A DNA stretch of 64,000 bases, from the NCBI RefSeq assembly GCF_002283365.1, contig NZ_MQWD01000001.1, positions 3,823,985-3,887,984 on the forward strand. Direction: 5' to 3'. Below the pieces are notes generated by a model that saw only the letters and a list, made by a program, of their open reading frames with translations, made no database searches and was not told the DNA's origin. The translations under genes and the position numbers were made by a program. Below, one piece after another: positions 1 to 64,000 of this stretch (within the stretch, counting starts at the first letter, position 1; each line of letters begins with the position of its first letter). Origin of the DNA: Rubrivirga marina. GTDB taxonomy: Bacteria > Bacteroidota > Rhodothermia > Rhodothermales > Rubricoccaceae.

Positions 1-89
1 AACGTCGTCCCCTGGCGGACCAACTCCTCGACGAGCAGCGCCGCCCAGAGGTGGTTGACGTTCGGGGCGGAGACGAGGTGCGGCAGCAC
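1..89 (-). CDS. menD: MenD N-terminal fragment (SEPHCHC synthase)
   Basis: The gene runs off the left edge of the window, so only about 29 N-terminal residues are visible, read from a GTG at 89. They contain NVNHLWAALLVEELVRQG, which matches the conserved start of MenD, the thiamine-diphosphate enzyme that makes 2-succinyl-5-enolpyruvyl-6-hydroxy-3-cyclohexene-1-carboxylate in menaquinone synthesis. It lies 24 bases downstream of the menF stop on the same strand, the common menF-menD order, so the two are probably co-transcribed. The exact start is uncertain because only a short piece is present. Confidence 0.8.
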   Translation of the reverse strand, partial: MLPHLVSAPNVNHLWAALLVEELVRQGTT

Positions 90-113
90 GGGGAGAGACG
101 GAGGGCCGGGTGC

Positions 114-1490
114 CTACGCCTCGACGCGCGCGTCGAGCCCGAGCACGCGAGCGAAATCGCCGATCTTGTGCTCGATCTCGGCCCACTCGGAGGCCGGGTC
201 GGAGCCAGCGACGATGCCGGCGCCGGAGTACAGCGAGAGCGTCCGCCCGTCGACGAGCCCGGAGCGGATGCCCACGGCGAGGTCGGCCGCCTCGCGGCCC
301 CGCTCGTCCCGGCCGATCCAGCCGATAGGCCCGGCGTAGAGCCCGCGGTCGAACGGCTCCAGCCGGTCGATGGCGTCGAGCGCCTCCGGCGTGGGCGTCC
401 CGCCGACGGCCGGCGTCGGGTGGAGCGCCCGCAGCACGTCGAGCACGCCGGTCGAGGCGGGCAGGGTCGCGCGGATGCCGGTGTGGAGGTGCCGGCCCCG
501 GGCCAGCGTCATCGCGCCGGCCTCGGAATCGACCTCGACGCGCTCGGCCAGGGGCGCGAGCGCGTCCGCGATGGCGTCGCGGACGTAGACGTGCTCCCGG
601 CGGTCCTTTTCGCTGGCCATGAGCTCGGCGCGGAGCGCGTCGTCGGCGGCGTCCGTTTCCGAGCGCGGCCGGGTTCCAGCGACGGCCTCCGTCGAGAGCT
701 CGCGACCGTCGATCCGGACGAGCCGCTCCGGCGTGGCCGTCAGGAACGCTGACTCTCCGTCGGGCGACGTGAGGGCGTGGTAACACCGCGGCGTGGCCGC
801 TTCGAGCCGCTGGAGCAGCCCGGCGGCGTCGACGGGCTCCTCGAACGAGAACCGCGCGCGGCGGGCGAGGACCACCTTTTCGAGATCGCCGTCCTCGAAC
901 GCCGCCAGCGACCAGCGAAGCATCCGGTCCCATTCCGCCCGCGCGGGATCGTCCCGGCGCATGTACGGGAGTGCGAGCTCGCCCTCGGCTTCGGGCGCGG
1001 GGCCACAGAGCGCAGCGAGCGCGGCGTGCGCCACCGTCGGGGATTCGCCCGGCGCGAGGTGGACGGCGAGCCGGGCCGTCCGGCCATCCGAGCGGAGCTC
1101 GACGCGGGGCAGCACGACGCGGACCGCGCCGAACGCGGCCCACTCCTCCCCCACCTCAGCCGCGGCATCGAACCGGGCCGTCGCGAACAGGCGGGCGCCA
1201 GCCGGAAGCGAGCCCATCAGGTCATCGACCGCGTCCGCGTCCGTGAGTGACCGGGCGTCGATGGTGAGGGCGGCGCCCACGCCGGCACGGGCCTCGTCGT
1301 CTCCCCGGCCCCGCCAGTAGTGGACCGGAGCCCCCTTCTGTCTCGCCACCCACCGGAGCGGGTCGACGGGGTCGACGGGCGTTTCGACACGCAGGACGCA
1401 ACGTCCCGACCAGCCGCGGACGACTCGATCGAGGGCCTTCGCGAGGCGGAGGGCGGGCGCGGAGGCCGGGGCGAGCGGGGTGGCGGGCAC
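114..1490 (-). CDS. menF: Isochorismate synthase MenF
   Basis: This 458-residue protein has the chorismate-binding fold and family-typical length. It should convert chorismate to isochorismate, the first committed step of menaquinone synthesis. Recognisable motifs are GDLEKVVLARR in the middle, FLTATPERLV and AVAGTRPR in the core, the HPTPAVGGTP loop, and the C-terminal YSGAGIVAGSDP/EWAEIEHK segment with its metal-binding glutamates. menD follows closely. The gene is divergent from the menaquinone methyltransferase at 1647, so the 156-base gap probably holds both promoters. Salicylate or anthranilate synthase relatives are possible in principle, but the menD linkage argues for MenF. Confidence 0.93.
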   Translation of the reverse strand: MPATPLAPASAPALRLAKALDRVVRGWSGRCVLRVETPVDPVDPLRWVARQKGAPVHYWRGRGDDEARAGVGAALTIDARSLTDADAVDDLMGSLPAGARLFATARFDAAAEVGEEWAAFGAVRVVLPRVELRSDGRTARLAVHLAPGESPTVAHAALAALCGPAPEAEGELALPYMRRDDPARAEWDRMLRWSLAAFEDGDLEKVVLARRARFSFEEPVDAAGLLQRLEAATPRCYHALTSPDGESAFLTATPERLVRIDGRELSTEAVAGTRPRSETDAADDALRAELMASEKDRREHVYVRDAIADALAPLAERVEVDSEAGAMTLARGRHLHTGIRATLPASTGVLDVLRALHPTPAVGGTPTPEALDAIDRLEPFDRGLYAGPIGWIGRDERGREAADLAVGIRSGLVDGRTLSLYSGAGIVAGSDPASEWAEIEHKIGDFARVLGLDARVEA

Positions 1491-1646
1491 GGGCGCGGGG
1501 GGGACGTCCGAAGGTACGGGTGTCAGGAACTACCTGACCTCCCGCCTTCGGGTTTCAGAAAATAGTGAAAGCATGGAGCCTTCACCCACCCCGGGCACCC
1601 CGAGCGCCCCTGGTCGGTAACGTGGTCCCCTCCGCCCCCTCCCATC

Positions 1647-2372
1647 GTGACCAAACCGCCCATCGGCCAGGCCCCCGGCAAGCGCGAGCACGTCGAGGCC
1701 ATGTTCGACGAGATCGCCCCGCGCTACGACCTGCTCAACCGGGTCCTGTCGTTCGGCATCGACGTCCGGTGGCGGAAGCAGGCCGTGGCGTTCCTCGCCG
1801 AGGCCATCGACGGCCGCCCCGAGCGGCTCCTCGACGTGGCGACCGGCACGGCCGACCTCGCCATCGAGGCGCTCCGCCTCGGCGGCGACGTGGTCGGAGT
1901 CGACATCTCGGAGGGCATGCTGAGCGGCGGCCGCGAGAAGATCCAGAAGCGCGGGCTGACCGATCGCGTCACGCTCGTCCAGGGCGACGCGGCCGACCTC
2001 CCCTTCGAGGACGACCGGTTCGACGGCGCGCTCGTGGCGTTCGGCGTCCGCAACTTCGAGGACCTCCAGGCCGGGCTGGAGGGGATCCGCCGCGTGCTCC
2101 GGCCGGGCGCCCCGCTCGTCATCCTCGAGTTCAGCCACCCGACGGCGTTCCCAGTCAAGCAGGGCTACGAGTTCTACTCGAAGCACGTCCTCCCGCGCGT
2201 CGGCAAGGCCGTCTCTGGCTCGTCGGAGGCCTACGAATACCTCCCGGAGTCGGTCGCCGCCTTCCCGGACGGCGAGGACTTCCTGGCGGTGATGCGTGCG
2301 GCCGGCTATTCCGCGCCGGCTGTCAAGCCGCTGACGTTCGGGATCTCGAGCCTCTATCGCGGTCGGGCCTGA
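1647..2372 (+). CDS. ubiE: Demethylmenaquinone methyltransferase (MenG/UbiE)
   Basis: This class I SAM-dependent methyltransferase of 241 residues carries out the last methylation of menaquinone. The N-terminus has the UbiE signature VEAMFDEIAPRYDLLNRVLS, followed by the SAM loop LLDVATGTADLA and a GVDISEGML strand. Later motifs are DAADLPFEDDRFD, AFGVRNFED and the C-terminal GISSLYRGRA. The chosen start is a GTG after a C-rich leader without a Shine-Dalgarno sequence, which is usual in this window. It is divergent from menF-menD and ends three bases before the stop of convergent dapF. Confidence 0.93.
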   Translation: MTKPPIGQAPGKREHVEAMFDEIAPRYDLLNRVLSFGIDVRWRKQAVAFLAEAIDGRPERLLDVATGTADLAIEALRLGGDVVGVDISEGMLSGGREKIQKRGLTDRVTLVQGDAADLPFEDDRFDGALVAFGVRNFEDLQAGLEGIRRVLRPGAPLVILEFSHPTAFPVKQGYEFYSKHVLPRVGKAVSGSSEAYEYLPESVAAFPDGEDFLAVMRAAGYSAPAVKPLTFGISSLYRGRA

Positions 2373-2375
2373 GAC

Positions 2376-3251
2376 TCACCCGAGCCACGCGATGGTGCCC
2401 TCGTAGACTGTCTCGGCCGGCCCCGCGAGCGTGAGGTCCGAGATCTCGTCGCCGTCGACGCGGAAACCGACGATCAGCGTCCCGCCCGGCATCTCGACCG
2501 CGACCGACTGTCTCTCGGCGTCGCCGAGGTGCCCGTCGAGGCGGGCCGCTAAAGCCGAGGCCATCGCGCCCGTCCCGCACGCGAGCGTCTCGGCCTCGAC
2601 CCCTTTTTCGAACGTCCGCGCCCGGACGCGCGCCTCGGGGCCCGTCTCGACGACCTCGACGAAGTTGACGTTGGCACCCGTCGGCTCGAACGCGGGATCA
2701 CGGCGGAGACGCGGGCCGGCGCCCGCGACGTCGGCCGTTTCGACATCCGCCGTGAACACGACGGCGTGCTCGGTCCCGGTCCAGATTTGGAGGACACGCT
2801 CGCCCCCGGAGATGTCCGCCACGCCGAACCCGCGCGGCGGCGGCACGTCGAGTTCGACCGGGCCGGACGGCTCGCCCCCCTCGACCCGGGCGCGGTACGG
2901 GCCGCCGTCCGTGTCGAACGCGAGGTGGACGACCCCGTCCGCCTCGGCGCCGAGGCCGGCGCGGACGGCGAACCGGGCGAGGCAGCGCGCGCCGTTGCCG
3001 CACATCGTCCCGAGGGAGCCGTCGGCGTTTCGGTAGCGCATGCGGAAGTCGGCGTCGGAGTCGTTCGCCGGTTCGTCGAGCGCCAGGAGGCCGTCGGCGC
3101 CGACGCCGGTGCGGCGCGGGCAAAAGCGCCGGGCGATCGCCGCGAGCTCGTCGTCGGAGAAGTGGAGGAACCGGTTGTCGAGGACGACGAAGTCGTTGCC
3201 GGCGCCGTTCATCTTGGTGAACGGGACGACGAGGGGCGTGCGGACGATCAT
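2376..3251 (-). CDS. dapF: Diaminopimelate epimerase
   Basis: This enzyme converts LL- to meso-diaminopimelate for lysine and peptidoglycan synthesis, using two active-site cysteines. Both are visible: Cys84 in MCGNGARC and a second in ETLACGTGA near residue 220. The N-terminal KMNGAGNDF motif is also present. The frame is open further upstream, but the family begins just before this motif, so the ATG at 3251 is preferred; the protein is then 291 residues. It is convergent with ubiE and divergent from phoH. Confidence 0.93.
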   Translation of the reverse strand: MIVRTPLVVPFTKMNGAGNDFVVLDNRFLHFSDDELAAIARRFCPRRTGVGADGLLALDEPANDSDADFRMRYRNADGSLGTMCGNGARCLARFAVRAGLGAEADGVVHLAFDTDGGPYRARVEGGEPSGPVELDVPPPRGFGVADISGGERVLQIWTGTEHAVVFTADVETADVAGAGPRLRRDPAFEPTGANVNFVEVVETGPEARVRARTFEKGVEAETLACGTGAMASALAARLDGHLGDAERQSVAVEMPGGTLIVGFRVDGDEISDLTLAGPAETVYEGTIAWLG

Positions 3252-3388
3252 GCGCGCCGTACGCCGTCCGTCCCACACCGATCCCGGTCCGATCCCGGAC
3301 CCCCGGTCGCGCGCGCGCGTAGCCGCCTCTGACGCCCCGTCGTCTCCCCCGCCCCGCTAGCTTCCATCTCCCCACGCCCCCCGACCGC

Positions 3389-4357
3389 TTGGCCGAGATC
3401 ACCGACACCGTCGACCGCACCATCACCGTCAACGGCGCCGAGCCGCTGATGCTCTTCGGATTCAACGACGTCTACCTCCGCAAGATCGAGTCCGCCTTCT
3501 CCGACACCCGTGTCGTCGCGCGCGGCGACCAGCTCAAGCTCCGCGGGCCCGAGTCCCAAGTGGACCGGATCGAGCGCGTGGTCGGCGAGCTGGTGATGAT
3601 CCTGAACCGGAACGGCAACCTCACCGAGAACGACGTCGACACGGTCCTCGACCTCGCGCGCGTCGGGACCGGGCTGCGCCGCTCGGCCGGCCAGGACGCC
3701 ATCTTGTTCACGCCGGCGGGCGGGACGATCCAGGCCAAGACGCCGGGCCAGACGCGGCTCGTCGAGGCCGCCCGCCAGTCCGACATCGTGTTCGCCGTCG
3801 GGCCGGCCGGCACGGGCAAGACCTACACGGCCGTCGCGCTCGCCGTCGGCGCGCTGAAGAGCCGGCAGGTCAAGAAGATCGTCCTCACGCGCCCGGCCGT
3901 CGAGGCCGGCGAGAGCCTCGGCTTCCTCCCCGGCGGGTTCAAGGACAAGGTCGACCCGTACCTCCGGCCCCTGTACGACGCCCTCGAGGACATGATCGAG
4001 CGCGAGAAGCTCCAGAGCTACCTCGAGCGGAACATCGTCGAGATCGTCCCCCTCGCGTACATGCGCGGGCGGACGCTGAACAGCGCGTTCGTCATCCTCG
4101 ACGAGGCCCAGAACGCCACCGCGGGCCAGATGAAGATGTTCTTGACGCGCCTCGGCGCCGGCAGCCGCGCCATCGTCACCGGCGACGCGTCGCAGACTGA
4201 CCTCCCGAGCCGCACGCAGTCCGGCCTCGTCCGCGCCCGCGAGATCCTCGACGGCGTCGACGGGATCGACTTTATCGACTTCGGCAAGGAGGACGTCGTC
4301 CGCCACAAGCTGGTGAAGGACATCATCGAGGCCTACGAGCGGGCCGGGAACGACTAG
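3389..4357 (+). CDS. phoH: PhoH-family ATPase
   Basis: This 322-residue protein has an N-terminal KH/PhoH-like segment followed by the P-loop domain. Walker A is GPAGTGKT at residues 138-145, then LTRPAVEAGESLGFLPG, and Walker B is FVILDEAQN near residue 232. PhoH-family proteins are cytoplasmic ATPases linked to RNA metabolism and stress, and the true role is not settled. The start is a TTG directly after a C-rich leader. No ybeY, the frequent PhoH partner, follows; the next gene is an MBL-fold hydrolase 69 bases on. Confidence 0.9.
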   Translation: MAEITDTVDRTITVNGAEPLMLFGFNDVYLRKIESAFSDTRVVARGDQLKLRGPESQVDRIERVVGELVMILNRNGNLTENDVDTVLDLARVGTGLRRSAGQDAILFTPAGGTIQAKTPGQTRLVEAARQSDIVFAVGPAGTGKTYTAVALAVGALKSRQVKKIVLTRPAVEAGESLGFLPGGFKDKVDPYLRPLYDALEDMIEREKLQSYLERNIVEIVPLAYMRGRTLNSAFVILDEAQNATAGQMKMFLTRLGAGSRAIVTGDASQTDLPSRTQSGLVRAREILDGVDGIDFIDFGKEDVVRHKLVKDIIEAYERAGND

Positions 4358-4426
4358 CGAATCGATGGGAAAGGCGGAACGGGAGCGGGCCGCAGCGGTC
4401 CCCTCACCCGCTTCCCCCGACGACCT

Positions 4427-5215
4427 GTGCAGTACGGCGACCTCGAGATCCACGCGCTCCCCGAGGGGCGGTTCACCGTCGGCACGGACAAGCGGTTCGT
4501 GCCGCACGCCGAGGGCGACCCGGCGCGGAAGGGGACGCTGTTCATCTCGGTCACGCCGTTCTTGGTCCGCGCGCCCGAGAGCACGTTCCTCATCGACACC
4601 GGCCTCGGGTCGTGGGCGGAGGGCCGGGGGACCGAGTTCCTGATCGAGGGCCTCGCCCGCCTCGGCGTCGCGCCCGAGGCGGTCGACCGCGTGGTCCTGT
4701 CGCACCTCCACTTCGACCACTCGGGCGGCGCCATCACGCCCGTCGGCGCCGAGTGGCGGCCGACGTTCCCCAACGCCGACTACGTGATCCAGAACGCGGA
4801 GGTCACGGCCGAGGGCTACCACGGCGAGTCGGAGCGTGCCCGCGAGCTCGTCGTCGATACGCTCGACCGGGAAGGTCAGCTCGTAGCGGTCGAGGGCGAT
4901 GCCGAGGTAGGGCCGGTCGCGCTGGAGGTCACGGGCGGGCACACGGGCGCGCACCAGATCGTTCGGATCAGGACCGGCGACCTCCAGGCCGTTTTCGGCG
5001 GCGACGTTCTCGGGACGCCGGGTGCCGTCACGCGCCGCTATCAGGCGAAGTACGACGTGGACGGGAAGCGGTCCCAGGAGTGGCGCGACCGGCTCGTCGC
5101 CGAGGCCGCCGAGGCGGGCCACCTCCTGCTGTTCTACCACTCGACGAGCCGGCCGGCGGCGTTCGTCGAGGAGAGCGCCAAGGGCGTCCGCGAGGTCGAG
5201 CCAGTCCAGCTCTAG
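4427..5215 (+). CDS. MBL-fold metallo-hydrolase
   Basis: This 262-residue protein is a metallo-beta-lactamase-fold hydrolase. The zinc-binding motif HLHFDHSGG is at residues 93-101. Other expected features are the FLIDTGLGS strand, a later histidine in TGGHTGAHQ and the FGGDVLG aspartate. There is no signal peptide, so it should act in the cytoplasm. The sequence resembles AHL-lactonase or quorum-quenching-type and generic MBL hydrolases, but the substrate cannot be deduced. The start is GTG, and it may be co-transcribed with phoH. It is convergent with the Nudix gene, whose stop lies 10 bases away. Confidence 0.85.
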   Translation: MQYGDLEIHALPEGRFTVGTDKRFVPHAEGDPARKGTLFISVTPFLVRAPESTFLIDTGLGSWAEGRGTEFLIEGLARLGVAPEAVDRVVLSHLHFDHSGGAITPVGAEWRPTFPNADYVIQNAEVTAEGYHGESERARELVVDTLDREGQLVAVEGDAEVGPVALEVTGGHTGAHQIVRIRTGDLQAVFGGDVLGTPGAVTRRYQAKYDVDGKRSQEWRDRLVAEAAEAGHLLLFYHSTSRPAAFVEESAKGVREVEPVQL

Positions 5216-5225
5216 ACCCTGACCG

Positions 5226-5873
5226 TCAGGCCACCTCGCGGAGGACGGCGACGAACTCGGCCAGCATCATGGCCGTCGCGCCCCACACCTCGAGGCCGGC
5301 GAGGTCGAAGAACGGGACGTCGAACTCGCCCAGCGGCGCCGCCCGCATGGACGACCCGCGGCGTGCGTCGTCGAGCACGTCGGCCAACGGGACCTCGACG
5401 ACGGCGGCGACCTCCATCTCTTGCGCCACGAACGGCGGGCGCGCGGCCGTCGTCGCCACGATGGGCCAGACCGAGAACCGCGACGGCGGGATGTAGATGG
5501 GGGTCAACCGACCCAGCACCTCGACCGCTTCGGGCGCCACGCCGACCTCCTCGAACGCCTCGCGCCGGGCGGCGTCCTCGGGCGTCTCGCCGTCCTCGAG
5601 GCTCCCGCCGGGCAGCGAGACCTGTCCTGCGTGGTCGCGGAGGTGCGACCGGCGGACAGTCAGCACGAAGTGAGGCGTGCCGGCCTCGTCGGGATACAGC
5701 AGCACGAGCGTCGCCGCGGGGCGCCCCTCGTTGAGCTCGGTCGAGAGGGTCTCGACGGTGGCGCGTGCCGGGAACGGCGCCATCTCGGCGTGCGCGTCGT
5801 GGCCGGGGAGCGGCCGGCGGAGGCGGTCGGCGAGCGCGGCGCCGAGGCGGGTGAGGTCGAGGTCCGGGGGCAT
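5226..5873 (-). CDS. Nudix hydrolase, probable CoA pyrophosphatase
   Basis: This protein of 215 residues has a complete Nudix box (GGSLEDGETPEDAARREAFEEVG) at residues 89-111, whose acidic residues bind Mg2+ for pyrophosphate cleavage. The segment RSHLRDHAGQVSLPGG and the overall length fit the NudL/CoAse group, which hydrolyses coenzyme A and its derivatives. The open frame extends upstream, but ATG 5873 gives the family-typical beginning. It lies on the same strand as the SDR gene upstream, and a strong hairpin separates the two. Confidence 0.85.
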   Translation of the reverse strand: MPPDLDLTRLGAALADRLRRPLPGHDAHAEMAPFPARATVETLSTELNEGRPAATLVLLYPDEAGTPHFVLTVRRSHLRDHAGQVSLPGGSLEDGETPEDAARREAFEEVGVAPEAVEVLGRLTPIYIPPSRFSVWPIVATTAARPPFVAQEMEVAAVVEVPLADVLDDARRGSSMRAAPLGEFDVPFFDLAGLEVWGATAMMLAEFVAVLREVA

Positions 5874-5933
5874 CGCCCGCCCTACGCGTCGGGGCGGGCG
5901 CGGCTCCCGGACCCCGACCACGGCCCAGGTCAG

Positions 5934-5961
5934 CCCGCCTCGGCGACCCGCCCGAGGCGGG
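5934..5961. terminator. 10-bp stem hairpin between SDR and Nudix genes
   Basis: CCCGCCTCGG at 5934-5943 pairs exactly with CCGAGGCGGG at 5952-5961 around an 8-base loop. It begins three bases past the SDR stop on the minus strand, so it is probably that gene's terminator. There is no U-tract. The stem is a variant of the GCCTCGG palindrome that recurs between genes here. Confidence 0.55.
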
Positions 5962-5963
5962 TG

Positions 5964-6758
5964 CTACCGGCCCTCGACGCGGTCGGCGGCCTCGCCCCGG
6001 GCGATCATCGTGAAGCCGGACTGGACGCGCGGCGTGAGCAGGAGCTCCTGGACGTTGACGTGGGCCGGCGCGTGGGCGCAGTACACGACGGCGTCGGCGA
6101 CGTCCTCGGCCGAGAGCGGCGTCGTGTCGGCGTAGACGGCGTCGGCCCGCTCGCGGTCGCCGTCGAAGCGGACGAGCGAGAAGTCGGTCTCGACCATCCC
6201 CGGCGAGACGGCGCTCACGCGGATCGGCGTGCCGTGGAGGTCGACCTTCAGCCCGTCGGTGAGCGCGCGGACGGCGTGCTTAGTGGCGCAGTACACGACA
6301 CCGCCGGGGTAGACGGTGTGGCCGGCCGTCGAGGCCAGCGTGATGACGTGGCCGCGACCGCGATCCAGCATCCCCGGCACGAGCGCGCGGAGCCCGTTGA
6401 TCACGCCCTTCACGTTGACGTCCACCATCCGGTCGACATCCTCGACGGTGTTCTTCCACACGGGGTCGAGGCCCTTCGACAGCCCCGCGTTCAGGACGGC
6501 CACGTCCACCTCGGCCCAGCCGTCGGGGAGGCCGGCGACGGCGTCGAGGTGGGCCTGCGCGTCGGTCACGTCGAGCGGGACGACGAGGGCGGTGCCCGCG
6601 CCGAGCGCGCCGTTGAGGTCGGCGGCGAGCGACTCCAGGGCGTCGGTGGAGCGGGCAGCGAGGACGACGCGGTCGCCGCGGGCGGCGAAGGCGCGGGCGC
6701 AGGCGGCGCCGATGCCGGCCGAGGCGCCGGTGATGAACACGGTCAGCGAGTCGGGCAT
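5964..6758 (-). CDS. Short-chain dehydrogenase/reductase
   Basis: This is a classical SDR of 264 residues. The cofactor motif TGASAGIG is at 10-17, NAG at 90-92, and the catalytic Ser143, Tyr156 and Lys160 are in the expected spacing. The sequence is closest in feel to YdfG-type NADP-dependent 3-hydroxy acid dehydrogenases, but the substrate is not determined. It is preceded by the broken secreted-protein gene on the other strand and followed by the Nudix gene. Confidence 0.87.
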   Translation of the reverse strand: MPDSLTVFITGASAGIGAACARAFAARGDRVVLAARSTDALESLAADLNGALGAGTALVVPLDVTDAQAHLDAVAGLPDGWAEVDVAVLNAGLSKGLDPVWKNTVEDVDRMVDVNVKGVINGLRALVPGMLDRGRGHVITLASTAGHTVYPGGVVYCATKHAVRALTDGLKVDLHGTPIRVSAVSPGMVETDFSLVRFDGDRERADAVYADTTPLSAEDVADAVVYCAHAPAHVNVQELLLTPRVQSGFTMIARGEAADRVEGR

Positions 6759-6893
6759 GGGTCCAGGAGAGTGCCCCTCTCGAACCCGCCCTGGCGGGCG
6801 CCGATCCCTTCCGGGCCCGCGCCGATTCGAGGGCAGGGCTGACCCGCAAGGCGCCGGCCCTGCGGAGAGACCGACGAGCCTCCCCCCTCTTCC

Positions 6894-7453
6894 ACGCGCT
6901 CCGTCCTGCCCGTCCTCGCCCTCTTGCTAGCGCTCCCCGTCGTCGCCGTCTCGGCCGCCAGCGCCCCCTCCTCGGACCGCGCCGCGCGACGAGCCACGAA
7001 GTCCGCATCGCGTATGCCTCGACCGAGGGCGACCTCCGCACGGCGACGATCCGCATCGCGCGCCAGCGCGGTGCACGCCCCTCCTGGCGCGGCGCCATCA
7101 AGCAGATCGCCGTCCGCGGCCCTGACGGATGGATCCTCATCGAGTCCGTCCGCCCGATCGAGGGCAGCGTCGACGTGCGCGCCCGGATCCCGTCCCCCCG
7201 TCATCTCACCGCGTTCGCCCTCCTCACCGAGACGGGTGCGTCGCACGTCTGGACGGATCCCAGCACCAACGATGAGCCCGAGGGCGAGCGCGGGTGTCCG
7301 GGGGGCACGTGTCTGGAGATCATCGACCCCTGGACCTGCACCTCCTCCGACCCCGACCCCTGGGGCGAGGACGACGGTAGCGAGGACAAGACGGAAGGGT
7401 CCGAGGACGCCGGCAGCGACGACAAGGACGAGTTCATGTCCTTCGGCATCTAG
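6894..7453 (+). pseudogene. Broken gene for a small secreted protein
   Basis: From 6894 one frame encodes RSVLPVLALLLALPVV AVSAASA, a good signal peptide, but the codon in the start position is ACG and no ATG/GTG/TTG lies in frame upstream. After about 30 codons the reading must move by one base to continue as SHEVRIAYASTEGD and on to the stop at 7453. That second frame is protein-like: a beta-rich stretch, a paired-cysteine segment (GCPGGTC) and a very acidic tail (EDDGSEDKTEGSEDAG). Lost start plus frameshift suggests a recent pseudogene; sequencing error is the alternative. No family recognised. The shortest intact reading is a GTG-started 92-residue frame at 7175-7453. Confidence 0.55.
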
Positions 7454-7472
7454 CTTCGGGCACCGATTGGAA

Positions 7473-7506
7473 GCGGCCCGGCGAGTCGTCAGTCTCGCCG
7501 GGCCGC
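7473..7506. terminator. 13-bp hairpin terminator
   Basis: GCGGCCCGGCGAG at 7473-7485 is a perfect inverted match of CTCGCCGGGCCGC at 7494-7506, with an 8-base loop. It sits between the convergent ends of the broken secreted gene and the 3-hydroxybutyryl-CoA dehydrogenase gene, so it can serve both. No T-run follows. Confidence 0.7.
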
Positions 7507-7534
7507 GGAATGTCCGTTCTGCGCGGGCTGGCCG

Positions 7535-8380
7535 TCAGTCGTAGGTGTAGAACCCCTGACCGGACTTCCGGCCGAGGTAGCCGGCGGCGACCATCTTCCG
7601 GAGGAGCGGGCACGGGCGGTACTTGTCCTCTCCGAGCTCGCGGTGGAGCACCTCCAGGATGGCGAGGCACACGTCGAGGCCGATAAAGTCGGCGAGGGTG
7701 AGCGGACCCATCGGGTGGGCCATCCCCAGCTTCATGACCGTGTCGACCGCCTCGGCCGTCGCCACGCCCTCGTGGACGCAGAACACGGCCTCGTTGACCA
7801 TCGGCATGAGCACGCGGTTCGAGACGAACCCGGCCGCGTCGTTGACCTCGACGGGCACCTTCCCGAGGTCCTCGCTGAGCTGGCGGACCGTCTCGTACGT
7901 CGCGTCCGACGTCGCGAGGCCGCGGACAACCTCGACCAGCGTCATCACCGGGACCGGGTTGAAAAAGTGCATCCCGATGACCTGATCCGGCCGGCGCGTG
8001 GCCGCGGCGATCTGGGTGATCGAGATGGACGACGTGTTGGAGGCGAGGATGGCCGCCTCGGGCGCTGCGTCGTCCATCTGCTCGAAGATCTTGGCCTTGA
8101 GCGTCGCGTCCTCCGTCGCCGCCTCGACGACGAGGTCCGCCTCGGAGACGCCGCGGGCGAGGTCGGTCTGCGTGGCGATGCGCCCGAGCGTGGCCTCCTG
8201 CTGCTCGGCCGTGATCCGCTCCTTCTTGACCTGCCGGCCGAGGTTGGCGTCGATGGTGCCGAGCGCGGCGTCGAGGCGGGACTGGTCGAGGTCGACGAGC
8301 GTGACGGCGTGGCCGGACTGGGCGAACACGTGGGCGATGCCGTTGCCCATCGTGCCAGCGCCGATAACGGTGACGTTCAT
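7535..8380 (-). CDS. 3-hydroxybutyryl-CoA dehydrogenase
   Basis: This 281-residue protein has an N-terminal Rossmann fold (VTVIGAGTMGNGIAH) and the C-terminal 3-hydroxyacyl-CoA dehydrogenase domain. Catalytic features are the histidine in IGMHFFNPVPVM, the asparagine in DAAGFVSNRV and the GHP-equivalent region LGMAHPMGPL. It should interconvert acetoacetyl-CoA and 3-hydroxybutyryl-CoA. The ATG at 8380 precedes the cofactor motif directly, so the longer frame is not used. It lies 82 bases downstream of the thiolase gene on the same strand; the pair forms a two-step C4 acyl-CoA module. Confidence 0.92.
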   Translation of the reverse strand: MNVTVIGAGTMGNGIAHVFAQSGHAVTLVDLDQSRLDAALGTIDANLGRQVKKERITAEQQEATLGRIATQTDLARGVSEADLVVEAATEDATLKAKIFEQMDDAAPEAAILASNTSSISITQIAAATRRPDQVIGMHFFNPVPVMTLVEVVRGLATSDATYETVRQLSEDLGKVPVEVNDAAGFVSNRVLMPMVNEAVFCVHEGVATAEAVDTVMKLGMAHPMGPLTLADFIGLDVCLAILEVLHRELGEDKYRPCPLLRKMVAAGYLGRKSGQGFYTYD

Positions 8381-8462
8381 AGTGAGGACTGGGGACTGCA
8401 AGGACTGGGGGGCGAGGGGATGCACGGGAACCGGAGGGTCTCCAGTCCCGAGGGGACACTCC

Positions 8463-9635
8463 CTAGTCCCGTTCTACGATGATCGCCGTGGCCTCGCCGC
8501 CGCCGATGCAGATGGCGGCCAGGCCACGCTTGGCGTCGCGCTCGGCCATGGCGTGGAGGAGCGTCGTGAGAATCCGCGCGCCGCTCGCGCCGATCGGGTG
8601 GCCGACGGCAACCGAACCGCCGCGGACGTTGAGCTTCTCGCTCGGGATGCCGAGCGCGTCCTGAGCCGCCAGCGCCACGACCGCGAAGGCCTCGTTCACC
8701 TCGAACAGGTCGATGTCGTCGAGCGTCAGCCCGGCCTTGTCGAGCACCTTGTTGACGGCCTCGATGGGCGCCGTCGTGAACTCCATCGGCGCCTGGCTGT
8801 GCTGCGAGGTCGCGACGATCCGCGCCATCGGCGTCTTCCCACTCGCCTCCGCCCACTCGGCCGAGGCGACCACGAGCGCGGCGGCGCCGTCGTTGATCGT
8901 GCTCGCGTTGGCGGCCGTGACCGTCCCCTCCTTCGAGAACACGGGCCGGAGCTGCGGGATCTTATCGAAGTTGGTCCGCGCCGGCTCCTCGTCCGTGTCG
9001 ACGACGGTGTCGCCCTTCCGACCGGGGACCGTGACGGGCACGATCTCCTCGGCGAACGCGCCGTTCTCCGTCGAGGCCTGGGCCCGGCGGTAGCTCTCGA
9101 TCGAGAACGCGTCCTGACGGTCACGGGGGACCCCGCACGTCTCGCCGCACTGGTCGGCCGCCACGCCCATCGCCACGCCGTCGTAGGCGTCGCGGAGCCC
9201 GTCGTGGAAGAGCCCGTCGATCAACTCGCCGTTGCCGTAGCCGTAGCCGTAGCGGGCCTTCGGGAGGTAGAACGGTGCTTGGGACATGTTCTCCATGCCG
9301 CCCGCGACCACCACCTGCGCGTCGCCCGCCCGGATGGCCTGATCCGCAAGCATGACGGCCTTCATCCCGCTGCCGCAGACCTTGTTGATGGTCATGCAGT
9401 GGACCGACTGCGGGAGGCCGGCGCCGAGCGCGGCCTGACGGGCGGGCGCCTGCCCCTCCCCCGCCGTCACCACGTTGCCCATGATCACCTCGTCCACGTC
9501 GCCCTCCCCGACATCGGCCCAGGTGAGGGCCCCCCGGATGGCGGTGGCGCCGAGGTCAGGCGCGGAGACGGACGAGAGGGAGCCGCCAAAGGACCCGACG
9601 GGCGTGCGGGCGGCGGAGAGGATGACAGAAGCCAT
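8463..9635 (-). CDS. Acetyl-CoA acetyltransferase (thiolase)
   Basis: This is a thiolase of the usual 390-residue length. The acyl-accepting Cys87 is in NKVCGSGMKA, the catalytic His near 346 in VAVGHPIGASG and the second Cys near 376 in CIGGGEATA. It should condense two acetyl-CoA to acetoacetyl-CoA or run the reverse cleavage. Grouping with 3-hydroxybutyryl-CoA dehydrogenase suggests fatty acid or amino acid degradation, or C4 metabolism. No crotonase or PHA synthase is present, so a storage-polymer role is not supported by the neighbourhood. Confidence 0.93.
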   Translation of the reverse strand: MASVILSAARTPVGSFGGSLSSVSAPDLGATAIRGALTWADVGEGDVDEVIMGNVVTAGEGQAPARQAALGAGLPQSVHCMTINKVCGSGMKAVMLADQAIRAGDAQVVVAGGMENMSQAPFYLPKARYGYGYGNGELIDGLFHDGLRDAYDGVAMGVAADQCGETCGVPRDRQDAFSIESYRRAQASTENGAFAEEIVPVTVPGRKGDTVVDTDEEPARTNFDKIPQLRPVFSKEGTVTAANASTINDGAAALVVASAEWAEASGKTPMARIVATSQHSQAPMEFTTAPIEAVNKVLDKAGLTLDDIDLFEVNEAFAVVALAAQDALGIPSEKLNVRGGSVAVGHPIGASGARILTTLLHAMAERDAKRGLAAICIGGGEATAIIVERD

Positions 9636-9781
9636 GGGGAGAGGGGAAGGCCGGAAGCGTTTCCGACCAAGCTATCCGGCCCCGTCCCCGGTGGCGTTGA
9701 CGGGGGGTGAAAAGGAGCGCTGGGAGCCCCTCCTCCCGACCAGGTCCCTCGACCTCGACGCCAAGGTGGGATGGGTCGCCG

Positions 9782-10972
9782 CTACCGCTCCGGGCCAGCG
9801 ACTGGCTCGAACCGTCCGTGGGGGATCCGGCCGGCCCGAGGCGCCTTGGCGCTCTCGCCGGTGCGCTCCTCGACGAGTTGCCGGAGACGACGCCGATGCT
9901 GCGCGAATCGGACGATGGCCACCGGCGATGGCAAATAGTGGACGTAGCTCAGGAACGCGTAGACCCCTCCCGTTCCGGCTGCGAACGTGACCAGTGCGGG
10001 GACCCACCGCTGGCCCGACATGACGACGCCGCCGAGCGCCAGGAACGTCCCGAACAGGTAGAGCGTGACGGCCGCCTGCCGGGTCGACATCTGCGCCTGG
10101 AGGCGGTGATGGATGTGATCTCGGTCCGCGGAGAAGAGCGGCTTGCCGGTCATGCGGCGGCGCAGGATCGAGACGCCCGTGTCGAGGACCGGGATGCCCA
10201 TGATCACGGCCGGGATCATGAGGGCGAGAACGGGGTGGGGGTGCGACGTCCCCCGCAGTGCGTACGCCGCCAGGACGTAGCCGAGGAACAGGCTCCCGCT
10301 GTCGCCCATGAAGATCGACGCCGGATTGAAGTTGTACCGGAGGAACCCGAAGAGCGCGCCGCTCACGGCCGCCGCCAGCACCAGCGCGCCCAAGTCGCCC
10401 CGCATGGCGTGGGCCCCAGCCAGCCCCCAGAACGCGATGGCGACGACGCCCGCCGCCAGCCCGTCCATTCCATCGATCAGGTTGACCGCGTTCATCATCC
10501 CGACCATCCACACGACCGTGAGGACGACGGAGACGGCCAATGCCAGACTCCCCCCCCCGAGCGGCCCGTCGAATACCACGACCCGGGCGCCCCCGAGGAA
10601 GGCGAGCGCCGTCACCGCGAGCTGGGCGGCGAACTTGGCCCGGTACGTGATCTCGCGGAGGTCGTCCCAGAACCCGACGGCCGCGATACCGAGCGCGCCG
10701 AGGACGACGAACGGGTGCGGCAGCGTGAGCGCGCCCGAGATCGAGCGCGGCAGTTCGAGCCGTGCCACCGTCATCACCCCGATGCCGAGGCACGCCGCGC
10801 CGACGATGGCGACGCCCCCTACGTTGGGGACCGCCCGGGCGTGGACTTTCCGACGCCCATCCGGGGTATCGATCCACCCAGCGCGGGCTGCGATCCTCCG
10901 AACGACGGGAACGAGCGCAAGCGCCGCCACAAGGCTGACGAGGAACCCGAGGGCCAAAGCGATCACGGGCAT
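9782..10972 (-). CDS. Polyprenyl-phosphate N-acetylhexosamine-1-phosphate transferase (WecA/TagO-like)
   Basis: This polytopic membrane protein of 396 residues belongs to the MraY/WecA family. It shows about ten hydrophobic segments and the family motifs: KVHARAVPNVGGVAI near the start, GFWDDLREI, the NLIDGMDGLA aspartate pair and FMGDSGSLFLGY, plus a cytosolic histidine motif (DRDHIHHRL). Such enzymes load a sugar-1-phosphate onto undecaprenyl phosphate and so start surface polysaccharide synthesis. It is the last gene of the minus-strand polysaccharide/sulfate block, after the decayed rfbD. Confidence 0.9.
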   Translation of the reverse strand: MPVIALALGFLVSLVAALALVPVVRRIAARAGWIDTPDGRRKVHARAVPNVGGVAIVGAACLGIGVMTVARLELPRSISGALTLPHPFVVLGALGIAAVGFWDDLREITYRAKFAAQLAVTALAFLGGARVVVFDGPLGGGSLALAVSVVLTVVWMVGMMNAVNLIDGMDGLAAGVVAIAFWGLAGAHAMRGDLGALVLAAAVSGALFGFLRYNFNPASIFMGDSGSLFLGYVLAAYALRGTSHPHPVLALMIPAVIMGIPVLDTGVSILRRRMTGKPLFSADRDHIHHRLQAQMSTRQAAVTLYLFGTFLALGGVVMSGQRWVPALVTFAAGTGGVYAFLSYVHYLPSPVAIVRFAQHRRRLRQLVEERTGESAKAPRAGRIPHGRFEPVAGPER

Positions 10973-11115
10973 GACGGACGGGTAGACTGGAGGGATTCGG
11001 AGCTCGTAAGGCGACCGTGAGCGCTGTGCCTTAGATACTGCGAAGGGGCCAAGCGAACAAGATCCTCCCGCTCCACGACGGGATTCATCTCATCCCCGTA
11101 TCGCGTTGATTTCCG

Positions 11116-11754
11116 TGACCTAGCGAGCTCCCGACATCGACGGTGACACCACGCACCGGTCGCCACCTCGGAGCCGAGCGCGCCGCGCGTCGGAGCATGC
11201 TGAAGCCCGACCCCTGACTGGCGCCGCGCGGCCGTCGGGTAGGCCTCCTTCGAGATCAGGTGACCGGGACGAGTGGAACCGCTCCCATCGCCTGTCCCGC
11301 CGCCACCGCGGCGTCTCCTGCTCATACCACATCGTGACCGGAAGCCCTCCCAGGTGGTGCCGCCAGGTGATTCTGGCCCACCCATCGGTTGCGTGACGGG
11401 CTGCGACCAGCGCCGCGTGCGCGATGTCGGCCGTAGCCGTCGGGTGGGGACATTGGCCGGCGACGACGGCGAGGCGGGGTTGCTCGTTGGCGGGCCGGAG
11501 CATCCTGGTCGCAAAACTGTTCGCCGTACCTTCGAAGACCCTTGCGGTCCGGAGGGTCTCTGCCCGATCTGTGGCTGCCCCAACAGCAGCCTCACCGGCG
11601 GCCTTGCTCGCGCTGTAGACGCTCGGCGGCGCTACCGGGGCGTGCGGGCTAGCGGTCCCATCGAACACGTTATCGGTTGAGAGGTGGACGAGCGGGATGC
11701 CCGCGGCTTCGGCAAGTCCAGCGAGGTAGCGGGCCTCGTCACGAGCACCCTCAT
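11116..11754 (-). pseudogene. rfbD: Decayed dTDP-4-dehydrorhamnose reductase
   Basis: The ATG at 11754 overlaps the rfbC stop as ATGA and begins MRVLVT, the usual RfbD start. The sequence then jumps, in another frame, to LAEAAGIPLVHLSTDNVFDGT, so roughly 75-80 residues of the nucleotide-binding domain are missing. The middle is readable to about 11300 and includes VYSASKAAGE, the Tyr/Lys site. The C-terminus continues in different frames: AVPLVPVT followed by a stop, then EAYPTAARR and ALGSEV. An internal deletion plus at least two frame disruptions mean no functional RfbD is made here. Confidence 0.85.
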
Positions 11755-12317
11755 GAGACGAAAGGGGCGTTCGGGAGCCCGTCACCGGCGAGATCGGCCA
11801 GCGACGGGAGGGAGCGGTCCTTGGCCGAGAGGAGCGGGGCCTCATCGAGGGGCCACTCAATGCCGAGGTCCGGGTCGTCCCACCGAACGCCGCCCTCATC
11901 GTCCGGGCGGTACACGTCGGTGCACTTGTACAGCACGTCGGCCTCGTCGCTGAGCACGCAGAACCCGTGGGCGAAGCCGGGCGGCACCCACAGCTGGCGG
12001 TGCGAGCCCTCCGTGAGCGTCACGCCCTCCCACTGGCCAAACGTCGGCGAGTTCGGCCGGACGTCGACGACGACGTCCCAGATCCGCCCGCGGATGGCCT
12101 CGACCAGCTTCCCCTGCGGGTGGTGCCGCTGGAAGTGGAGCCCACGGAGCGCCCCCCGGACCGACCGGCTGTGGTTGTCCTGGACGAACGCGGCGGGGAT
12201 GCCCGCCGCGGCGTAGCGCTCGGCCTGGTAGCGCTCGAGGAAGAAGCCTCGGGCGTCACCGAAGACGCGCGGCTCGACGACGAGCACGCCGGGCAGCGCG
12301 GTCTCTCGGACGGTCAT
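11751..12317 (-). CDS. rfbC: dTDP-4-dehydrorhamnose 3,5-epimerase
   Basis: This is a cupin-fold epimerase of 188 residues, the family length. Key features are RGLHFQ with the catalytic His61, a lysine at 70, VDVRPNSPTFGQW, the WVPPGFAHGF cupin strand and the catalytic tyrosine region VLYKCTDVY. It should epimerise dTDP-4-keto-6-deoxyglucose in dTDP-rhamnose synthesis. It lies 33 bases after cysNC on the same strand and its stop overlaps the ruined rfbD start. rfbA and rfbB are not in the window, so whether the pathway still works depends on copies elsewhere. Confidence 0.92.
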   Translation of the reverse strand: MTVRETALPGVLVVEPRVFGDARGFFLERYQAERYAAAGIPAAFVQDNHSRSVRGALRGLHFQRHHPQGKLVEAIRGRIWDVVVDVRPNSPTFGQWEGVTLTEGSHRQLWVPPGFAHGFCVLSDEADVLYKCTDVYRPDDEGGVRWDDPDLGIEWPLDEAPLLSAKDRSLPSLADLAGDGLPNAPFVS

Positions 12318-12350
12318 AGGGAACGCGCGCGGCGTGGACTGGGGGATGGG

Positions 12351-14372
12351 CTAGGCGTCCCGCTCGACGATGCCCGCCTCGGTGAGCGCGTCGAGCACGA
12401 CCTCGACGGCTTCGTCCACGCTCATGGTGGCCGTGCGGAGCGTGATCTCCGGGTCGGCGGGCGCCTCGTATGGCGCCGAGACGCCCGTGAGGTTCTGGAT
12501 CTCGCCCGCGTCCGCCTTCGCGTAGATCCCCTTCGGGTCGCGCTCCTTCGCCGTCTCCACGTCGACGTCGACGAATACCTCGAAGTAGCGGCCGCCGGGG
12601 ATCAGGTCCCGGACGCGGTCGCGGTCGGCGGCGTACGGCGAGACGAACGTGCAGAGCGTGACGGCCCCGGACTCGAAGAAGAGCCGGGCCACCTCGCCCA
12701 CCCGGCGGTTGTTCTCGCGACGGTCGGCCGGACTGAAGCCGAGGTCGCCCGAGAGCCCGTGGCGGACCTGGTCGCCGTCGAGCAGCATCGTCTTGACACC
12801 CGCGTCGAACAGCCGACGCTCGACCTCCCGGGCGACCGTCGTTTTGCCTGAACCCGAGAGGCCGGTGAACCAGAGGACCGCGGCCCGGTGGTCCTGCTTC
12901 GCCTCGCGCTCGTCGCGTGGGATGTTGAGGCCCTCCCAGACCACGTTCGGCGAGACCTGGCGGTCCTCGAACGCCGCGGCCGCATCGGCCGAGCGCTCGA
13001 GGCGGGCGGCCTTGCCGGCCACCTCCTCCGGGCTCTGGCTGGCCCCGCGGATCATCCCCGCGGCAACCGTCGCGTTCGAGTACGGGTCGATGAGGATGAA
13101 GGCGCCCGTCGGCTTCGATTGCTGGTACGGGTCGAAGAACAGCGGCGCCGCCGTCGTTACGCGGACACGGCCGATGTCGTTGAGCCCCAGCGTGTCGGCG
13201 CCCTCGCGGTGGAGCGTGTCGACGTCGACCCGGTAGACGATCTCGTCGACGAAGGCCTTGACCTCCCGCGTGGTGTGGCGGAGGAGGTAATGCCGGTTCG
13301 GCTGGAGCTCTTCCTCGGCCATCCAGCACATCATGGCCTCGACGCCCGTGCCCACCTCGGGGATGTTCTGGGGCCGGACGAGCATGTCGCCGCGCGAGAC
13401 GTCGATCTCGTCCTCGAGCGTGAGCACGACGGCCTCGCCGGCCCCCGCCTCGTCGAGGTCGCCGTCGAGCGTCGTAATCGTCTTGACCGTCGAGCGCGTG
13501 CCAGCCGGGAGAGCCAGGACCTCCTCGCCGGGGCGGATCGCGCCGGACGCGATGGTGCCCGCGAACCCACGGAACGTCTGGTCGGGCCGGATGACGGTCT
13601 GGACGGGGAACCGGAAGTCCCTAAGGTTCCGGTCGCCAGCCACGTTGACGTGCTCGAGGTGGTGGAGCAGCGTCGAGCCGCCGTACCACCCCATGTGCTC
13701 GCTCCGCTCGACGACGTTGTCGCCCTTGAGCGCCGAGACCGGGATGAAGTCGACGTCGCGGAGGTCGAGCTTGGCCGCGAAGGCTGAGAACTCGTCGACG
13801 ATCCGGCTGTACGTCTCCTGGGCGTAGCCGACGAGGTCCATCTTGTTGATGGCGACCACGACGTGCGGGATGCCGAGGAGCGCGGCGATGAAGGCGTGCC
13901 GCTTCGACTGCGTCTGGACGCCGCGTCGGGCGTCGACGAGGACCACGGCGAGGTCGGCGGTCGAGGCCCCCGTGACCATGTTCCGCGTGTACTGGACGTG
14001 GCCCGGCGTGTCGGCGATGATGAACTTCCGCCGCGGCGTCGCGAAGTACCGGTACGCCACGTCGATCGTGATCCCCTGCTCCCGCTCGGCCCTCAGCCCG
14101 TCCGTCAGCAGCGCGAGGTCGGGGACCCCGTCGTCGTCGGTCCCCCGGGCCCGCGAGGCCTCCGAGACGGCCTCGAGCTGGTCCTCGAAGATCGACTTCG
14201 AGTCGTAGAGGAGCCGGCCGATCAGCGTGCTCTTCCCGTCGTCGACGCTCCCGGCCGTCGTGAACCGGAGGAGGTCCATGTCGAGGTACCCGTCGGAGGG
14301 GTCGACCGGGGGGCCGTCGGGGGCGCCGGCCTCGGCGGCGAGGCGGGCGGGGTCGGTGCCGTTGGTCTGCAT
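12351..14372 (-). CDS. cysNC: Bifunctional sulfate adenylyltransferase subunit 1 / APS kinase
   Basis: This fusion of 673 residues has two parts. The N-terminal CysN is a GTPase of the EF-Tu type with GSVDDGKST at 41-49, DTPGH near 120 and NKMD; it drives ATP sulfurylase. The C-terminal CysC, from about residue 480, is APS kinase with its own P-loop LSGSGKTT near 505 and the FVSPYAADRDR segment. With CysD it makes APS and then PAPS. Order on the strand is permease, cysD, cysNC. Neighbouring cysQ and UDP-sugar genes point to sulfation chemistry. Confidence 0.95.
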   Translation of the reverse strand: MQTNGTDPARLAAEAGAPDGPPVDPSDGYLDMDLLRFTTAGSVDDGKSTLIGRLLYDSKSIFEDQLEAVSEASRARGTDDDGVPDLALLTDGLRAEREQGITIDVAYRYFATPRRKFIIADTPGHVQYTRNMVTGASTADLAVVLVDARRGVQTQSKRHAFIAALLGIPHVVVAINKMDLVGYAQETYSRIVDEFSAFAAKLDLRDVDFIPVSALKGDNVVERSEHMGWYGGSTLLHHLEHVNVAGDRNLRDFRFPVQTVIRPDQTFRGFAGTIASGAIRPGEEVLALPAGTRSTVKTITTLDGDLDEAGAGEAVVLTLEDEIDVSRGDMLVRPQNIPEVGTGVEAMMCWMAEEELQPNRHYLLRHTTREVKAFVDEIVYRVDVDTLHREGADTLGLNDIGRVRVTTAAPLFFDPYQQSKPTGAFILIDPYSNATVAAGMIRGASQSPEEVAGKAARLERSADAAAAFEDRQVSPNVVWEGLNIPRDEREAKQDHRAAVLWFTGLSGSGKTTVAREVERRLFDAGVKTMLLDGDQVRHGLSGDLGFSPADRRENNRRVGEVARLFFESGAVTLCTFVSPYAADRDRVRDLIPGGRYFEVFVDVDVETAKERDPKGIYAKADAGEIQNLTGVSAPYEAPADPEITLRTATMSVDEAVEVVLDALTEAGIVERDA

Positions 14373-14451
14373 GGTCGAGAGCGGGGTGCGGGATCGGGGA
14401 TGTGGGATGGGTGAGGACGAGCGATGGGCTCATCCCTCGACGTCCCTCTTA

Positions 14452-14484
14452 GAAATGGCCCTGGTTCTAGAAATAGCCCTGCTT
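14452..14484. repeat. Tandem duplication of the cysD 3' end
   Basis: On the minus strand the last codons of cysD (QGYF plus stop) are followed immediately by a near copy reading NQGHF plus stop. The repeat unit is about 17-18 bases (TTCTAGAAATAGCCCTG versus TCTTAGAAATGGCCCTG on the plus strand). It looks like a small slippage duplication that left CysD itself intact. Confidence 0.6.
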
Positions 14485-15381
14485 CTTCCGGTCCTCCATG
14501 GCCGCCTCCGACCGCTTGTCGTCGTGGCGCCCCCCCCGCTCCGTCTGCCGCGCCGCGGCCACCTCCCGGATGACCTCCGGGAGCGTCGACGCCGTGCTCC
14601 GGACGGCCCCCGTGCACGTCGCGTCGCCGACCGTCCGGAACCGGACGGTCTCCCGCCTCACGGCCTCGCCGGCCTGGGGCCCGGCGAACTCCGTCACGGC
14701 GAGGAGCGTCCCCCCCCGCTCGAACACGTCCCGCTCGTGGGCGAAGTAGAGCGCGGGGAGCCCGACGCCCTCGAGCGCCACGTACTGCCACACGTCCATC
14801 TCCGTCCAGTTCGAGAGCGGGAACACCCGGAACGTCTCGCCGACGTGGCGGTGCCCGTTGTAGAGGTCCCAGAGCTCGGGCCGCTGGTTCTTCGGGTCCC
14901 ACTGGCCGAACCGGTCGCGGGCCGAGAAGAACCGCTCCTTCGCCCGGGCCTTCTCCTCGTCGCGCCGCCCGCCCCCGAACGCCGCGTCGAACCGGTGCTC
15001 GGCGAGGGCGTCGAGGAGCGGGACGATCTGGAGCCCGTTCCGGGAGGCCTCCGGCCCCGTCTCCTCGACGACGCGGCCGGCGTCGATGGCCCCCTGGACG
15101 GAGGCGACCTCGAGCCGGAGCCCGAGCCCGGCGACGAGGGCGTCGCGGAAGGCGAGGGTCTCGGGGAAGTTGTGGCCCGTGTCGACGTGGAGGAGCGGGA
15201 ACGGGACGGGCCCGGGGTGGAACGCCTTCCGGGCGAGGTGGACCATGAGGATCGAGTCCTTCCCGCCGGAGAACAGGAGGGCCGGCCGCTCGAACTGGGC
15301 GGCCACCTCGCGCATGACGTGGATCGCCTCCGCCTCGAGCGTCCGGAGGTGGGACGTGCGGAGAGTGCGCTTCGAAGCCAT
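14467..15381 (-). CDS. cysD: Sulfate adenylyltransferase subunit 2
   Basis: This protein of 304 residues is the catalytic subunit of heterodimeric ATP sulfurylase. It has the PP-loop SGGKDS at 38-43, HVDTGHNFPET, the FGGGRRDEEKAR loop, NWTEMDVWQY, CTGAV and the conserved C-terminal KKQGYF. It partners with CysN encoded directly downstream (94-base gap). Upstream lies the putative sulfate permease. The 3' end is tandemly duplicated. Confidence 0.95.
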   Translation of the reverse strand: MASKRTLRTSHLRTLEAEAIHVMREVAAQFERPALLFSGGKDSILMVHLARKAFHPGPVPFPLLHVDTGHNFPETLAFRDALVAGLGLRLEVASVQGAIDAGRVVEETGPEASRNGLQIVPLLDALAEHRFDAAFGGGRRDEEKARAKERFFSARDRFGQWDPKNQRPELWDLYNGHRHVGETFRVFPLSNWTEMDVWQYVALEGVGLPALYFAHERDVFERGGTLLAVTEFAGPQAGEAVRRETVRFRTVGDATCTGAVRSTASTLPEVIREVAAARQTERGGRHDDKRSEAAMEDRKKQGYF

Positions 15382-15513
15382 GAGTCGATTCGGTCGGGGG
15401 GTCGTCGGAAGCTAGCAGAGGCCGGGCATCCCGTCCGCCACGTGCGGTCCTTGGTTGAGAGTTGACGCGCCCCGGGCTGGAAGTGGCCCGCATCGGCGCC
15501 GAGGCGGACCGGG

Positions 15514-17262
15514 CTACAGCCACACGAGGGCGCACACCGTCACCGTCACGGCGCACACGATGAGGCTCACCGGCAGTCCCGCCCGAACGAAGTCGGTGTA
15601 GCGGTAGCCGCCGGGCGCGAGCACCATCAGGTTCGTCTGGTAGCCGATGGGTGTGAGGAAGCTGGCCGCGCTCCCGATCGTGACCGCGACGGCGAACGGG
15701 ATCCAGCTTACGCCGAGGTCGGCCGCGACCGCCAGCGCCACGGGGAGCACGAGCACGGCCGATGCCTTGTTCGTGATGAGCTCGGCCAACCCGTTGGCGA
15801 GGAGGTACACCACGAGGAGCGTCACGACGGGCCCTGCGACCGCGACCGCCTCGATGGCCCTCGCGGCCACGCCGGCCAGCCCCGTCGTCTCAACGGCCGC
15901 CCCGATCCCGAGCGCGGCGCCGATCACGAGGAGGACGGGCAGGTCGACGGCCCGGCGCAGCGAGCTGCCGCGGAGGCAGCCGGTCACGACCATCCCGAGC
16001 GCCCCGGCGAACGTGGCCGTCGCGAGCGGCATCACGCCGAACGCCGCGAGCGCGATGGCCCCGAAGAGCAGCGCCAGCGCCACCGGCGCCCGCCTCGTCA
16101 CGCGCCGGACGTGCCCGACCGGCGCCACGAGCGCGAAGTCGTCGGACTGCGAGGTCAGGCGGTGGGCGAGCGCGCGGCGGCCCTCGACGAGGAGGAGGTC
16201 GCCGGCCCGGAGCGGAACGCGCCCGAGGCCGCCCTCCAAGTCCTCCGTCTTCCGCCGGAGCGCCAGCACGACGCCGCCGTACCGCTCACGGAACTCGACC
16301 TCTCGGAGCGTCTTCCCCTCCAGCCGCGAGTTCGCCGCGACGACGGCCTCGTAGAGGGGAAGATCCGGCCCGTCGGCGCCCTCGAGCGACGGCTCGGTCC
16401 GCTCCAGCCCGGTCCGTGCCAGGAGACCGTCGAACGCCGCCGAGCCTCCCACGAAGGAGAGGACGTCGCCGGGCAGGAGGACCGCCTCGGGCGCCGCGTC
16501 GCGGGTGTCGCCGTCGCGGCGGATCCGAGCGAGGTAGGCATCGCCGAGCGTCCGGAAACCCGCCGCCTCGACCGACTGGCCGGCGAATGGAGCCGTCTCG
16601 GCCACACGGAGTTCGAAGTGGTAGCCACGGCGCGCGGCCGGATCTTCCCCCCCGTCGTGTTCGGGGAGCAGGCGGTGCCCCCCGAGCCCGTAGTACAGCG
16701 TCACCAGCAGCACGGCCGGCACGCCGACCCACGTCAGCGTGAAGAAGCCGAACCCGGGCAGGCCCTCGGCCAGCAGGAGCCCGTGGACGACGACGTTCGT
16801 GCTCGTCCCGATCAGCGTGAGCCATCCGCCCACGATGGCGGCCGTCGAGAGCGGGATGAGGAGCTTCGACGCGGCCGGGCCGTCGCGCTGCCACGCCTGC
16901 ACGCGCGGGATGAGCATCGCCACGATGGGCGTGTTGTTCAGGACGCCAGACAGAAACGCCGTCGGGAGCATCAGCCGGAGGATCGCGGGGCCGGCCTTCC
17001 GCGACCGGGGCCGGAGCAGCCCGTCCAGAAACCCCAGGGCGCCCGTCCGGTCGACGCCCGCCGCGAGCACGAACAGAGACCCGATGGCGACGACCGCCGG
17101 ATTCGAGAAGCCGGCGAACGCCGCGTCGGGCTCCACGACGCCGGCCACGAGGAGCAAGCCGAGCGTCCCCAGCAAGACCATGTCGGTCCGCGCCACGCCC
17201 CGCACGAGCGCGCCGACCATGAACGCGAGCGCGCCCAGCGTATACCACGCCTGCCAGGTCAT
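15514..17262 (-). CDS. SLC13-family permease with TrkA-C domains, probable sulfate importer
   Basis: The protein of 582 residues (from ATG 17262; the open frame begins earlier) is an integral membrane transporter of the DASS/SLC13 type. It has hydrophobic clusters at both ends and a hydrophilic middle (about 200-380) with two TrkA-C-like regulatory domains. Transport motifs include SGVLNNTPIVAMLIP and LIGTSTNVVVHG, with a second pair near the C-terminus (NKASAVLVLPVAL, FLTPIGYQTNLMVL). Its place directly before cysD-cysNC makes sulfate the likely substrate. Confidence 0.85.
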   Translation of the reverse strand: MTWQAWYTLGALAFMVGALVRGVARTDMVLLGTLGLLLVAGVVEPDAAFAGFSNPAVVAIGSLFVLAAGVDRTGALGFLDGLLRPRSRKAGPAILRLMLPTAFLSGVLNNTPIVAMLIPRVQAWQRDGPAASKLLIPLSTAAIVGGWLTLIGTSTNVVVHGLLLAEGLPGFGFFTLTWVGVPAVLLVTLYYGLGGHRLLPEHDGGEDPAARRGYHFELRVAETAPFAGQSVEAAGFRTLGDAYLARIRRDGDTRDAAPEAVLLPGDVLSFVGGSAAFDGLLARTGLERTEPSLEGADGPDLPLYEAVVAANSRLEGKTLREVEFRERYGGVVLALRRKTEDLEGGLGRVPLRAGDLLLVEGRRALAHRLTSQSDDFALVAPVGHVRRVTRRAPVALALLFGAIALAAFGVMPLATATFAGALGMVVTGCLRGSSLRRAVDLPVLLVIGAALGIGAAVETTGLAGVAARAIEAVAVAGPVVTLLVVYLLANGLAELITNKASAVLVLPVALAVAADLGVSWIPFAVAVTIGSAASFLTPIGYQTNLMVLAPGGYRYTDFVRAGLPVSLIVCAVTVTVCALVWL

Positions 17263-17356
17263 GACGAGGGCACGAGGGATGGGAGATGATGGGTGGGGCC
17301 GGTGCCTCGGCCGCCACATGGGCTCCCCCCTGCCACACGCTCCTTCCCCGCTGCCT

Positions 17357-18163
17357 TCACGACAGCCACGGCCGCCAGGCGAGGGCGGGGTCGCCCCAGC
17401 AGAACACCGATGGGTTGCGGAGGTCGTCCTTGTTGTAGGCGAGCCGGTCGTCGGCCCGCGTCGAGACGCCGCCGCCAGCGGCCTCGACGACGGCCTGAGC
17501 CGCGGCCGTGTCCCACTCGAAGGTCGGGACCGTCCGCGGGTAGAAGTCGGCCTGGCCCTCAGCGACGAGGCAGAACTTCAGCGACGAGCCCATCGAGGCG
17601 GACTCGACCGATCGTCCCTCGGCCTCGATGCGCTCGAGGATGGCGGCCACCTCGGGCCCCGCGTGGTCCCGGCTGGCGACGACCGTGAGGGCGCCCTCCG
17701 GCGCTGGCCGTGTCGCGATCGCAACGGGGTCCGCGCCCTTCACCTGCTTCCACGCCTCGCCATCGGCGGCGAAGTACGTCACGCCGAGGACCGGGACGTG
17801 GACGACGCCGAGGACCGGCGCACCATCTTCGATGAGGGCGATGTTGACCGTGAACTCGCCGGAGGCCTTCCCCCCCGCGGTCGAGCCTTTGACGAACTCC
17901 TTGGTCCCGTCGAGCGGGTCGACGCACCAGAACCGGCCCCATGCCTTCCGGTCCTGAGATTCGGGGTCACCCTCCTCGGACAGGAGCGGGATGCCAGAGC
18001 CTGCGAGGTGGTCGGCGATCGTCCGGTGGGCGGCGAGGTCGGCCTGCGTCAGCGGCGAGTCATCGGCCTTGGCGTCGACGGTGAGCGGCTGGCCGTAGAA
18101 GGCGAGGATGGCGTCGCCGGCGGCGCGGGCCGCCCCGAGGGCGAGGGCGAGGAGGTCAGACAC
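17357..18163 (-). CDS. cysQ: 3'(2'),5'-bisphosphate nucleotidase
   Basis: This inositol monophosphatase-fold enzyme of 268 residues hydrolyses PAP (and PAPS), the by-product of sulfotransfer. Metal-binding motifs are SEEGD at 62-66, DPLDGTKEF at 82-90 and the late FEWDTAAAQAVVEAAGG. The GTG at 18163 opens the protein at MSDLLALALGAARAAGDAI, the expected first helix. It sits between uxs and the permease in the sulfate-activation block, consistent with PAPS being consumed here. Confidence 0.9.
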   Translation of the reverse strand: MSDLLALALGAARAAGDAILAFYGQPLTVDAKADDSPLTQADLAAHRTIADHLAGSGIPLLSEEGDPESQDRKAWGRFWCVDPLDGTKEFVKGSTAGGKASGEFTVNIALIEDGAPVLGVVHVPVLGVTYFAADGEAWKQVKGADPVAIATRPAPEGALTVVASRDHAGPEVAAILERIEAEGRSVESASMGSSLKFCLVAEGQADFYPRTVPTFEWDTAAAQAVVEAAGGGVSTRADDRLAYNKDDLRNPSVFCWGDPALAWRPWLS

Positions 18164-18229
18164 GAGGGAGTTCGGGGGGACGGGGCCGGCAAGATCGTCC
18201 AGCGTGGTCGCCCCGTCGCGTTGATCTCC

Positions 18230-18256
18230 CGAGGCGGGCCGGGTCAGGCCGCCTCG
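18230..18256. terminator. Possible hairpin at the uxs stop
   Basis: CGAGGCGG at 18230-18237 pairs with CCGCCTCG at 18249-18256 around an 11-base loop that contains the uxs stop codon. It belongs to the recurring GCCTCGG-type stem family. No T-run follows, and the next gene, cysQ, lies upstream rather than downstream of uxs on this strand, so it would terminate uxs transcription before rejoining the block. Confidence 0.35.
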
Positions 18257-19185
18257 ACGCGTTCGCGGAAGTAGTCGAGGGTCCGGCGGAGCCCCTCGGC
18301 CCGGCCCACCGTCGGCGCCCAGCCCAGGACCTCCCGCGCCCGCGTGACGTCGGGCTGCCTCACCTTCGGGTCGTCCGACGGCAGGGGCTCGTACGTGATC
18401 GTCGACGACGACCCCGTGAGCGCGACGACCTCCTCGGCGAACTCCTTGATCGAGACCTCGTCCGGGTTCCCCACGTTGACCGGGTCCGTCTCCCCCGAGT
18501 GCAACAGCCGCCAGATTCCCTCGACGAGGTCGTCGACGTACTGGAAGCTCCGCGTCTGGGACCCGTCGCCGAAGACCGTGATCGGCTCGCCCCTCAGCGC
18601 CTGGCCCATGAACGCCGGGAGGGCCCGCCCGTCGTCGAGCCGCATCCGCGGGCCGTACGTGTTGAAGATCCGGACGATCCGCGTGTCGACCCCGTGGGAC
18701 CGGTGGTACGCCATGGTCATGGCCTCGGCGAACCGCTTGGCCTCGTCGTAGACCCCGCGGCTCCCGACCGGGTTCACGTGGCCCCAGTACGACTCGGGCT
18801 GGGGGTGGACCTGGGGGTCCCCGTACACCTCGCTCGTCGAGGCGAGGAGGAACCGGGCCCCCTTCGCCTTGGCCAGGCCGAGCGCGTTGTGGGTCCCGAG
18901 GGACCCGACCTTCAGCGTCTGGATCGGGAGCCGGAGGTAGTCGATCGGGCTCGCCGGGCTCGCGAAGTGGAGGACGTGGTCGACGTCGCCCGCGACGTAG
19001 ACGAACGTCGAGACGTCGTGGCGGACGAACTCGAACCGGGGGTGCCCGACGAGGTGGGCGACGTTGTCGGGGTTCCCCGTGACGAGGTTGTCGACGCAGA
19101 CGACGTCGTGGCCCTCGGCGACGAACCGGTCGCAGAGGTGGGAGCCGAGGAAGCCGGCGCCGCCGGTGATGAGCGTGCGGGGCAT
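18244..19185 (-). CDS. UDP-glucuronate decarboxylase (UDP-xylose synthase)
   Basis: This extended SDR of 313 residues has NAD-binding [10 protein letters not shown] at 8-17, the ASPASPIDY signature, STSEVYGDP with the catalytic Ser/Thr-Glu, and YDEAK near 147 with the catalytic Tyr and Lys. These are hallmarks of UXS, which oxidises and decarboxylates UDP-glucuronate to UDP-xylose. The preceding gene, ugd, makes its substrate. The product would feed surface polysaccharide assembly. Confidence 0.93.
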
Positions 19186-19242
19186 GAGCAGGGGATGGAG
19201 GATGAGGGACGGGGAATGAGGGAGTGTCCCTCTCCCGCTCTG

Positions 19243-20649
19243 CTACGCTGCCGTTTCGCGGTCCGAGACCTCCTGGGCCGGGAACGACGGGCGGCCGACC
19301 GAGCGGTACGTGAAGCCGAGGCCGGCCATATGCTTTGGGTCGAACACGTTCCGGCCATCGAACACCAGTGGCGCGCCGTCGCCGGCCATCGACTGGCGGA
19401 CGCGGGCGAGGTCGGGCCGGCGGAACTCGGGCCACTCCGTCGCCACGACGAGCGCGTCGGCGCCGGCCGCCGCGTCGTAGGCCGTCTCGGCGTACGACAG
19501 CGACCCCGTGCCCCCGAGCGGCTCGCGCTCGAACGCGGCCCTCGTCGTCTCGACGGCCTCGGGGTCGAACGCGACGACGTCGGCCCCGAGGCCGACGAAC
19601 TCGCGGATGAGCACGTGGGCCGGCGCCTCGCGGACGTCGTCCGTGTGCGGCTTGAACGCGAGGCCCCACACCGCGATCGTCTTCCCGTCGAGGCGGCCGT
19701 CGTTGTCGCCGAGGGCGTCGACGATGTGCGGCACCATCGACTTGCGCTGCTCGTCGTTCACGCGGAGCACGGCGTCGAGGATCTCGAACGAGTACCCCTC
19801 CTCGCGGGCCGTCCGGTGGAGGGCCTGGACGTCCTTCGGGAAGCACGACCCGCCGAACCCGATCCCGGCGTACAAGAACTTCGGCCCGATCCGGCTGTCC
19901 GTCCCGATCCCGCGGCGGACCTTGTCGACGTCGGCGCCGACCCGGTCGCAGAGGTTCGCGACCTCGTTCATGAACGTGATCTTCGTCGCGAGCATCGCGT
20001 TCGCCGCGTACTTCGTCATCTCGGCGCTCGCCTCGTCCATGACGAGGATCGGGTTCCCGCTCCGGACGAACGGCTCGTAGAGCCGGGTCATGAGCTCGGC
20101 CGCCCGCTCCGAGTCGGTCCCGACGACGACGCGCTCGGGCTTCATGAAGTCGTCGACGGCCACGCCCTCCCGGAGGAATTCCGGGTTCGAGACGACGTCG
20201 AAGTGCTTGCCGGCCTCGAGCCCGTAGGCCCCGACGGCCGCCGTCACGCGGCGGGCCGTCCCGACCGGGACCGTGCTCTTGTCGACGAGGACCTTGTACC
20301 CCCAGTCGGGGTGGGCCGCCAGGAGCTCCCCGATGTCGTCGGCCACGCCGAGGACGTACTGGAGGTCGGCCGAGCCGTCCTCGGCCGGCGGCGTCGGGAG
20401 GGCGAGGAACACGACGTCGGCCGGCGCGAGGGCCTCGGCGAGGTCCGTCGTGAAGCGGAGCCGGTTCTCGCGGCGGCCCCGGTCGAAGTAGACCTCGAGC
20501 CCGGGCTCGTAGATCGTGAGGCGCCCGTCGCGGAGGCTCTCGACCTTCCGGGCGTCGATGTCGACGCAGGTGACCTCGTTCCCCATCTCGGCGAAGCAGA
20601 CGCCCGAGACGAGGCCGACGTATCCGGTTCCAACGACGGCGATGTTCAT
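19243..20649 (-). CDS. ugd: UDP-glucose 6-dehydrogenase
   Basis: This protein of 468 residues oxidises UDP-glucose to UDP-glucuronate. It begins MNIAVVGTGYVGLVSG at ATG 20649 (the longer frame is not needed). Other motifs are PTPPAEDGSADL, the catalytic cysteine in GFGGSCFPKDVQAL near 260, and the C-terminal nucleotide-binding KTIAVWGLAFKPHTDD. It is the first gene of the minus-strand block. The promoter should lie in the roughly 200-base gap shared with the divergent secreted-protein gene. Confidence 0.95.
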   Translation of the reverse strand: MNIAVVGTGYVGLVSGVCFAEMGNEVTCVDIDARKVESLRDGRLTIYEPGLEVYFDRGRRENRLRFTTDLAEALAPADVVFLALPTPPAEDGSADLQYVLGVADDIGELLAAHPDWGYKVLVDKSTVPVGTARRVTAAVGAYGLEAGKHFDVVSNPEFLREGVAVDDFMKPERVVVGTDSERAAELMTRLYEPFVRSGNPILVMDEASAEMTKYAANAMLATKITFMNEVANLCDRVGADVDKVRRGIGTDSRIGPKFLYAGIGFGGSCFPKDVQALHRTAREEGYSFEILDAVLRVNDEQRKSMVPHIVDALGDNDGRLDGKTIAVWGLAFKPHTDDVREAPAHVLIREFVGLGADVVAFDPEAVETTRAAFEREPLGGTGSLSYAETAYDAAAGADALVVATEWPEFRRPDLARVRQSMAGDGAPLVFDGRNVFDPKHMAGLGFTYRSVGRPSFPAQEVSDRETAA

Positions 20650-20849
20650 AAGAGACAGTCCGGGTTTGGGGAAAGGCGGCAAGGTATCGGGCCGCGCCGA
20701 CGCGAACAGAACCCACCACGATAAAACTGCTGACTCTGACGAATCCTCACGGAGTCACCCTTCTGGTCAGGACATCCCACGTGGTGGCGTGAGTCGGCCG
20801 CACTGTGGATCTTCCGGCGCCTACGGGCCCTTCCATCCCCCCCGTTTCC

Positions 20850-23800
20850 ATGCGCTTTCGTCCCCCCGCCCTCCTCCTCGCCGCCTTGTTGGCGACGGCC
20901 GCCTCCGCCCAGACACCTTGTGCTGGCGGCACGGCCGGGCCGTACGCGTGCCACGACGTGGACCTCATGGGCCACCTGCCACTAAGCACGTTCGTCAGCC
21001 CGGGGTCCAGCGCGCCGTCGGCCGGCAACGACATCTGGGGATGGACCGACGCCGATAGTGGGCGTGAGTTCGCCCTCGTGGGCCTCACGAACGGGACGGC
21101 GTTCGTCGAGATCACTGACCCCGCCTCGCCGGTCTTCCTCGGCAAGCTCCCGACGGCCACCTCGAACTCGTCGTGGCGCGACGTCAAGACGGTCGGTGAC
21201 TTCGCTTTCATCGTGAGCGAGGCCGGGAGCCATGGAATGCAGGTGTTCGACCTGTCCAAGCTCCTGACGGTCTCCTCCCCGCCCGTTACGTTCACCGCCG
21301 ACGCTCGCTACACCGGCTTCGGCAACGCGCACAACATCGTGGTGGACGAGGACTCGGAGTTGGCGATCGGCGTCGGGTCGTCCGGGACGTGCAGCACCGG
21401 GCTCCACATGGTCGACGTCTCCACCCCCCGGAGCCCGACGTTCGCCGGCTGCTACGATGGCGACGGGTACACCCACGACGCGCAGTGCCTCGTCTACGAC
21501 GGGCCCGACACGGACTACACGGGCCACGCCATCTGCGTGGCGTCCAACGAGGACTCCGTGACCATCGTCGACGTGTCGACTCCGGCGTCCCCGGTCCAAA
21601 TCTCGAAGGCGTTCTATCCGAACCCGAGCTACACGCACCAGGGCTGGTTCGCCGACGACATGCGGTACTTCATCGTCAACGACGAGACCGACGGCAACAG
21701 CACGGCGCCCACACGGACGATCGTGATGGACCTGCTCGACCTCGACGAGCCGGACTTCGCCTTCTTCCATGACGGGACCACGGCGGCGACGGACCACAAC
21801 CTGTACGTCCACGAGGGCCGCGTCTTCCAGAGCAACTACCGCGCGGGGCTCCAGATCCTCGACGCAGCGGGCCTCGGCGGCGGGTTCATGACGCAGGTGG
21901 CCTACTTCGACACGTTCCCGTCGAGCGACGCGCACGGCTTCGACGGGCAGTGGAGCAACTACCCGTACTTCCCGAGCGGGATCGTCGTCGCCAACGACAT
22001 CTCGAACGGGCTGTTCGTCCTCGCGCCCCGCGAGCCGGCCGCGCCCCCGACCGCCTCGGTGGCGCCGGCCGCCGTCGACGCGACGCTGGCGCCGGGCGAG
22101 ACGGGCGCGGCGACCGTGACGGTGGCGAACGGGAGCGGCGGCGGCCCGCTGATCTACGGCGCCACGCTCCAGAACATCTCCCAGCCCGACGGCTCGCTCG
22201 CCCGACGGCCGTTCTTCGCACGGCCCGCCGACTCGCCGGACCGCTCGGTGGCCGTGGGCGGCCGTCCCGACGGCGTCGACCCGGGCGCACTCGCCGAGGC
22301 CCCCCGTGAGTCCGCCGAGGCGCCCGGACTCGCCCCGCTCCTGGGCAGCGGGGGGCCCGACGCGTTCGGGTACGCCTGGATCGACTCGGACGAGGCCGGG
22401 GGCCCGGCGGTCGACTTACAGGACATCGCAGGCTCCGGCACGGCCGTCACGTTCACGCCCGCCGGCACGTTCGCCGCCAGCGACGAGGGCTATGCCGACG
22501 TCGCCTTGCCCTTCGCCTTCCCGTTCTACGGCGCCGACAAGTCGAGCGTCCGCGTCTACACCAACGGCTTCCTCACCTTCTCGTCGACCGTCGGCAACTC
22601 GTATACGAACCCGTCGGGCTTCCCGGGGACCAGCGGCCCGACGAACATCGACGACGTGATCGCCCCGTTCTGGGACGACCTCGACCTCAGCTCCGCAGGC
22701 ACGGTCTACACCGAGACGCTCGGCGACGGACGGTTCGTCGTCCAGTGGGATGAAGCGCGTCTCTACGACGCATCGGGCTCGTCGATGACGTTCCAGGTGA
22801 TCCTCGCGCCCGACGGGACCATCGAGTTCCAGTACGGGACGATGACAGGGACGACCAACGGCGCGTCGGTCGGGATCGAGAACGCGACGGCGACCGACGG
22901 GCTGGCGGTCGTCACGAACGCGGCGTACGTGACCTCGAACAAGGCCGTCCTGTTCTACAGCCCCGTGGTCTGGGCCTCGCTCTCCGGCGCCACGAGCGGC
23001 ACGCTCGCCCCCGGCACGTCGGCCGACCTCTCGGTCGACCTCGACGCGACCGAGCTCCCCGAGGGCACGTACACAGCCGAGCTCGCGGTCTCGACCAACG
23101 ACCCGTCGGCCCCGTCGATCACCGTCCCCGTGACGCTCACGATCGGCAGTGACGGGTCGATCTCGCTCGTGGTCAACGGCCCGCGCGGCTCACGCTTCCT
23201 CGGCGTCCCCTCCCCCGGCGTGACGGTCGACGACCTCGCCGCCCAGAACCTCGTCCGCGGCGTGCCGGGCTACTACCCAGCGGCGAACCCGCCCAACCTC
23301 TGGACGAGCTACGACGCCGTCGCGGCCGAGTGGACCGTGTCGGCCGGCACCGGTGAGGCCCTCCAGCCCGGCCACGGGTTCCGCTGGTACATGTACGACC
23401 GGAACGTCGGCAACCCCGACGTCTCCCGGTCGGTCGAGCTCCCGTTCACGCTCTCGACGGACCTCCCCCCGAACACAGCCGACGTCGTGATCGAGCTCCA
23501 GACGGGCGGGTCCCGGTTCAACTACCTCGCCAACCCGTTCGGGACGGACCTCGACCTGACCGGCATCTATTCGTGGCCCGGCGGCGACGAGATCGCCCCG
23601 GCCGCGCCGATCCACGTCTACAACCCGGTCACGCGGGCCTGGGACGACGCGCCGTCGAGCCTCGGTCCGTGGGAGTCGTTCCGCGTCCGCGCCAAGGGCC
23701 CAAAGGCGAACGGCGACCCGCGGGTGCTGACGATCCCGGCCTCGGCCGCGGGCGCGTCCGCCACGCGCCGCACCGTCGATGAGCGTCCCCAGTTGGCGCT

Positions 23801-24545
23801 CGAGCTCCGCGGGACCGACACCGACGGACTCCCCCTCGCCGACCAGGCCTTCACGATCGTGTTCTCCGACGACGCCCACGCGGGTCTGGACGACGCCGAC
23901 GGCTTGAAGCTCCAGCCACCGGCCGATGCTTACGTCGTCGTCGGGGCCCGCCTCGGCGAGGCGTTTGTGGGCCTCGACGCCCGGCCGTTCGCGGCCGGCG
24001 AGGTCCCGCTCGCCCTCGACGCCCGCGGGGCCGCGCGGACGATGACGCTCCGGTGGGACGCCAGCGCGCTCCCGGCCGGGCTCCCCGTCGCGCTCGTCGA
24101 CCTCGCGACGGGCACGGAGGTCGACGTCCGGGCCCGGACCTCGTACACGTTCGACGTCGCCCCGCGCCCGGCCCTCGCCGAGGACGCCGTCCTCGCCCTC
24201 GGCGAGCTCGCCGACGGGGCCGCCGCGACGGACCGGTTCGTCCTCCGGGTCGGGGCGGCCCCGGCCGACGCCGGGGCCGTCGGGGCCCTCGAGGTGACGG
24301 CCGTCGCGCCGAACCCGTCGAGCTCGACGGCCCGCGTCGCGTTCGCCGTCCCGACGGGGGGCCGGGCCCGCGTGTCGGTCGTCGACGTCCGGGGCCGGGA
24401 GGTCGCCGTGTTGGTCGACGGGGTCGTCGCGGCGGGCCGGCACGAGGCGGTCCTCGAGTCGGCCGGGCTCGCGGCGGGGGTGTACCTCGTCCGGGTCGAG
24501 GCCGGCGGGCGGGTCGCGACGCGCCAGGCCGCCGTCGTCCGGTAA
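20850..24545 (+). CDS. Large type IX-secreted protein with choice-of-anchor B domain
   Basis: This protein has 1231 residues. A signal peptide is present (RFRPPALLLAALLATAASAQ). Residues about 30-400 form a choice-of-anchor B/LVIVD-type region with repeated VDVSTP-like strands (THDAQCLVYDGPDTDYTGH, TDHNLYVHEG). Next comes a beta-sandwich module typical of Bacteroidota exoproteins (PFAFPFYG, TNGFLTFS, IAPFWDDL, GTIEFQYG), then an Ig-like segment and a C-terminal type IX sorting domain (VAPNPSSSTARVAF, VVDVRGREV, AGVYLVRVEAGG). ATG 20850 precedes the signal peptide. Exported and probably surface-bound; function unknown. A strong hairpin follows. Confidence 0.88.
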   Translation: MRFRPPALLLAALLATAASAQTPCAGGTAGPYACHDVDLMGHLPLSTFVSPGSSAPSAGNDIWGWTDADSGREFALVGLTNGTAFVEITDPASPVFLGKLPTATSNSSWRDVKTVGDFAFIVSEAGSHGMQVFDLSKLLTVSSPPVTFTADARYTGFGNAHNIVVDEDSELAIGVGSSGTCSTGLHMVDVSTPRSPTFAGCYDGDGYTHDAQCLVYDGPDTDYTGHAICVASNEDSVTIVDVSTPASPVQISKAFYPNPSYTHQGWFADDMRYFIVNDETDGNSTAPTRTIVMDLLDLDEPDFAFFHDGTTAATDHNLYVHEGRVFQSNYRAGLQILDAAGLGGGFMTQVAYFDTFPSSDAHGFDGQWSNYPYFPSGIVVANDISNGLFVLAPREPAAPPTASVAPAAVDATLAPGETGAATVTVANGSGGGPLIYGATLQNISQPDGSLARRPFFARPADSPDRSVAVGGRPDGVDPGALAEAPRESAEAPGLAPLLGSGGPDAFGYAWIDSDEAGGPAVDLQDIAGSGTAVTFTPAGTFAASDEGYADVALPFAFPFYGADKSSVRVYTNGFLTFSSTVGNSYTNPSGFPGTSGPTNIDDVIAPFWDDLDLSSAGTVYTETLGDGRFVVQWDEARLYDASGSSMTFQVILAPDGTIEFQYGTMTGTTNGASVGIENATATDGLAVVTNAAYVTSNKAVLFYSPVVWASLSGATSGTLAPGTSADLSVDLDATELPEGTYTAELAVSTNDPSAPSITVPVTLTIGSDGSISLVVNGPRGSRFLGVPSPGVTVDDLAAQNLVRGVPGYYPAANPPNLWTSYDAVAAEWTVSAGTGEALQPGHGFRWYMYDRNVGNPDVSRSVELPFTLSTDLPPNTADVVIELQTGGSRFNYLANPFGTDLDLTGIYSWPGGDEIAPAAPIHVYNPVTRAWDDAPSSLGPWESFRVRAKGPKANGDPRVLTIPASAAGASATRRTVDERPQLALELRGTDTDGLPLADQAFTIVFSDDAHAGLDDADGLKLQPPADAYVVVGARLGEAFVGLDARPFAAGEVPLALDARGAARTMTLRWDASALPAGLPVALVDLATGTEVDVRARTSYTFDVAPRPALAEDAVLALGELADGAAATDRFVLRVGAAPADAGAVGALEVTAVAPNPSSSTARVAFAVPTGGRARVSVVDVRGREVAVLVDGVVAAGRHEAVLESAGLAAGVYLVRVEAGGRVATRQAAVVR

Positions 24546-24558
24546 CGGCTCGGTCGCT

Positions 24559-24586
24559 CCCGCTGGCGGCCCCCGTCGCCAGCGGG
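24559..24586 (+). terminator. 10-bp hairpin after the secreted-protein gene
   Basis: CCCGCTGGCG at 24559-24568 pairs exactly with CGCCAGCGGG at 24577-24586 across an 8-base loop. It lies 13 bases past the stop, so it is the likely terminator. There is no U-tract. Confidence 0.7.
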
Positions 24587-24710
24587 GCCGGCTTCGTCAG
24601 GGGCGGGCGGCATCTTTGCGCGCGCTCCACATGAGCCCGTTGCCCCCCTCCGGCGGCCGGCCTAGTTTGATCGCCTGCCCGCCGAGATGACGGCGCCCCG
24701 CCGTCGGCAT

Positions 24711-24783
24711 GGCCCCGTAGCTCAGTTGGCAGAGCAGCTGGCTTTTAACCAGCGGGTCGTAGGTTCGAGCCCTACCGGGGTCA
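24711..24783 (+). tRNA. tRNA-Lys (anticodon TTT)
   Basis: Cloverleaf drawn by eye: acceptor GGCCCCG pairs with CGGGGTC, with one G-T pair. The D-arm holds AGCTCAGTTGGCAGAGC. The anticodon stem GCTGG/CCAGC encloses the loop CTTTTAA with anticodon TTT. The T-arm contains GGTTCGAGCC. CCA is not encoded (the sequence continues ACCGATC). Confidence 0.95.
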
Positions 24784-24829
24784 CCGATCGGCCACGTTCT
24801 TTCTGTCGCGCCTCGGCGCGAGGCCTCTT

Positions 24830-24913
24830 GCCCAGGTGGTGAAATTGGTAGACACGCACGCTTGAGGGGCGTGTGGAGTAAAATCCGTGCTGGTTCGAGT
24901 CCAGTCCTGGGCA
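24830..24913 (+). tRNA. tRNA-Leu (anticodon GAG)
   Basis: Acceptor GCCCAGG pairs with CCTGGGC. The anticodon stem CACGC/GCGTG encloses TTGAGGG, anticodon GAG. A long variable arm is present, as expected for leucine, and the T-arm carries GGTTCGAGTCC. It lies 46 bases after tRNA-Lys, so the two are probably one transcript. CCA is not encoded. Confidence 0.95.
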
Positions 24914-24927
24914 CTCAAGGATCCCGT

Positions 24928-24968
24928 GAGGGGCGAAATCGGCCTGAATGGCTTCGATTTCGCCCCTC
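24928..24968 (+). terminator. 14-bp hairpin after the tRNA pair
   Basis: GAGGGGCGAAATCG at 24928-24941 is the exact inverse of CGATTTCGCCCCTC at 24955-24968, with a 13-base loop. It begins 15 bases after tRNA-Leu and is the likely tRNA-operon terminator. Confidence 0.7.
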
Positions 24969-26619
24969 GCGGCGTTTCGGGGAACGTGTGGGAAGCAAAG
25001 CGGCGGCCGAAGCGAGGCAGACATCGCCGGCCGAGCGCCGGACGTACTGATTCGAGGATCGCTCGTACGTCCCCCGTGCGCCGTCGGCCATGGGCTCCCG
25101 GGCCGTCACTTCGACATGCCGTGGTAAGGACCGGCGGTCCAGCCGCCGAGGCAGGCTGTCTCGATCTCGGTGGGAGGTCCTGGACGAGTTGGCCGGCTCT
25201 TGCGGTTGCTCACAGGGGGCCAGGGGACCCACGGCAGCGCCAGAAACTGAGGGAAGACTCGGGGAATGGATGACATGTCTGAAACGTGAGCTGCGTACAC
25301 TCCAGAGGCTCGGGACGACAGGCCTGGGCCGGCTCGAAACTCGGCCGGGCCGCGCTCTGTGGTGGGGGGCGGCCCGGCCAGATCGCCTTGGTCGACCGGC
25401 GGCCTAGTGGACGCAGTCCTGGCTGCCCATCGTCCTTCGACTTCTTGAGCCGGCAGACCGCTGGACAGTCGGCCCAGTGGGGCCGGTAGCTTCTGGCGAT
25501 AGCTTTTGGCGGTCGGCGGCGGGTTCGTGCGGAGCCGGGCGCCCCCTTCCACCCCGACGCCGAGGCCCGGCCAGGCGAGAGCCCTGATGATCGACGTGCT
25601 TGCGGCTGGCGGCCAGCCGGAAAGCGCGGGGAGACGGTCGCCGAGCGGGGACGTCTGGATCTGTCCGGCGACGGCTCGGACCGCCTCGACGCCGAGGCGG
25701 GGGCACCCGGGCGGGCGTAGCCGGGATCTAGCGGGGGTCGCTTGTGTCGCGCACGCGCCGGCCGGACCCGTCCCAGTCTCGGACTGGGACCGCGATGGGA
25801 TACGACCCCGGAATGTCAAGTGACCGAACCGTCGGTGGCGACAGATCCGCCCCCTCCTGCGTTGGCACGGGCCTGGGTGAGTGGCAGTCAGACGTGGCGC
25901 CTGACGCATGGCGCGGCGTCTCTGATGGTGCGGCGCCCGTGGTGGGGAGCCCGCCTTCGCTCTGCGCCAGGGCGCCCTCCATCGGAGGGCGCCCTGGCGT
26001 GGTCGTGCATGGTACACGCCCGTGACGTTCGGCTTACCTGTACGGTCTGGGGTGGGGCATCGCCGATACGTCCGGTCGGCGGGGCTCCCAGGGGCGTCGA
26101 CAAACCCACCACACCTGTTCGCAGACGTCGATGGGAGCCCCGCCGGTTGGGGCGGGCGGGAGTGAACGCCAGGAATTGGCTCTGGCGAACTCGGGCGTAG
26201 GCTCGTCGAGGCGGGAGGACTCGCGATCGCTGGCCCCTCGACTCTCGGCCTACGGTTTCCCAATCCCAAGGCCCGCCCACATCGTCGCGGAGGTCGCGAG
26301 GTACGGGCGCTGGCAGAGCGTGAAGGTCGCGCTGGGATGGCGGCGGTGGCGGAATCGCCGAGCGAGGGTTCCGTACTCGATGCCGTAGGCCCACCCGCAG
26401 CACGGCCTCCCGCCCAGGGCCGCCTCGGCCTCGGTGAGCGCTTCGGCCTGATCCGACCGGGGGCGTCAGCTCCTGCTGACCTGGGAGAGAGAGTGAGAGG
26501 CCCCGTATGCAGGACTCTGAGTGAGAGCCCCACTGGTATAGGCCCTCCCCTTCCCGAAGTCAACTTGGTTAGCGCCCCGATCCAGCCTTCCGCCCGCAGG
26601 CGAGGACGGCTCCGATGGG
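24969..26619. other. Gene-poor region with strong inverted repeats
   Basis: No protein family is recognisable here on either strand. Long open frames exist (for example 612 codons on the minus strand, 25106-26944), but their translations are Arg/Pro/Ser-rich and look like non-coding high-GC frames. Three strong hairpins stand out: 25770-25790 (9 bp, 3-base loop), 25965-25999 (16 bp, 3-base loop) and 26077-26145 (14 bp, 41 bases apart). A possible coding relic on the minus strand around 26455-26270 reads EALTEAEAALGG then CQRPYLATSATMWAGLG and a stop, with no start codon. Confidence 0.5.
25965..25999. repeat. Perfect 16-bp hairpin
   Basis: CGCCAGGGCGCCCTCC at 25965-25980 and GGAGGGCGCCCTGGCG at 25984-25999 pair completely around ATC. 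It is the strongest short hairpin noticed in the window. With no gene on either side it could be a relic terminator, a REP-type element or part of a structured RNA. Confidence 0.75.
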
Positions 26620-26721
26620 TTAGACACGCGCGCGCCGCCGGGACAGGACGTGGCCGACGCGAACCGAGAGGGTGAACGACGCGACGGCGAGGGCGGTGAC
26701 GGCGAGAGCGATGGCGTACAC
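26620..26721 (-). CDS. Possible 33-residue single-pass membrane peptide
   Basis: From a GTG at 26721 the frame reads one hydrophobic helix (YAIALAVTALAVASFTL) followed by a basic tail with SRRRARV, ending at a TAA. The helix plus positive tail is typical of small inner-membrane proteins, but chance or a relic of a larger membrane protein is equally possible. It lies in the decayed zone between the tRNAs and the IS element. Confidence 0.25.
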   Translation of the reverse strand: MYAIALAVTALAVASFTLSVRVGHVLSRRRARV

Positions 26722-26826
26722 AGGTCGATGGGTGTGAGGCAGGCCACGTTAGGCGAGAACGGGCGCCATCGGCCTCCGGTGATCCCACGACTCGTGCGGC
26801 CATGCATCGACGGCCGCCGCTCTCCG

Positions 26827-27012
26827 CTACGACGCCTGTCTGGCGTACGCCACGGACGCCGGAGCCGCGCGGCCATCGTCGAGGGCCTCTTTGAAACGGC
26901 GCTTCCGCAACCGAGCGGTCGGCGTCAAGCCGATGGCCCACCACACGAGGCGGGCGCGATCGGACACGGAGAGCCCGTCCAATGAGGCGCGGGCAGCGAG
27001 GTCACGTCCCAC
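26827..27012 (-). CDS. Hypothetical 61-residue protein
   Basis: A GTG at 27012 opens a 61-residue frame whose sequence looks protein-like: SVSDRARLVWWAIGLTP followed by ARLRKRRFKEALDD. It is predicted helical, basic and amphipathic. The frame is open further upstream with less protein-like sequence. No family recognised. The surroundings are largely decayed, so it may be a remnant. Confidence 0.3.
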   Translation of the reverse strand: MGRDLAARASLDGLSVSDRARLVWWAIGLTPTARLRKRRFKEALDDGRAAPASVAYARQAS

Positions 27013-27277
27013 GAGGACTCGCAGCGCAAGTCCCCCGCGGCTCGGCGCAGAATCGGGGGCGCGTCGAGCCGACGCGTCCGCGTGCTGTAGGACGGGAAAG
27101 CCGATGGGAGACCGCCTGGCGGTCTCCGAGTGGAGCGTCGTCTCGCCCATCGGGATGTGGTGGGAAACCTCGCAACGTGGCGACGCCCGCCCCGCCGACC
27201 CCACAGCCGTTCCCTGACGTCCCCCCTGGCCCATCCCTGAACCGCCTCGGCACCCGCCCCGTGAAGAACGGTGGCGT

Positions 27278-27307
27278 GGCAGGCCCCGCTCAGGCAGGCC
27301 CCGCTCA
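27278..27307. repeat. 15-bp tandem direct repeat, two copies
   Basis: GGCAGGCCCCGCTCA occurs twice back to back (27278-27292 and 27293-27307). The second copy ends at the stop of the small hydrophobic frame at 27305. Confidence 0.8.
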
Positions 27308-27394
27308 GGAGTGAGAGGCGGACGCGGCAACGAGGCCAGCCAGCGCGGCGGCGAAGCCGAGCACGAGGTCAGGCGTGAGAGTGTAGAGGATCAC
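27305..27394 (-). CDS. Possible 29-residue hydrophobic peptide
   Basis: A GTG at 27394 starts a short frame with one hydrophobic stretch (DLVLGFAAALAGLVAASA) ending at TGA. It is similar in character, not in sequence, to the small frame at 26620. The IS element lies about 110 bases upstream of it on this strand. It may be real, a relic or chance. Confidence 0.2.
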   Translation of the reverse strand: MILYTLTPDLVLGFAAALAGLVAASASHS

Positions 27395-27506
27395 AACAGG
27401 CAGTGGAAGGTGGTGGGACGAGTGCGTCGGCCCCTAGAACCTCCGAGTGGAGCCCGCGGACGGCGTCCGACACGGAGACCCGTCCCTGTCCTACGGCGCC
27501 GGTTTA

Positions 27507-28440
27507 GGACCTATCCGAAAAGGTAGTCGTCGGCTGAGATCGGGCATCGGCGCCAGACGATCACGGCACACGCCAGGTGGAGCAAGGCCGCGAAGTTCTC
27601 GGCCTTCTTCTCCCACCGGATTAGCAGCCGCCGGAACCGGTTGAGCCACGAGTGCGCCGCCTCGACGACCCATCGTCGTGCCCGGTACCCCGGCATCTTC
27701 AGCGCCAGCTTCTCGTCGCCTCGGCTCAGGATGTGGGTGACGTACCCCGATGCGCTCAGCGCCGAGCGGACCGAATCGAAGTCGTACCCCTTGTCGGCGC
27801 ACAGGTGCTGCTCGGCCTCGAACGACACGACGGCCATCGAGTCGAGCACGGGCTCGACCTGCGTCATGTCGTTGCGGTTGGCGCCGGTCACGACGAGCCC
27901 GACCGGGAGCCCGTGGCCTTCGGTGAGCAGGTGGCGCTTGGTGCCCGACTTGCCGCGATCCGTCGGGTTGGGGCCGGTCGCCGCGCCCCCGAGCGGCGCC
28001 TTCGTCGTCGCCCCGTCGATCGCTTGCCACGTCCAGTCGAGCCCGACGGAGGCGTCGAACTCGACGAGTCCCGTCGCCCAGAGGTGAGCGAAGACGTCGG
28101 CCTCGGCCCACTCCTGGAACCGGTCGTGGACGGTCGAGGCCGCCCCGAGACACCGTGGCAGCGCCTTCCACTGGATGCCGGTGGTGAGCACGTAGAAGAT
28201 CGCGGCGAAGACCTCGCGGTCGGGCTTCCGGGGTCGGCCTCCACCGGGTGGCTCGGGGAGCAGCGGCTCGACGGCGGCCCAGAGTTCGGGGGGCGGCAGG
28301 AAGCGGGCGTCGATCTCAGACTCGAAGTCGGGCGCGCTAGCTTGAGCGCGTGCGGGCGTCGCGGGCACGTCGGGCGTGAGGAGAGGTAAGAGTCCCTCAA
28401 GCTAGACGGCCGGGCGCCCGCACCCTTTTCGGATAGGTCC
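27507..28440 (-). mobile_element. IS5-family insertion sequence (IS1031-like), complete
   Basis: The element is 934 bp. Its ends are perfect 17-bp inverted repeats: GGACCTATCCGAAAAGG at 27507-27523 and CCTTTTCGGATAGGTCC at 28424-28440. The trinucleotide TTA flanks both sides (27504-27506 and 28441-28443), a 3-bp target duplication of the TNA type known for IS1031-group elements. One intact transposase gene fills it. Clean ends and an intact gene suggest recent arrival. Confidence 0.93.
27511..28368 (-). CDS. IS5-family transposase
   Basis: This 285-residue DDE transposase has an N-terminal DUF4096-like region (LWAAVEPLLPEPPGGGRPRKPDREVFAAIFYVLTTG IQWKALP) followed by the DDE domain. The first acidic residue lies in AIDGATTKAP, the second in CADKGYDFDSV, and the glutamate is in RWEKKAENFAAL after HSWLNRFRRLL. 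The frame is uninterrupted and covers nearly the whole element, with the stop just inside the left inverted repeat. No second frame or programmed frameshift is needed. Confidence 0.93.
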   Translation of the reverse strand: MPATPARAQASAPDFESEIDARFLPPPELWAAVEPLLPEPPGGGRPRKPDREVFAAIFYVLTTGIQWKALPRCLGAASTVHDRFQEWAEADVFAHLWATGLVEFDASVGLDWTWQAIDGATTKAPLGGAATGPNPTDRGKSGTKRHLLTEGHGLPVGLVVTGANRNDMTQVEPVLDSMAVVSFEAEQHLCADKGYDFDSVRSALSASGYVTHILSRGDEKLALKMPGYRARRWVVEAAHSWLNRFRRLLIRWEKKAENFAALLHLACAVIVWRRCPISADDYLFG

Positions 28441-28511
28441 TTAGCCCCCCGGACCAGGGCCGCCCCCTGTCACGCCCGCGTTCCGACGACGCGGACGCAT
28501 CCCCGTCATCG

Positions 28512-29471
28512 CTACCGCGCCACCGTCAACTGGCGAACGACGACGTGTTCGCCGGCCGCGAGGCGGACGAGAAGGAGGCCAGCTGGCACGTCGGCGAGGT
28601 CGAGCACGACCCGAACCACGCCCGCAGGCGGCTCGCCGGCCTCGACGCTCACGACGCGGCGGCCGAGCACGTCGACCACCTTGGCGGTCACCGAGGTGGG
28701 CGCGTCGAGCCGGAGCGTCGCCGTCAGCGGACCGGCCGACGGGTTCGGGAAGACGGCCGCCTCGGGCGCCGCCTCGACCGAGGCGGCCAGGGCCGGCCGG
28801 TTCGGCGCGCGGTGGATCTGGGACGCGTTGAGTGAGCCGCGCGACTCGTAGCGCGGGCCGTGCCATTGGAAGTGTTCGTACTCCGACCCGACGCCGATGA
28901 GTCGGATCGTCCGGAGGTACGGCGTGGAGTTCGTCTCCTCGATCCCGACGTCCTCCGACGTCAGCCCGGCCGAACTGGGGCGAGAGTCGAGGAGGAACGG
29001 ATTGGGCTGGCCCTGGCGCGTCGCGATCCACTCCGAGCGGGCGTGCTCCTCGGCGCTCGTCGGGTCGGCGTAGTGCCAGTCGATGAGGTCCCGGGCCATC
29101 GCCGCGAAGAAGGCATCGCCACCGGCCGACGAGACCTCCGAGGGGTAGATCGTGGCGACGTAGAACGCCGAGCGAGCGGCGTCCCCCTTGTGGTCGTGGC
29201 ATGGCCCGAACCGGCCCGCGAAGCCCAGCGTCGGATTCTGCTGGCCGAGCTCGCTCCACTCCTCGGCCACCGTCGCAGGCGCTGTCCGTCGTGACCTGGG
29301 CGCCACGGTATCAGCGGTCGGCGTCGGCGTCGACGACCTCGCCGAACCGGTGGCTGGTGCGGTCCGAGTTGGCCTCGATCCGCGACGGGTACAGGTTGTG
29401 ATGGCTCCGCGCCGGCTCCGACGCCGCCCCGCACCCCTGCGGCCGGTTGTGCTCCGCGCGCCTCGCGCGAA
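28512..29471 (-). pseudogene. Broken secreted endonuclease I with type IX sorting domain
   Basis: The 5' part reads EHNRPQGCG, then SHHNLYPSRIEANSDR, matching the endonuclease I core, but the usual EHTWPQS catalytic motif has decayed and the N-terminus is missing. A TGA then falls where a tryptophan is expected (DADADR-stop-YRGAQ). After that the frame shifts into TVAEEWSELGQQNP, KGDAARSAFYVATIYPSE, DLIDWHYADPTSAEEH and GQPNPFLLD, followed by a type IX C-terminal domain (VFPNPSAGP, VVDVLGRRVVSVE). The longest intact reading is 28512-29306. Truncation, nonsense and frameshift together make function unlikely. Confidence 0.82.
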
Positions 29472-31124
29472 TTACGCGCCCGCCTCGGTGCGCCCCTCGA
29501 CACCCTCGGAGGCGGCCCCGACCGTCGCCGAGGGGGGGGCGATGCCGTCGCCGGCCGGAGGCGCGCCGGGCAGGCACACCACGAACGTCGTCCCCTCCCC
29601 TTCCTCGGTCTCGACCGACAGCTCGCCGCTGTGCCCGTGGACGACGATCTCGTAGGCCAGCGACAGCCCGAGGCCGGTGCCCTCGCCCGTCGGCTTGGTC
29701 GTGAAGAACGGCTCGAAGATCCGGTCGCGGACCTCGGGCGAGATGCCGATCCCGTTGTCGGCGATCTCGACGCGGACGCCGCCGTCGCCCCAGGGCCGCG
29801 AGGTCACGGTCAGCGTCGGGTCGAAGTCGGGCGCCTCGGCGGCACGCGCGCGGAGGGCCTGGAGCGCGTTGTCGAGGAGGTTCAAGAACACCCGCCCCAT
29901 CTCTTCGGGCACCATCACGACCTCGCCCACCTCGGCGTCGAAGTCGGTCTGGATGTCGACGTTGAAGCCGGTGTGCTCGGCCCGCATCCCGTGGTAGGCC
30001 AGCCCGACGTACTCCTTGAGGAGGCTGTTGAGCGGGGCCGGCCGGCTCGGGCCCGGCGTGGCCCGGCTGTGGGCCAGCATCGAGCGGATGATCCCGTCGG
30101 CCCGGCGCCCGTGCTCGCGGATCTTGACGGCGTTCGAGCGGAGGTCGTCGAGGAGGTCGCCAGACGTGTCGAGGGCCTGGGCGACCGTCTGCTGGTCGTC
30201 CTCGCGGATCTCCTGCTCGAAGTCGTCGAGGAGCTCGACGAGGAGCTGGGCGAAGTTGTTGACGAAGTTGAGCGGGTTCTTCAGCTCGTGGGCGACCCCG
30301 GCCGTGAGCTGCCCGAGGCTGGCCATCTTCTCCTGCTGGACGAGCTGCGTCTGGGCCTGCTCGAGCCGGCTGAGCGAGGTGGTCAGCTCGGCCTGCTGCT
30401 GCTCGAGCTCGGAGCTCCGGGCCTCGAGCTGGCGGCCCCGCTGCTGGAGCCGGTCGCGGAGCCGCGACAGCCGGAGCGTCCCGCGGTACTGGGCCCGCCG
30501 GCCGGCGTAGAGCGCCGCGCTCATGGCCGTGCAGAGGAACGTCACGAGGACGAGGTACGACATCCGGCGGACGCCCTCGCCCGGATCGGTGATCTGCCCG
30601 ACCTCGCCCAGCATCACGGCCGCCCCCGTGTGGAGGACCGTGATGATGACGCCGAGCGCGAGCGTCTGCACGGGCTGGAACGGGACGGTCCCGACCGTGA
30701 ACAGGAGGAGCAGCGACAGCCACGCCGCGAGGAACTCGATGTCCTGCCGCCCCACGTCGACGTACATCAGGATGCCGGAGCCCACGAGGACGTAGGTGGC
30801 CAGCAGCCACCGGCTGATGTGGAGGCCCGGCCGGAACCGCGCCACGCCGAGGAACACGGCGGCGATCGCGTACACGAACAGCTTCTCCGAGAGCGCGTCG
30901 CCGATCTGCCCCGCCGCCCCACGCATGCCGGCCCCCTCCAGCACCGACGTCACCCCCGCCGACACGCCGACCCCGACCAGCGCCACGATCCCGAACAGCC
31001 CGGCCACCTTCATGCCCAGCACCGACGCCCCGTCGAGGACGGCCCGGAACCCGGGGTCGCGCTCCGCCCGCGAGGGAGCGACGTAGCGCTCCCAGAGCAC
31101 TCGAAGGCGGACGGAAGGGGACAT
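29472..31124 (-). CDS. Membrane sensor histidine kinase
   Basis: This protein has 550 residues. About six hydrophobic segments lie between residues 35 and 210, followed by a coiled coil (SRLRDRLQQRGRQLEARSS and on), then HisKA with the phosphorylated histidine in GVAHELKNPLNFVNN near 295. The HATPase domain has LLDNALQA, ADNGIGI, IFEPFFTTKPTGEGTGLGLSL and a C-terminal alanine-rich tail. It should autophosphorylate in response to an unknown membrane signal. No response regulator is adjacent, so it is an orphan here. It is divergent from hrpB. Confidence 0.9.
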   Translation of the reverse strand: MSPSVRLRVLWERYVAPSRAERDPGFRAVLDGASVLGMKVAGLFGIVALVGVGVSAGVTSVLEGAGMRGAAGQIGDALSEKLFVYAIAAVFLGVARFRPGLHISRWLLATYVLVGSGILMYVDVGRQDIEFLAAWLSLLLLFTVGTVPFQPVQTLALGVIITVLHTGAAVMLGEVGQITDPGEGVRRMSYLVLVTFLCTAMSAALYAGRRAQYRGTLRLSRLRDRLQQRGRQLEARSSELEQQQAELTTSLSRLEQAQTQLVQQEKMASLGQLTAGVAHELKNPLNFVNNFAQLLVELLDDFEQEIREDDQQTVAQALDTSGDLLDDLRSNAVKIREHGRRADGIIRSMLAHSRATPGPSRPAPLNSLLKEYVGLAYHGMRAEHTGFNVDIQTDFDAEVGEVVMVPEEMGRVFLNLLDNALQALRARAAEAPDFDPTLTVTSRPWGDGGVRVEIADNGIGISPEVRDRIFEPFFTTKPTGEGTGLGLSLAYEIVVHGHSGELSVETEEGEGTTFVVCLPGAPPAGDGIAPPSATVGAASEGVEGRTEAGA

Positions 31125-31414
31125 CGGGCGGCGGTTGGGCGCCCCTCCTACTCAGCACCTCGCGGATTGTCCCCGGGAGCTCGGCGCGCCCGAACCGCCC
31201 GCGGAGCCGCCCATCGGACGCACCGGCGGAGCGCCCCCCACGGACCGGACTCCGCGTCCACCGTCGCCCCTGCGCTCGCGCTCGACGAGAGACCGCCCGA
31301 ACTTCGGGGCCATCCCGACGAACCCACCCTCCCATCGACCTCCCCGGCCCCCCGCTCCCCGTCGACGCCGTCCTGCCCCGCCTCGTCGCTGCCCTCACCG
31401 AGGCGGACGCGGCC

Positions 31415-33868
31415 GTGCTCCAGGCGCCGACCGGCGCCGGCAAGACGACGCGCGTCCCGCTCGCCCTCCTCCAGGCCGACTGGCTCGGGGACCACGGCAT
31501 CCTGATGCTGGAGCCGCGGCGGATCGCCGCGCGGGCGTCGGCGCGGCGGCTCGCGGGCCAGCTCGGCGAGCGCGTCGGCGAGACGGTCGGGCTCCGCGTC
31601 CGGGGCGAGACGCGGGTGAGCCGGCGGACCCGGATCGAGGTCGTCACCGAGGGCGTGCTGACGCAGCGGCTCCTCCGCGACCCGGGGCTGGAGCAGGGAC
31701 GCACGGTCGGCGTGGTCGTATTCGACGAGGTCCACGAGCGGAGCCTGCAGAGCGACCTCGGGCTCGCGTTGTCGCTTCAGGCACAGGGGCTTCTGCGACC
31801 CGACCTCAAGCTGCTCGCTATGAGCGCGACGCTCGACGGGGAGCGGTTCGCGGCGCTCCTCGACGGCGCGCCCGTCGTGACCAGCGAAGGGCGGACGTTC
31901 CCGGTCGAGGCCCGCTACCTCGGGTCGCCGCGGCCCGACGCGTCCGGCCGCGCACCGCGCATCGAGGACGCGGTCTCCGCCGCGGTCCGCAGGGCCCTCG
32001 AGGACGAGGAGGGCAGCGTGCTCGCGTTCCTCCCGGGCTCGGGCGAGATCCGACGGGCCGCCGAGCGTCTGGAGGGCACCGTGCCGCGCGACGTCACGAT
32101 CGCCCCGCTCTACGGCGACCTCTCAGCGCGCGACCAGGACACGGCGGTCTCCCCCGCCCCGCCCGGCACCCGGAAGGTGGTCCTCGCGACGAGCATCGCC
32201 GAGACGAGCCTCACGATCGAGGGCGTCCGCGTGGTCGTGGATTCCGGGCTCGCGCGGCGGCCGCGGTTCGACGCGGGCAGCGGGATGAGCCGGCTCGAGA
32301 CGGTCCGCGTGAGCCGCGCCGAGGCCGACCAGCGGCTGGGCCGCGCGGGGCGCATCGAGCCGGGCGTCGGGTACCGGCTGTGGAGCGAGGTCGAGCACGC
32401 CGCGCTCCGGCCGTTCGCCCCGGCCGAGATCACGCAGGCCGACCTCGCCCCGCTCGCGCTCACGCTCGCCGCCTGGGGCGCCGCGCCCGACGAGCTCCGC
32501 TGGCTCGACCCGCCCCCCGAGGCGGCCTTCGAAGCGGCCCGCGAGCTCCTCCGCGAGCTCGACGCCGTCGACGCCGACGGCGCCCTCACCGACCACGGCC
32601 TCGCCATGGCCGACCTCCCGATGCACCCGCGCCTCGCCCACCTCGCGCTCCGCGCCCGGGAGATGGGCCGCGCCGGGCTGGCGGCCGATCTCGTCGGCCT
32701 GCTGTCGGAGCGCGACCTGTTCCGCTACGCTGGGCGGCTGCCCGACGTCGACCTCCGGCTCCGCATCGAGGCGATCCGCGGGGCGCGCGACCTTTCGCAT
32801 CGCGGCGCCCGGCTCGACCGCGGGGCGCTCCACCGCGCGCGCCAGGAGGCGAATCGCTGGCGGAGCGCCTGGAAGGCGACGGACACGCCTGGCGACCTCG
32901 ACTGGGCCGGCCCGCTCCTCGCCCTCGCCTACCCCGACCGCCTCGGGCAGCGCGTGGGGGAAACCGCAGAGGGCGCGCGCTACCGGCTCCGCGAAGGGCG
33001 CGCGGTACTCCTCGACCGCGACCAGCCGCTCGCCGACGCGCCCTTCCTCGCCGTGGGCGACCTGGACGACCGCCGCGGCGGCGCCCGCGTCTTTCTGGCG
33101 GCGCCCCTCGACGCCGACGACATCGAGTCGCTGTTCGCCGACCAGATCGTGGAGGACGAGTCGGTCGGGTGGGACGCCGAGGCGGGCCGGGTCGTGGCCC
33201 GGCGCGTCCGCCGGCTCGGGGCCGTTGTCCTGTCGGAGGCGCCGATCCGCGACCCCGCGCCGCACCTCGTGACGGCCGGACTCGTCGAGGGCGTCCGCCA
33301 GGCCGGGCTCGGCGCGCTGCCGTGGGCGAAGGAGACGCGCCGCCTCCGCGAACGGATGGCGTTCCTCCACCACCACCTCGGCGCCGACTGGCCCGACGTC
33401 TCCGACGACGCGCTGCTCGACGGGCTGGAGGACTGGCTCGGCCCGTACCTCGCCGAGATGTCGCGGCTGTCGGACCTCGGCCGCCTCGACCTCGGGATGG
33501 TGCTGCGCCAGCTCGGCGGGTCGCGCGCCGAGCTCGACCGGCTGGCGCCGTCGCATGTGACCGTCCCCAGCGGCTCCGTCCGCCCGCTCGACTATTCCGA
33601 TCCCGACACGCCCGTGCTGGCCGTGAGACTCCAGGAAGTGTTCGGATTGGAGCAGACGCCGCGCGTGCTCGACGGCCGCGTGCCCGTGCTGATGCACCTC
33701 CTCAGCCCGGCCCAGCGCCCCGTCCAGGTCACGACCGACCTCGCCTCGTTCTGGCGCGACGCCTACTTCGACGTGCGGAAGGACATTCGGGGCCGCTACC
33801 CGAAGCATCACTGGCCCGAGAACCCGCTCGAGGCCACGCCCACCGCCCGCGCCAAGCGCCGTCGCTGA
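31415..33868 (+). CDS. hrpB: ATP-dependent helicase HrpB
   Basis: This DEAH-box helicase has 817 residues from the first canonical start. Motifs in order are the P-loop APTGAGKTT, MLEPRRIAARA, DEVHERS (the DEAH position), MSATLDG, TSIAETSLTIEGV, QRLGRAGR, an HA2 region and the HrpB C-terminal domain (WPENPLEATPT). Homology-like sequence continues upstream in the same frame (PLPVDAVLPRLVAALTEADA), so the true N-terminus is probably near 31334, where the codon is ATC. GTG 31415 removes part of the family's N-terminal helix just before the P-loop. A palindrome follows the stop. Confidence 0.93.
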   Translation: MLQAPTGAGKTTRVPLALLQADWLGDHGILMLEPRRIAARASARRLAGQLGERVGETVGLRVRGETRVSRRTRIEVVTEGVLTQRLLRDPGLEQGRTVGVVVFDEVHERSLQSDLGLALSLQAQGLLRPDLKLLAMSATLDGERFAALLDGAPVVTSEGRTFPVEARYLGSPRPDASGRAPRIEDAVSAAVRRALEDEEGSVLAFLPGSGEIRRAAERLEGTVPRDVTIAPLYGDLSARDQDTAVSPAPPGTRKVVLATSIAETSLTIEGVRVVVDSGLARRPRFDAGSGMSRLETVRVSRAEADQRLGRAGRIEPGVGYRLWSEVEHAALRPFAPAEITQADLAPLALTLAAWGAAPDELRWLDPPPEAAFEAARELLRELDAVDADGALTDHGLAMADLPMHPRLAHLALRAREMGRAGLAADLVGLLSERDLFRYAGRLPDVDLRLRIEAIRGARDLSHRGARLDRGALHRARQEANRWRSAWKATDTPGDLDWAGPLLALAYPDRLGQRVGETAEGARYRLREGRAVLLDRDQPLADAPFLAVGDLDDRRGGARVFLAAPLDADDIESLFADQIVEDESVGWDAEAGRVVARRVRRLGAVVLSEAPIRDPAPHLVTAGLVEGVRQAGLGALPWAKETRRLRERMAFLHHHLGADWPDVSDDALLDGLEDWLGPYLAEMSRLSDLGRLDLGMVLRQLGGSRAELDRLAPSHVTVPSGSVRPLDYSDPDTPVLAVRLQEVFGLEQTPRVLDGRVPVLMHLLSPAQRPVQVTTDLASFWRDAYFDVRKDIRGRYPKHHWPENPLEATPTARAKRRR

Positions 33869-33876
33869 CCTCCTCT

Positions 33877-33892
33877 GCCTCGGCGCCGAGGC
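33877..33892. repeat. 16-base perfect palindrome after hrpB
   Basis: GCCTCGGCGCCGAGGC lies nine bases past the hrpB stop. It is one copy of an intergenic palindrome that recurs in this window (45904, 63947, with variants at 5934 and 18230). It may act as a terminator. Confidence 0.7.
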
Positions 33893-33936
33893 GGGGGGAC
33901 TCGACACGGGGAGGGCCGCCGCCGGATCTTCGGGGG

Positions 33937-35019
33937 ATGCGCCTTCTCCCTCTCCTGCTCCTCGCCCTGCTGGCGGCCCCCGCCCGGGCCAACATGGCGA
34001 ACCCGGTCCAGCCCGGGACGCCGGCCGGCGAGCCCGCAGCCGCGCTCGACGGCCTCCGCGTGGCCCGTGAGGTTCTGACGCTCGACCTCCGCCCGCTCGA
34101 GCGCGGCCGGCCGTTCGCCGTGATCGAGGTTACGTACCGGATCGTCAACACGGGCCAGGGCCGCGTCGTCCCGCTCGACTTCGTCGCCCTCGGCGAGGGC
34201 GTCGACGGGGCCGAGGTGTGGGTCGACGAGCAAGCCGTCGCCGTCCGCCGCCTCGACTCGCTCGCCGTCCCGCCGCTCTGGACGATCGCCAAGAGCACCC
34301 CCGCGCTCGACGGCGACGCGCTCCCCTACGAGGCCGACGACGGCTTCGGCACGCCGACGGGCCTCCGGTTCGAGGCGCCGATCCCGACCGGCCAGCACAC
34401 GGTCCGCGTGCGGTACCGCGTGCGCCTCGGGTCGTACGACGCGGGCGACCACCCGAACCGCGTCTGGCAGCTCGCCTACAGCCTCGCGCCGGCCCGGCTG
34501 TGGGACGGCTTCGGCCAGCTCGACGTGGCCGTGCTCGTGCCGGAGGGCTGGGACGTGGCGACGTCGCTGCCACTCCGGCGCACCCCGGGCCGGTTGGAAG
34601 GCCGCTTCCGCGGCGTCCCCGGCGACGTGCTGGCGGTCTCCGTCCGCGCGCCCGCACCGCCCCTACGACTCCCGCTGCGGATCGCCGGGTTCGTGACGGC
34701 GCTCGTCATCGTCGGGTTCTTCGGGGTCGTCTCGGGCAAGCTGGCGAAGCGGTCGGGCCGCGGCGTGTGGTGGGCCCTCCCCGGCACGGCCCTCGGCGGC
34801 ATCGTGGCGGGCGTGGCCCTCGTCGCCATCGTCGCGACCGCCGACGACCTCGGCGACTCGTCTGCCTACGGCTACGGGACCCTCCTCGGGATGATGTTCG
34901 TCGGCGGCCCCCTCGCCATCCTCGTCGGCGCCGCGCTCACGCAGGCCATCGCCGTGTGGACCCACCGCCGGACGCCGCCCGCGTCTCCGCCGCCCGACGA
35001 GCGCTACCGACTCAACTGA
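33937..35019 (+). CDS. Exported membrane protein of unknown function
   Basis: This 360-residue protein starts with a clear signal peptide (RLLPLLLLALLAAPARA). Residues about 20-240 form a beta-rich, non-cytoplasmic domain with TWO-strand features such as VIEVTYRIVNTG and HTVRVRYRVRLGSYD. The C-terminal third has three hydrophobic helices (RIAGFVTALVIVGFFGVV; ALPGTALGGIVAGVALVAIV; GTLLGMMFVGGPLAILVGAAL) and a short polar tail. I do not recognise the family. The arrangement suggests an extracytoplasmic domain anchored in the inner membrane. It is followed 11 bases later by an enoyl reductase-like gene on the same strand. Confidence 0.75.
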   Translation: MRLLPLLLLALLAAPARANMANPVQPGTPAGEPAAALDGLRVAREVLTLDLRPLERGRPFAVIEVTYRIVNTGQGRVVPLDFVALGEGVDGAEVWVDEQAVAVRRLDSLAVPPLWTIAKSTPALDGDALPYEADDGFGTPTGLRFEAPIPTGQHTVRVRYRVRLGSYDAGDHPNRVWQLAYSLAPARLWDGFGQLDVAVLVPEGWDVATSLPLRRTPGRLEGRFRGVPGDVLAVSVRAPAPPLRLPLRIAGFVTALVIVGFFGVVSGKLAKRSGRGVWWALPGTALGGIVAGVALVAIVATADDLGDSSAYGYGTLLGMMFVGGPLAILVGAALTQAIAVWTHRRTPPASPPPDERYRLN

Positions 35020-35030
35020 TCCCGCCCCCG

Positions 35031-36011
35031 ATGCGCGCCCTCCGCTTCCACCGCCACGGCCCGCCCGCCGAGGTCCTCCAGCTCGACGACGTCCCGATGC
35101 CCGAGCCTGGCCCCGGCGAGGTCCGTGTCCGCCTCACGCACCGATCGGTCAACCCGGCCGACCTGTCGATGGTGCGCGGGACGTACGGGCGCACCCGCGA
35201 GCTCCCGGCCGTCGGCGGGAACGAGGGCGTCGGCACCATCGAGGCGCTTGGCGAGAACGTCGAGGCCGGCCGCCTCGGGCAGCGCGTGGTCAAGCTCGGC
35301 GAGGCGCCGACGTGGCAGGAGGCCGTCGTGCTCCCGGTCGCCGAGACGGCCCCGGTCCCCGACGCGCTTTCGGACGAGGCCGCGGCGCAGCTGTTCGTCA
35401 ACCCGCTCACGGCGTGGCTCCTCCACGAGGCCGTCTCGCTCCACGCGGGCGACGTGCTGGTGCAGACGGCCGGGGCGAGCGCCGTCGCCCGGATCGCCGC
35501 CCAGCTGGCCGTCCGGCACGGCGCCCACCCGGTCGCGATCGTCCGTCGCGAGAGCTACCGCGAGCCGCTGGAGGCGATCGGCGCGACGGTCGTGGTGGCC
35601 GACGAGGACACCAAGGAGGCGCGGGCCGCGCTCCGAGAGGCCGTCGGCAAGGACGGCGCGAAGGCCGTGTTCGACCCCGTCGCGGGCGACCCCGGGGCGC
35701 TGGCGACGTCAGCGCTGGCGGAAGGCGGGACGCACGTCGTGTATGGCGCGCTCAGTGGGGACCCGTTGCCGGTCTCCCCCGCCGCCCTCATCTACCGCAA
35801 CGTCCGCGTTCGGGGCCTGTGGCGGACGCAGTGGGCCTCCCGCGCGACGCCCGCCGCCCTCCGATCCGCCCTCACGGCGCTGGCCGACCTCGTCGTCGAG
35901 GGCGCGATCACGCTCCCCGTCGCCGACACCTTCGACCTCGGCGACGCTGCCGAGGCGGTCCGGGCCGCGACCTCGCACGGCCGCTGGGGCAAGGTGCTGC
36001 TGGAGGGATGA
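35031..36011 (+). CDS. Zinc-free medium-chain reductase, 2-enoyl thioester reductase (MECR)-like
   Basis: This 326-residue protein is a medium-chain dehydrogenase/reductase without structural or catalytic zinc ligands. RSVNPADLSMVRGTYG, AVGGNEGVGTIEALG and NPLTAWLLHE match the mitochondrial-type trans-2-enoyl-CoA/ACP reductase, followed by a Rossmann core (QTAGASAVARIAAQLA) and GLWRTQWA. Such enzymes do the last reduction of fatty acid elongation with NADPH. A quinone-oxidoreductase-like role is the alternative. ATG 35031 is the first codon of the homologous region; the open frame extends upstream across the neighbouring gene. Confidence 0.82.
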   Translation: MRALRFHRHGPPAEVLQLDDVPMPEPGPGEVRVRLTHRSVNPADLSMVRGTYGRTRELPAVGGNEGVGTIEALGENVEAGRLGQRVVKLGEAPTWQEAVVLPVAETAPVPDALSDEAAAQLFVNPLTAWLLHEAVSLHAGDVLVQTAGASAVARIAAQLAVRHGAHPVAIVRRESYREPLEAIGATVVVADEDTKEARAALREAVGKDGAKAVFDPVAGDPGALATSALAEGGTHVVYGALSGDPLPVSPAALIYRNVRVRGLWRTQWASRATPAALRSALTALADLVVEGAITLPVADTFDLGDAAEAVRAATSHGRWGKVLLEG

Positions 36012-36046
36012 GGAGGGATCGGAGTTGGACCTCCAGCCCGCAGGCC

Positions 36047-37201
36047 TCATCCCCCTCTCCTGTCCACCTCCACCCGAATCGCGTCGACCGCCGCCGCCAA
36101 CCGGGCCTCGGCTTCGGCGGCCGTCTCGGCCGTCACGAGCACGTGGCCGACCTCCTGGCCCGTCCCCTCGCGCGTGCCGACGGCGTCGCCCGGCCCGACG
36201 CGGAGCGAGCAGACCTCGACGCCGGGCATCGCCTGGGCCGCGTCCGCGCCCTCGGCCGCCACGACGGTCCCCGGCCCCGGGTGGAAGAGCCGGACGGCCG
36301 CGGCCCGCGAGGGCTCCGCCGGCATCCCGGGCGCCTCGCCGCAGGCCAGGCGGAGCACCGCCTCCCACGGGTCGGCGCCGTAGGCGTGGTGGATGAGCGG
36401 CATGAGGTGGCCGCCGGGCGGGCGGGCCGCCAGCTCGCCGAAGACCGGCCCGCTCGGGGTGAGGAACAGCTCGGCGTGCGTCATCCCCCGCGTGACGCCC
36501 AACGCCACCCGGGCCGCCTCGGCGAGTCCGAGGGCGGCCTCGCGGTCGGACGCCGGCAGCGGGGCCGGGACGAGGCTCGACCACGCCGGCTCGAGGTACT
36601 GCGTCGGGCTGATCCACACCGCCTCGCCGTCGACCACGAACGACTCGACGCTCATCTCGACGCCGTCGACGAACGACTCGGCCATCCAGCCCGGCGGCAA
36701 CGCGGGCGGCACCTCCGCCGCGTCGCGAACGACGACCGTCCCCCGACTCCCGGACCCGACGGCCGACTTGAGCACGAGCGGAAGCCCCAATCGCTCCACG
36801 ATCTCGTCGCCTCGGAGCCCGTCTTCGGCCTCGACCACGTCGGCGCAGGGGATGCCGGCGGCGCGGGCGGCGCGCTTCATGGCCCGCTTGTCGCTGCACC
36901 GATGGGCCGCCTCAGCGGGGAGCCCGGGCAGACCGAGCGCAGCGGCGAGGTGCGCGGCCGGCGGCACCGACCGCTCCGTCAGCGCGACGACGGCCGCGGG
37001 CTCGTGCGCCCGGACCGCCGCGGCGACCGATTCCCACGGCTCGGCCTCGGGGTCGAACGGGGCCACGACGACGCCCGCGAGCCGAGCCGAAGCCTTAGGG
37101 CCGGGCGCCTTCTCGACGACGGCGACCACCGGGCGCCCCAGCCGCTCGGCCGCGTCGAGCGCGCCCGCCCGGAGGCCCACGGTGACGACCGGCGACCTCA
37201 T
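36047..37201 (-). CDS. ATP-grasp carboxylate-amine ligase-like protein
   Basis: This 384-residue protein has the ATP-grasp fold. A pre-ATP domain is followed by the lysine segment SDKRAMKRAARAAGIPC, LVLKSAVGSGSRGT as the glycine-rich loop, AESFVDGVEMSVESFV, and the metal-binding HAELFLTPSGPVFGELAARPPGG. Such enzymes join a carboxylate to an amine or thiol through an acyl phosphate. The substrate is unknown. Its ATG overlaps the stop of the aminopeptidase gene by four bases (ATGA), so the two are translationally coupled and a link to peptide or amino acid metabolism is reasonable. Confidence 0.82.
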   Translation of the reverse strand: MRSPVVTVGLRAGALDAAERLGRPVVAVVEKAPGPKASARLAGVVVAPFDPEAEPWESVAAAVRAHEPAAVVALTERSVPPAAHLAAALGLPGLPAEAAHRCSDKRAMKRAARAAGIPCADVVEAEDGLRGDEIVERLGLPLVLKSAVGSGSRGTVVVRDAAEVPPALPPGWMAESFVDGVEMSVESFVVDGEAVWISPTQYLEPAWSSLVPAPLPASDREAALGLAEAARVALGVTRGMTHAELFLTPSGPVFGELAARPPGGHLMPLIHHAYGADPWEAVLRLACGEAPGMPAEPSRAAAVRLFHPGPGTVVAAEGADAAQAMPGVEVCSLRVGPGDAVGTREGTGQEVGHVLVTAETAAEAEARLAAAVDAIRVEVDRRGG

Positions 37202-38589
37202 GCCCCGCCCTGCACGGCGGCCTCCACGTCCTCGGGCCGCTTCGGGATCGGCGGCCCGAGCACGCGGTGCCCGTCGTCGGTGATGAGCACGTCGTCCTCG
37301 ATCCGGACGCCGCCGAAGCCGACCCATTGTTGGGCTTCGTCGTAATCGACGGCGTCGGCGTAGCGGCCCTCGGAGCGCCAGAGCTCGATGAGGACGGCGT
37401 TGAAGTAGAGGCCGGGCTCGACGGTCATGACGTGGCCGGGGCGGAGCTCGCGCGCGAAGCGGAGAAACTTCGTCCCGAACTGCGTGCTCCGGGAGGCCTC
37501 ATCGGCGTACCCCACGCGGTCCTCGCCGAGCCCCTCGAGGTCGTGGACGTCGAGGCCGAGCGGGTGCCCGAGGCCGTGGTGGAAGAACAGTGTGTGGGCT
37601 CCCTCGGCCACCAGCTCGTCGACGTCGCCCTTGAGGAGCCCGAGGTCGACGAGACCGGCGGCCAGGGTCTTGGACGACAGGTCGTGGAGGTCACGGAACG
37701 AGACGCCCGGCGCGCAGCCGGCGATGCACGCCTCCTGGGCCTTCAGGACGAGGTCGTAGATCGCGCGGTGGCGCTCCGAAAACGTCCCGCCGACGGGCGA
37801 GACCCGGGTGATGTCGGACGCGTAGCCAGAGTTCGGCGCGACGCAGCCGGCGTCGTGGAGCAGGAGCTCGCCCGCTTCGAGGACGTGGCTGCCGGCGCGG
37901 TGGTGCGGCACTTCGCCGCGCGTCGTGACGATGGCTGGGAACGAGAGGTACGAGCCCCGCGACGTCGCGGCCGACTCGATCGCCGCGGCGACCTCGAATT
38001 CGGTCCGCCCCGGTTGGGCCATCCACATCGCCGTCCGGTGCATCTCGTCGGCGATGGCAATGGCGTGCTCGATCTCGGAGACCTCCTGCGGCGTCTTGAC
38101 GAGCCGCTGCGCGATCACGGCGTCCGTCAACACGTCTGATGCCTCGACCGCCTCGGGCGCGACGCCGAGGAGGTTGCCCAGCCGGATCCGGTGCTCGGCC
38201 CGGTACGGCGGGAGCACGTGGATCGTCCGCCCAGCCTGCCGGGCCGCCGCGACGACGCCACCGAGCGCGTCGGGGGGGGCCGAGTCGGGGATGTCGGCGG
38301 CGGACGCGCGGTCGGCGACCGAGGGGCGCTCGCCGTCCCACACGCGGTCCTCGATCGTCGCCTCGCGGCCGTAGAGCGTGGCCTCGCCGGAATCGGCGTC
38401 GATCGTGAGGGCGAGGCCGGGCGCGTCGGCGCCGGCGTAGTACCGGAAGGAGCCGTCCTGGCGGAAGGGGTAGTGGTTGGCCGCGTAGTTCATCGGCGCG
38501 GCGTTGTTGCCGAGCAGCACGATGAGCCCGCCGGAGACGGCGTCGGCGAGCGCCGCGCGGCGGGCGGCGTAGGTGTCGGGAGCGAACAC
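37198..38589 (-). CDS. Xaa-Pro aminopeptidase (M24 family)
   Basis: This 463-residue metallopeptidase has an N-terminal creatinase-like domain and a C-terminal pita-bread domain. All dinuclear metal ligands are visible in order: Asp in LLHDAG, Asp in YASDITRV, His in HHGLGHPLGLDVHD, Glu in TVEPGLYF and Glu in GGVRIEDDVLI. It should remove N-terminal residues preceding proline. There is no signal peptide, so it is cytoplasmic. The stop overlaps the start of the ATP-grasp gene downstream. It is divergent from the SRPBCC gene. Confidence 0.92.
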   Translation of the reverse strand: MFAPDTYAARRAALADAVSGGLIVLLGNNAAPMNYAANHYPFRQDGSFRYYAGADAPGLALTIDADSGEATLYGREATIEDRVWDGERPSVADRASAADIPDSAPPDALGGVVAAARQAGRTIHVLPPYRAEHRIRLGNLLGVAPEAVEASDVLTDAVIAQRLVKTPQEVSEIEHAIAIADEMHRTAMWMAQPGRTEFEVAAAIESAATSRGSYLSFPAIVTTRGEVPHHRAGSHVLEAGELLLHDAGCVAPNSGYASDITRVSPVGGTFSERHRAIYDLVLKAQEACIAGCAPGVSFRDLHDLSSKTLAAGLVDLGLLKGDVDELVAEGAHTLFFHHGLGHPLGLDVHDLEGLGEDRVGYADEASRSTQFGTKFLRFARELRPGHVMTVEPGLYFNAVLIELWRSEGRYADAVDYDEAQQWVGFGGVRIEDDVLITDDGHRVLGPPIPKRPEDVEAAVQGGA

Positions 38590-38688
38590 GAAGGGGGACG
38601 GAAACAGGAAGAGAGGACCCCGAAGCTACAGGCGGTCGGATCCCAGGGGCGCCGGGGCCGGTTCGGGCCGCCCGTCTCCCCCCGCCCC

Positions 38689-39159
38689 GTGGCCCGCACG
38701 CACCGCCTCCACACGACGACCTGGCTGCCCCTCCCCCGCGACGAGGTGTTCCCGTTCTTCGCCGACGCCGAGAACCTCGCGGCCATCACGCCGCCCGAGC
38801 TCGCCTTCGAGATCGTCACGCCGACCCCGATCGACATGCGGCCGGGCGCGCTCATCGAGTATCGCCTCGGGCTGTTCGGCGTCCGGTTCGGGTGGCGGAC
38901 GGAGATCACGGCATGGGAGCCGCCGTACAGGTTCGTCGATCAGCAGATCGAGGGCCCCTACCGGCGGTGGCACCACACCCACACCTTCGTCGAGGCGGCC
39001 GGACCCGACGGGGAGCCCGGCACGCAGATGGACGACGTGGTGCGGTGGGAGCTCCCGCTGTGGCCGCTCGGCGAGGTCGCCTACCCCGCCGTTCGCGCGC
39101 AGCTGGCGCGGATCTTCGGGTACCGCCAGCGGCGGATCCGCGAGCTGCTGATCGGCTGA
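38689..39159 (+). CDS. SRPBCC-fold (START-like) protein
   Basis: This 156-residue protein starts at a GTG after a C-rich leader. The sequence is typical of the SRPBCC helix-grip fold: LPLPRDEVFPFFADAENLA, ITPPELAFEI, IEYRLGLFGV, WEPPYRFVDQQIEGPYRRWHH and a long C-terminal helix ending RQRRIRELL. Proteins of this type bind hydrophobic ligands or act as cyclase/dehydratase-like cofactors. It resembles the CYCD/ligand-binding group often next to NAD-dependent epimerases, but no such partner is adjacent. Confidence 0.82.
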   Translation: MARTHRLHTTTWLPLPRDEVFPFFADAENLAAITPPELAFEIVTPTPIDMRPGALIEYRLGLFGVRFGWRTEITAWEPPYRFVDQQIEGPYRRWHHTHTFVEAAGPDGEPGTQMDDVVRWELPLWPLGEVAYPAVRAQLARIFGYRQRRIRELLIG

Positions 39160-39263
39160 GATCATGGCGGACGGAGTCGGTGCCCGGCCGAACCCAGGCA
39201 GGGCCCACTCCCCGCGGATCCGTCGCGGCCCGCCGGTCGAGGCGGCGAGCGCCCAGCCATTCG

Positions 39264-42200
39264 TCACCATGCGCCCCGCTCGGCCTCTGCCTTGAGCCGA
39301 GTCCACCCGGGGTCCACATCGGTCCACATCGCAGCGAGCCGGCGGTACTCAGCCCGAGACGCCGCCCCTCGGCCGAGTTCGCGAAAGGCCCGGGCCCGTC
39401 CGACGGAGTACGACGGGAGGTGGTAGTCGGCCCCCCGGCCCCAGCCGACGTCGCGGACCGAGTTGTACCACCGGAGGGCTTCGCGTGGATGCCCGAGGCG
39501 GGCATGAGCTCGGGCCCGGAGCAGGCGCGGGAGCGACTGAGCGTATACCGGGGAGAGCCAGCCGGCCCGGTCGAGGGGGACAGAGAGCGCGCCATCCAGA
39601 GCTGCCAGCGCCTCGGCGGGCCGGTCGCGTGCGAGCGCGTCGGCCGCCCGGAGCGTCCCGGCCATTGAGCGGGCGAGCGGGTCGGCGGCCCGGCGCTCGA
39701 GCCGGCGGAGGCGGAGGGACACGTCGGCGCGGTCGCCGAGGCGTGCGCTGAGGACGCCATGGAAGTAGTCGAGGACGGCCCCCTGGAGCCCGGAGTGGAG
39801 GAACTCGTTCGTCTCATCGGAGAGCGGCGCCCAGAGCGTGTCGTGGGCGGCCACCTCGGCGCGGGCCCGCTGCAGGGCCGCCCTCGTGTGAGGGAGGTGG
39901 GGGTCGGCCATGACGGGCACGCTGTTAAGGAGCCACCACCCACGGCCGTGGCCGCTCCGGATCTCGGCCTGGTAGCGGTCGCTCCGCCCCGCCTGGCCTG
40001 CCATGAGCGCCAGGAGCGCCTGTCGCTCACGCCCGTACTCGCGCTCCGTCGTCGGGCGCCCCGGCGAGAAGTACCCCTCGCCCACCACCTGGGCCCGGCC
40101 GACGTCGCCGACCGGAAGAAGCGCTCGGTGGAAGAGCATGCCAAGGGCCCCCACGCGTGGCCCGGCCTGGACGGCCTCGGCGAGCTCGTCGGGGGCGTCG
40201 GCTACGAGCGCGGGGTAATGACGAAACACGTCCTCGAAGGCGGCATCGGGCGAAGAGGGGTAAAGCGCGACGAGAGAATCCAGCGCGGTGGGATCCAGGC
40301 GAAGCGAGAGCTCGATCAGTTGGAACAGCCCCTCTCGGCGCTCGCCGCTGAGCCGAACGGCCCGCTGCGCCAGAGCCAGGGGCTCATCGAGCGGCCGGCC
40401 CTCATACCCGTTGTAGGCGAGAAGGTGGTCGGCGAGCAGGGCGAGCGCGGCGGGGTCGTCGGGGTCGTCGAGGAGGAGTTGGCGGAGCGAGGCCTCGGCC
40501 CCAGCCACGTCGCCGGTCATCTCGAGGAACTCGGCCTCGGCCCGGCGCCGCGCCCGGCGCGGGAGACCGGCCCGGTGCCGGTAGGCCGCGCGTGTGGCAC
40601 GCCGGTAGGTCTCGAGCCCGTTCTCACGGCTCCAGTACGCGACCTCGGCGAGGTCCATCCAGGCGAGGGCGAACGTCGAATCGAGGGCCACGGCCCGTTC
40701 GAAGGCCCCGATGGCCTCGCCCGAGCGGAACTGACGGACCAGCCGGCGCCCCTCAAGGTGCGCCTTTAGGGCCGGGAGCGACCGGGTCGTGAGGCTCTCG
40801 AGCGGCCCGCCGGTCCCGCCGCCGTCGGCCACGAGAAGGGACGCCGCCAGCCGGTCGAGCGCATCGAGCAGCCCGGCCTCCGTCGTCTCTACGTGGGCCG
40901 TCGCCCGGCGCTCCCCGTCGGCGCCGTAGAGCGCCCCCGTGACCGAGAGCCGAGTCCCCACCGCGACGACGCGGCCCGTTACAAACTGGCTCGCCCCGAG
41001 CTGGCGCGCCAGTCGGGCCCGTCCTCCCAGCGTCGCGGCCCCGCTGGCCCGCTCAAGGACCGCCGCCGGATCAACCGTCCGCACGCCGCCTCCGTCAAGC
41101 CTCACGTTGAGAAGGTCGACCGCCCCCTCACCGAGATACTCGGCCCCCCCGACGACGTCGAACGGGAGGACGGCGAGGATTTCGACCTCGTGCGGGGGAA
41201 CGCGCGCCCTCGACGCCCAGACGCCGGCTCCGAGGACGACGAGCGCCGCTAACGCGACCCCGAGTGCCGGCCGCCGCCAGCGCCGGCGTGGCGCGGTCCC
41301 CGCCCGGAGTCGGGCCGCGACTTCAGCTGCAGACGCCGGCCGCCGAGCGGGGTCTTTCGCGAGGCAGTCCAGCACGAGCTGGGCCAGCGGCCGCGGGACC
41401 GACCCTGGCAGCGGATTCGGCGTGTCGTGGCGGACGGCATGGACCCACGCATCGCCCGCTGCCGAGAAGGGCCGCCGCCCCGCCAGCGCCTCGTACAGGA
41501 CCACTCCCAACGCCCACAGGTCGGCCGGGGCGCCGACCGCCTCGCCCCGGGTCTGTTCCGGCGCCATGTACGGAGCCGTCCCACGCGCGGTCCCGGTCGC
41601 GGCTGCGCCTTCGGCGACCCGGGCGATCCCGAAGTCCAAGATCTTGAGACAGGGCACCTCCTGACCTGGGACGGTGGCAAGGAAGAGGTTGGCCGGCTTG
41701 ACATCGCAATGGACGATCCCCGCGGCGTGGGCGACGGCGAGTCCCTCGGCCGCCTCGGCCCCGAGGCGGGCCACCTCGGCCGGCGCGAGTGGGCCCCGGC
41801 TGAGCCGCTCACGAAGCGTCTCGCCCGAGTACAACGGCATTGCCAGGTACACACGCCTGTCCGGCGCCTCCCCGGCATCATAGACGGCACACACGTGAGG
41901 GTGGTCGAGAGCCGCGAGGGCCCGGGCCTCGGCGAGCAGCCGACGTCGGGCCTTGGGGTCCGCCGAGAGCCACGCCGGGAGCAGCTTCAGCGCGACCTCC
42001 CGCCCCAGCCGCTCGTCGACCACGCGGACGACCTCCCCCATTCCCCCTCGTCCCACTACGTCGAGGACGCGGTACGGGCCGATCCCCCCGCCCTCACTCC
42101 GACCCGCCTCCCCGAGGAGCAACGGGACGTCGGCCGCGGCCCGCGAGAAGAACGCGGACGCGTCGGGATGCCACCCCAGCAGGCTCTCCACCTCCGCACG

Positions 42201-42305
42201 GATGACGGACTCGGCGCTGGCCAGCAGTCGCGCGCGTTCGTCAGGGCTGGCCGCGAGGGCCGCCTCGAAGACCGTGGCAACCCGGTTCCAGTGGGTGAGC
42301 TCCAT
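39264..42305 (-). CDS. Membrane Ser/Thr protein kinase with C-terminal TPR-like ectodomain
   Basis: The protein has 1013 residues. A short N-terminal helical region is followed by the kinase domain (about 78-340): GRGGMGEVV at 85-93, Lys107 in EVALKLL, HCDVKPAN at 199-206, DFG at 214-216 and MAPEQ. The HRD arginine is replaced by cysteine, so it is a non-RD kinase. One transmembrane helix (RPALGVALAALVVLGAGVWA) near 350-370 is followed by a FlgO-like segment (LAVLPFDVVGGAEYLGEG) and helical TPR-type repeats. It lies 62 bases after the ECF sigma gene, so the two form a signalling pair. Confidence 0.9.
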   Translation of the reverse strand: MELTHWNRVATVFEAALAASPDERARLLASAESVIRAEVESLLGWHPDASAFFSRAAADVPLLLGEAGRSEGGGIGPYRVLDVVGRGGMGEVVRVVDERLGREVALKLLPAWLSADPKARRRLLAEARALAALDHPHVCAVYDAGEAPDRRVYLAMPLYSGETLRERLSRGPLAPAEVARLGAEAAEGLAVAHAAGIVHCDVKPANLFLATVPGQEVPCLKILDFGIARVAEGAAATGTARGTAPYMAPEQTRGEAVGAPADLWALGVVLYEALAGRRPFSAAGDAWVHAVRHDTPNPLPGSVPRPLAQLVLDCLAKDPARRPASAAEVAARLRAGTAPRRRWRRPALGVALAALVVLGAGVWASRARVPPHEVEILAVLPFDVVGGAEYLGEGAVDLLNVRLDGGGVRTVDPAAVLERASGAATLGGRARLARQLGASQFVTGRVVAVGTRLSVTGALYGADGERRATAHVETTEAGLLDALDRLAASLLVADGGGTGGPLESLTTRSLPALKAHLEGRRLVRQFRSGEAIGAFERAVALDSTFALAWMDLAEVAYWSRENGLETYRRATRAAYRHRAGLPRRARRRAEAEFLEMTGDVAGAEASLRQLLLDDPDDPAALALLADHLLAYNGYEGRPLDEPLALAQRAVRLSGERREGLFQLIELSLRLDPTALDSLVALYPSSPDAAFEDVFRHYPALVADAPDELAEAVQAGPRVGALGMLFHRALLPVGDVGRAQVVGEGYFSPGRPTTEREYGRERQALLALMAGQAGRSDRYQAEIRSGHGRGWWLLNSVPVMADPHLPHTRAALQRARAEVAAHDTLWAPLSDETNEFLHSGLQGAVLDYFHGVLSARLGDRADVSLRLRRLERRAADPLARSMAGTLRAADALARDRPAEALAALDGALSVPLDRAGWLSPVYAQSLPRLLRARAHARLGHPREALRWYNSVRDVGWGRGADYHLPSYSVGRARAFRELGRGAASRAEYRRLAAMWTDVDPGWTRLKAEAERGAW

Positions 42306-42367
42306 GTGCGGAATCAACACCGTCTAGCGCACGACCGCAAGCGGCTCCCCAGCAAAAAATGGCCGGA

Positions 42368-42946
42368 TCAGGCCACCAGCTCGCGTCGGAGCCACGCCTG
42401 AGCCAGCGCCCACCCGCGCTTGACCGTGGCCGACGACAGGCCAAGCGCGGCGGCGGTCTCCTCGACCGTCATCCCGGCGAACAGGCGGCACTCGACGATC
42501 CGGCTCTCCCGCTCACTCACGCGCTCGAGCCGGCGGAGCGCGTCGTGGACGGCCAAGAGGGTATCGGGTGTGAGGGCGTCCGTTCCGGCCGGCTGGTCGT
42601 AGGCCTCGATGAGATCGAGATGGACCGCGTCGCCCCCGCGCTTGAGCGACCGCTTGGCCTCGGCGTAGTTGACCAAGATGTGGCGTACGGCCCGGGCGGC
42701 GACGCCGAAGAAGTGGGCCCGGGTCTCGAACGATCGGTCGCCGGCCCCGACGAGCTTCAGGAACGCCTCGTGCGCAAGGGCGGACGTGTCCAGGGTGTGG
42801 TCGCCGCGCCACCGACCGCGCTGGCGCCCTGCGATGGCCCGCAGTTCGTCATAGACGACCGGGAGGAGCCGGTCGAGCGCGTCCCGGTCGCCGCCGGCGA
42901 CGCCCTGAAGAAGCCGGGTGACGGTGGACGGGTCGGGGGCCTCCAT
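42368..42946 (-). CDS. ECF sigma-70 family factor (TIGR02999-type)
   Basis: This 192-residue sigma factor begins at ATG 42946. Region 2 includes YDELRAIAGRQRGR, LAHEAFLKLVG and RAHFFGVAARAVRHILVNYAEAKRSLKRGG, the signature of this ECF group. Region 4 is the helix-turn-helix in SRIVECRLFAGMTVEETAAALGLSSATVKR. This group is commonly encoded beside Ser/Thr kinases, as here, and phosphorylation is thought to replace anti-sigma control. It is divergent from the lipoprotein gene, a possible target. Confidence 0.9.
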   Translation of the reverse strand: MEAPDPSTVTRLLQGVAGGDRDALDRLLPVVYDELRAIAGRQRGRWRGDHTLDTSALAHEAFLKLVGAGDRSFETRAHFFGVAARAVRHILVNYAEAKRSLKRGGDAVHLDLIEAYDQPAGTDALTPDTLLAVHDALRRLERVSERESRIVECRLFAGMTVEETAAALGLSSATVKRGWALAQAWLRRELVA

Positions 42947-43045
42947 TGGAAAAAGTTGAGTGCACGTGATCCGCGTCGGCCGGATACCCGGTCCAGCCCT
43001 GACCGGGGCCCAACCTACGGGCTCCCTCCTCTCACCTCCGCACCC

Positions 43046-43495
43046 ATGCGCCCGTTCCTCCTCCTCCTCCTGCTCACTCACCTCGTAGCCTGTGACACGG
43101 CCGAGGTCGGGGGGCCCGTGACCTTCACGTTCACCCAGGCCGCGACTGGCCCGTCCTCGTTCGCCGGCACGTTCACACTCACGGGCGCCTACACTGACTC
43201 GGGCACGACGACCGACGAGCTCACGATCACGAGCGCGCCCGGCGAGAACCCGCTCGTGGCGACCGGCCGGCGGACGGTCACGGGCGAGGGCGGTTCGTTC
43301 GTCCTGACCGGAGACGCCACGGTCGACCTCGCGAACCCGTCCGCCGCCGTGATCGCCGGGACGTGGCGCGTGGCCAGTGCCACGGGCGGCTACGAGGGGC
43401 TGACCGGATCGGGCACGATCTCCGGCACGGCCGACTTCGCTGCGGCCCAGCCGAACGGGACCGTCCGCTACACCGGCGAGCTCAGCCCCCGCTGA
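43046..43495 (+). CDS. Small predicted lipoprotein
   Basis: This 149-residue protein has a type II signal peptide with a lipobox (PFLLLLLLTHLVAC) and a mature beta-rich domain of Thr/Gly-rich strands (TFTFTQAATG, SFAGTFTLTGAYTDSGTTTDE, GYEGLTGSGTISGTADF). The C-terminal strands resemble the allene-oxide-cyclase-barrel-like repeats found in bacterial exoproteins, but the family is not firmly recognised. It is 18 bases before the type IX cargo gene on the same strand, and divergent from the sigma factor gene. Confidence 0.72.
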   Translation: MRPFLLLLLLTHLVACDTAEVGGPVTFTFTQAATGPSSFAGTFTLTGAYTDSGTTTDELTITSAPGENPLVATGRRTVTGEGGSFVLTGDATVDLANPSAAVIAGTWRVASATGGYEGLTGSGTISGTADFAAAQPNGTVRYTGELSPR

Positions 43496-43513
43496 TCCAC
43501 TCTCCCTCCCGCC

Positions 43514-44551
43514 ATGCCCTCCCTGCTCCATCCGCTCGCGCTCGTGCTCGCCGCCGCGCCGGCCCTCGCCCAAGCCCCGGCCCGCGGCCAGGACATCCAC
43601 GCCTCGCCCGACCCCGACCTCGCCGTCGTCGACGTGTACTTCGAGGGGGCCCTCGCTCTCGACGACTTCACGTACCTCAGCGCGACTCCGTTCCATGACC
43701 TCCCTCCGGGCACCCACACGGTCGCTGTCGCGCCGTCCACCTCGACCAGCGCTGCCGACGCGTTCTATTCCATCGAGGTGACGCTCGAGGCCGGGGCGCG
43801 CTACACGGCTGTGCTCACAGGCGTCCTCGACGCCTCGGCGCACCAAGCGCACCCCGACGGAGAGCCTCTGGATTTCCGGCTCCTCCCCCTCACCCCGGCG
43901 GTCGAGACCTCGTCCTCCGGCCATGGGTACCGGTTCATCGGCGCCTCGCCCGACATGCCGACCGTCGACGCGACGCTCCCTCTGTTCGACGACCTCGTGA
44001 TCGGAACCGGCATCCGATTCAACACGGCCACTCCCATCGGCCAGGCTGTGGCCGGGGTGTACGACGTCGCGTTCGTTGACCCCAGCTCGGGCGGGCGCCT
44101 GGCGCTCGTCCCCCGCGTGCCGACCGGCCCCGACGGCCAAGCTGCCGTCTACGTGCTCACCGGGTTCAGGACCCCGGCCGATGACGGAGACGGGCCGGGG
44201 CTGGTCCTGCTCAAGGTGCTCCCCGACGGCTCGACGGTCGTCCGAGAGGCCCAGGTCGAAGAGGCCGTGGCTCGAGACGACCGACGGCGCGGCGCCTCCA
44301 CCCATCTCCTTCTCACCCCGTCGGTCGTCGAGGCTGGACGGCCCGTTTCGGTTCGTCTCGACGCCTCAGGCCCCGTGTCGATCGCCATCTACGACATGCT
44401 GGGACGGCGAATTCGAACGGTCCACGATGGTCCGACCCTGGCCGGTGCCTCGCACCGAGCTGAGACGCACACGCTCCCCCCGGGCTCCTACCTCGTCAGA
44501 GCCCAGGCGACCAACGACGCGTGGGTTGCCCGACTGACAGTCGTCCGCTGA
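43514..44551 (+). CDS. DUF4397-containing secreted protein with type IX sorting domain
   Basis: This 345-residue protein has a signal peptide (PSLLHPLALVLAAAPALA). It has a DUF4397-like beta-sandwich (VVDVYFEGALALDDFTYLSA, FHDLPPGTHTVAVAP, YTAVLTGV), a second related unit around residues 140-225, and a C-terminal sorting domain (VSIAIYDMLGRRIRTV, LPPGSYLVRAQA, RLTVVR). It should be exported by the type IX system and may be surface attached. Function is unknown. It follows the lipoprotein gene closely, so they probably form an operon opposite the sigma/kinase pair. Confidence 0.82.
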   Translation: MPSLLHPLALVLAAAPALAQAPARGQDIHASPDPDLAVVDVYFEGALALDDFTYLSATPFHDLPPGTHTVAVAPSTSTSAADAFYSIEVTLEAGARYTAVLTGVLDASAHQAHPDGEPLDFRLLPLTPAVETSSSGHGYRFIGASPDMPTVDATLPLFDDLVIGTGIRFNTATPIGQAVAGVYDVAFVDPSSGGRLALVPRVPTGPDGQAAVYVLTGFRTPADDGDGPGLVLLKVLPDGSTVVREAQVEEAVARDDRRRGASTHLLLTPSVVEAGRPVSVRLDASGPVSIAIYDMLGRRIRTVHDGPTLAGASHRAETHTLPPGSYLVRAQATNDAWVARLTVVR

Positions 44552-44743
44552 ATGGGGACCGAATCCGGCTCTCCCGGCCCTCGACCCATCGCCGGAGGCG
44601 CCCCGTCCGGCGATGGACTGTGCCGCTCGTGCCCACGAGAGTGCGGTTCGTGACGGGACGGGTCAGGAGAGCCCTCGTTGGGCTCCGTTGGTCGAACAAG
44701 TATTTGGGGTCGGGGTAGTATCGGACGGCCTGTCCCCGCCTCC

Positions 44744-45892
44744 TTGGCACTCACTCGACCGCAGAAGACCTCCCTCTGGATCGGCGTCGGCCTCGTGGCC
44801 ATGGCCCTGCTCGTCGTGCCCCGCTTCTTTGGTGACGAGGAGCCAGCCGGGCCGGCGGCCGGCGGAGCCGGGGGCCCGCGTGGCAACGACACCCTCGCCG
44901 TCACCGTCGCCCCGGTCTCGCAGGAGCTCCTGGAGGACCGCGTCACGACGACCGGCACGCTCCTGCCGTGGGAGGCCGTCGAGGTCCGCGCCGAGGTGGC
45001 CGGGCGCGTCGTCGCCCTCAACTTCGCGGAGGGGAGCTTCGTGGGGCAGGGCCAGACGCTCGTCTCGCTCGACACCGAGGTCCTCCGCGCCCAGATCGAG
45101 GGCGCCCGCACCCGCCGCGACCTCGCTCGGACGCAGGCCCAGCGCTATCGCGAGCTGTTCGAGATCGGCGGCCTCAGCCGCCAGGAGCTCGACCAGGCCG
45201 ACAGCGAGGCCCGCGTGCTCGACGCCCAGCTCGCCGAGTTGGCTGCCGAGGTGCGCCGACGACAGGTCGTCGCCCCGTTCGCGGGCGAGATCGGGCTTCG
45301 GCAAGTCAGCGTCGGCGCCTACGTCGCGCCGGGCGACCCCATCGCGACGCTCCGCATCACGGGCCAGCTCCGGCTGGAGTTCACGGTCCCCGAGCGCTAC
45401 CTCGGCCAGATCCGCGAGGGCCAGCCGGTCCGGTTCTCCGTGCCCGGCCAGGAGGACCCGTTCGTGGGCACGATCTACGCGACCGAGCCGAACGTCGACG
45501 CGTCGACGCGGGCGTTCACCGTCCGCGCCCGCGTGCGGAACCCCGGGGGCGTGCTCGTGCCCGGCGCCTTCGCCGAGGTCGAGCTGGTCCTCGACGAGAT
45601 CCCCGAGGCGCTCCTCATTCCGACCGCCTCGGTCATCACGGGGGCCGACAGCACGACCGTCTTCGTCGTTCGCGACGGGACCGCCGTGCCACGAGCGATC
45701 ACCACGGGCGTCCGCACGACCGACCGGATCCAGGTCACCAGCGGCCTCTCGCCGGACGACGTGGTCCTGACCTCGGGCCTCAACCAGGTCCGCCCCGGCC
45801 AGGCGATCCGCACGGGCGGCGCGTTCGACCCCACGCAGGTCCGCCCCGCGAGCACGACCGCCGAGGAGCGCGCCTACCAGACCGCCGACTAG
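44744..45892 (+). CDS. RND efflux periplasmic adaptor (MFP)
   Basis: This 382-residue membrane-fusion protein starts at TTG 44744, just before the membrane anchor (KTSLWIGVGLVAMALLVV). Features are the lipoyl half-motifs (WEAVEVRAEVAGRVVALNFAEG and later VVAPFAGEIGLRQVSVGAYV), a helical hairpin between them (LARTQAQRYRELFEIGG) and the beta-barrel region (DASTRAFTVRARVRNP). It bridges the inner-membrane RND pump and TolC, encoded by the next two genes, so a full tripartite pump is present. The drug or metal substrate is not evident. Confidence 0.93.
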   Translation: MALTRPQKTSLWIGVGLVAMALLVVPRFFGDEEPAGPAAGGAGGPRGNDTLAVTVAPVSQELLEDRVTTTGTLLPWEAVEVRAEVAGRVVALNFAEGSFVGQGQTLVSLDTEVLRAQIEGARTRRDLARTQAQRYRELFEIGGLSRQELDQADSEARVLDAQLAELAAEVRRRQVVAPFAGEIGLRQVSVGAYVAPGDPIATLRITGQLRLEFTVPERYLGQIREGQPVRFSVPGQEDPFVGTIYATEPNVDASTRAFTVRARVRNPGGVLVPGAFAEVELVLDEIPEALLIPTASVITGADSTTVFVVRDGTAVPRAITTGVRTTDRIQVTSGLSPDDVVLTSGLNQVRPGQAIRTGGAFDPTQVRPASTTAEERAYQTAD

Positions 45893-45903
45893 CCCCGCCC
45901 CGT

Positions 45904-45923
45904 CCGCCTCGGCACCGAGGCGG
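45904..45923. repeat. 9-bp palindrome between adaptor and pump genes
   Basis: CCGCCTCGG and CCGAGGCGG flank a CA dinucleotide. It is a copy of the recurring GCCTCGGCRCCGAGGC palindrome, here inside an operon, so it might weaken read-through or stabilise the upstream message rather than end transcription. Confidence 0.75.
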
Positions 45924-45943
45924 CCCCACTCCCCTCCCACCCC

Positions 45944-48900
45944 GTGGCCTCGCTCTACGACGTCTCCGTCCGGCGGCCCGTCTTCGCGACGGTGCTGTCG
46001 CTCGCGATCCTGATCGGCGGGGCGATCGGGTACATGGAGCTCGGCGTGCGCGAGTACCCGATCGTCCAGACGCCGGTGATCTCGGTCTCGACGAGCCTGC
46101 GGGGTGCCAACGCGGCCGTCATCGAGAGCCAGGTGACCGAGCCCATCGAGGAGTCGGTCAACGCCATCGACGGGATCCGGTCGATCACGAGCACGAGCAA
46201 CGAGGGCCGGAGCACGGTCCGCGTCGAGTTCGACCTCGGCGCCGACCTCGACGCCGCCGCGGCCGACGTCCGCGACCGCGTGAGCCGCGCGCGGGGCCAG
46301 ATCCCGGACGAGGCGGAAGAACCCGTCATCTCGAAGGCGAACACCGACGGCGAGCCGGTCATCTTCCTCAACCTGTCGAGCGAGCAGTACTCGCTCCTGG
46401 AGCTGTCCGACATCGCGGACAACTTTTTCGCCGAGCGGCTCCAGACCATCGACGGCGTCGCCTCCGTCGACATCTGGGGCGACAAGCGGTACGCCATGCG
46501 GATGTGGATGGACCCGGCGAAGCTGGCCGCCTACGGGCTCACGCCGGGCGACGTCCAGCGGGCCGTCCAGACCCAGAACGTCGAGCTCCCCGGCGGGCGG
46601 ATCGAGGGCGACCAGGTCGAGCTGACCATCCGCCCGCTCACGCGGCTCTCGACGGTCGAGGATTTTCAGAACCTCGTGCTCAAGAACGACGGGACGACGC
46701 TCGTCCGGTTCTCCGACGTCGGCCGCGTCGAGCTCGGCGCCCAGAACCTCCGGACGGTCCTCAAGCGCGACGGCGTCGCGATGGTCGGCGTCGTGCTCCG
46801 GCCGCTCCCCAACGCCAACGCCATCGACATCGTCGACGAGTTCTACGACCGCGTCGAGGAGATCAAGCCCGACCTCCCGCCGGGCATCGAGCTCGGCATC
46901 GGGTTCGACAACACGGAGCCAATCCGGGCCTCGATCGAGGAGGTCCGGAACACGGTCTTTATCGCGCTGATCCTCGTCGTGCTCGTCATCTTCGCGTTCC
47001 TGCGCGACTGGCGGACGACGCTGATCCCGGTCCTCGTCATCCCGGTCTCGCTCGTCGGCGCGTTCGGCGTGATGGCGCTGGCCGGGTTCTCGATCAACGT
47101 CCTCACGCTCCTGTCGCTCGTCCTCGCGATCGGGCTCGTGGTGGACGACGCGATCGTGGTGCTGGAGAACATCTACGCCAAGATTGAGGGCGGCATGGAC
47201 CCGATCCGGGCGGCCGTGGTGGGGACGAAGGAGATCTACCTCGCCGTGATCGCGACGACGCTGGCCCTCGTGGCGGTCTTCCTCCCGATCATCTTCCAGA
47301 GCGGCGTGATCGGCGCGCTCTTCCGCGAGTTCGGGCTGACGATCGCGGCGGCCGTCGTCATCTCGTCGTTCGCGGCGCTGACGCTCACGCCGATGCTCTC
47401 GTCGAAGCTGCTCAAGCGGCGCGAGACGAAGCCGTGGCTCTACCGGAAGACCGAGCCCACCTTCGAGCGGCTCAACGGCGCCTACCGCCGGTCGCTGGGC
47501 GCCTTCCTCCGCGCGCGGTGGCTCGCGTTCGTCGTCATCGCCCTCGCCGGCCTCGGCGTATGGTGGCTCTTCTCGAACCTCGAGAGCGAGCTGGCGCCGG
47601 CCGAGGACCGCTCGCAGATGCGCGTGTTCGCGAACGCCCCGCAGGGCCGCGGCTACGCCTACATGGACGCCTACACGGACGAGCTCATCCGGCTCCTCCA
47701 GCGCGAGGTGCCCGAGGCGGAGGCCATCATCTCGGTGACGTCGCCGGGCTTCGGGTCGTCGGGCTCGGTCAACTCGGCGTTCGGGAACGTCATCCTCGTC
47801 GAGCCCGACCAGCGGGAGCGGAGCCAGGACGAGATCGCCAACGCGGTCCAGCGCGAGCTGGCGAACCTCCCCGGCGCGCGCGTGTCGGTGAGCCAGCCCG
47901 CCTCGATCTCGACGTCGTCGGGCCGGGGCTCGCCGGTCCAGATGGTCCTCCAGGCGCCGAACCTGGAGGCGCTCCAGGACGCGCTCCCGGCGTTCATGGA
48001 GCGGGCCATGCAGGACCCCGCCTTCGCCTTCGCCCGTGCCGACCTCGAGTTCACGCTCCCGGAGCTCCAGATCGTGGTGGACCGCGACCGGGCGCAGTCC
48101 CTCGGGATCCAGCCGCTCGACGTGGCGCAGGCCCTCGCGGTCGCCTTGAGTGAGGGCCGGTTCGGCTACTTTATTCGCAACGGCGAGCAGTACGAGATCA
48201 TCGGGCAGCTCGAGCGGGAGGCGCGGGCGGCGCCGAACGACCTCCAGGGCATCTTCGTCCGCAGCGCGGCCGGGGCCCCGATCCCGCTCTCGAACCTCGT
48301 CACGCTCACGGAGTCGGCCGCCCCCCCTCAGCTGTACCGCTACAACCGGTTCACGGCGGCGACCGTCTCGGCCGAGCCCGCGGAGGGCGTGTCCCTCGGC
48401 GACGCGATCGAGGCCATGCAGCAGGTGACCGACGAGACGCTCCCGGTGGGGTTCACAACGACGTGGACGGGCCAGAGCCGCGACTTCCTCGAGACGGGCG
48501 GGTCGATTTACGTCGTGTTCGGGCTCGCCCTCGTCCTCATCTTCCTCGTCCTCGCGGCCCAGTTCGAGAGCTTCCGCGACCCGGTCACGATCCTCCTCAC
48601 GGTGCCGCTCGCCCTCCTCGGCGCGCTCGGGGCGCTGTGGCTGTTCGGGAGCACGCTCAACGTGTTCAGCCAGATCGGCCTCGTGATGCTGATCGGGCTG
48701 GTGACCAAGAACGGGATCCTGATCGTCGAGTTCGCCAAGCAGAAGCGGGAGGACGGGCTCGACCGGCAGGAGGCCGCCGAGGAGGCCGCGGCGGCGCGTT
48801 TCCGTCCGATCCTGATGACGGCGTTCTCGACCGTCCTCGGCACGCTCCCGATCGCGCTCGCGCTCGGGTCTGGCGCCGAGAGCCGCGTCCCGATGGGCCT

Positions 48901-49153
48901 CGCCGTCATTGGCGGCATGGTCGTCGGCACGTTCCTGACGCTCTACGTGATCCCGGCGCTCTACACCTACATCGCGAGCCGCGAGGCGACGCGGATCGCG
49001 GACGAGATCGACGCCATCGAGGACACCGCTGCAGGTGACGGGGCGGCCACCGGTACGCCCGGCCAGCCTGTGGAGCTGGCGCCCGAGGCGGGCGGCGACG
49101 GGACCGAGGCGGAGCCGGCCGCGCTCGTCGAGCCGACGCGGGACGACTCGTGA
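45944..49153 (+). CDS. RND efflux pump, inner-membrane transporter
   Basis: This pump of 1069 residues has the typical 12-helix arrangement with two large periplasmic loops. Recognisable features are SLYDVSVRRPVFATVLSLAI (TM1), the ISVSTSLRGANAAVIESQVTEPIEE porter segment, the TM4 stretch LLSLVLAIGLVVDDAIVVLENI with the proton-relay aspartates, and GLVTKNGILIVEFAKQ (TM10). The sequence belongs to the HAE1/AcrB-like group, drug or small-molecule efflux. The start is GTG. The stop overlaps the start of the TolC gene. Confidence 0.95.
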   Translation: MASLYDVSVRRPVFATVLSLAILIGGAIGYMELGVREYPIVQTPVISVSTSLRGANAAVIESQVTEPIEESVNAIDGIRSITSTSNEGRSTVRVEFDLGADLDAAAADVRDRVSRARGQIPDEAEEPVISKANTDGEPVIFLNLSSEQYSLLELSDIADNFFAERLQTIDGVASVDIWGDKRYAMRMWMDPAKLAAYGLTPGDVQRAVQTQNVELPGGRIEGDQVELTIRPLTRLSTVEDFQNLVLKNDGTTLVRFSDVGRVELGAQNLRTVLKRDGVAMVGVVLRPLPNANAIDIVDEFYDRVEEIKPDLPPGIELGIGFDNTEPIRASIEEVRNTVFIALILVVLVIFAFLRDWRTTLIPVLVIPVSLVGAFGVMALAGFSINVLTLLSLVLAIGLVVDDAIVVLENIYAKIEGGMDPIRAAVVGTKEIYLAVIATTLALVAVFLPIIFQSGVIGALFREFGLTIAAAVVISSFAALTLTPMLSSKLLKRRETKPWLYRKTEPTFERLNGAYRRSLGAFLRARWLAFVVIALAGLGVWWLFSNLESELAPAEDRSQMRVFANAPQGRGYAYMDAYTDELIRLLQREVPEAEAIISVTSPGFGSSGSVNSAFGNVILVEPDQRERSQDEIANAVQRELANLPGARVSVSQPASISTSSGRGSPVQMVLQAPNLEALQDALPAFMERAMQDPAFAFARADLEFTLPELQIVVDRDRAQSLGIQPLDVAQALAVALSEGRFGYFIRNGEQYEIIGQLEREARAAPNDLQGIFVRSAAGAPIPLSNLVTLTESAAPPQLYRYNRFTAATVSAEPAEGVSLGDAIEAMQQVTDETLPVGFTTTWTGQSRDFLETGGSIYVVFGLALVLIFLVLAAQFESFRDPVTILLTVPLALLGALGALWLFGSTLNVFSQIGLVMLIGLVTKNGILIVEFAKQKREDGLDRQEAAEEAAAARFRPILMTAFSTVLGTLPIALALGSGAESRVPMGLAVIGGMVVGTFLTLYVIPALYTYIASREATRIADEIDAIEDTAAGDGAATGTPGQPVELAPEAGGDGTEAEPAALVEPTRDDS

Positions 49154-50649
49154 CGACGTTCGTGCGGCTCGTTCTCCTCGCCCCTGCTCTGCTGGCGGTC
49201 GCCGCCAGCGCGCAGCCGACCTCGCTCCGGCAGGACTCCATCCCGCCCCTCCCCGACTCGCTTCGCCTCTACGGCGGCACGGTCGCGACCCGGATCGACC
49301 TTCCGGACTTCCCGCTGCCCGCCGACGCGCTCCGCCTGACGCTCGAGGAGGCCGTCGACCTCGCCCTCGCGCGGAACCCGGACGTCGCGGTCTCGGCGCT
49401 CGAAGGGCTCCGGGCGGCCAACGACGTCACGCGCGGGAACGCGGGCTACCTCCCCACGCTCGACGCCAGCGCCGGGCTCGCCGGCGCGCGCAGCGACGTG
49501 CTGTTCGGGAGCGGTGGCGGCGGCGGGGCCGGGGACTCGACGGGAACGGGCGGCGGCGGACTCCGCTCGTCGCAGTCGACCGCGCTCGACGCCGCGGTCG
49601 GGCTCGGGTACACGGTCTACGACGGCGGCCTCCGCGCGGCCACGCTCCGGCGGCTCCGCGCCGAGGCCCGCCGCTTCGCCCTCCTCGCCGACGCCGATGC
49701 CGAGCAGCTCGTGCTCGACGTCACGGCCACCTACCTCGACGCCGCCCGCCAGGCCGACCTCGCCGACGCCTTCGCCGAGGCCGTCGCGGTCTCCGAGGAC
49801 CGCCTCCGGATCGCCCAGGCCGAGGTCCGCATCGGGACGGCCGCCGAGATCGACGCGGCCCTCGCCCTCGCCGACTACAACGCCGACCGCGCAGCGCTCC
49901 TCCAGCAACAGGTGCTCCTGGAAGGGGCCCGCGCCACGCTCGGCGGCCTCCTCGCCCTGCCGGACCCCGATGCCGTCGTGGTCACCGACACGCTCGCGCT
50001 CGCCCCCCCCGCCGACCTCGGCGCGCTCGCGGATCGGGCCGCGACCGAGAACCGACGGATCCGCTCGCTCGAGGCCGCCGAGCTCGCCGCCGCCGAGGAG
50101 GTCGACGCGGTCCGCTCCGAGTACCGACCGACGGTCCGCGCCTCCGCTGGGCTCGGGCTGACGGTCTTCGACCCCGGCTTCCTCCCGCCCGACTTCGCGC
50201 CGGCCGTCGGGCCGAGCCTGCGGTACGGGCTGACCGCTTCGCTCCCCCTCTTCGACGGCGGCGAGCGCGACCGGCGGCTCCAGAACGCCAGGATCCGCGT
50301 GCGCCAGGCCGAATTGACGACGGAGGGCGAGGCGGCGTTCGTCCGCGGCCGCGTGGCCCGGCTGGCCGCGCTGGCGCGCGGCTATCGGGCGCTCGTCGAC
50401 CTGGAGTCACAGAACGAGGCCATCGCGCGCGAGAACGTCCGCGTGGCGCTCGCGCAGCTCCGGCTCGGGTTCATCACGCCTGTCGATCTGAGGCTGGTCC
50501 AGCTCACGCTCGTCGACGTCCGGCGGCGACGGGTCGAGGCCGTCTACCAAGCCCGCCTCGCCGAGGCCGAGCTCCGCCTCCTCGCCGGCGAGTTGCTGCC
50601 GGGAGGCTCGGTCCTGACGCCGTCGATCTTGAGCACGGTCGACCCTTAG
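49150..50649 (+). CDS. TolC-family outer-membrane efflux protein
   Basis: This 499-residue protein overlaps the pump gene by four bases (GTGA). It has a signal peptide (RLVLLAPALLAVAASA) and two OEP repeats: RLTLEEAVDLALARNPDV at the first, and the matching SLPLFDGGERDRRLQNARI/RVRQAELTTEGEAAFVRGRVARL helices at the second. It supplies the outer-membrane channel of the tripartite pump. A small Gly-rich insertion (SGGGGGAGDSTGTGGGG-like) near residue 120 is unusual but sits in a loop. Confidence 0.93.
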   Translation: MTTFVRLVLLAPALLAVAASAQPTSLRQDSIPPLPDSLRLYGGTVATRIDLPDFPLPADALRLTLEEAVDLALARNPDVAVSALEGLRAANDVTRGNAGYLPTLDASAGLAGARSDVLFGSGGGGGAGDSTGTGGGGLRSSQSTALDAAVGLGYTVYDGGLRAATLRRLRAEARRFALLADADAEQLVLDVTATYLDAARQADLADAFAEAVAVSEDRLRIAQAEVRIGTAAEIDAALALADYNADRAALLQQQVLLEGARATLGGLLALPDPDAVVVTDTLALAPPADLGALADRAATENRRIRSLEAAELAAAEEVDAVRSEYRPTVRASAGLGLTVFDPGFLPPDFAPAVGPSLRYGLTASLPLFDGGERDRRLQNARIRVRQAELTTEGEAAFVRGRVARLAALARGYRALVDLESQNEAIARENVRVALAQLRLGFITPVDLRLVQLTLVDVRRRRVEAVYQARLAEAELRLLAGELLPGGSVLTPSILSTVDP

Positions 50650-50677
50650 GCCCGCCGCGGCGCCGAGGCCGTCGGGA

Positions 50678-51580
50678 TCAGTCCAGGATCGGTTCGCCGC
50701 TGGCGGCGACCTCGGCCGTGAACAGCTCCGTCAGCCGCTGCGTCATCGCCCCCACCGTGCCGTCGCCGATGGTCCGCCCGTCGAGGCGGGTGACGGCGGC
50801 CAGCTCGCCCATCGTGCCGGTGCAGAACATCTCGTCGGCGCGGTAGGCCTCGGGAAGCGAGAGCCGCGCCGGACGGGCCGGAATGCCGTTGGACCGGCAG
50901 AGGTCGAGGACCGTCTGCCGCGTGATCCCCTCGGGGCACGCGTCGGTGTGGCTCGTCAGGACCTCGCCGCGACGGACGAGGAACACGTGCGTCCCGTTGC
51001 ACTCCGCGAGGAACCCGTCGCGGTCGAGGAGCAGCGCCGCGTCGGCGCCAGCCGCGTTGGTCTCAATCTTGGCAAGGATCGACTGGAGCAGGTTGTTCGA
51101 GTGGATCTTCGGGTCGAGGCAGTCGGGCGGGAAGCGCCGCACGGACGACGTCTGCAGCGTGAGCCCGCCCTTGTCGTAGACCGGCGCCTTCCACTCCGCC
51201 AGCACAATGAGCGTCGGGCCCGACTGGTTGAGCCGCGGGTCCATGCCGGACGTGATCTTGGTCCCCCGCGAGAGCGTCAGCCGGATGTGGACCCCGTCGC
51301 GCATCCCGTTGGCCTCCAGCGTCTTGCGGATCTCGGCGACGATCTCCTCCCGGCTCGGGACGCCCGCGATGGCGATGGCCTTGGCCGAGTCGGCCAACCG
51401 ATCGAGGTGCTCGGTCAGGCGGAAGATCTTCCCGTCGTAGAGCCGGAGCCCCTCCCACACGCCGTCGCCGCCCTGGACGAGCGAGTCGAACGGCGACACG
51501 CCGGCCTTGTCGCGGTGGACGAGCCGTCCGCCGACGTTGACGATGAGGTCCGCGTTGCGCGGGTCGAACTGCTGGAGCAT
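50678..51580 (-). CDS. Class IV aminotransferase (BCAT/D-amino acid aminotransferase fold)
   Basis: This 300-residue PLP enzyme of fold type IV shows SPFDSLVQGGDGVWEGLRLYDGKIFRL at the start, ADAALLLDRDGFLAECNGTHVFLV in the centre and SLPEAYRADEMFCTGTMGELAAV near the end. The segment that normally holds the PLP lysine reads PKIHSNNLLQSILAKIE, so by my alignment His is in the lysine position, with a Lys two residues earlier. It may be a branched-chain or D-amino acid aminotransferase variant. Its ATG overlaps the stop of the sulfotransferase-like gene (TGATG), so they are coupled. Confidence 0.85.
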   Translation of the reverse strand: MLQQFDPRNADLIVNVGGRLVHRDKAGVSPFDSLVQGGDGVWEGLRLYDGKIFRLTEHLDRLADSAKAIAIAGVPSREEIVAEIRKTLEANGMRDGVHIRLTLSRGTKITSGMDPRLNQSGPTLIVLAEWKAPVYDKGGLTLQTSSVRRFPPDCLDPKIHSNNLLQSILAKIETNAAGADAALLLDRDGFLAECNGTHVFLVRRGEVLTSHTDACPEGITRQTVLDLCRSNGIPARPARLSLPEAYRADEMFCTGTMGELAAVTRLDGRTIGDGTVGAMTQRLTELFTAEVAASGEPILD

Positions 51581-52335
51581 CAGGGGAGCCGGTGGTCGGC
51601 GAGCGTGTCGTAGAGGGGCTGACAGTCGGCGACGAGCGGCGCCAGCCGGTCCGGCACCTCGACCGCCTCGGGGCGCGGCGGGGCGAACCCGGTCGAGGCC
51701 TCGACGGAGGCGTACCAGTGCTCGGCCCACACGCCGTCGGTCGCGCGGGGGCCCGGCGCCCACGAGAGCATGGCCGGGTCGAACGGGACGCCGAGGCGGG
51801 CACAGAGGGCCCGCAGCAGGCGCTCCGGGTCGCGGAGCACGTCGGCCGCGTCGATCACGGGCGGCGCGGCGCCGTCGCGCTGGGCCATCCGGTCGAACAA
51901 CTCCACCTGCTGCGGGAGGCCAGTATCGGCGAGCGTCGGGCCGGGCGTGACCCGGTCGAGGGAGACGACCATCGCGGCGGGGTCGCGGATCAGGAAGGCG
52001 TGGCGGAAGCTTGGGTGGTCGAGCCACTCGCGGCCCACGTGCGGGAGCAGGTGGTGGGCCATGTGCTTCTGGTACCAGATCCGCGCGGCGCCGGGGACGG
52101 GGCCGGAGAGCGTGGCCGCCACGTCCTGCCACTCGGTCGGCTGGCTGGCGAGCACGGCGTCGCGGCCGGGATGGTCGAGGCCGGTGGCGGCGAGGTACGC
52201 GGCGTAGAGCGGCTCGTCGACGACGGCGGCGTCGGGCCGGCTCCCCCACGACCGCAGGAGGGCCGTCGAGAGGTTGCGCGGCCCGCTCCACATCGCGACG
52301 CGGACCGGCTGGGAGGGCGAGGGAGCGGATAGCAC
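51580..52335 (-). CDS. Sulfotransferase-like protein
   Basis: The protein has 251 residues from GTG 52335; the frame is open further up but would run into the caspase gene. RVAMWSGPRNLSTALLRSW contains the PAPS-binding-type P-loop, and FLIRDPAAMVVSLDR is the second cofactor motif; IWYQKHMAHHLLPH and DGVWAEHWYASVEASTGF are family-specific. Cytoplasmic. The family is usually annotated sulfotransferase, but the acceptor is unknown. It is tightly linked to the class IV aminotransferase downstream, and the window also encodes PAPS synthesis and PAP removal. Confidence 0.78.
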   Translation of the reverse strand: MLSAPSPSQPVRVAMWSGPRNLSTALLRSWGSRPDAAVVDEPLYAAYLAATGLDHPGRDAVLASQPTEWQDVAATLSGPVPGAARIWYQKHMAHHLLPHVGREWLDHPSFRHAFLIRDPAAMVVSLDRVTPGPTLADTGLPQQVELFDRMAQRDGAAPPVIDAADVLRDPERLLRALCARLGVPFDPAMLSWAPGPRATDGVWAEHWYASVEASTGFAPPRPEAVEVPDRLAPLVADCQPLYDTLADHRLP

Positions 52336-52361
52336 GTCGGAGTCTACAGCCCCTCGCCCCG

Positions 52362-53831
52362 TCAGTCCATCGCGGCGAGGAGCGCCCGGGCGTGGGGCTG
52401 GCCGAGGCCGGCGGCGCGCTGGAGCCACTGGCGGGCGGCCTCCGGGTCAGCCTCAACGCCACGGCCGTCGTGGAGGAGGACGCCGAGGCGAACCATCGCG
52501 TCGGCGTGACCGGCGAGGGCGGCCCGTTCGTAGAAGTCGGCGGAACGGGCGGCGTCGGCCGGGACGCCGCGGCCGGCCTCGTAGAGCACGCCGAGGTTGG
52601 CCTGGGCCGGCGCGTGCTCCTGCCCCGCCGCGAGCGCGTAGAGCCGGGCCGCCTCCGCCGGGTCGGCAACGACGCCGAGGCCGCGGTCGTAGAGCGACGC
52701 GAGGTTGTTCTGGGCCGCCGCCCGCCCCTGCTCGGCCGCCAGCCGGTAGAGGCGGACCGCCTCGGGCACGTCCTGGGCCACGCCGAGGCCGGTTTCGTAG
52801 GCGTAGCCGAGGTTCGTCTGCGCCGCCGCGTGTCCCTGAGCGCTCGCCGCCCGCAGAAGGTCGACCCCGGCCGCCGTGTCCACAGGGACGCCCTCGCCCC
52901 GCAGACGCATCCAGCCAAGGATGGACTGCGCCTCGGCGTGGCCCGCCGCGGCGGCCTCCTCCAGCACGACCACCGAGGCGGCCACGTCGGTGTCTCGCAG
53001 GCGGAGGGCCTCGGCGACGCGGGCGTCGAGGCCGGCCGCCGGGCGCTCGATCGTGGTGCCGGCCGGGACGAAGTAGAAGTCGCCGTCGTAGGACCACGAG
53101 GTCCACGGCTCCTGCTCGAAATCGCTGGCTTCCCGAACCCGCCGCTGGACGTTCCGGAGCAGTTGGATGAGTTCGAGGCCCGGCGTGTAGAACTCCTCCA
53201 GGAAGGCCTCCGTGAACAGCCCGTTGCGCCCGCTCATGTTGTCGCTGGCCCGCTCGCCCTGCGCCGTCGCGAACGAGATGACCGACCCCGACGGCCCCTG
53301 CGTCGAGGCCCACCCCCCGGCCGACGACCGCCACGACCGGAAGGGGTTGTCCCGGCAGGCGTCGAGGAAGACGAGCTTCAGCCGGGCCTCCGAGTCGTCG
53401 AGCGTGGAGAGGACCTCGCCGAGCGCGATCGAGCGGTAGCGCATCTGGGACTCCGTCACGACGTCGGCGTCGATCGGCACGAGGAAGTTGTCGCCCTCGA
53501 CCTGGACGCCGTGGCCGGCATAGAAGAACAGGGCCACCTCGGCGCCGACCGCGTCGTCGGCGAAGTCGGCGAGGGCCTGCCCCATCTCCCCGTACGTCAG
53601 GTCGGTGTGGGCGTGGACGGCGAACCCGGCGGCGGCGAGGGCGCCGGACACGTCCTCGACATCGTTGGTGGGGTTCTGGAGCGCCGTCGCGTGCTCGTAC
53701 GACGCGTTCCCGATGACGAGCGCGACGCGAGCCCCGGCCTCGACCTCGAGCCCCCGCGACCCCTCCGGTTGGGCCGACGCAGCGCTCGCGAGGGCGACGA
53801 ATAGGAACAGACGGAATGCAGAGCGAAACAT
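52362..53831 (-). CDS. Secreted caspase-family peptidase with Sel1 repeats
   Basis: This 489-residue protein has a signal peptide (RSAFRLFLFVALASAASAQ). Residues about 33-255 are a p20-like caspase domain with both catalytic residues: His107 in FYAGHGVQ and Cys159 in FLDACRDNPF, plus RVALVIGNASYEHATALQNP at the start. From about 290 to the end there are roughly five to six Sel1 repeats (AAAGHAEAQSILGWMRLRGEGV, AAAQTNLGYAYETGLGV, APAQANLGVLYEAGRGV and others), a protein-binding solenoid. Bacterial relatives cleave after Arg/Lys or act in regulated proteolysis. It lies 12 bases after the FGE-fold gene in one operon. Confidence 0.92.
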   Translation of the reverse strand: MFRSAFRLFLFVALASAASAQPEGSRGLEVEAGARVALVIGNASYEHATALQNPTNDVEDVSGALAAAGFAVHAHTDLTYGEMGQALADFADDAVGAEVALFFYAGHGVQVEGDNFLVPIDADVVTESQMRYRSIALGEVLSTLDDSEARLKLVFLDACRDNPFRSWRSSAGGWASTQGPSGSVISFATAQGERASDNMSGRNGLFTEAFLEEFYTPGLELIQLLRNVQRRVREASDFEQEPWTSWSYDGDFYFVPAGTTIERPAAGLDARVAEALRLRDTDVAASVVVLEEAAAAGHAEAQSILGWMRLRGEGVPVDTAAGVDLLRAASAQGHAAAQTNLGYAYETGLGVAQDVPEAVRLYRLAAEQGRAAAQNNLASLYDRGLGVVADPAEAARLYALAAGQEHAPAQANLGVLYEAGRGVPADAARSADFYERAALAGHADAMVRLGVLLHDGRGVEADPEAARQWLQRAAGLGQPHARALLAAMD

Positions 53832-53843
53832 CGAACCAGCGGC

Positions 53844-55712
53844 TTAGTCGATCGGCGTGAGTGGGCGGAGCACGCGGAAGCCGATGTGGCCGTGCGTGTC
53901 CTTCGGGTCGGTGCCCTGGGTCATCTCAGCGGCGACGGCCTCGCGCCGGGTCGTGAACGAGCCGCCGGCGACGACGGCACTCGTGCCGCGGGCGTCGCGG
54001 AGCCACTCCCACACGTTCCCGAGCATGTGGTGGAGGCCGAGGCGGTCGGGCGCGATGGCCGGGGCCGGGACGGCAGCCCCGGCACCCGCCGAGCGGAGGT
54101 TCGCCTGCGCTTCCACGGCCGTGTCGGACCCGAGGCGGTAGGCCCATACCCATTCGGACTCGCTCGGCAACGTCCCTCCGACCCACCGCGCGTACTCGCG
54201 GGCGCCGTACCACGTCGCGTCGATGGCGGGCCGGTCCGCGGCGCCTTCCGTCGGCCGCCAGACGTCGCCGCGGGCGAACTCGATCTCCCGCGGTCGGTCG
54301 ACGACGTACGGCTGGTTGCTCGTCCCGTCGAGATGGTTGAGGAAGTCGGCGAACTGGGCGTTGGTAACCTCCGTCGTCGAGAGGAGATAGCCGACGTCGG
54401 GGACGCCCTCGCGGGCCAGGAGCGCCGCGGCCTCCGACACGTAGGCGTCGACCCCGGGGATGAACGCGAACGTGAGGCGCGGCCCGTCGGACGGCCACGT
54501 GTCGGCCGCGACGCGGGGCGCCACTTCGTCGAGGGTCGCCACGGCGGCGGGATCGCCTGGGATCAAGCGGAGGAGGACGGCCGCCGCCTGGGCCAGCATC
54601 TGGAGGTCCCCACGCTCCGCCGATGCCGCCATCTGGAGCCGGAGCAGCTGGACACGCTGGGCCGCGAGTGGGTCGAGCCCGGCCTCGATGGCGAGCACGC
54701 GGTCGACCGTCGCCATGCGCTGGAGCCACAGCACGCGGTCGTCGCTCTCGGTGGCGAGGGCATAAAGGCAGGCGCGCGCGGCCGCGTAGGCGCCCTGCCG
54801 GATCTGCGCGTCGGCGGCGGCCGCCGTCTCGGCGAGATCGCTCGCGGGGCACCCGACGTCGGGCGCGGCGCCGTCCGACACCGTCTCGTCGGGCGCCTGG
54901 GCCTCGGCCGCGGGCTCCTCGGGGGGAGCGACCTCCGCCGCCACCGTCATCTCCGGCCGCTCGCGCACGCGCATGGGACGCGGCCGCTCGACCGCCGGCA
55001 GGCGCCAGCCCGCGACGGGGTCGTCGGGGGTCGATTCCGCGCCGTCGAGCAGCCCCGCCAGGAGTTCGGCTGGGAACGTCGCCGCCGCCGCGACGCCGCC
55101 CGGCGCGGGGGGGCTCACGGCCGGCGCGACGGCGCCTTCCTCCGTCGGTTGAGCGCCCTCTGGGTCCGGGGCCTCCGCCCCCTCCACCACGAGCGGCGGC
55201 GCACCACGCGCCGGCAACTCGGCGACCGTGAACTCCGTGGCCACCGGAACGGTCACCGTCCGCTGGCGGACTTGGCCGTCGGCGAACCGGAACGTGAGTG
55301 CATGCGACTCGGACGGGACGCGGAGCCTCGCGCTACCCCGCGCGACGAGCGTCCCGTCGACCTCCACGCGGGCCCCCGACCGGGTGAGGACGACGAGCCA
55401 TCGCCCGACCCCGGCGCCGGGGTCGGTGCGGGCGAGACCCGCCTCGCCGCGAGCCACCCGGACGGCCTCGACCATGCAGCCGGGCTGGCACTCGGCGTCC
55501 GCCAGCAGAGTAGCCGTGCCACCGTCTCCCACGCGGTAGAGCGCCGTCACGACTTCCACCGCGCCCACGTCATCGGCCTCGTAGAGCAGGGCGCCGGCGT
55601 CGAACCCCTCGGCCAGCGGGACGGCTGCGGGCTGGGCCGTGGCGACCCCGGCCATCAACCCGGCCACGGCCAGCAGCACGCCTGTCCGGCGACGCAGGTG
55701 CTCTCGTCCCAT
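53844..55712 (-). CDS. Exported FGE-sulfatase-fold protein (SUMF1-like, catalytically incomplete)
   Basis: This protein has 622 residues. A signal peptide (GVLLAVAGLMAGVATAQ) is followed by a beta-rich N-terminal domain, a Pro/Glu/Ala-rich linker (about 180-290), a helical part, and the C-terminal FGE-sulfatase domain (about 440-622) with STTEVTNAQFADFLNHL, DATWYGAREYARWVGGTLPSESEW, MLGNVWEWLRD and HIGFRVLRP. The domain has no cysteine, so the paired cysteines of formylglycine-generating oxidases are absent. It is more likely a binding or structural module. It is 12 bases from both neighbours, an outer-membrane-like protein and the caspase. Confidence 0.87.
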   Translation of the reverse strand: MGREHLRRRTGVLLAVAGLMAGVATAQPAAVPLAEGFDAGALLYEADDVGAVEVVTALYRVGDGGTATLLADAECQPGCMVEAVRVARGEAGLARTDPGAGVGRWLVVLTRSGARVEVDGTLVARGSARLRVPSESHALTFRFADGQVRQRTVTVPVATEFTVAELPARGAPPLVVEGAEAPDPEGAQPTEEGAVAPAVSPPAPGGVAAAATFPAELLAGLLDGAESTPDDPVAGWRLPAVERPRPMRVRERPEMTVAAEVAPPEEPAAEAQAPDETVSDGAAPDVGCPASDLAETAAAADAQIRQGAYAAARACLYALATESDDRVLWLQRMATVDRVLAIEAGLDPLAAQRVQLLRLQMAASAERGDLQMLAQAAAVLLRLIPGDPAAVATLDEVAPRVAADTWPSDGPRLTFAFIPGVDAYVSEAAALLAREGVPDVGYLLSTTEVTNAQFADFLNHLDGTSNQPYVVDRPREIEFARGDVWRPTEGAADRPAIDATWYGAREYARWVGGTLPSESEWVWAYRLGSDTAVEAQANLRSAGAGAAVPAPAIAPDRLGLHHMLGNVWEWLRDARGTSAVVAGGSFTTRREAVAAEMTQGTDPKDTHGHIGFRVLRPLTPID

Positions 55713-55724
55713 TCGTCTCCTGGC

Positions 55725-56564
55725 TTAAAAAGTGATGCCGATCCGGAAGATGCCGACCCGGCTCTGCTCAACGTAGCCGTCGGCCGACAGGGCATCGGCG
55801 AGGTCGCTCGCGCTCTCGACGCCGGCCGGGTCCCATTGCGTGACCTGCCGCGTGTACCCGAGGGCCACGCCGAGACCGGTCTCCGCGACTTCGGCTACCC
55901 GGACCTCGGCGTCGAGCCTGACCGTCCGCTGCCCGAAGGCCGGGTCGAAGGCGATGTCGGAAAAGTCGGTGATCGTGCCCGGCGCCACCACGAACGCCAG
56001 CGTGCCGACGATCTCGGACGCGACCGAACTCGCGATCTCGGTCCCGGCCTCGAGCCCGAGCCCTACCCCGATGCCGAACCGCCCGAGGTGGAAGGCATCG
56101 GGGCCCTCCTCGGTCTCGGACGCCGGCTGCGGGGGCTGGAGATACTGGTACCCGAACGAGAACTGGATCGGGACGAGCGGCGTGACCCACGACTCGTCGC
56201 CGACGGTGAAGGCCCGGATCGTCGGACCGACCTGGAGGTCGACGAGGGCCGCGCTTCCGAGCGTCGTCGTCGAGCCGGGCGCGGCGCTCTCGGAGGCCAC
56301 GTACCCCAGCGTCAGCGTCGACGACTCGCCGGCGAGCCGGAAGGCAATCCCGCTCCGCTCCTGCTCGGGGACGGGCGGCCGGTCGAGGCCGTCGTGGCCG
56401 AACAACGACTGGAATCGGAGCGGCCCGACGGTCACCGAGGCCGAGCGGCCGGCGGTGATCGGGTCGGACGCGGAGCCGCGGTACTGGGCGTCGGCGGGGG
56501 CGGCCGCGAGGACCAGGCAAAAAACGGCGAGGGCCGCCCGGAAGGGCGGAGGGAGTAAACGCAT
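55725..56564 (-). CDS. Exported outer-membrane beta-barrel-like protein
   Basis: This protein has 279 residues from ATG 56564. The signal peptide (PFRAALAVFCLVLAAAPADA) is followed by alternating hydrophobic beta-strands such as RSGIAFRLAGESSTLTLGYV, FTVGDESWVTPLVPIQFSFG, FHLGRFGIGVGLGLEAG and a terminal aromatic strand (VGIFRIGITF), typical of barrels inserted by BAM. No family name recognised. It is the first gene of the operon with the FGE-fold and caspase genes and may provide their outer-membrane anchor or port. Confidence 0.75.
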   Translation of the reverse strand: MRLLPPPFRAALAVFCLVLAAAPADAQYRGSASDPITAGRSASVTVGPLRFQSLFGHDGLDRPPVPEQERSGIAFRLAGESSTLTLGYVASESAAPGSTTTLGSAALVDLQVGPTIRAFTVGDESWVTPLVPIQFSFGYQYLQPPQPASETEEGPDAFHLGRFGIGVGLGLEAGTEIASSVASEIVGTLAFVVAPGTITDFSDIAFDPAFGQRTVRLDAEVRVAEVAETGLGVALGYTRQVTQWDPAGVESASDLADALSADGYVEQSRVGIFRIGITF

Positions 56565-56739
56565 ACGTCGACTGCGTTTCGGCGGAGGTGAGCGCCGGAA
56601 GGTAGAGCGAACCGCCGTTTGGCGTGTCGGGCATCCACCCGATTTTCCGAACCGGCCTCTCGTCACCCTTCGAGAGCGGATCTGCCCAGCCGTATGGGCC
56701 GCCCGCTCTACCTTCGGCGCCGTCTCGGCTCATCATCTC

Positions 56740-58782
56740 ATGCGGATCCCCCTCGTCCTCGCCGCTCTGCTCGCACTCGTGCCCCCCGCGCACGGCCAGC
56801 CCGACCGGTCGGGCCTCGTGGTGCCCGTGGCCGGGGTCCCGCTCGACCCCGTCGACCTGCTCCGGGCCGAGAACCCGGCCCAGGCGTTCTCGGTGACGCT
56901 CGAGACCGAGAACGGGGCGACGCTCGTGCCCGAAGGCGAGGAGGTCCAGTTCCGAGTGGTGTCGATGCAGGCGGGGTACCTGACGCTCGTGTTACAGAGT
57001 GAGGACGGCACCGTGTCCGTCCTCTACCCGAACCGCTTCGCCCGCGGCGAGAGGATCGCGGCCGGCGCGACAGTCCGGATTCCGGAGGGGCCGGGGTTTA
57101 GGTTCACCTCGAAGGCCCCTTTTGGGCGCGACGTCGTCAAAGCTCTCGTCACCCCGCAGCCCCTCATCCATCCCGACCGCGCAGCGACGGCCTGGCGACG
57201 TTCCTCGATGATCCAAGTCTCGGGACCTCCGCCGACCGACGCCGGCACCGAGCTCGGCGGCCTCGACCCGGCGACGTGGGGCACGGCCTCGCTCGCCTTC
57301 GAGACCGTGCCGACGCGGGCGACGGGCGCGCCGCCGGTCCTCCCCCCGCCCCCGGAGAGCGCGTATCGCCCTGAGGCGCCGCTCGACGCGTGGCTCGATC
57401 GCTACCAAGATCTCCGTGGGACCCCGTCGGAGGTGAAGACGTGGGGCCTGTTCAGCCCGCCGCCGGCCCCGGCCCGGAGCGAGCCCGAGGCGGCCGAGCA
57501 CGACAGCACGCTCGTCGTCGTGTACCGCCCGACGACCGGCTGGCGGAGCTTCGGCCGGCCGAGCGGCGGCGGCGGCGTCTTCGGGCAGGTCCGCTACGTC
57601 GACCCCGCCCAGGACACGCCCGATGCCTCCGGCACGCGGTCACTCCGGCGGGCCTTCGGCGGGACGTTCGACGAGGTCCTCGCCGGCCTCGACGCCGACC
57701 CCGACGTGCTGGCCGCCGTGCCGAACTACCGCGTCCAGTCGCTCGGTTTCCGGTCGGCATCGCGCCCGCCGACGGCCCCGGCCACCGGCGCCCCGGGCAC
57801 GCCGACCTACTGGGAGGCCCAGTGGGGCCTCCACAACCCGTTCTTCCGGTCGCCCGCCGAGCGGCTCGACGTGGCGTGGCGGGCGGCCATGGAGCAGTAC
57901 CGCGGGCCCGACGGGCCCGTCGTGGTGGCCGTCCTCGACACGGGCGTCCGGTTCGACAACCCCCACCTCGGCCCCGTCCTCTGGCGCAACGAGCTGGAGA
58001 TCGCCGAGAACGGGATCGACGACGACGGGAACGGCTTCGTCGACGACGTTCGCGGATGGGACGCGCTCGACGGCGACGGCGACCCGACGGACCCGAACGC
58101 GGAGGAGAGCCACGGGACCTTCGTGGCATCCCAGATCGGCGGCGTCGGCGCCGCGATCCAGTCGATGGCCCCCGACGTCCGGATCCTGCCGGTCCGGGTG
58201 CTCGACGCCGAGGGCGGCGGCTCGCTCCGCCAGCTCATCGAGGGCGTCCGCTACGCCGCACGGAACGGGGCCCGAGTGGTCAACCTGTCGTTCGGGATCC
58301 CGCCGATGGACGAGGCGAACCCGGCGCTGGAGCGGCTCCTGGCGGCGCTCTACGCCGAGGCCGCCGACCTCGGCGTGGTGATGGTGATGGCCGCCGGCAA
58401 CCACGCCGCCGACGGCCGGACCGTCCACGTCTACCCGTCGGGCGTCCGGGGGGAGAACACGATCTCGGCGGCGGCGCTGACGATGACGGGCGAGCTCGCG
58501 CCCTTCTCGAACTACGGGCCGGCCGTCGACGTGGCCGCGCCGGGGCAGGCCATCGTGAGCCACGCCGGACGCGGCGTCACGGTCGACGCGTTCGACGGGA
58601 CGTCGATGGCGGCCCCGTTCGTGTCGGCGCTCGCCGCGATGCTCATCGCGCAGAACCCGACCTGGACGCCCGCCGAGGTCCGGGCGGCGATCGTCGAGAC
58701 CGTCCGCCCGATTCCGTCGCTGGACGTCGCCTCGGGCGGGCTCATCGACGCGGCGGCGGCGCTCGCGCGGGCGCGTCAGTAG
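56740..58782 (+). CDS. Secreted subtilase (S8) with N-terminal DUF4384 domain
   Basis: This 680-residue protein has a signal peptide (RIPLVLAALLALVPPAHG). Residues about 46-140 match DUF4384 (GYLTLVLQSEDGTVSVLYPN, GRDVVKALV). A Pro-rich spacer and an I9-like prodomain (about 255-335, ending VLAAVPNYRVQSLG) precede the subtilisin domain with the full triad: Asp400 in VAVLDTGV, His458 in ESHGTFVASQ and Ser622 in GTSMAAPFVS. It is divergent from the caspase operon (175-base gap) and overlaps the convergent kinase gene by seven bases. DUF4384 normally accompanies caspases or kinases rather than subtilases. Confidence 0.93.
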   Translation: MRIPLVLAALLALVPPAHGQPDRSGLVVPVAGVPLDPVDLLRAENPAQAFSVTLETENGATLVPEGEEVQFRVVSMQAGYLTLVLQSEDGTVSVLYPNRFARGERIAAGATVRIPEGPGFRFTSKAPFGRDVVKALVTPQPLIHPDRAATAWRRSSMIQVSGPPPTDAGTELGGLDPATWGTASLAFETVPTRATGAPPVLPPPPESAYRPEAPLDAWLDRYQDLRGTPSEVKTWGLFSPPPAPARSEPEAAEHDSTLVVVYRPTTGWRSFGRPSGGGGVFGQVRYVDPAQDTPDASGTRSLRRAFGGTFDEVLAGLDADPDVLAAVPNYRVQSLGFRSASRPPTAPATGAPGTPTYWEAQWGLHNPFFRSPAERLDVAWRAAMEQYRGPDGPVVVAVLDTGVRFDNPHLGPVLWRNELEIAENGIDDDGNGFVDDVRGWDALDGDGDPTDPNAEESHGTFVASQIGGVGAAIQSMAPDVRILPVRVLDAEGGGSLRQLIEGVRYAARNGARVVNLSFGIPPMDEANPALERLLAALYAEAADLGVVMVMAAGNHAADGRTVHVYPSGVRGENTISAAALTMTGELAPFSNYGPAVDVAAPGQAIVSHAGRGVTVDAFDGTSMAAPFVSALAAMLIAQNPTWTPAEVRAAIVETVRPIPSLDVASGGLIDAAAALARARQ

Positions 58783-60494
58783 GCCTCCAGCTTCAGGTCC
58801 TCGATGGCGAACTGGAGCGTCCGCGTGACGCTCCCACCGGGGTCGAGCTCGAAGCGGAACTGCCGGGCCACGTAGCCCGGCGCCTCGACCTCCACCATGA
58901 GCACGCCCGGCGCCAGCCCGGCGAACCCGACGTCGCCGTTCCCATCGGTCGTCCCCGCGCTTGACGTCCCGACGACGCGGACGCGGGCGCTCGGGATCGG
59001 CGTGCCGTCGTCGGCGAGGACGACGGCCTGGATGGCGCCGGTCTGCGTGACTGGTTCGACGGGGGCCCGGGGCTGGGGAGCGGGGCGGGCGGGTGCGGTC
59101 TGGACCGGCGCGGTCTGCGCGGGCGTCGGAGTCACAGCCGGCGGGGCCTGGACGTCGGCCGGCGGCGGCTCGGGGTCAGAGGCCTCGGCCGGCCCCTCGG
59201 CCGGACCGTCGGCGGCCTCCGACGCGGGCTCGCCGACCGTCTCGACCGCAGCGGCTGTCGGAGGGCCGCCGGTCGCGGGCCACGCGACCCACACCCCGAG
59301 GCCGCTCGCCGCGAGGGCGACGGCGCCGAGGGCGGCCCACACCACAGGCCTCGACACCGCCGACGACGGCGCCGAGGCGGCCACGGCCGAGACGACGTGA
59401 GGCGCGGGAGGGGGCGCCGCGAGAGCCTGGTCAAGCGCGCGCGCCATCAAGGCGGCGCTCGAAAAGCGGTCGTCGGGGTCGAGCGCGGTCGCCGTGCGGA
59501 TCCAGTCGCGGAGCCCGACGGGGAGCGCGGCGCCGTCGAGGGCCGCGTCGAATGGGTCTCGGCCGGAGGTGTGGAGCGCGTCGGAGCGACGGCGGGCGGT
59601 GAACTCGCGCGCCTCGGCGGGCGCCAGGAGCGTGTAGGCCGTCATCCCGACGCTGTAGAGGTCGCTCTCGGCGCGCGTCTCTTCGCCGCGGTCGACCTCC
59701 GGAGCCGCGTAGCCGGGCGAGCCGGCGCCGACGGCGGACGGGACGACGGCCGTGAGCTCCGAGATGCCGCTCCGCGCGATGCCGAGGTCCACGACGTAGA
59801 GGTTGTCGTGGGCATCGAGGATGAGGTTGTCGGGCTTGACGTCGCGGTGGAAGACCGGCGTATCGGTCACGGGCCGCCCCCCCAGGTCGCGCGACGGCCG
59901 CGTATGGAGCGTGTGGAGATAGTCGAGCACCCGGAGCGTGTCGCGGAGCCACGGGACGGCTTCGTCGACCGTGAACGGCGCTTCCCGCTCGCGGCGGCGC
60001 TTTTTGAGCGAGTCGCCCGCGATGTACTCCATGACCACGACCCACCGGCCGCGGTCCTCGAACAGGGCCTCAACGACCGGGAGGCGGGGGTGCCGGAGCC
60101 GTCGGAGCAGCAGGGCCTCCTTCCGCAGCAGGTCCTGGTTGAGCTGGTCGTGCCCCGTGTCGACCCGGCTCACCTTCAGCGCTACCTCGCGCGACCCGAA
60201 CTCGCGCTCCCCGATGTGCCCGGTGTCGACGGCCCGAAGGACGCTCCCGGAGGCGCCCTCCCCCAGCGCCCCGAGCACCCGGTACTTCCCCCCGACGAGG
60301 TCGCCCGGCCGGAACGGGTCGGCGGGCGACGTGCGGGCTACGGTCGTCTCGTCGCGGAGCACGGCCATGACCCGGTCGAACAGCACCTTGTCGTTCCGGC
60401 GGAGCGCCGCCAGCTTCGCGTGTCGCTCGTCCTCGCTCAACCCCTCCAGTCGAGCGACGAGATCCTTCGGGGTCGGCGAGCCGGGGGAAGTCAT
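58776..60494 (-). CDS. Membrane Ser/Thr protein kinase with carboxypeptidase-regulatory-like ectodomain
   Basis: This 572-residue kinase starts at ATG 60494. Kinase motifs: GEGASGSV at 78-85, Lys107 in EVALKVS, HRDVKPDN at 216-223, DLG at 236-238 (Leu replaces Phe) and APEVDRGEE. The single transmembrane helix is near 385 (WAALGAVALAASGLGVWVAW), followed by a Pro/Ala/Thr-rich spacer and a C-terminal beta domain (GAIQAVVLADDGTPIPSARVRVVG, GYVARQFRFEL) of the carboxypeptidase-regulatory/PEGA type. It is convergent with, and overlaps, the subtilase gene. Confidence 0.92.
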   Translation of the reverse strand: MTSPGSPTPKDLVARLEGLSEDERHAKLAALRRNDKVLFDRVMAVLRDETTVARTSPADPFRPGDLVGGKYRVLGALGEGASGSVLRAVDTGHIGEREFGSREVALKVSRVDTGHDQLNQDLLRKEALLLRRLRHPRLPVVEALFEDRGRWVVVMEYIAGDSLKKRRREREAPFTVDEAVPWLRDTLRVLDYLHTLHTRPSRDLGGRPVTDTPVFHRDVKPDNLILDAHDNLYVVDLGIARSGISELTAVVPSAVGAGSPGYAAPEVDRGEETRAESDLYSVGMTAYTLLAPAEAREFTARRRSDALHTSGRDPFDAALDGAALPVGLRDWIRTATALDPDDRFSSAALMARALDQALAAPPPAPHVVSAVAASAPSSAVSRPVVWAALGAVALAASGLGVWVAWPATGGPPTAAAVETVGEPASEAADGPAEGPAEASDPEPPPADVQAPPAVTPTPAQTAPVQTAPARPAPQPRAPVEPVTQTGAIQAVVLADDGTPIPSARVRVVGTSSAGTTDGNGDVGFAGLAPGVLMVEVEAPGYVARQFRFELDPGGSVTRTLQFAIEDLKLEAY

Positions 60495-60586
60495 GAGGTC
60501 GTGAGCGTCGGTCGCGCCGAACCTACCGCGTCGGGCACACATGGGACCCGGCCGTCGTCTGCGCCTCTCCCCTGCGCGTCCCCACC

Positions 60587-61090
60587 GTGCCCATGCCGCC
60601 CGTCCGCCCCACCCCGCCCGGCCCCGGGCAGCGCTCCGTCTGGGACTTCCCACGGCCGCCGGCCCTCGAACCCGTCGGTGAGACGGTCCGCATCGACTTC
60701 GGCGGGCGGGAGATCGCGCGGACCGACCGCGCGCTCCAGATCCTCGAGACGAGCCACCCGCCGACGGTCTACCTCCCGCCTGACGCCTTCGCCGAGGGCG
60801 TGCTCGTCCCCCGCCCCGAAACGTCCGGTTGCGAGTGGAAGGGGCGCGCGGTCTACTTCGACGTCGTCTCCGGCGGCGCCCGGGCCGAGAAGGCCGCGTG
60901 GGGCTACCCCGACCCGACGCCAGCCTTCCGCGCCCTCAAAGACCGCGTCGCCGTCTACGCCGGGCCGATGGACGCCTGCTGGATCGGCGACGAGCGCGTC
61001 GAGCCGCAGCCGGGCGGGTTCTACGGCGGCTGGGTCACGTCCCGCGTCGTCGGCCCGTTCAGGGGCGCGCCGGGCACGTGGGGCTGGTAA
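60587..61090 (+). CDS. DUF427-family protein
   Basis: The protein has 167 residues (165 if the in-frame ATG at 60593 is used). Motifs of DUF427 include VWDFPRPP, RIDFGGREIARTDRALQILETSHPPTVYLPPD, the CEWKGRAVYFDVVSGG signature and AVYAGPMDACWIGDERVEPQPGGFYGGW. These small beta-tent proteins are widespread in bacteria with no proven activity. Cytoplasmic. It is divergent from the kinase gene and 46 bases before the transporter gene. Confidence 0.85.
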   Translation: MPMPPVRPTPPGPGQRSVWDFPRPPALEPVGETVRIDFGGREIARTDRALQILETSHPPTVYLPPDAFAEGVLVPRPETSGCEWKGRAVYFDVVSGGARAEKAAWGYPDPTPAFRALKDRVAVYAGPMDACWIGDERVEPQPGGFYGGWVTSRVVGPFRGAPGTWGW

Positions 61091-61136
61091 CGGCGGGCGG
61101 CCTCGGCGCTAGGTTCGGTCCCCTTCCAGCCGCCCC

Positions 61137-62237
61137 ATGCCCCTCCGCCTCTCCGACCTCCCCGTCGCCCACGCCAACCGTGGCGCGGTCCGCGCGCTCC
61201 TGTTGGCGGCCGTGGCGGTGGTGTTCGTGGCGATGGTCTCCGAGGTCGCGATGGCCGCGTTCTTGGGGGTCGTGATCGCGGTGTTCTTGCTGCCAGTCCA
61301 CACGTGGCTTGTGTCCCGGCTCAGGAAGGCGACGCCGGCGGCGCTCGTGACGCTCCTCCTCGTCATCGTACCGGTGCTGGCGGTCGCCGGATACGGATAC
61401 CTGGAGGTCCGAGACGCGGCCGAGTACCTGGGCGCGCACACGGCGGAGGTGGCCCAGAAGGTGGCCGAGGCCGTGAGCCGCCTCCCGTTCGTGACCTCCG
61501 ACGTCAGCGGGGTGATCGAGTCGGGGTTGGACCGGGCGGCCGAGGCCGCGACGGGCGTGCCGGACGGGCTCCAGGACGCGATCGGGGAGTTCGCCGTCGC
61601 CGCCGCGATGTTCCTGTTCACGGCCTTCTACGTGCTGACCGAGCGGGCCCGGATCGTGGCCTACCTCCGCGAGCGCGTGCCCGCCAGCTACGCCCCGCTG
61701 GCCGCCCACCTCGAGCGTCATGCGAAGGGCGTGCTCTACGGGGCCATCTACGCGACGCTCGTCGCCCAGACGCTCAAGGCGCTGTGGCTGCTCGCGCTCC
61801 TCCTGGTGTTCGGCGTCCCGCTCCCGTTCACGCTCGCGCTTCTGGCCTTCGTGATCGGCTTCTTCCCCGTCGTCGGGTCGTGGACGATCTACCTGCCGGC
61901 GGCCGGCTGGCTCCTCGTCTTCGACGGGTCGCCGGGGAAGGCGGCGGCCCTCGTGGCGCTGGCGTTCGTCGTCAGCACGCCGCTCGTGACGTTCTACGTC
62001 CGCCCGAAGTTGGCCGCCGACCGATCCCACGTGCTCGACTTCTACTGGATGTTCGTCGGGCTGACGGCCGGGGTCTTCGCCTTCGGGATCCCCGGCGTCG
62101 TGCTCGGGCCGGTCGTCGTGGGGCTGTTGAAGGCGCTCCTCGACGTGGTCACCGACGACGAGAGCTGGCGGACGGCCGACGGCGACGACCCCGAAGCCGA
62201 CGTCCTCGCCCAGGACGCCGTCGAGGCGGCCGGCTAG
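61137..62237 (+). CDS. AI-2E family transporter
   Basis: This 366-residue polytopic protein has about eight hydrophobic segments and the AI-2E/UPF0118 pattern: an amphipathic middle region with ERVPASYAPLAAHLERHAKGVLYGAIYATLVAQ, LPFTLALLAFVIGFFPVVGSWTIYLPAA and the terminal VFAFGIPGVVLGPVVVGLLKAL. Members export autoinducer-2-like molecules or act as Na+/H+ antiporters; the substrate is open. The stop shares the palindrome CTAG with the stop of the convergent hydrolase gene. Confidence 0.88.
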   Translation: MPLRLSDLPVAHANRGAVRALLLAAVAVVFVAMVSEVAMAAFLGVVIAVFLLPVHTWLVSRLRKATPAALVTLLLVIVPVLAVAGYGYLEVRDAAEYLGAHTAEVAQKVAEAVSRLPFVTSDVSGVIESGLDRAAEAATGVPDGLQDAIGEFAVAAAMFLFTAFYVLTERARIVAYLRERVPASYAPLAAHLERHAKGVLYGAIYATLVAQTLKALWLLALLLVFGVPLPFTLALLAFVIGFFPVVGSWTIYLPAAGWLLVFDGSPGKAAALVALAFVVSTPLVTFYVRPKLAADRSHVLDFYWMFVGLTAGVFAFGIPGVVLGPVVVGLLKALLDVVTDDESWRTADGDDPEADVLAQDAVEAAG

Positions 62238-63055
62238 CGGGCCAGCCAGTCGGCGTAGAGCTCGGGGCGTCGGTCGCGGAGGAACAGCCGCCGCGCGTGC
62301 GACTGGCGCACCGCGTCGAGGTCGACGTCGGCGATCAGGATCTCCTCCGTGCCCTGGCCCGCACGGGCGATCACGCGGCCGTCCGGCGAGCAAACGAAGC
62401 TTTCGCCGGCGAACGTCAGCCGCTCCTCCGGCCCGACGCGATTTGCGAGCGCGGTGAAGTACCCGTTTTGGAACGCCGCGACGCGCATCTCGGCCTCGTA
62501 CAGCCCCTCGGGCCATTCCCCGACGGCCCCGGCCTGCGGCACCACGACGAGCTCGGCGCCGTCGAGCGCGAGCGCGCGCATGGCCTCCGGGTAGTGCCGG
62601 TCGTAGCAGATCGCCACGCCGACGCGACCGGCCGCCGTCTCGTAGACCGGCAGCCCGCGGTCGCCCGGCGCGTAGTAGCCCTGCTCGTGGAACGCCTCGT
62701 AGTCGGTGATGTGAATCATCCGCGTCCGTCCGAGCAGCGTCCCGTCGGCGTCGATGACGGGCGACGTGTCGTAGGTCCGGTCCCCATCCCGCTCGAACAG
62801 GTTGAGCACGGCGACGACGCCCCGCGCGGCGCACCGCTGCTGAAACGCCTCGACGGTCGGGCCGGGGATCGGCTCGGCCCGGGCGAGCGCCTCGGGCGTC
62901 GCGTGGCGCTGGGGGTAGAACGGCGTGAACGGGAGCTCGGCGAAGGCGACGAGGTCGGCCCCGGCGTCGGCGGCGCGATCGAAGGCTGCCAACCCGCGGC
63001 GGAGGTTGTCGTCGAGGTTGTCGGTGGCGGGCTGCTGGACGAGGGCGAGGCGCAT
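62234..63055 (-). CDS. Carbon-nitrogen hydrolase (nitrilase superfamily)
   Basis: This 273-residue protein from ATG 63055 has the nitrilase fold. The catalytic Glu is in AFAELPFTPFYP and the catalytic Cys in VGVAICYDRHYPEAMR. At the usual RK-x-H lysine position the sequence reads GRTRMIHITDYE, with Met where the catalytic Lys is normally found. The C-terminus (FAGESFVCSPDGRVIARAG) fits the N-carbamoylputrescine amidase / beta-ureidopropionase-like branch. The substrate is unknown. The longer open frame begins in the upstream repeat and is not needed. Confidence 0.87.
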   Translation of the reverse strand: MRLALVQQPATDNLDDNLRRGLAAFDRAADAGADLVAFAELPFTPFYPQRHATPEALARAEPIPGPTVEAFQQRCAARGVVAVLNLFERDGDRTYDTSPVIDADGTLLGRTRMIHITDYEAFHEQGYYAPGDRGLPVYETAAGRVGVAICYDRHYPEAMRALALDGAELVVVPQAGAVGEWPEGLYEAEMRVAAFQNGYFTALANRVGPEERLTFAGESFVCSPDGRVIARAGQGTEEILIADVDLDAVRQSHARRLFLRDRRPELYADWLAR

Positions 63056-63440
63056 GGAGGCTGGGGGCTGGAGGGTGGGGACACAAGGTGAGCACGCCTC
63101 GACCGCAGAGCCCCCCTTTCCGTTGTCGTCCCGAGCGGAGCGAGGGGTGTCATTTCGGCTGGCTCCCCACTCACCACGAGTGGCACGCTCGGGTCCGACG
63201 ATCCTTCGCTGCGCCGCTACGCGGCTCCGCTCAGGATGACACATCGGAGGCCGCGAGCCGGCGGACACCCCGACGACGCGGGCCCCTCCTTCTCGGTGCC
63301 GAGGCGGGCAGGGCAGGTGTCGTCCGTTTCCGACTCTCCCGTTCCCGCGAGCGCCGCAGGCCGCCCTCTTCCCCCGGCTTTCGCGGTCTCGGGGTCGGCG
63401 GCTCTGTTGTTTTGAGCCACTCCCAACCGACCCCACCCCC
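63056..63440. other. Gene-free spacer between nitrilase-type hydrolase and ndk
   Basis: This 385-base gap has no supportable gene. It holds the 116-base inverted-repeat element (63125-63240) and a C-rich stretch leading to the ndk start. The ndk promoter should lie in the right half, but I see no convincing promoter motif. Confidence 0.6.
63125..63240. repeat. Small inverted-repeat element (REP/MITE-like)
   Basis: The ends GTCGTCCCGAGCGGAG (63125-63140) and CTCCGCTCAGGATGAC (63225-63240) are inverted copies with 14 of 16 matches. The interior includes further stem-forming pieces (CCACTCACCACGAGTGG). From general knowledge, the phrase ATCCTTCG...CTCAGGATGACA resembles short interspersed repeats seen in several bacterial phyla. 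No coding capacity. Confidence 0.6.
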
Positions 63441-63881
63441 ATGGAGCGCACGCTCGCCATCATCAAGCCGGACGCCGTCAAGGCGGGCCACGCCGGCAAG
63501 ATCCTCGACCGCATCCTCTCGGAGGGCTTCGCCGTCCGCGCGATGAAGCTCGTCACCCTGACCCAGGCCCAGGCCGAGGGGTTCTACGCCGTCCACGCCG
63601 AGCGGCCGTTCTTCGGCGAGCTCACCGAGTTCATGTCGTCCGGCCCGTGCGTCCCGCTGGTCCTCGAGCGCGAGGACGCCGTCGCCAAGTGGCGGGAGGT
63701 GATCGGCGCGACGAACCCGGCCGAGGCCGCCGAGGGCACGATTCGGAAGCAGTTCGCGACCTCGATGGGCGAGAACGCCGTCCACGGCTCCGACTCCGCC
63801 GAGAACGGCGTCAAGGAGGGCCGCTACTTCTTCTCGGAGAGCGAGATCGTCCAGAACGGCGCCGACGTCATCGACGCGTAG
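63441..63881 (+). CDS. ndk: Nucleoside diphosphate kinase
   Basis: The protein has 146 residues. It transfers the terminal phosphate between nucleoside triphosphates and diphosphates to balance NTP pools. The start [10 protein letters not shown], the tail-end motif GTIRKQF and the phospho-histidine in NAVHGSDS (about residue 114) are all present. ATG is preceded by a C-rich leader. A standard intrinsic terminator follows 22 bases after the stop. Length and active site are as expected. Confidence 0.97.
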
Positions 63882-63903
63882 CGCGTCGTCGCCACGGATT
63901 TTG

Positions 63904-63935
63904 CGGCCGGTGCCTCCCCGCGCCGGCCGTTTTTT
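63904..63935 (+). terminator. Intrinsic terminator of ndk
   Basis: CGGCCGG at 63904-63910 pairs with CCGGCCG at 63923-63929 and is followed at once by TTTTTT (63930-63935). It is the only clear stem-plus-U-tract terminator I found in the window. Confidence 0.88.
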
Positions 63936-63946
63936 GTAGCTCTGCT

Positions 63947-63964
63947 CGCCTCGGCACCGAGGCG
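63947..63964. repeat. GCCTCGG-type palindrome downstream of ndk
   Basis: CGCCTCGG and CCGAGGCG flank CA, identical in core to the copy at 45904. It lies 11 bases past the ndk terminator. Confidence 0.75.
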
Positions 63965-64000
63965 GGCGGAGCTAGCGGCGACGGCGACCGTTGCCGCGGC

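Follow-up and report, generated by a model that had tools for sequence, protein, structure and literature searches.

A genus-limited gene block of Rubrivirga marina encoding two predicted-exported proteases, an FGE-fold protein and a membrane kinase

Introduction

Bacterial caspases are usually treated as death proteases that act inside the cell, and the published orthocaspases cut after Arg/Lys. In bacterial gasdermin operons, where a protease activates a pore, the proteases found include caspase and subtilase. Exported orthocaspases and metacaspases with Sel1 or FGE-sulfatase domains have also been described; they carry a His-Cys (HC) dyad, Sel1 and FGE are among their commonest companions, and their export has been suspected (PMC3501461, PMC4933709, PMC6426788). 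Fusions of caspases with Sel1 and FGE, and their possible export, were already noted in 2012 (PMC3501461). An alphaproteobacterial trypsin-pseudocaspase-DUF4384 fusion has been published, and the same paper remarks that DUF4384 is often seen in proteins that also carry a kinase domain (PMC6426788). The accessible portions of the DUF4384 literature describe no exported caspase-partner system, and a literature search returned no description of papain(C1)-DUF4384 fusion proteins. Exported orthocaspase systems are an already known kind, loosely described and widespread.

Here we describe a locus in a 64,000-nucleotide stretch of the R. marina genome (the window). It has in common with the published orthocaspases and metacaspases the HC dyad and the Sel1/FGE companions, but its FGE domain sits in a separate predicted-exported protein with its own gene, and the locus further includes a DUF4384-subtilase and a membrane kinase. 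As in the trypsin-pseudocaspase(QC)-DUF4384 fusions (PMC6426788), a serine protease, a caspase fold and DUF4384 come together, although there they form one polypeptide with an inactive caspase, whereas in the window the genes are separate and the HC dyad is intact. The PADLOC models of the caspase and subtilase of gasdermin operons match those of the window weakly; in contrast to such operons, the proteases are predicted to be exported, the 279-aa neighbour has a predicted signal peptide and no family match, and none of the seven genes gave a gasdermin match. Assignment to a gasdermin or other catalogued defence locus was rejected, as the matches were generic and at fold level only. Two points are new: a block confined to one genus in which FGE and caspase have genes of their own and stand together with a DUF4384-subtilase and a kinase, and the finding that DUF4384 repeatedly sits on a second protease encoded beside a caspase.

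Results and Discussion

Organisation of the locus

All seven genes were verified in the window. Five lie on the minus strand in the order barrel-like protein (56564-55725), FGE-fold protein (55712-53844), caspase (53831-52362), sulfotransferase (52335-51580; Pfam Sulfotransfer_5, 9e-62) and class IV aminotransferase (51580-50678; Pfam Aminotran_4, 2e-44), with intergenic gaps of 12, 12, 26 and -1 bases. The DUF4384-subtilase gene (56740-58782, plus strand) diverges from them and converges with the Ser/Thr kinase gene (60494-58776, minus strand), the two overlapping tail to tail by 7 bp. The preliminary description of this DNA had given the same positions, gaps and orientations, and its family names agree with the Pfam matches. 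Its five-gene minus-strand operon, however, did not stand, since the last two genes form a separate pair that is present without the caspase block in G003, G005, G006 and G007. The block itself, caspase-FGE-(barrel)-subtilase-kinase, is about 8.1 kb long.

The sulfotransferase and class IV aminotransferase genes (50678..52335, minus strand; 1-bp overlap in the window) are a conserved, family-wide metabolic pair. The sequence GTAGACTCC is found upstream of the sulfotransferase gene in all four congeners sampled, namely G000 (the genome of the window), G001, G002 and the block-less G003, and may represent the promoter element of that gene itself. Because the pair occurs without the block, and GTAGACTCC is kept where the block is absent, the pair is probably a unit separate from the caspase block.

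The caspase and its predicted export

The caspase (489 aa; 52362..53831, minus strand) carries a predicted signal peptide, a Peptidase_C14 domain at residues 35-252 (PF00656, 2e-36) and C-terminal Sel1 repeats (2e-38). It shows the p20 fold with catalytic His and Cys that defines orthocaspases; His107 and Cys159 are invariant in G000, G001 and G002, and the nearest solved caspase-fold match was the paracaspase MALT1. The catalytic residues of the caspase and of the subtilase, earlier described as intact, are conserved in all three block-carrying genomes.

Signal peptides were called by a heuristic rule made for this analysis; at 92 internal control positions it gave one call. This rule-based test of N-termini agreed with the preliminary description in predicting signal peptides for the caspase, FGE-fold, barrel-like and subtilase proteins; it found none in the sulfotransferase, the aminotransferase or the kinase. 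Among close relatives of the caspase from many phyla, taken from the 80 best loci of the species scan described below, 73 of the 89 that could be tested (about 82%) had a signal-peptide-like N-terminus, counted if it lay within 70 residues of the caspase domain. Export is therefore the predicted norm in this caspase group, and the earlier statement that such modules are mostly fused and cytoplasmic is incorrect for this subfamily.

The FGE-fold and barrel-like proteins

The FGE-fold protein (622 aa; 53844..55712, minus strand) consists of a predicted signal peptide, an N-terminal region with no assigned domain, and an FGE domain at about 441-616 (Pfam FGE-sulfatase, 9e-23). In all three orthologues the FGE domain is devoid of cysteine, and it thus lacks the catalytic pair of the formylglycine-generating enzyme. 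An active enzyme of that type was rejected on this ground, and with the catalytic cysteines absent the domain is probably a binding module. The FGE/CLec fold also raised the possibility of a variable protein of a diversity-generating retroelement. This was rejected, as no reverse transcriptase (RVT_1) was found in the genome and the gene has no hypervariable 3' end, sequence differences not being clustered there.

The barrel-like protein (279 aa; 55725..56564, minus strand) has a predicted signal peptide and a C-terminal Phe, and the label 'barrel' rests on these two features only. A Pfam search gave no significant family match, and the single-sequence AlphaFold model reached a pLDDT of 33. 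The gene is missing in G001, where the FGE and subtilase genes are directly divergent, and so it is an optional member of the block. Two barrel-like paralogues occur elsewhere in the R. marina genome (G000:C1:755127-755744, L082, and G000:C1:4220020-4220754); they end in Phe like an outer-membrane barrel and belong to no assigned family.

The DUF4384-subtilase and the kinase

The subtilase (680 aa; 56740..58782, plus strand) has a predicted signal peptide, DUF4384 at residues 64-141 (5e-19), a pro-region and Peptidase_S8 at 394-655 (8e-48). Its Asp/His/Ser triad is intact and conserved in the three block-carrying genomes, and the motif G[FW]R-SA is conserved between the pro-region and the catalytic domain. 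The predicted structure of DUF4384, from an alignment of 12 rows that includes no proteins of the congeners, is a beta-sandwich of moderate confidence (core pLDDT mostly 70-86). Comparison of this model with the PDB gave no significant match, only an Ig-like beta-sandwich resemblance, and the idea that DUF4384 is a known protease-inhibitor fold is therefore unsupported.

The kinase (572 aa; 58776..60494, minus strand) comprises a Pkinase domain at 71-292 (7e-29), a predicted transmembrane segment at about 392-412 and a C-terminal CarboxypepD_reg domain at 488-560 (4e-11). Its VALK, HRD and DLG motifs are conserved in the three block-carrying genomes.

A repeated element in the divergent spacer

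The 175-bp spacer between the two arms carries two mirror copies of the 12-bp sequence CGCTCTACCTTC. The first (56598..56609, minus strand) lies 33 nt upstream of the barrel gene start and is a candidate promoter element; the second (56704..56715, plus strand) lies 24 nt upstream of the subtilase start. These are the only two copies in the 64 kb window, and at least two matches arose in 2 of 100 shuffles. Both copies are identical in G002, and a similar sequence precedes the subtilase gene in G001. The Bacteroidota -7 element is TAnnTTTG, which the core TACCTTC of CGCTCTACCTTC appears to resemble. The placement of the element before both arms supports their putative joint expression.

Distribution and selection

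The block was present in three of the four sampled congeners (G000, G001 and G002); among 60 sampled relatives it was found nowhere else but in G001 and G002. The fourth congener, G003, gave no caspase match genome-wide at E 0.001; its gene order is g60587 - aminotransferase - sulfotransferase - nitrilase-like - ndk, and no gene of the block lies among these. On this comparison, which covers four genomes of the genus only, the simplest account is a gain of the block inside the genus, with its loss in G003 as a possible alternative. A Sel1-caspase with 42-44% identity occurs in G052, with no FGE, DUF4384 or subtilase neighbours. The GC content of the block equals that of its flanks and there is no tRNA at the block, and a recent foreign island was rejected on these grounds.

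The block genes are under purifying selection. Against G002 their dN/dS values are 0.13-0.26, which together with the intact frames rules out chance ORFs. Against G001 the values are 0.39-0.61 for the FGE, kinase and caspase genes, compared with 0.12 for the aminotransferase and 0.23 for the sulfotransferase. Two catalytically intact, predicted-exported peptidases of different classes, co-encoded with predicted-exported FGE, DUF4384 and Sel1 domains of putative recognition function and a membrane kinase, are kept together in three congeners, as the co-encoding claimed earlier would have it.

FGE and DUF4384 as partners of caspases

An alignment of the caspase domain was scanned against one genome per species (84,980 species), and the contents of the best 80 loci, from many phyla, were scored with profile HMMs built in this analysis. 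FGE was present in 14 of these best 80 loci, mostly fused to the caspase, and DUF4384 in 10; neither subtilase nor kinase was detected in any of them with profiles from 6 and 14-15 sequences. Outside the genus, 120 other loci contained no S8 and only a few kinases accompanying caspases, again with profiles from few sequences. Across 296 genomes of the phylum, DUF4384 occurred in 39 and caspase in 109. Caspase PF00656 was present in 30 of the 39 DUF4384 genomes and in 79 of the 257 others (Fisher p 5e-8). It was also found in 29 of 40 DUF4384-anchored loci of the phylum, where caspase density would predict well under one; the gap is very large, although this expectation takes the loci to be independent, whereas the genomes are related and an overlap exists between two of the 40. 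Both FGE and DUF4384 recur as partners of such caspases. Of the earlier view that caspase, FGE, DUF4384 and kinase modules recur together, the FGE and DUF4384 part stands (14/80, 10/80, 29/40), but outside the genus almost no kinase lies beside such caspases. On the refuting condition named earlier, that related genomes do not keep the genes together, the outcome is divided: conserved co-occurrence is seen for the set in three congeners and for FGE-caspase and DUF4384-caspase pairs widely, but the whole set does not extend beyond the genus.

A papain (C1) domain was found in 15 of 27 long DUF4384 proteins, and a caspase in 4 of them. The DUF4384 protein of the window has no papain domain and carries a subtilase instead, and no other subtilase-DUF4384 version was found among the surveyed loci. 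A caspase with predicted export occurs together with FGE and DUF4384 in one locus in the window and also in L107, L113, L221 and L238. In the distant L221, a predicted-exported FGE gene overlaps the start of a predicted-exported caspase gene, followed by a second caspase and a DUF4384 protein. L238 contains, in window order, a caspase-FGE fusion, a second predicted-exported caspase and two proteins with DUF4384; one of the two was scanned and is a papain-DUF4384 protein. In loci that pair a caspase with papain(C1)-DUF4384 (L238, L244, L230, L235), a predicted-exported caspase likewise stands beside a predicted-exported DUF4384-bearing second protease, and FGE is often present as in the window (L221, L238). 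The window differs in that its second protease is a subtilase with N-terminal DUF4384, encoded by a divergent gene.

Predicted-exported papain(C1)-DUF4384 fusions are recurrent in the phylum, and many lie beside predicted-exported caspases (L238, L244, L230, L235, L216, L224, L231, L234, L241, L127). In L255 and L256, from two genomes of one related genus, a predicted-exported caspase with bacterial Ig-like domains lies near a divergent Ser/Thr kinase-Sel1 protein.

Proposed function and alternatives

We propose, at about even chances, that the five block genes encode an envelope two-protease module with an associated membrane kinase. Sel1, FGE and DUF4384 would be non-catalytic docking domains that bring the two proteases onto common envelope or surface substrates. 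The proteases would differ in specificity, the caspase being expected to cut after Arg/Lys like published orthocaspases. The subtilase would be made as a zymogen, and given the conserved G[FW]R-SA between its pro-region and catalytic domain, the caspase may mature it by a cut at this motif. The kinase may read the envelope state through its periplasmic CarboxypepD_reg domain. The mode of working would resemble that of the exported caspase and papain-DUF4384 loci of the phylum, with subtilase replacing papain. The relay put forward earlier, in which one protease cuts another protein of the set, is clearly less probable than the envelope two-protease module.

With no S8 and almost no kinase beside caspases in the 120 loci outside the genus, the strongest rival is that the subtilase and kinase only happen to lie next to the other genes. 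An exported FGE/caspase operon for envelope processing would then adjoin an extracellular nutritional subtilase and an unrelated kinase, the two joined only by recent common descent. We regard this as rather unlikely: the confinement of the block to one genus and the abundance of subtilases and kinases in these genomes speak for it, whereas the subtilase bears DUF4384, a recurrent partner domain of caspases, the same CGCTCTACCTTC element precedes both arms, and all parts are jointly missing from G003. Going further than the envelope two-protease module, DUF4384 could be a dedicated beta-sandwich adaptor that marks widespread, undescribed exported two-protease systems, pairing a caspase with an interchangeable second protease (papain, trypsin, caspase or subtilase) in kinase-gated envelope cascades; we hold this extension to be doubtful.

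A role in contact-dependent or anti-phage conflict, in which an attack on the envelope would release or activate the caspase and subtilase as exported effectors and the kinase would be the trigger, would fit the patchy distribution of the block and the fast divergence of FGE, caspase and kinase relative to the neighbouring sulfotransferase-aminotransferase pair. The caspase, subtilase and kinase also match PADLOC models weakly, but these matches are unspecific and at fold level, defence neighbours are absent, GC is equal to the flanks, and export makes intracellular abortive infection unlikely; on balance such a role is improbable. Equally hard to favour is a surface-maturation machine, in which FGE and barrel would build an assembly at the outer membrane or surface and both proteases would trim its clients, on the model of type IX secretion. 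PorK/GldK of type IX secretion has an FGE-like fold, which the FGE domain of the window matches weakly, and the predicted-exported barrel-like neighbour ends in Phe. The GldK match, however, amounts to 20 of 350 bits, the barrel gene is missing in G001 and its product poorly modelled, and the block contains no type IX genes.

Should the pairing within the envelope two-protease module prove functional, an extracytoplasmic cascade of proteolysis would be predicted for bacteria. DUF4384 and the cysteine-less FGE domains would then gain a role that can be tested, as adaptors for substrates or partners, with a small five-gene set to work with.

Other caspase loci of the same genome

A second caspase locus, L071:8381-17249 (C1, about 302 kb), encodes a caspase with no signal peptide, carrying a weak DUF4384 together with DUF7379, followed by a CHAT protein and then a convergent Ser/Thr kinase with TPRs; this locus is likely the cytoplasmic counterpart that uses the same set of modules. 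The third caspase (608 aa) is divergent and apparently lacks a signal peptide; it adjoins an unassigned 291-aa gene at L072:6837-9561 (C1, about 13 kb).
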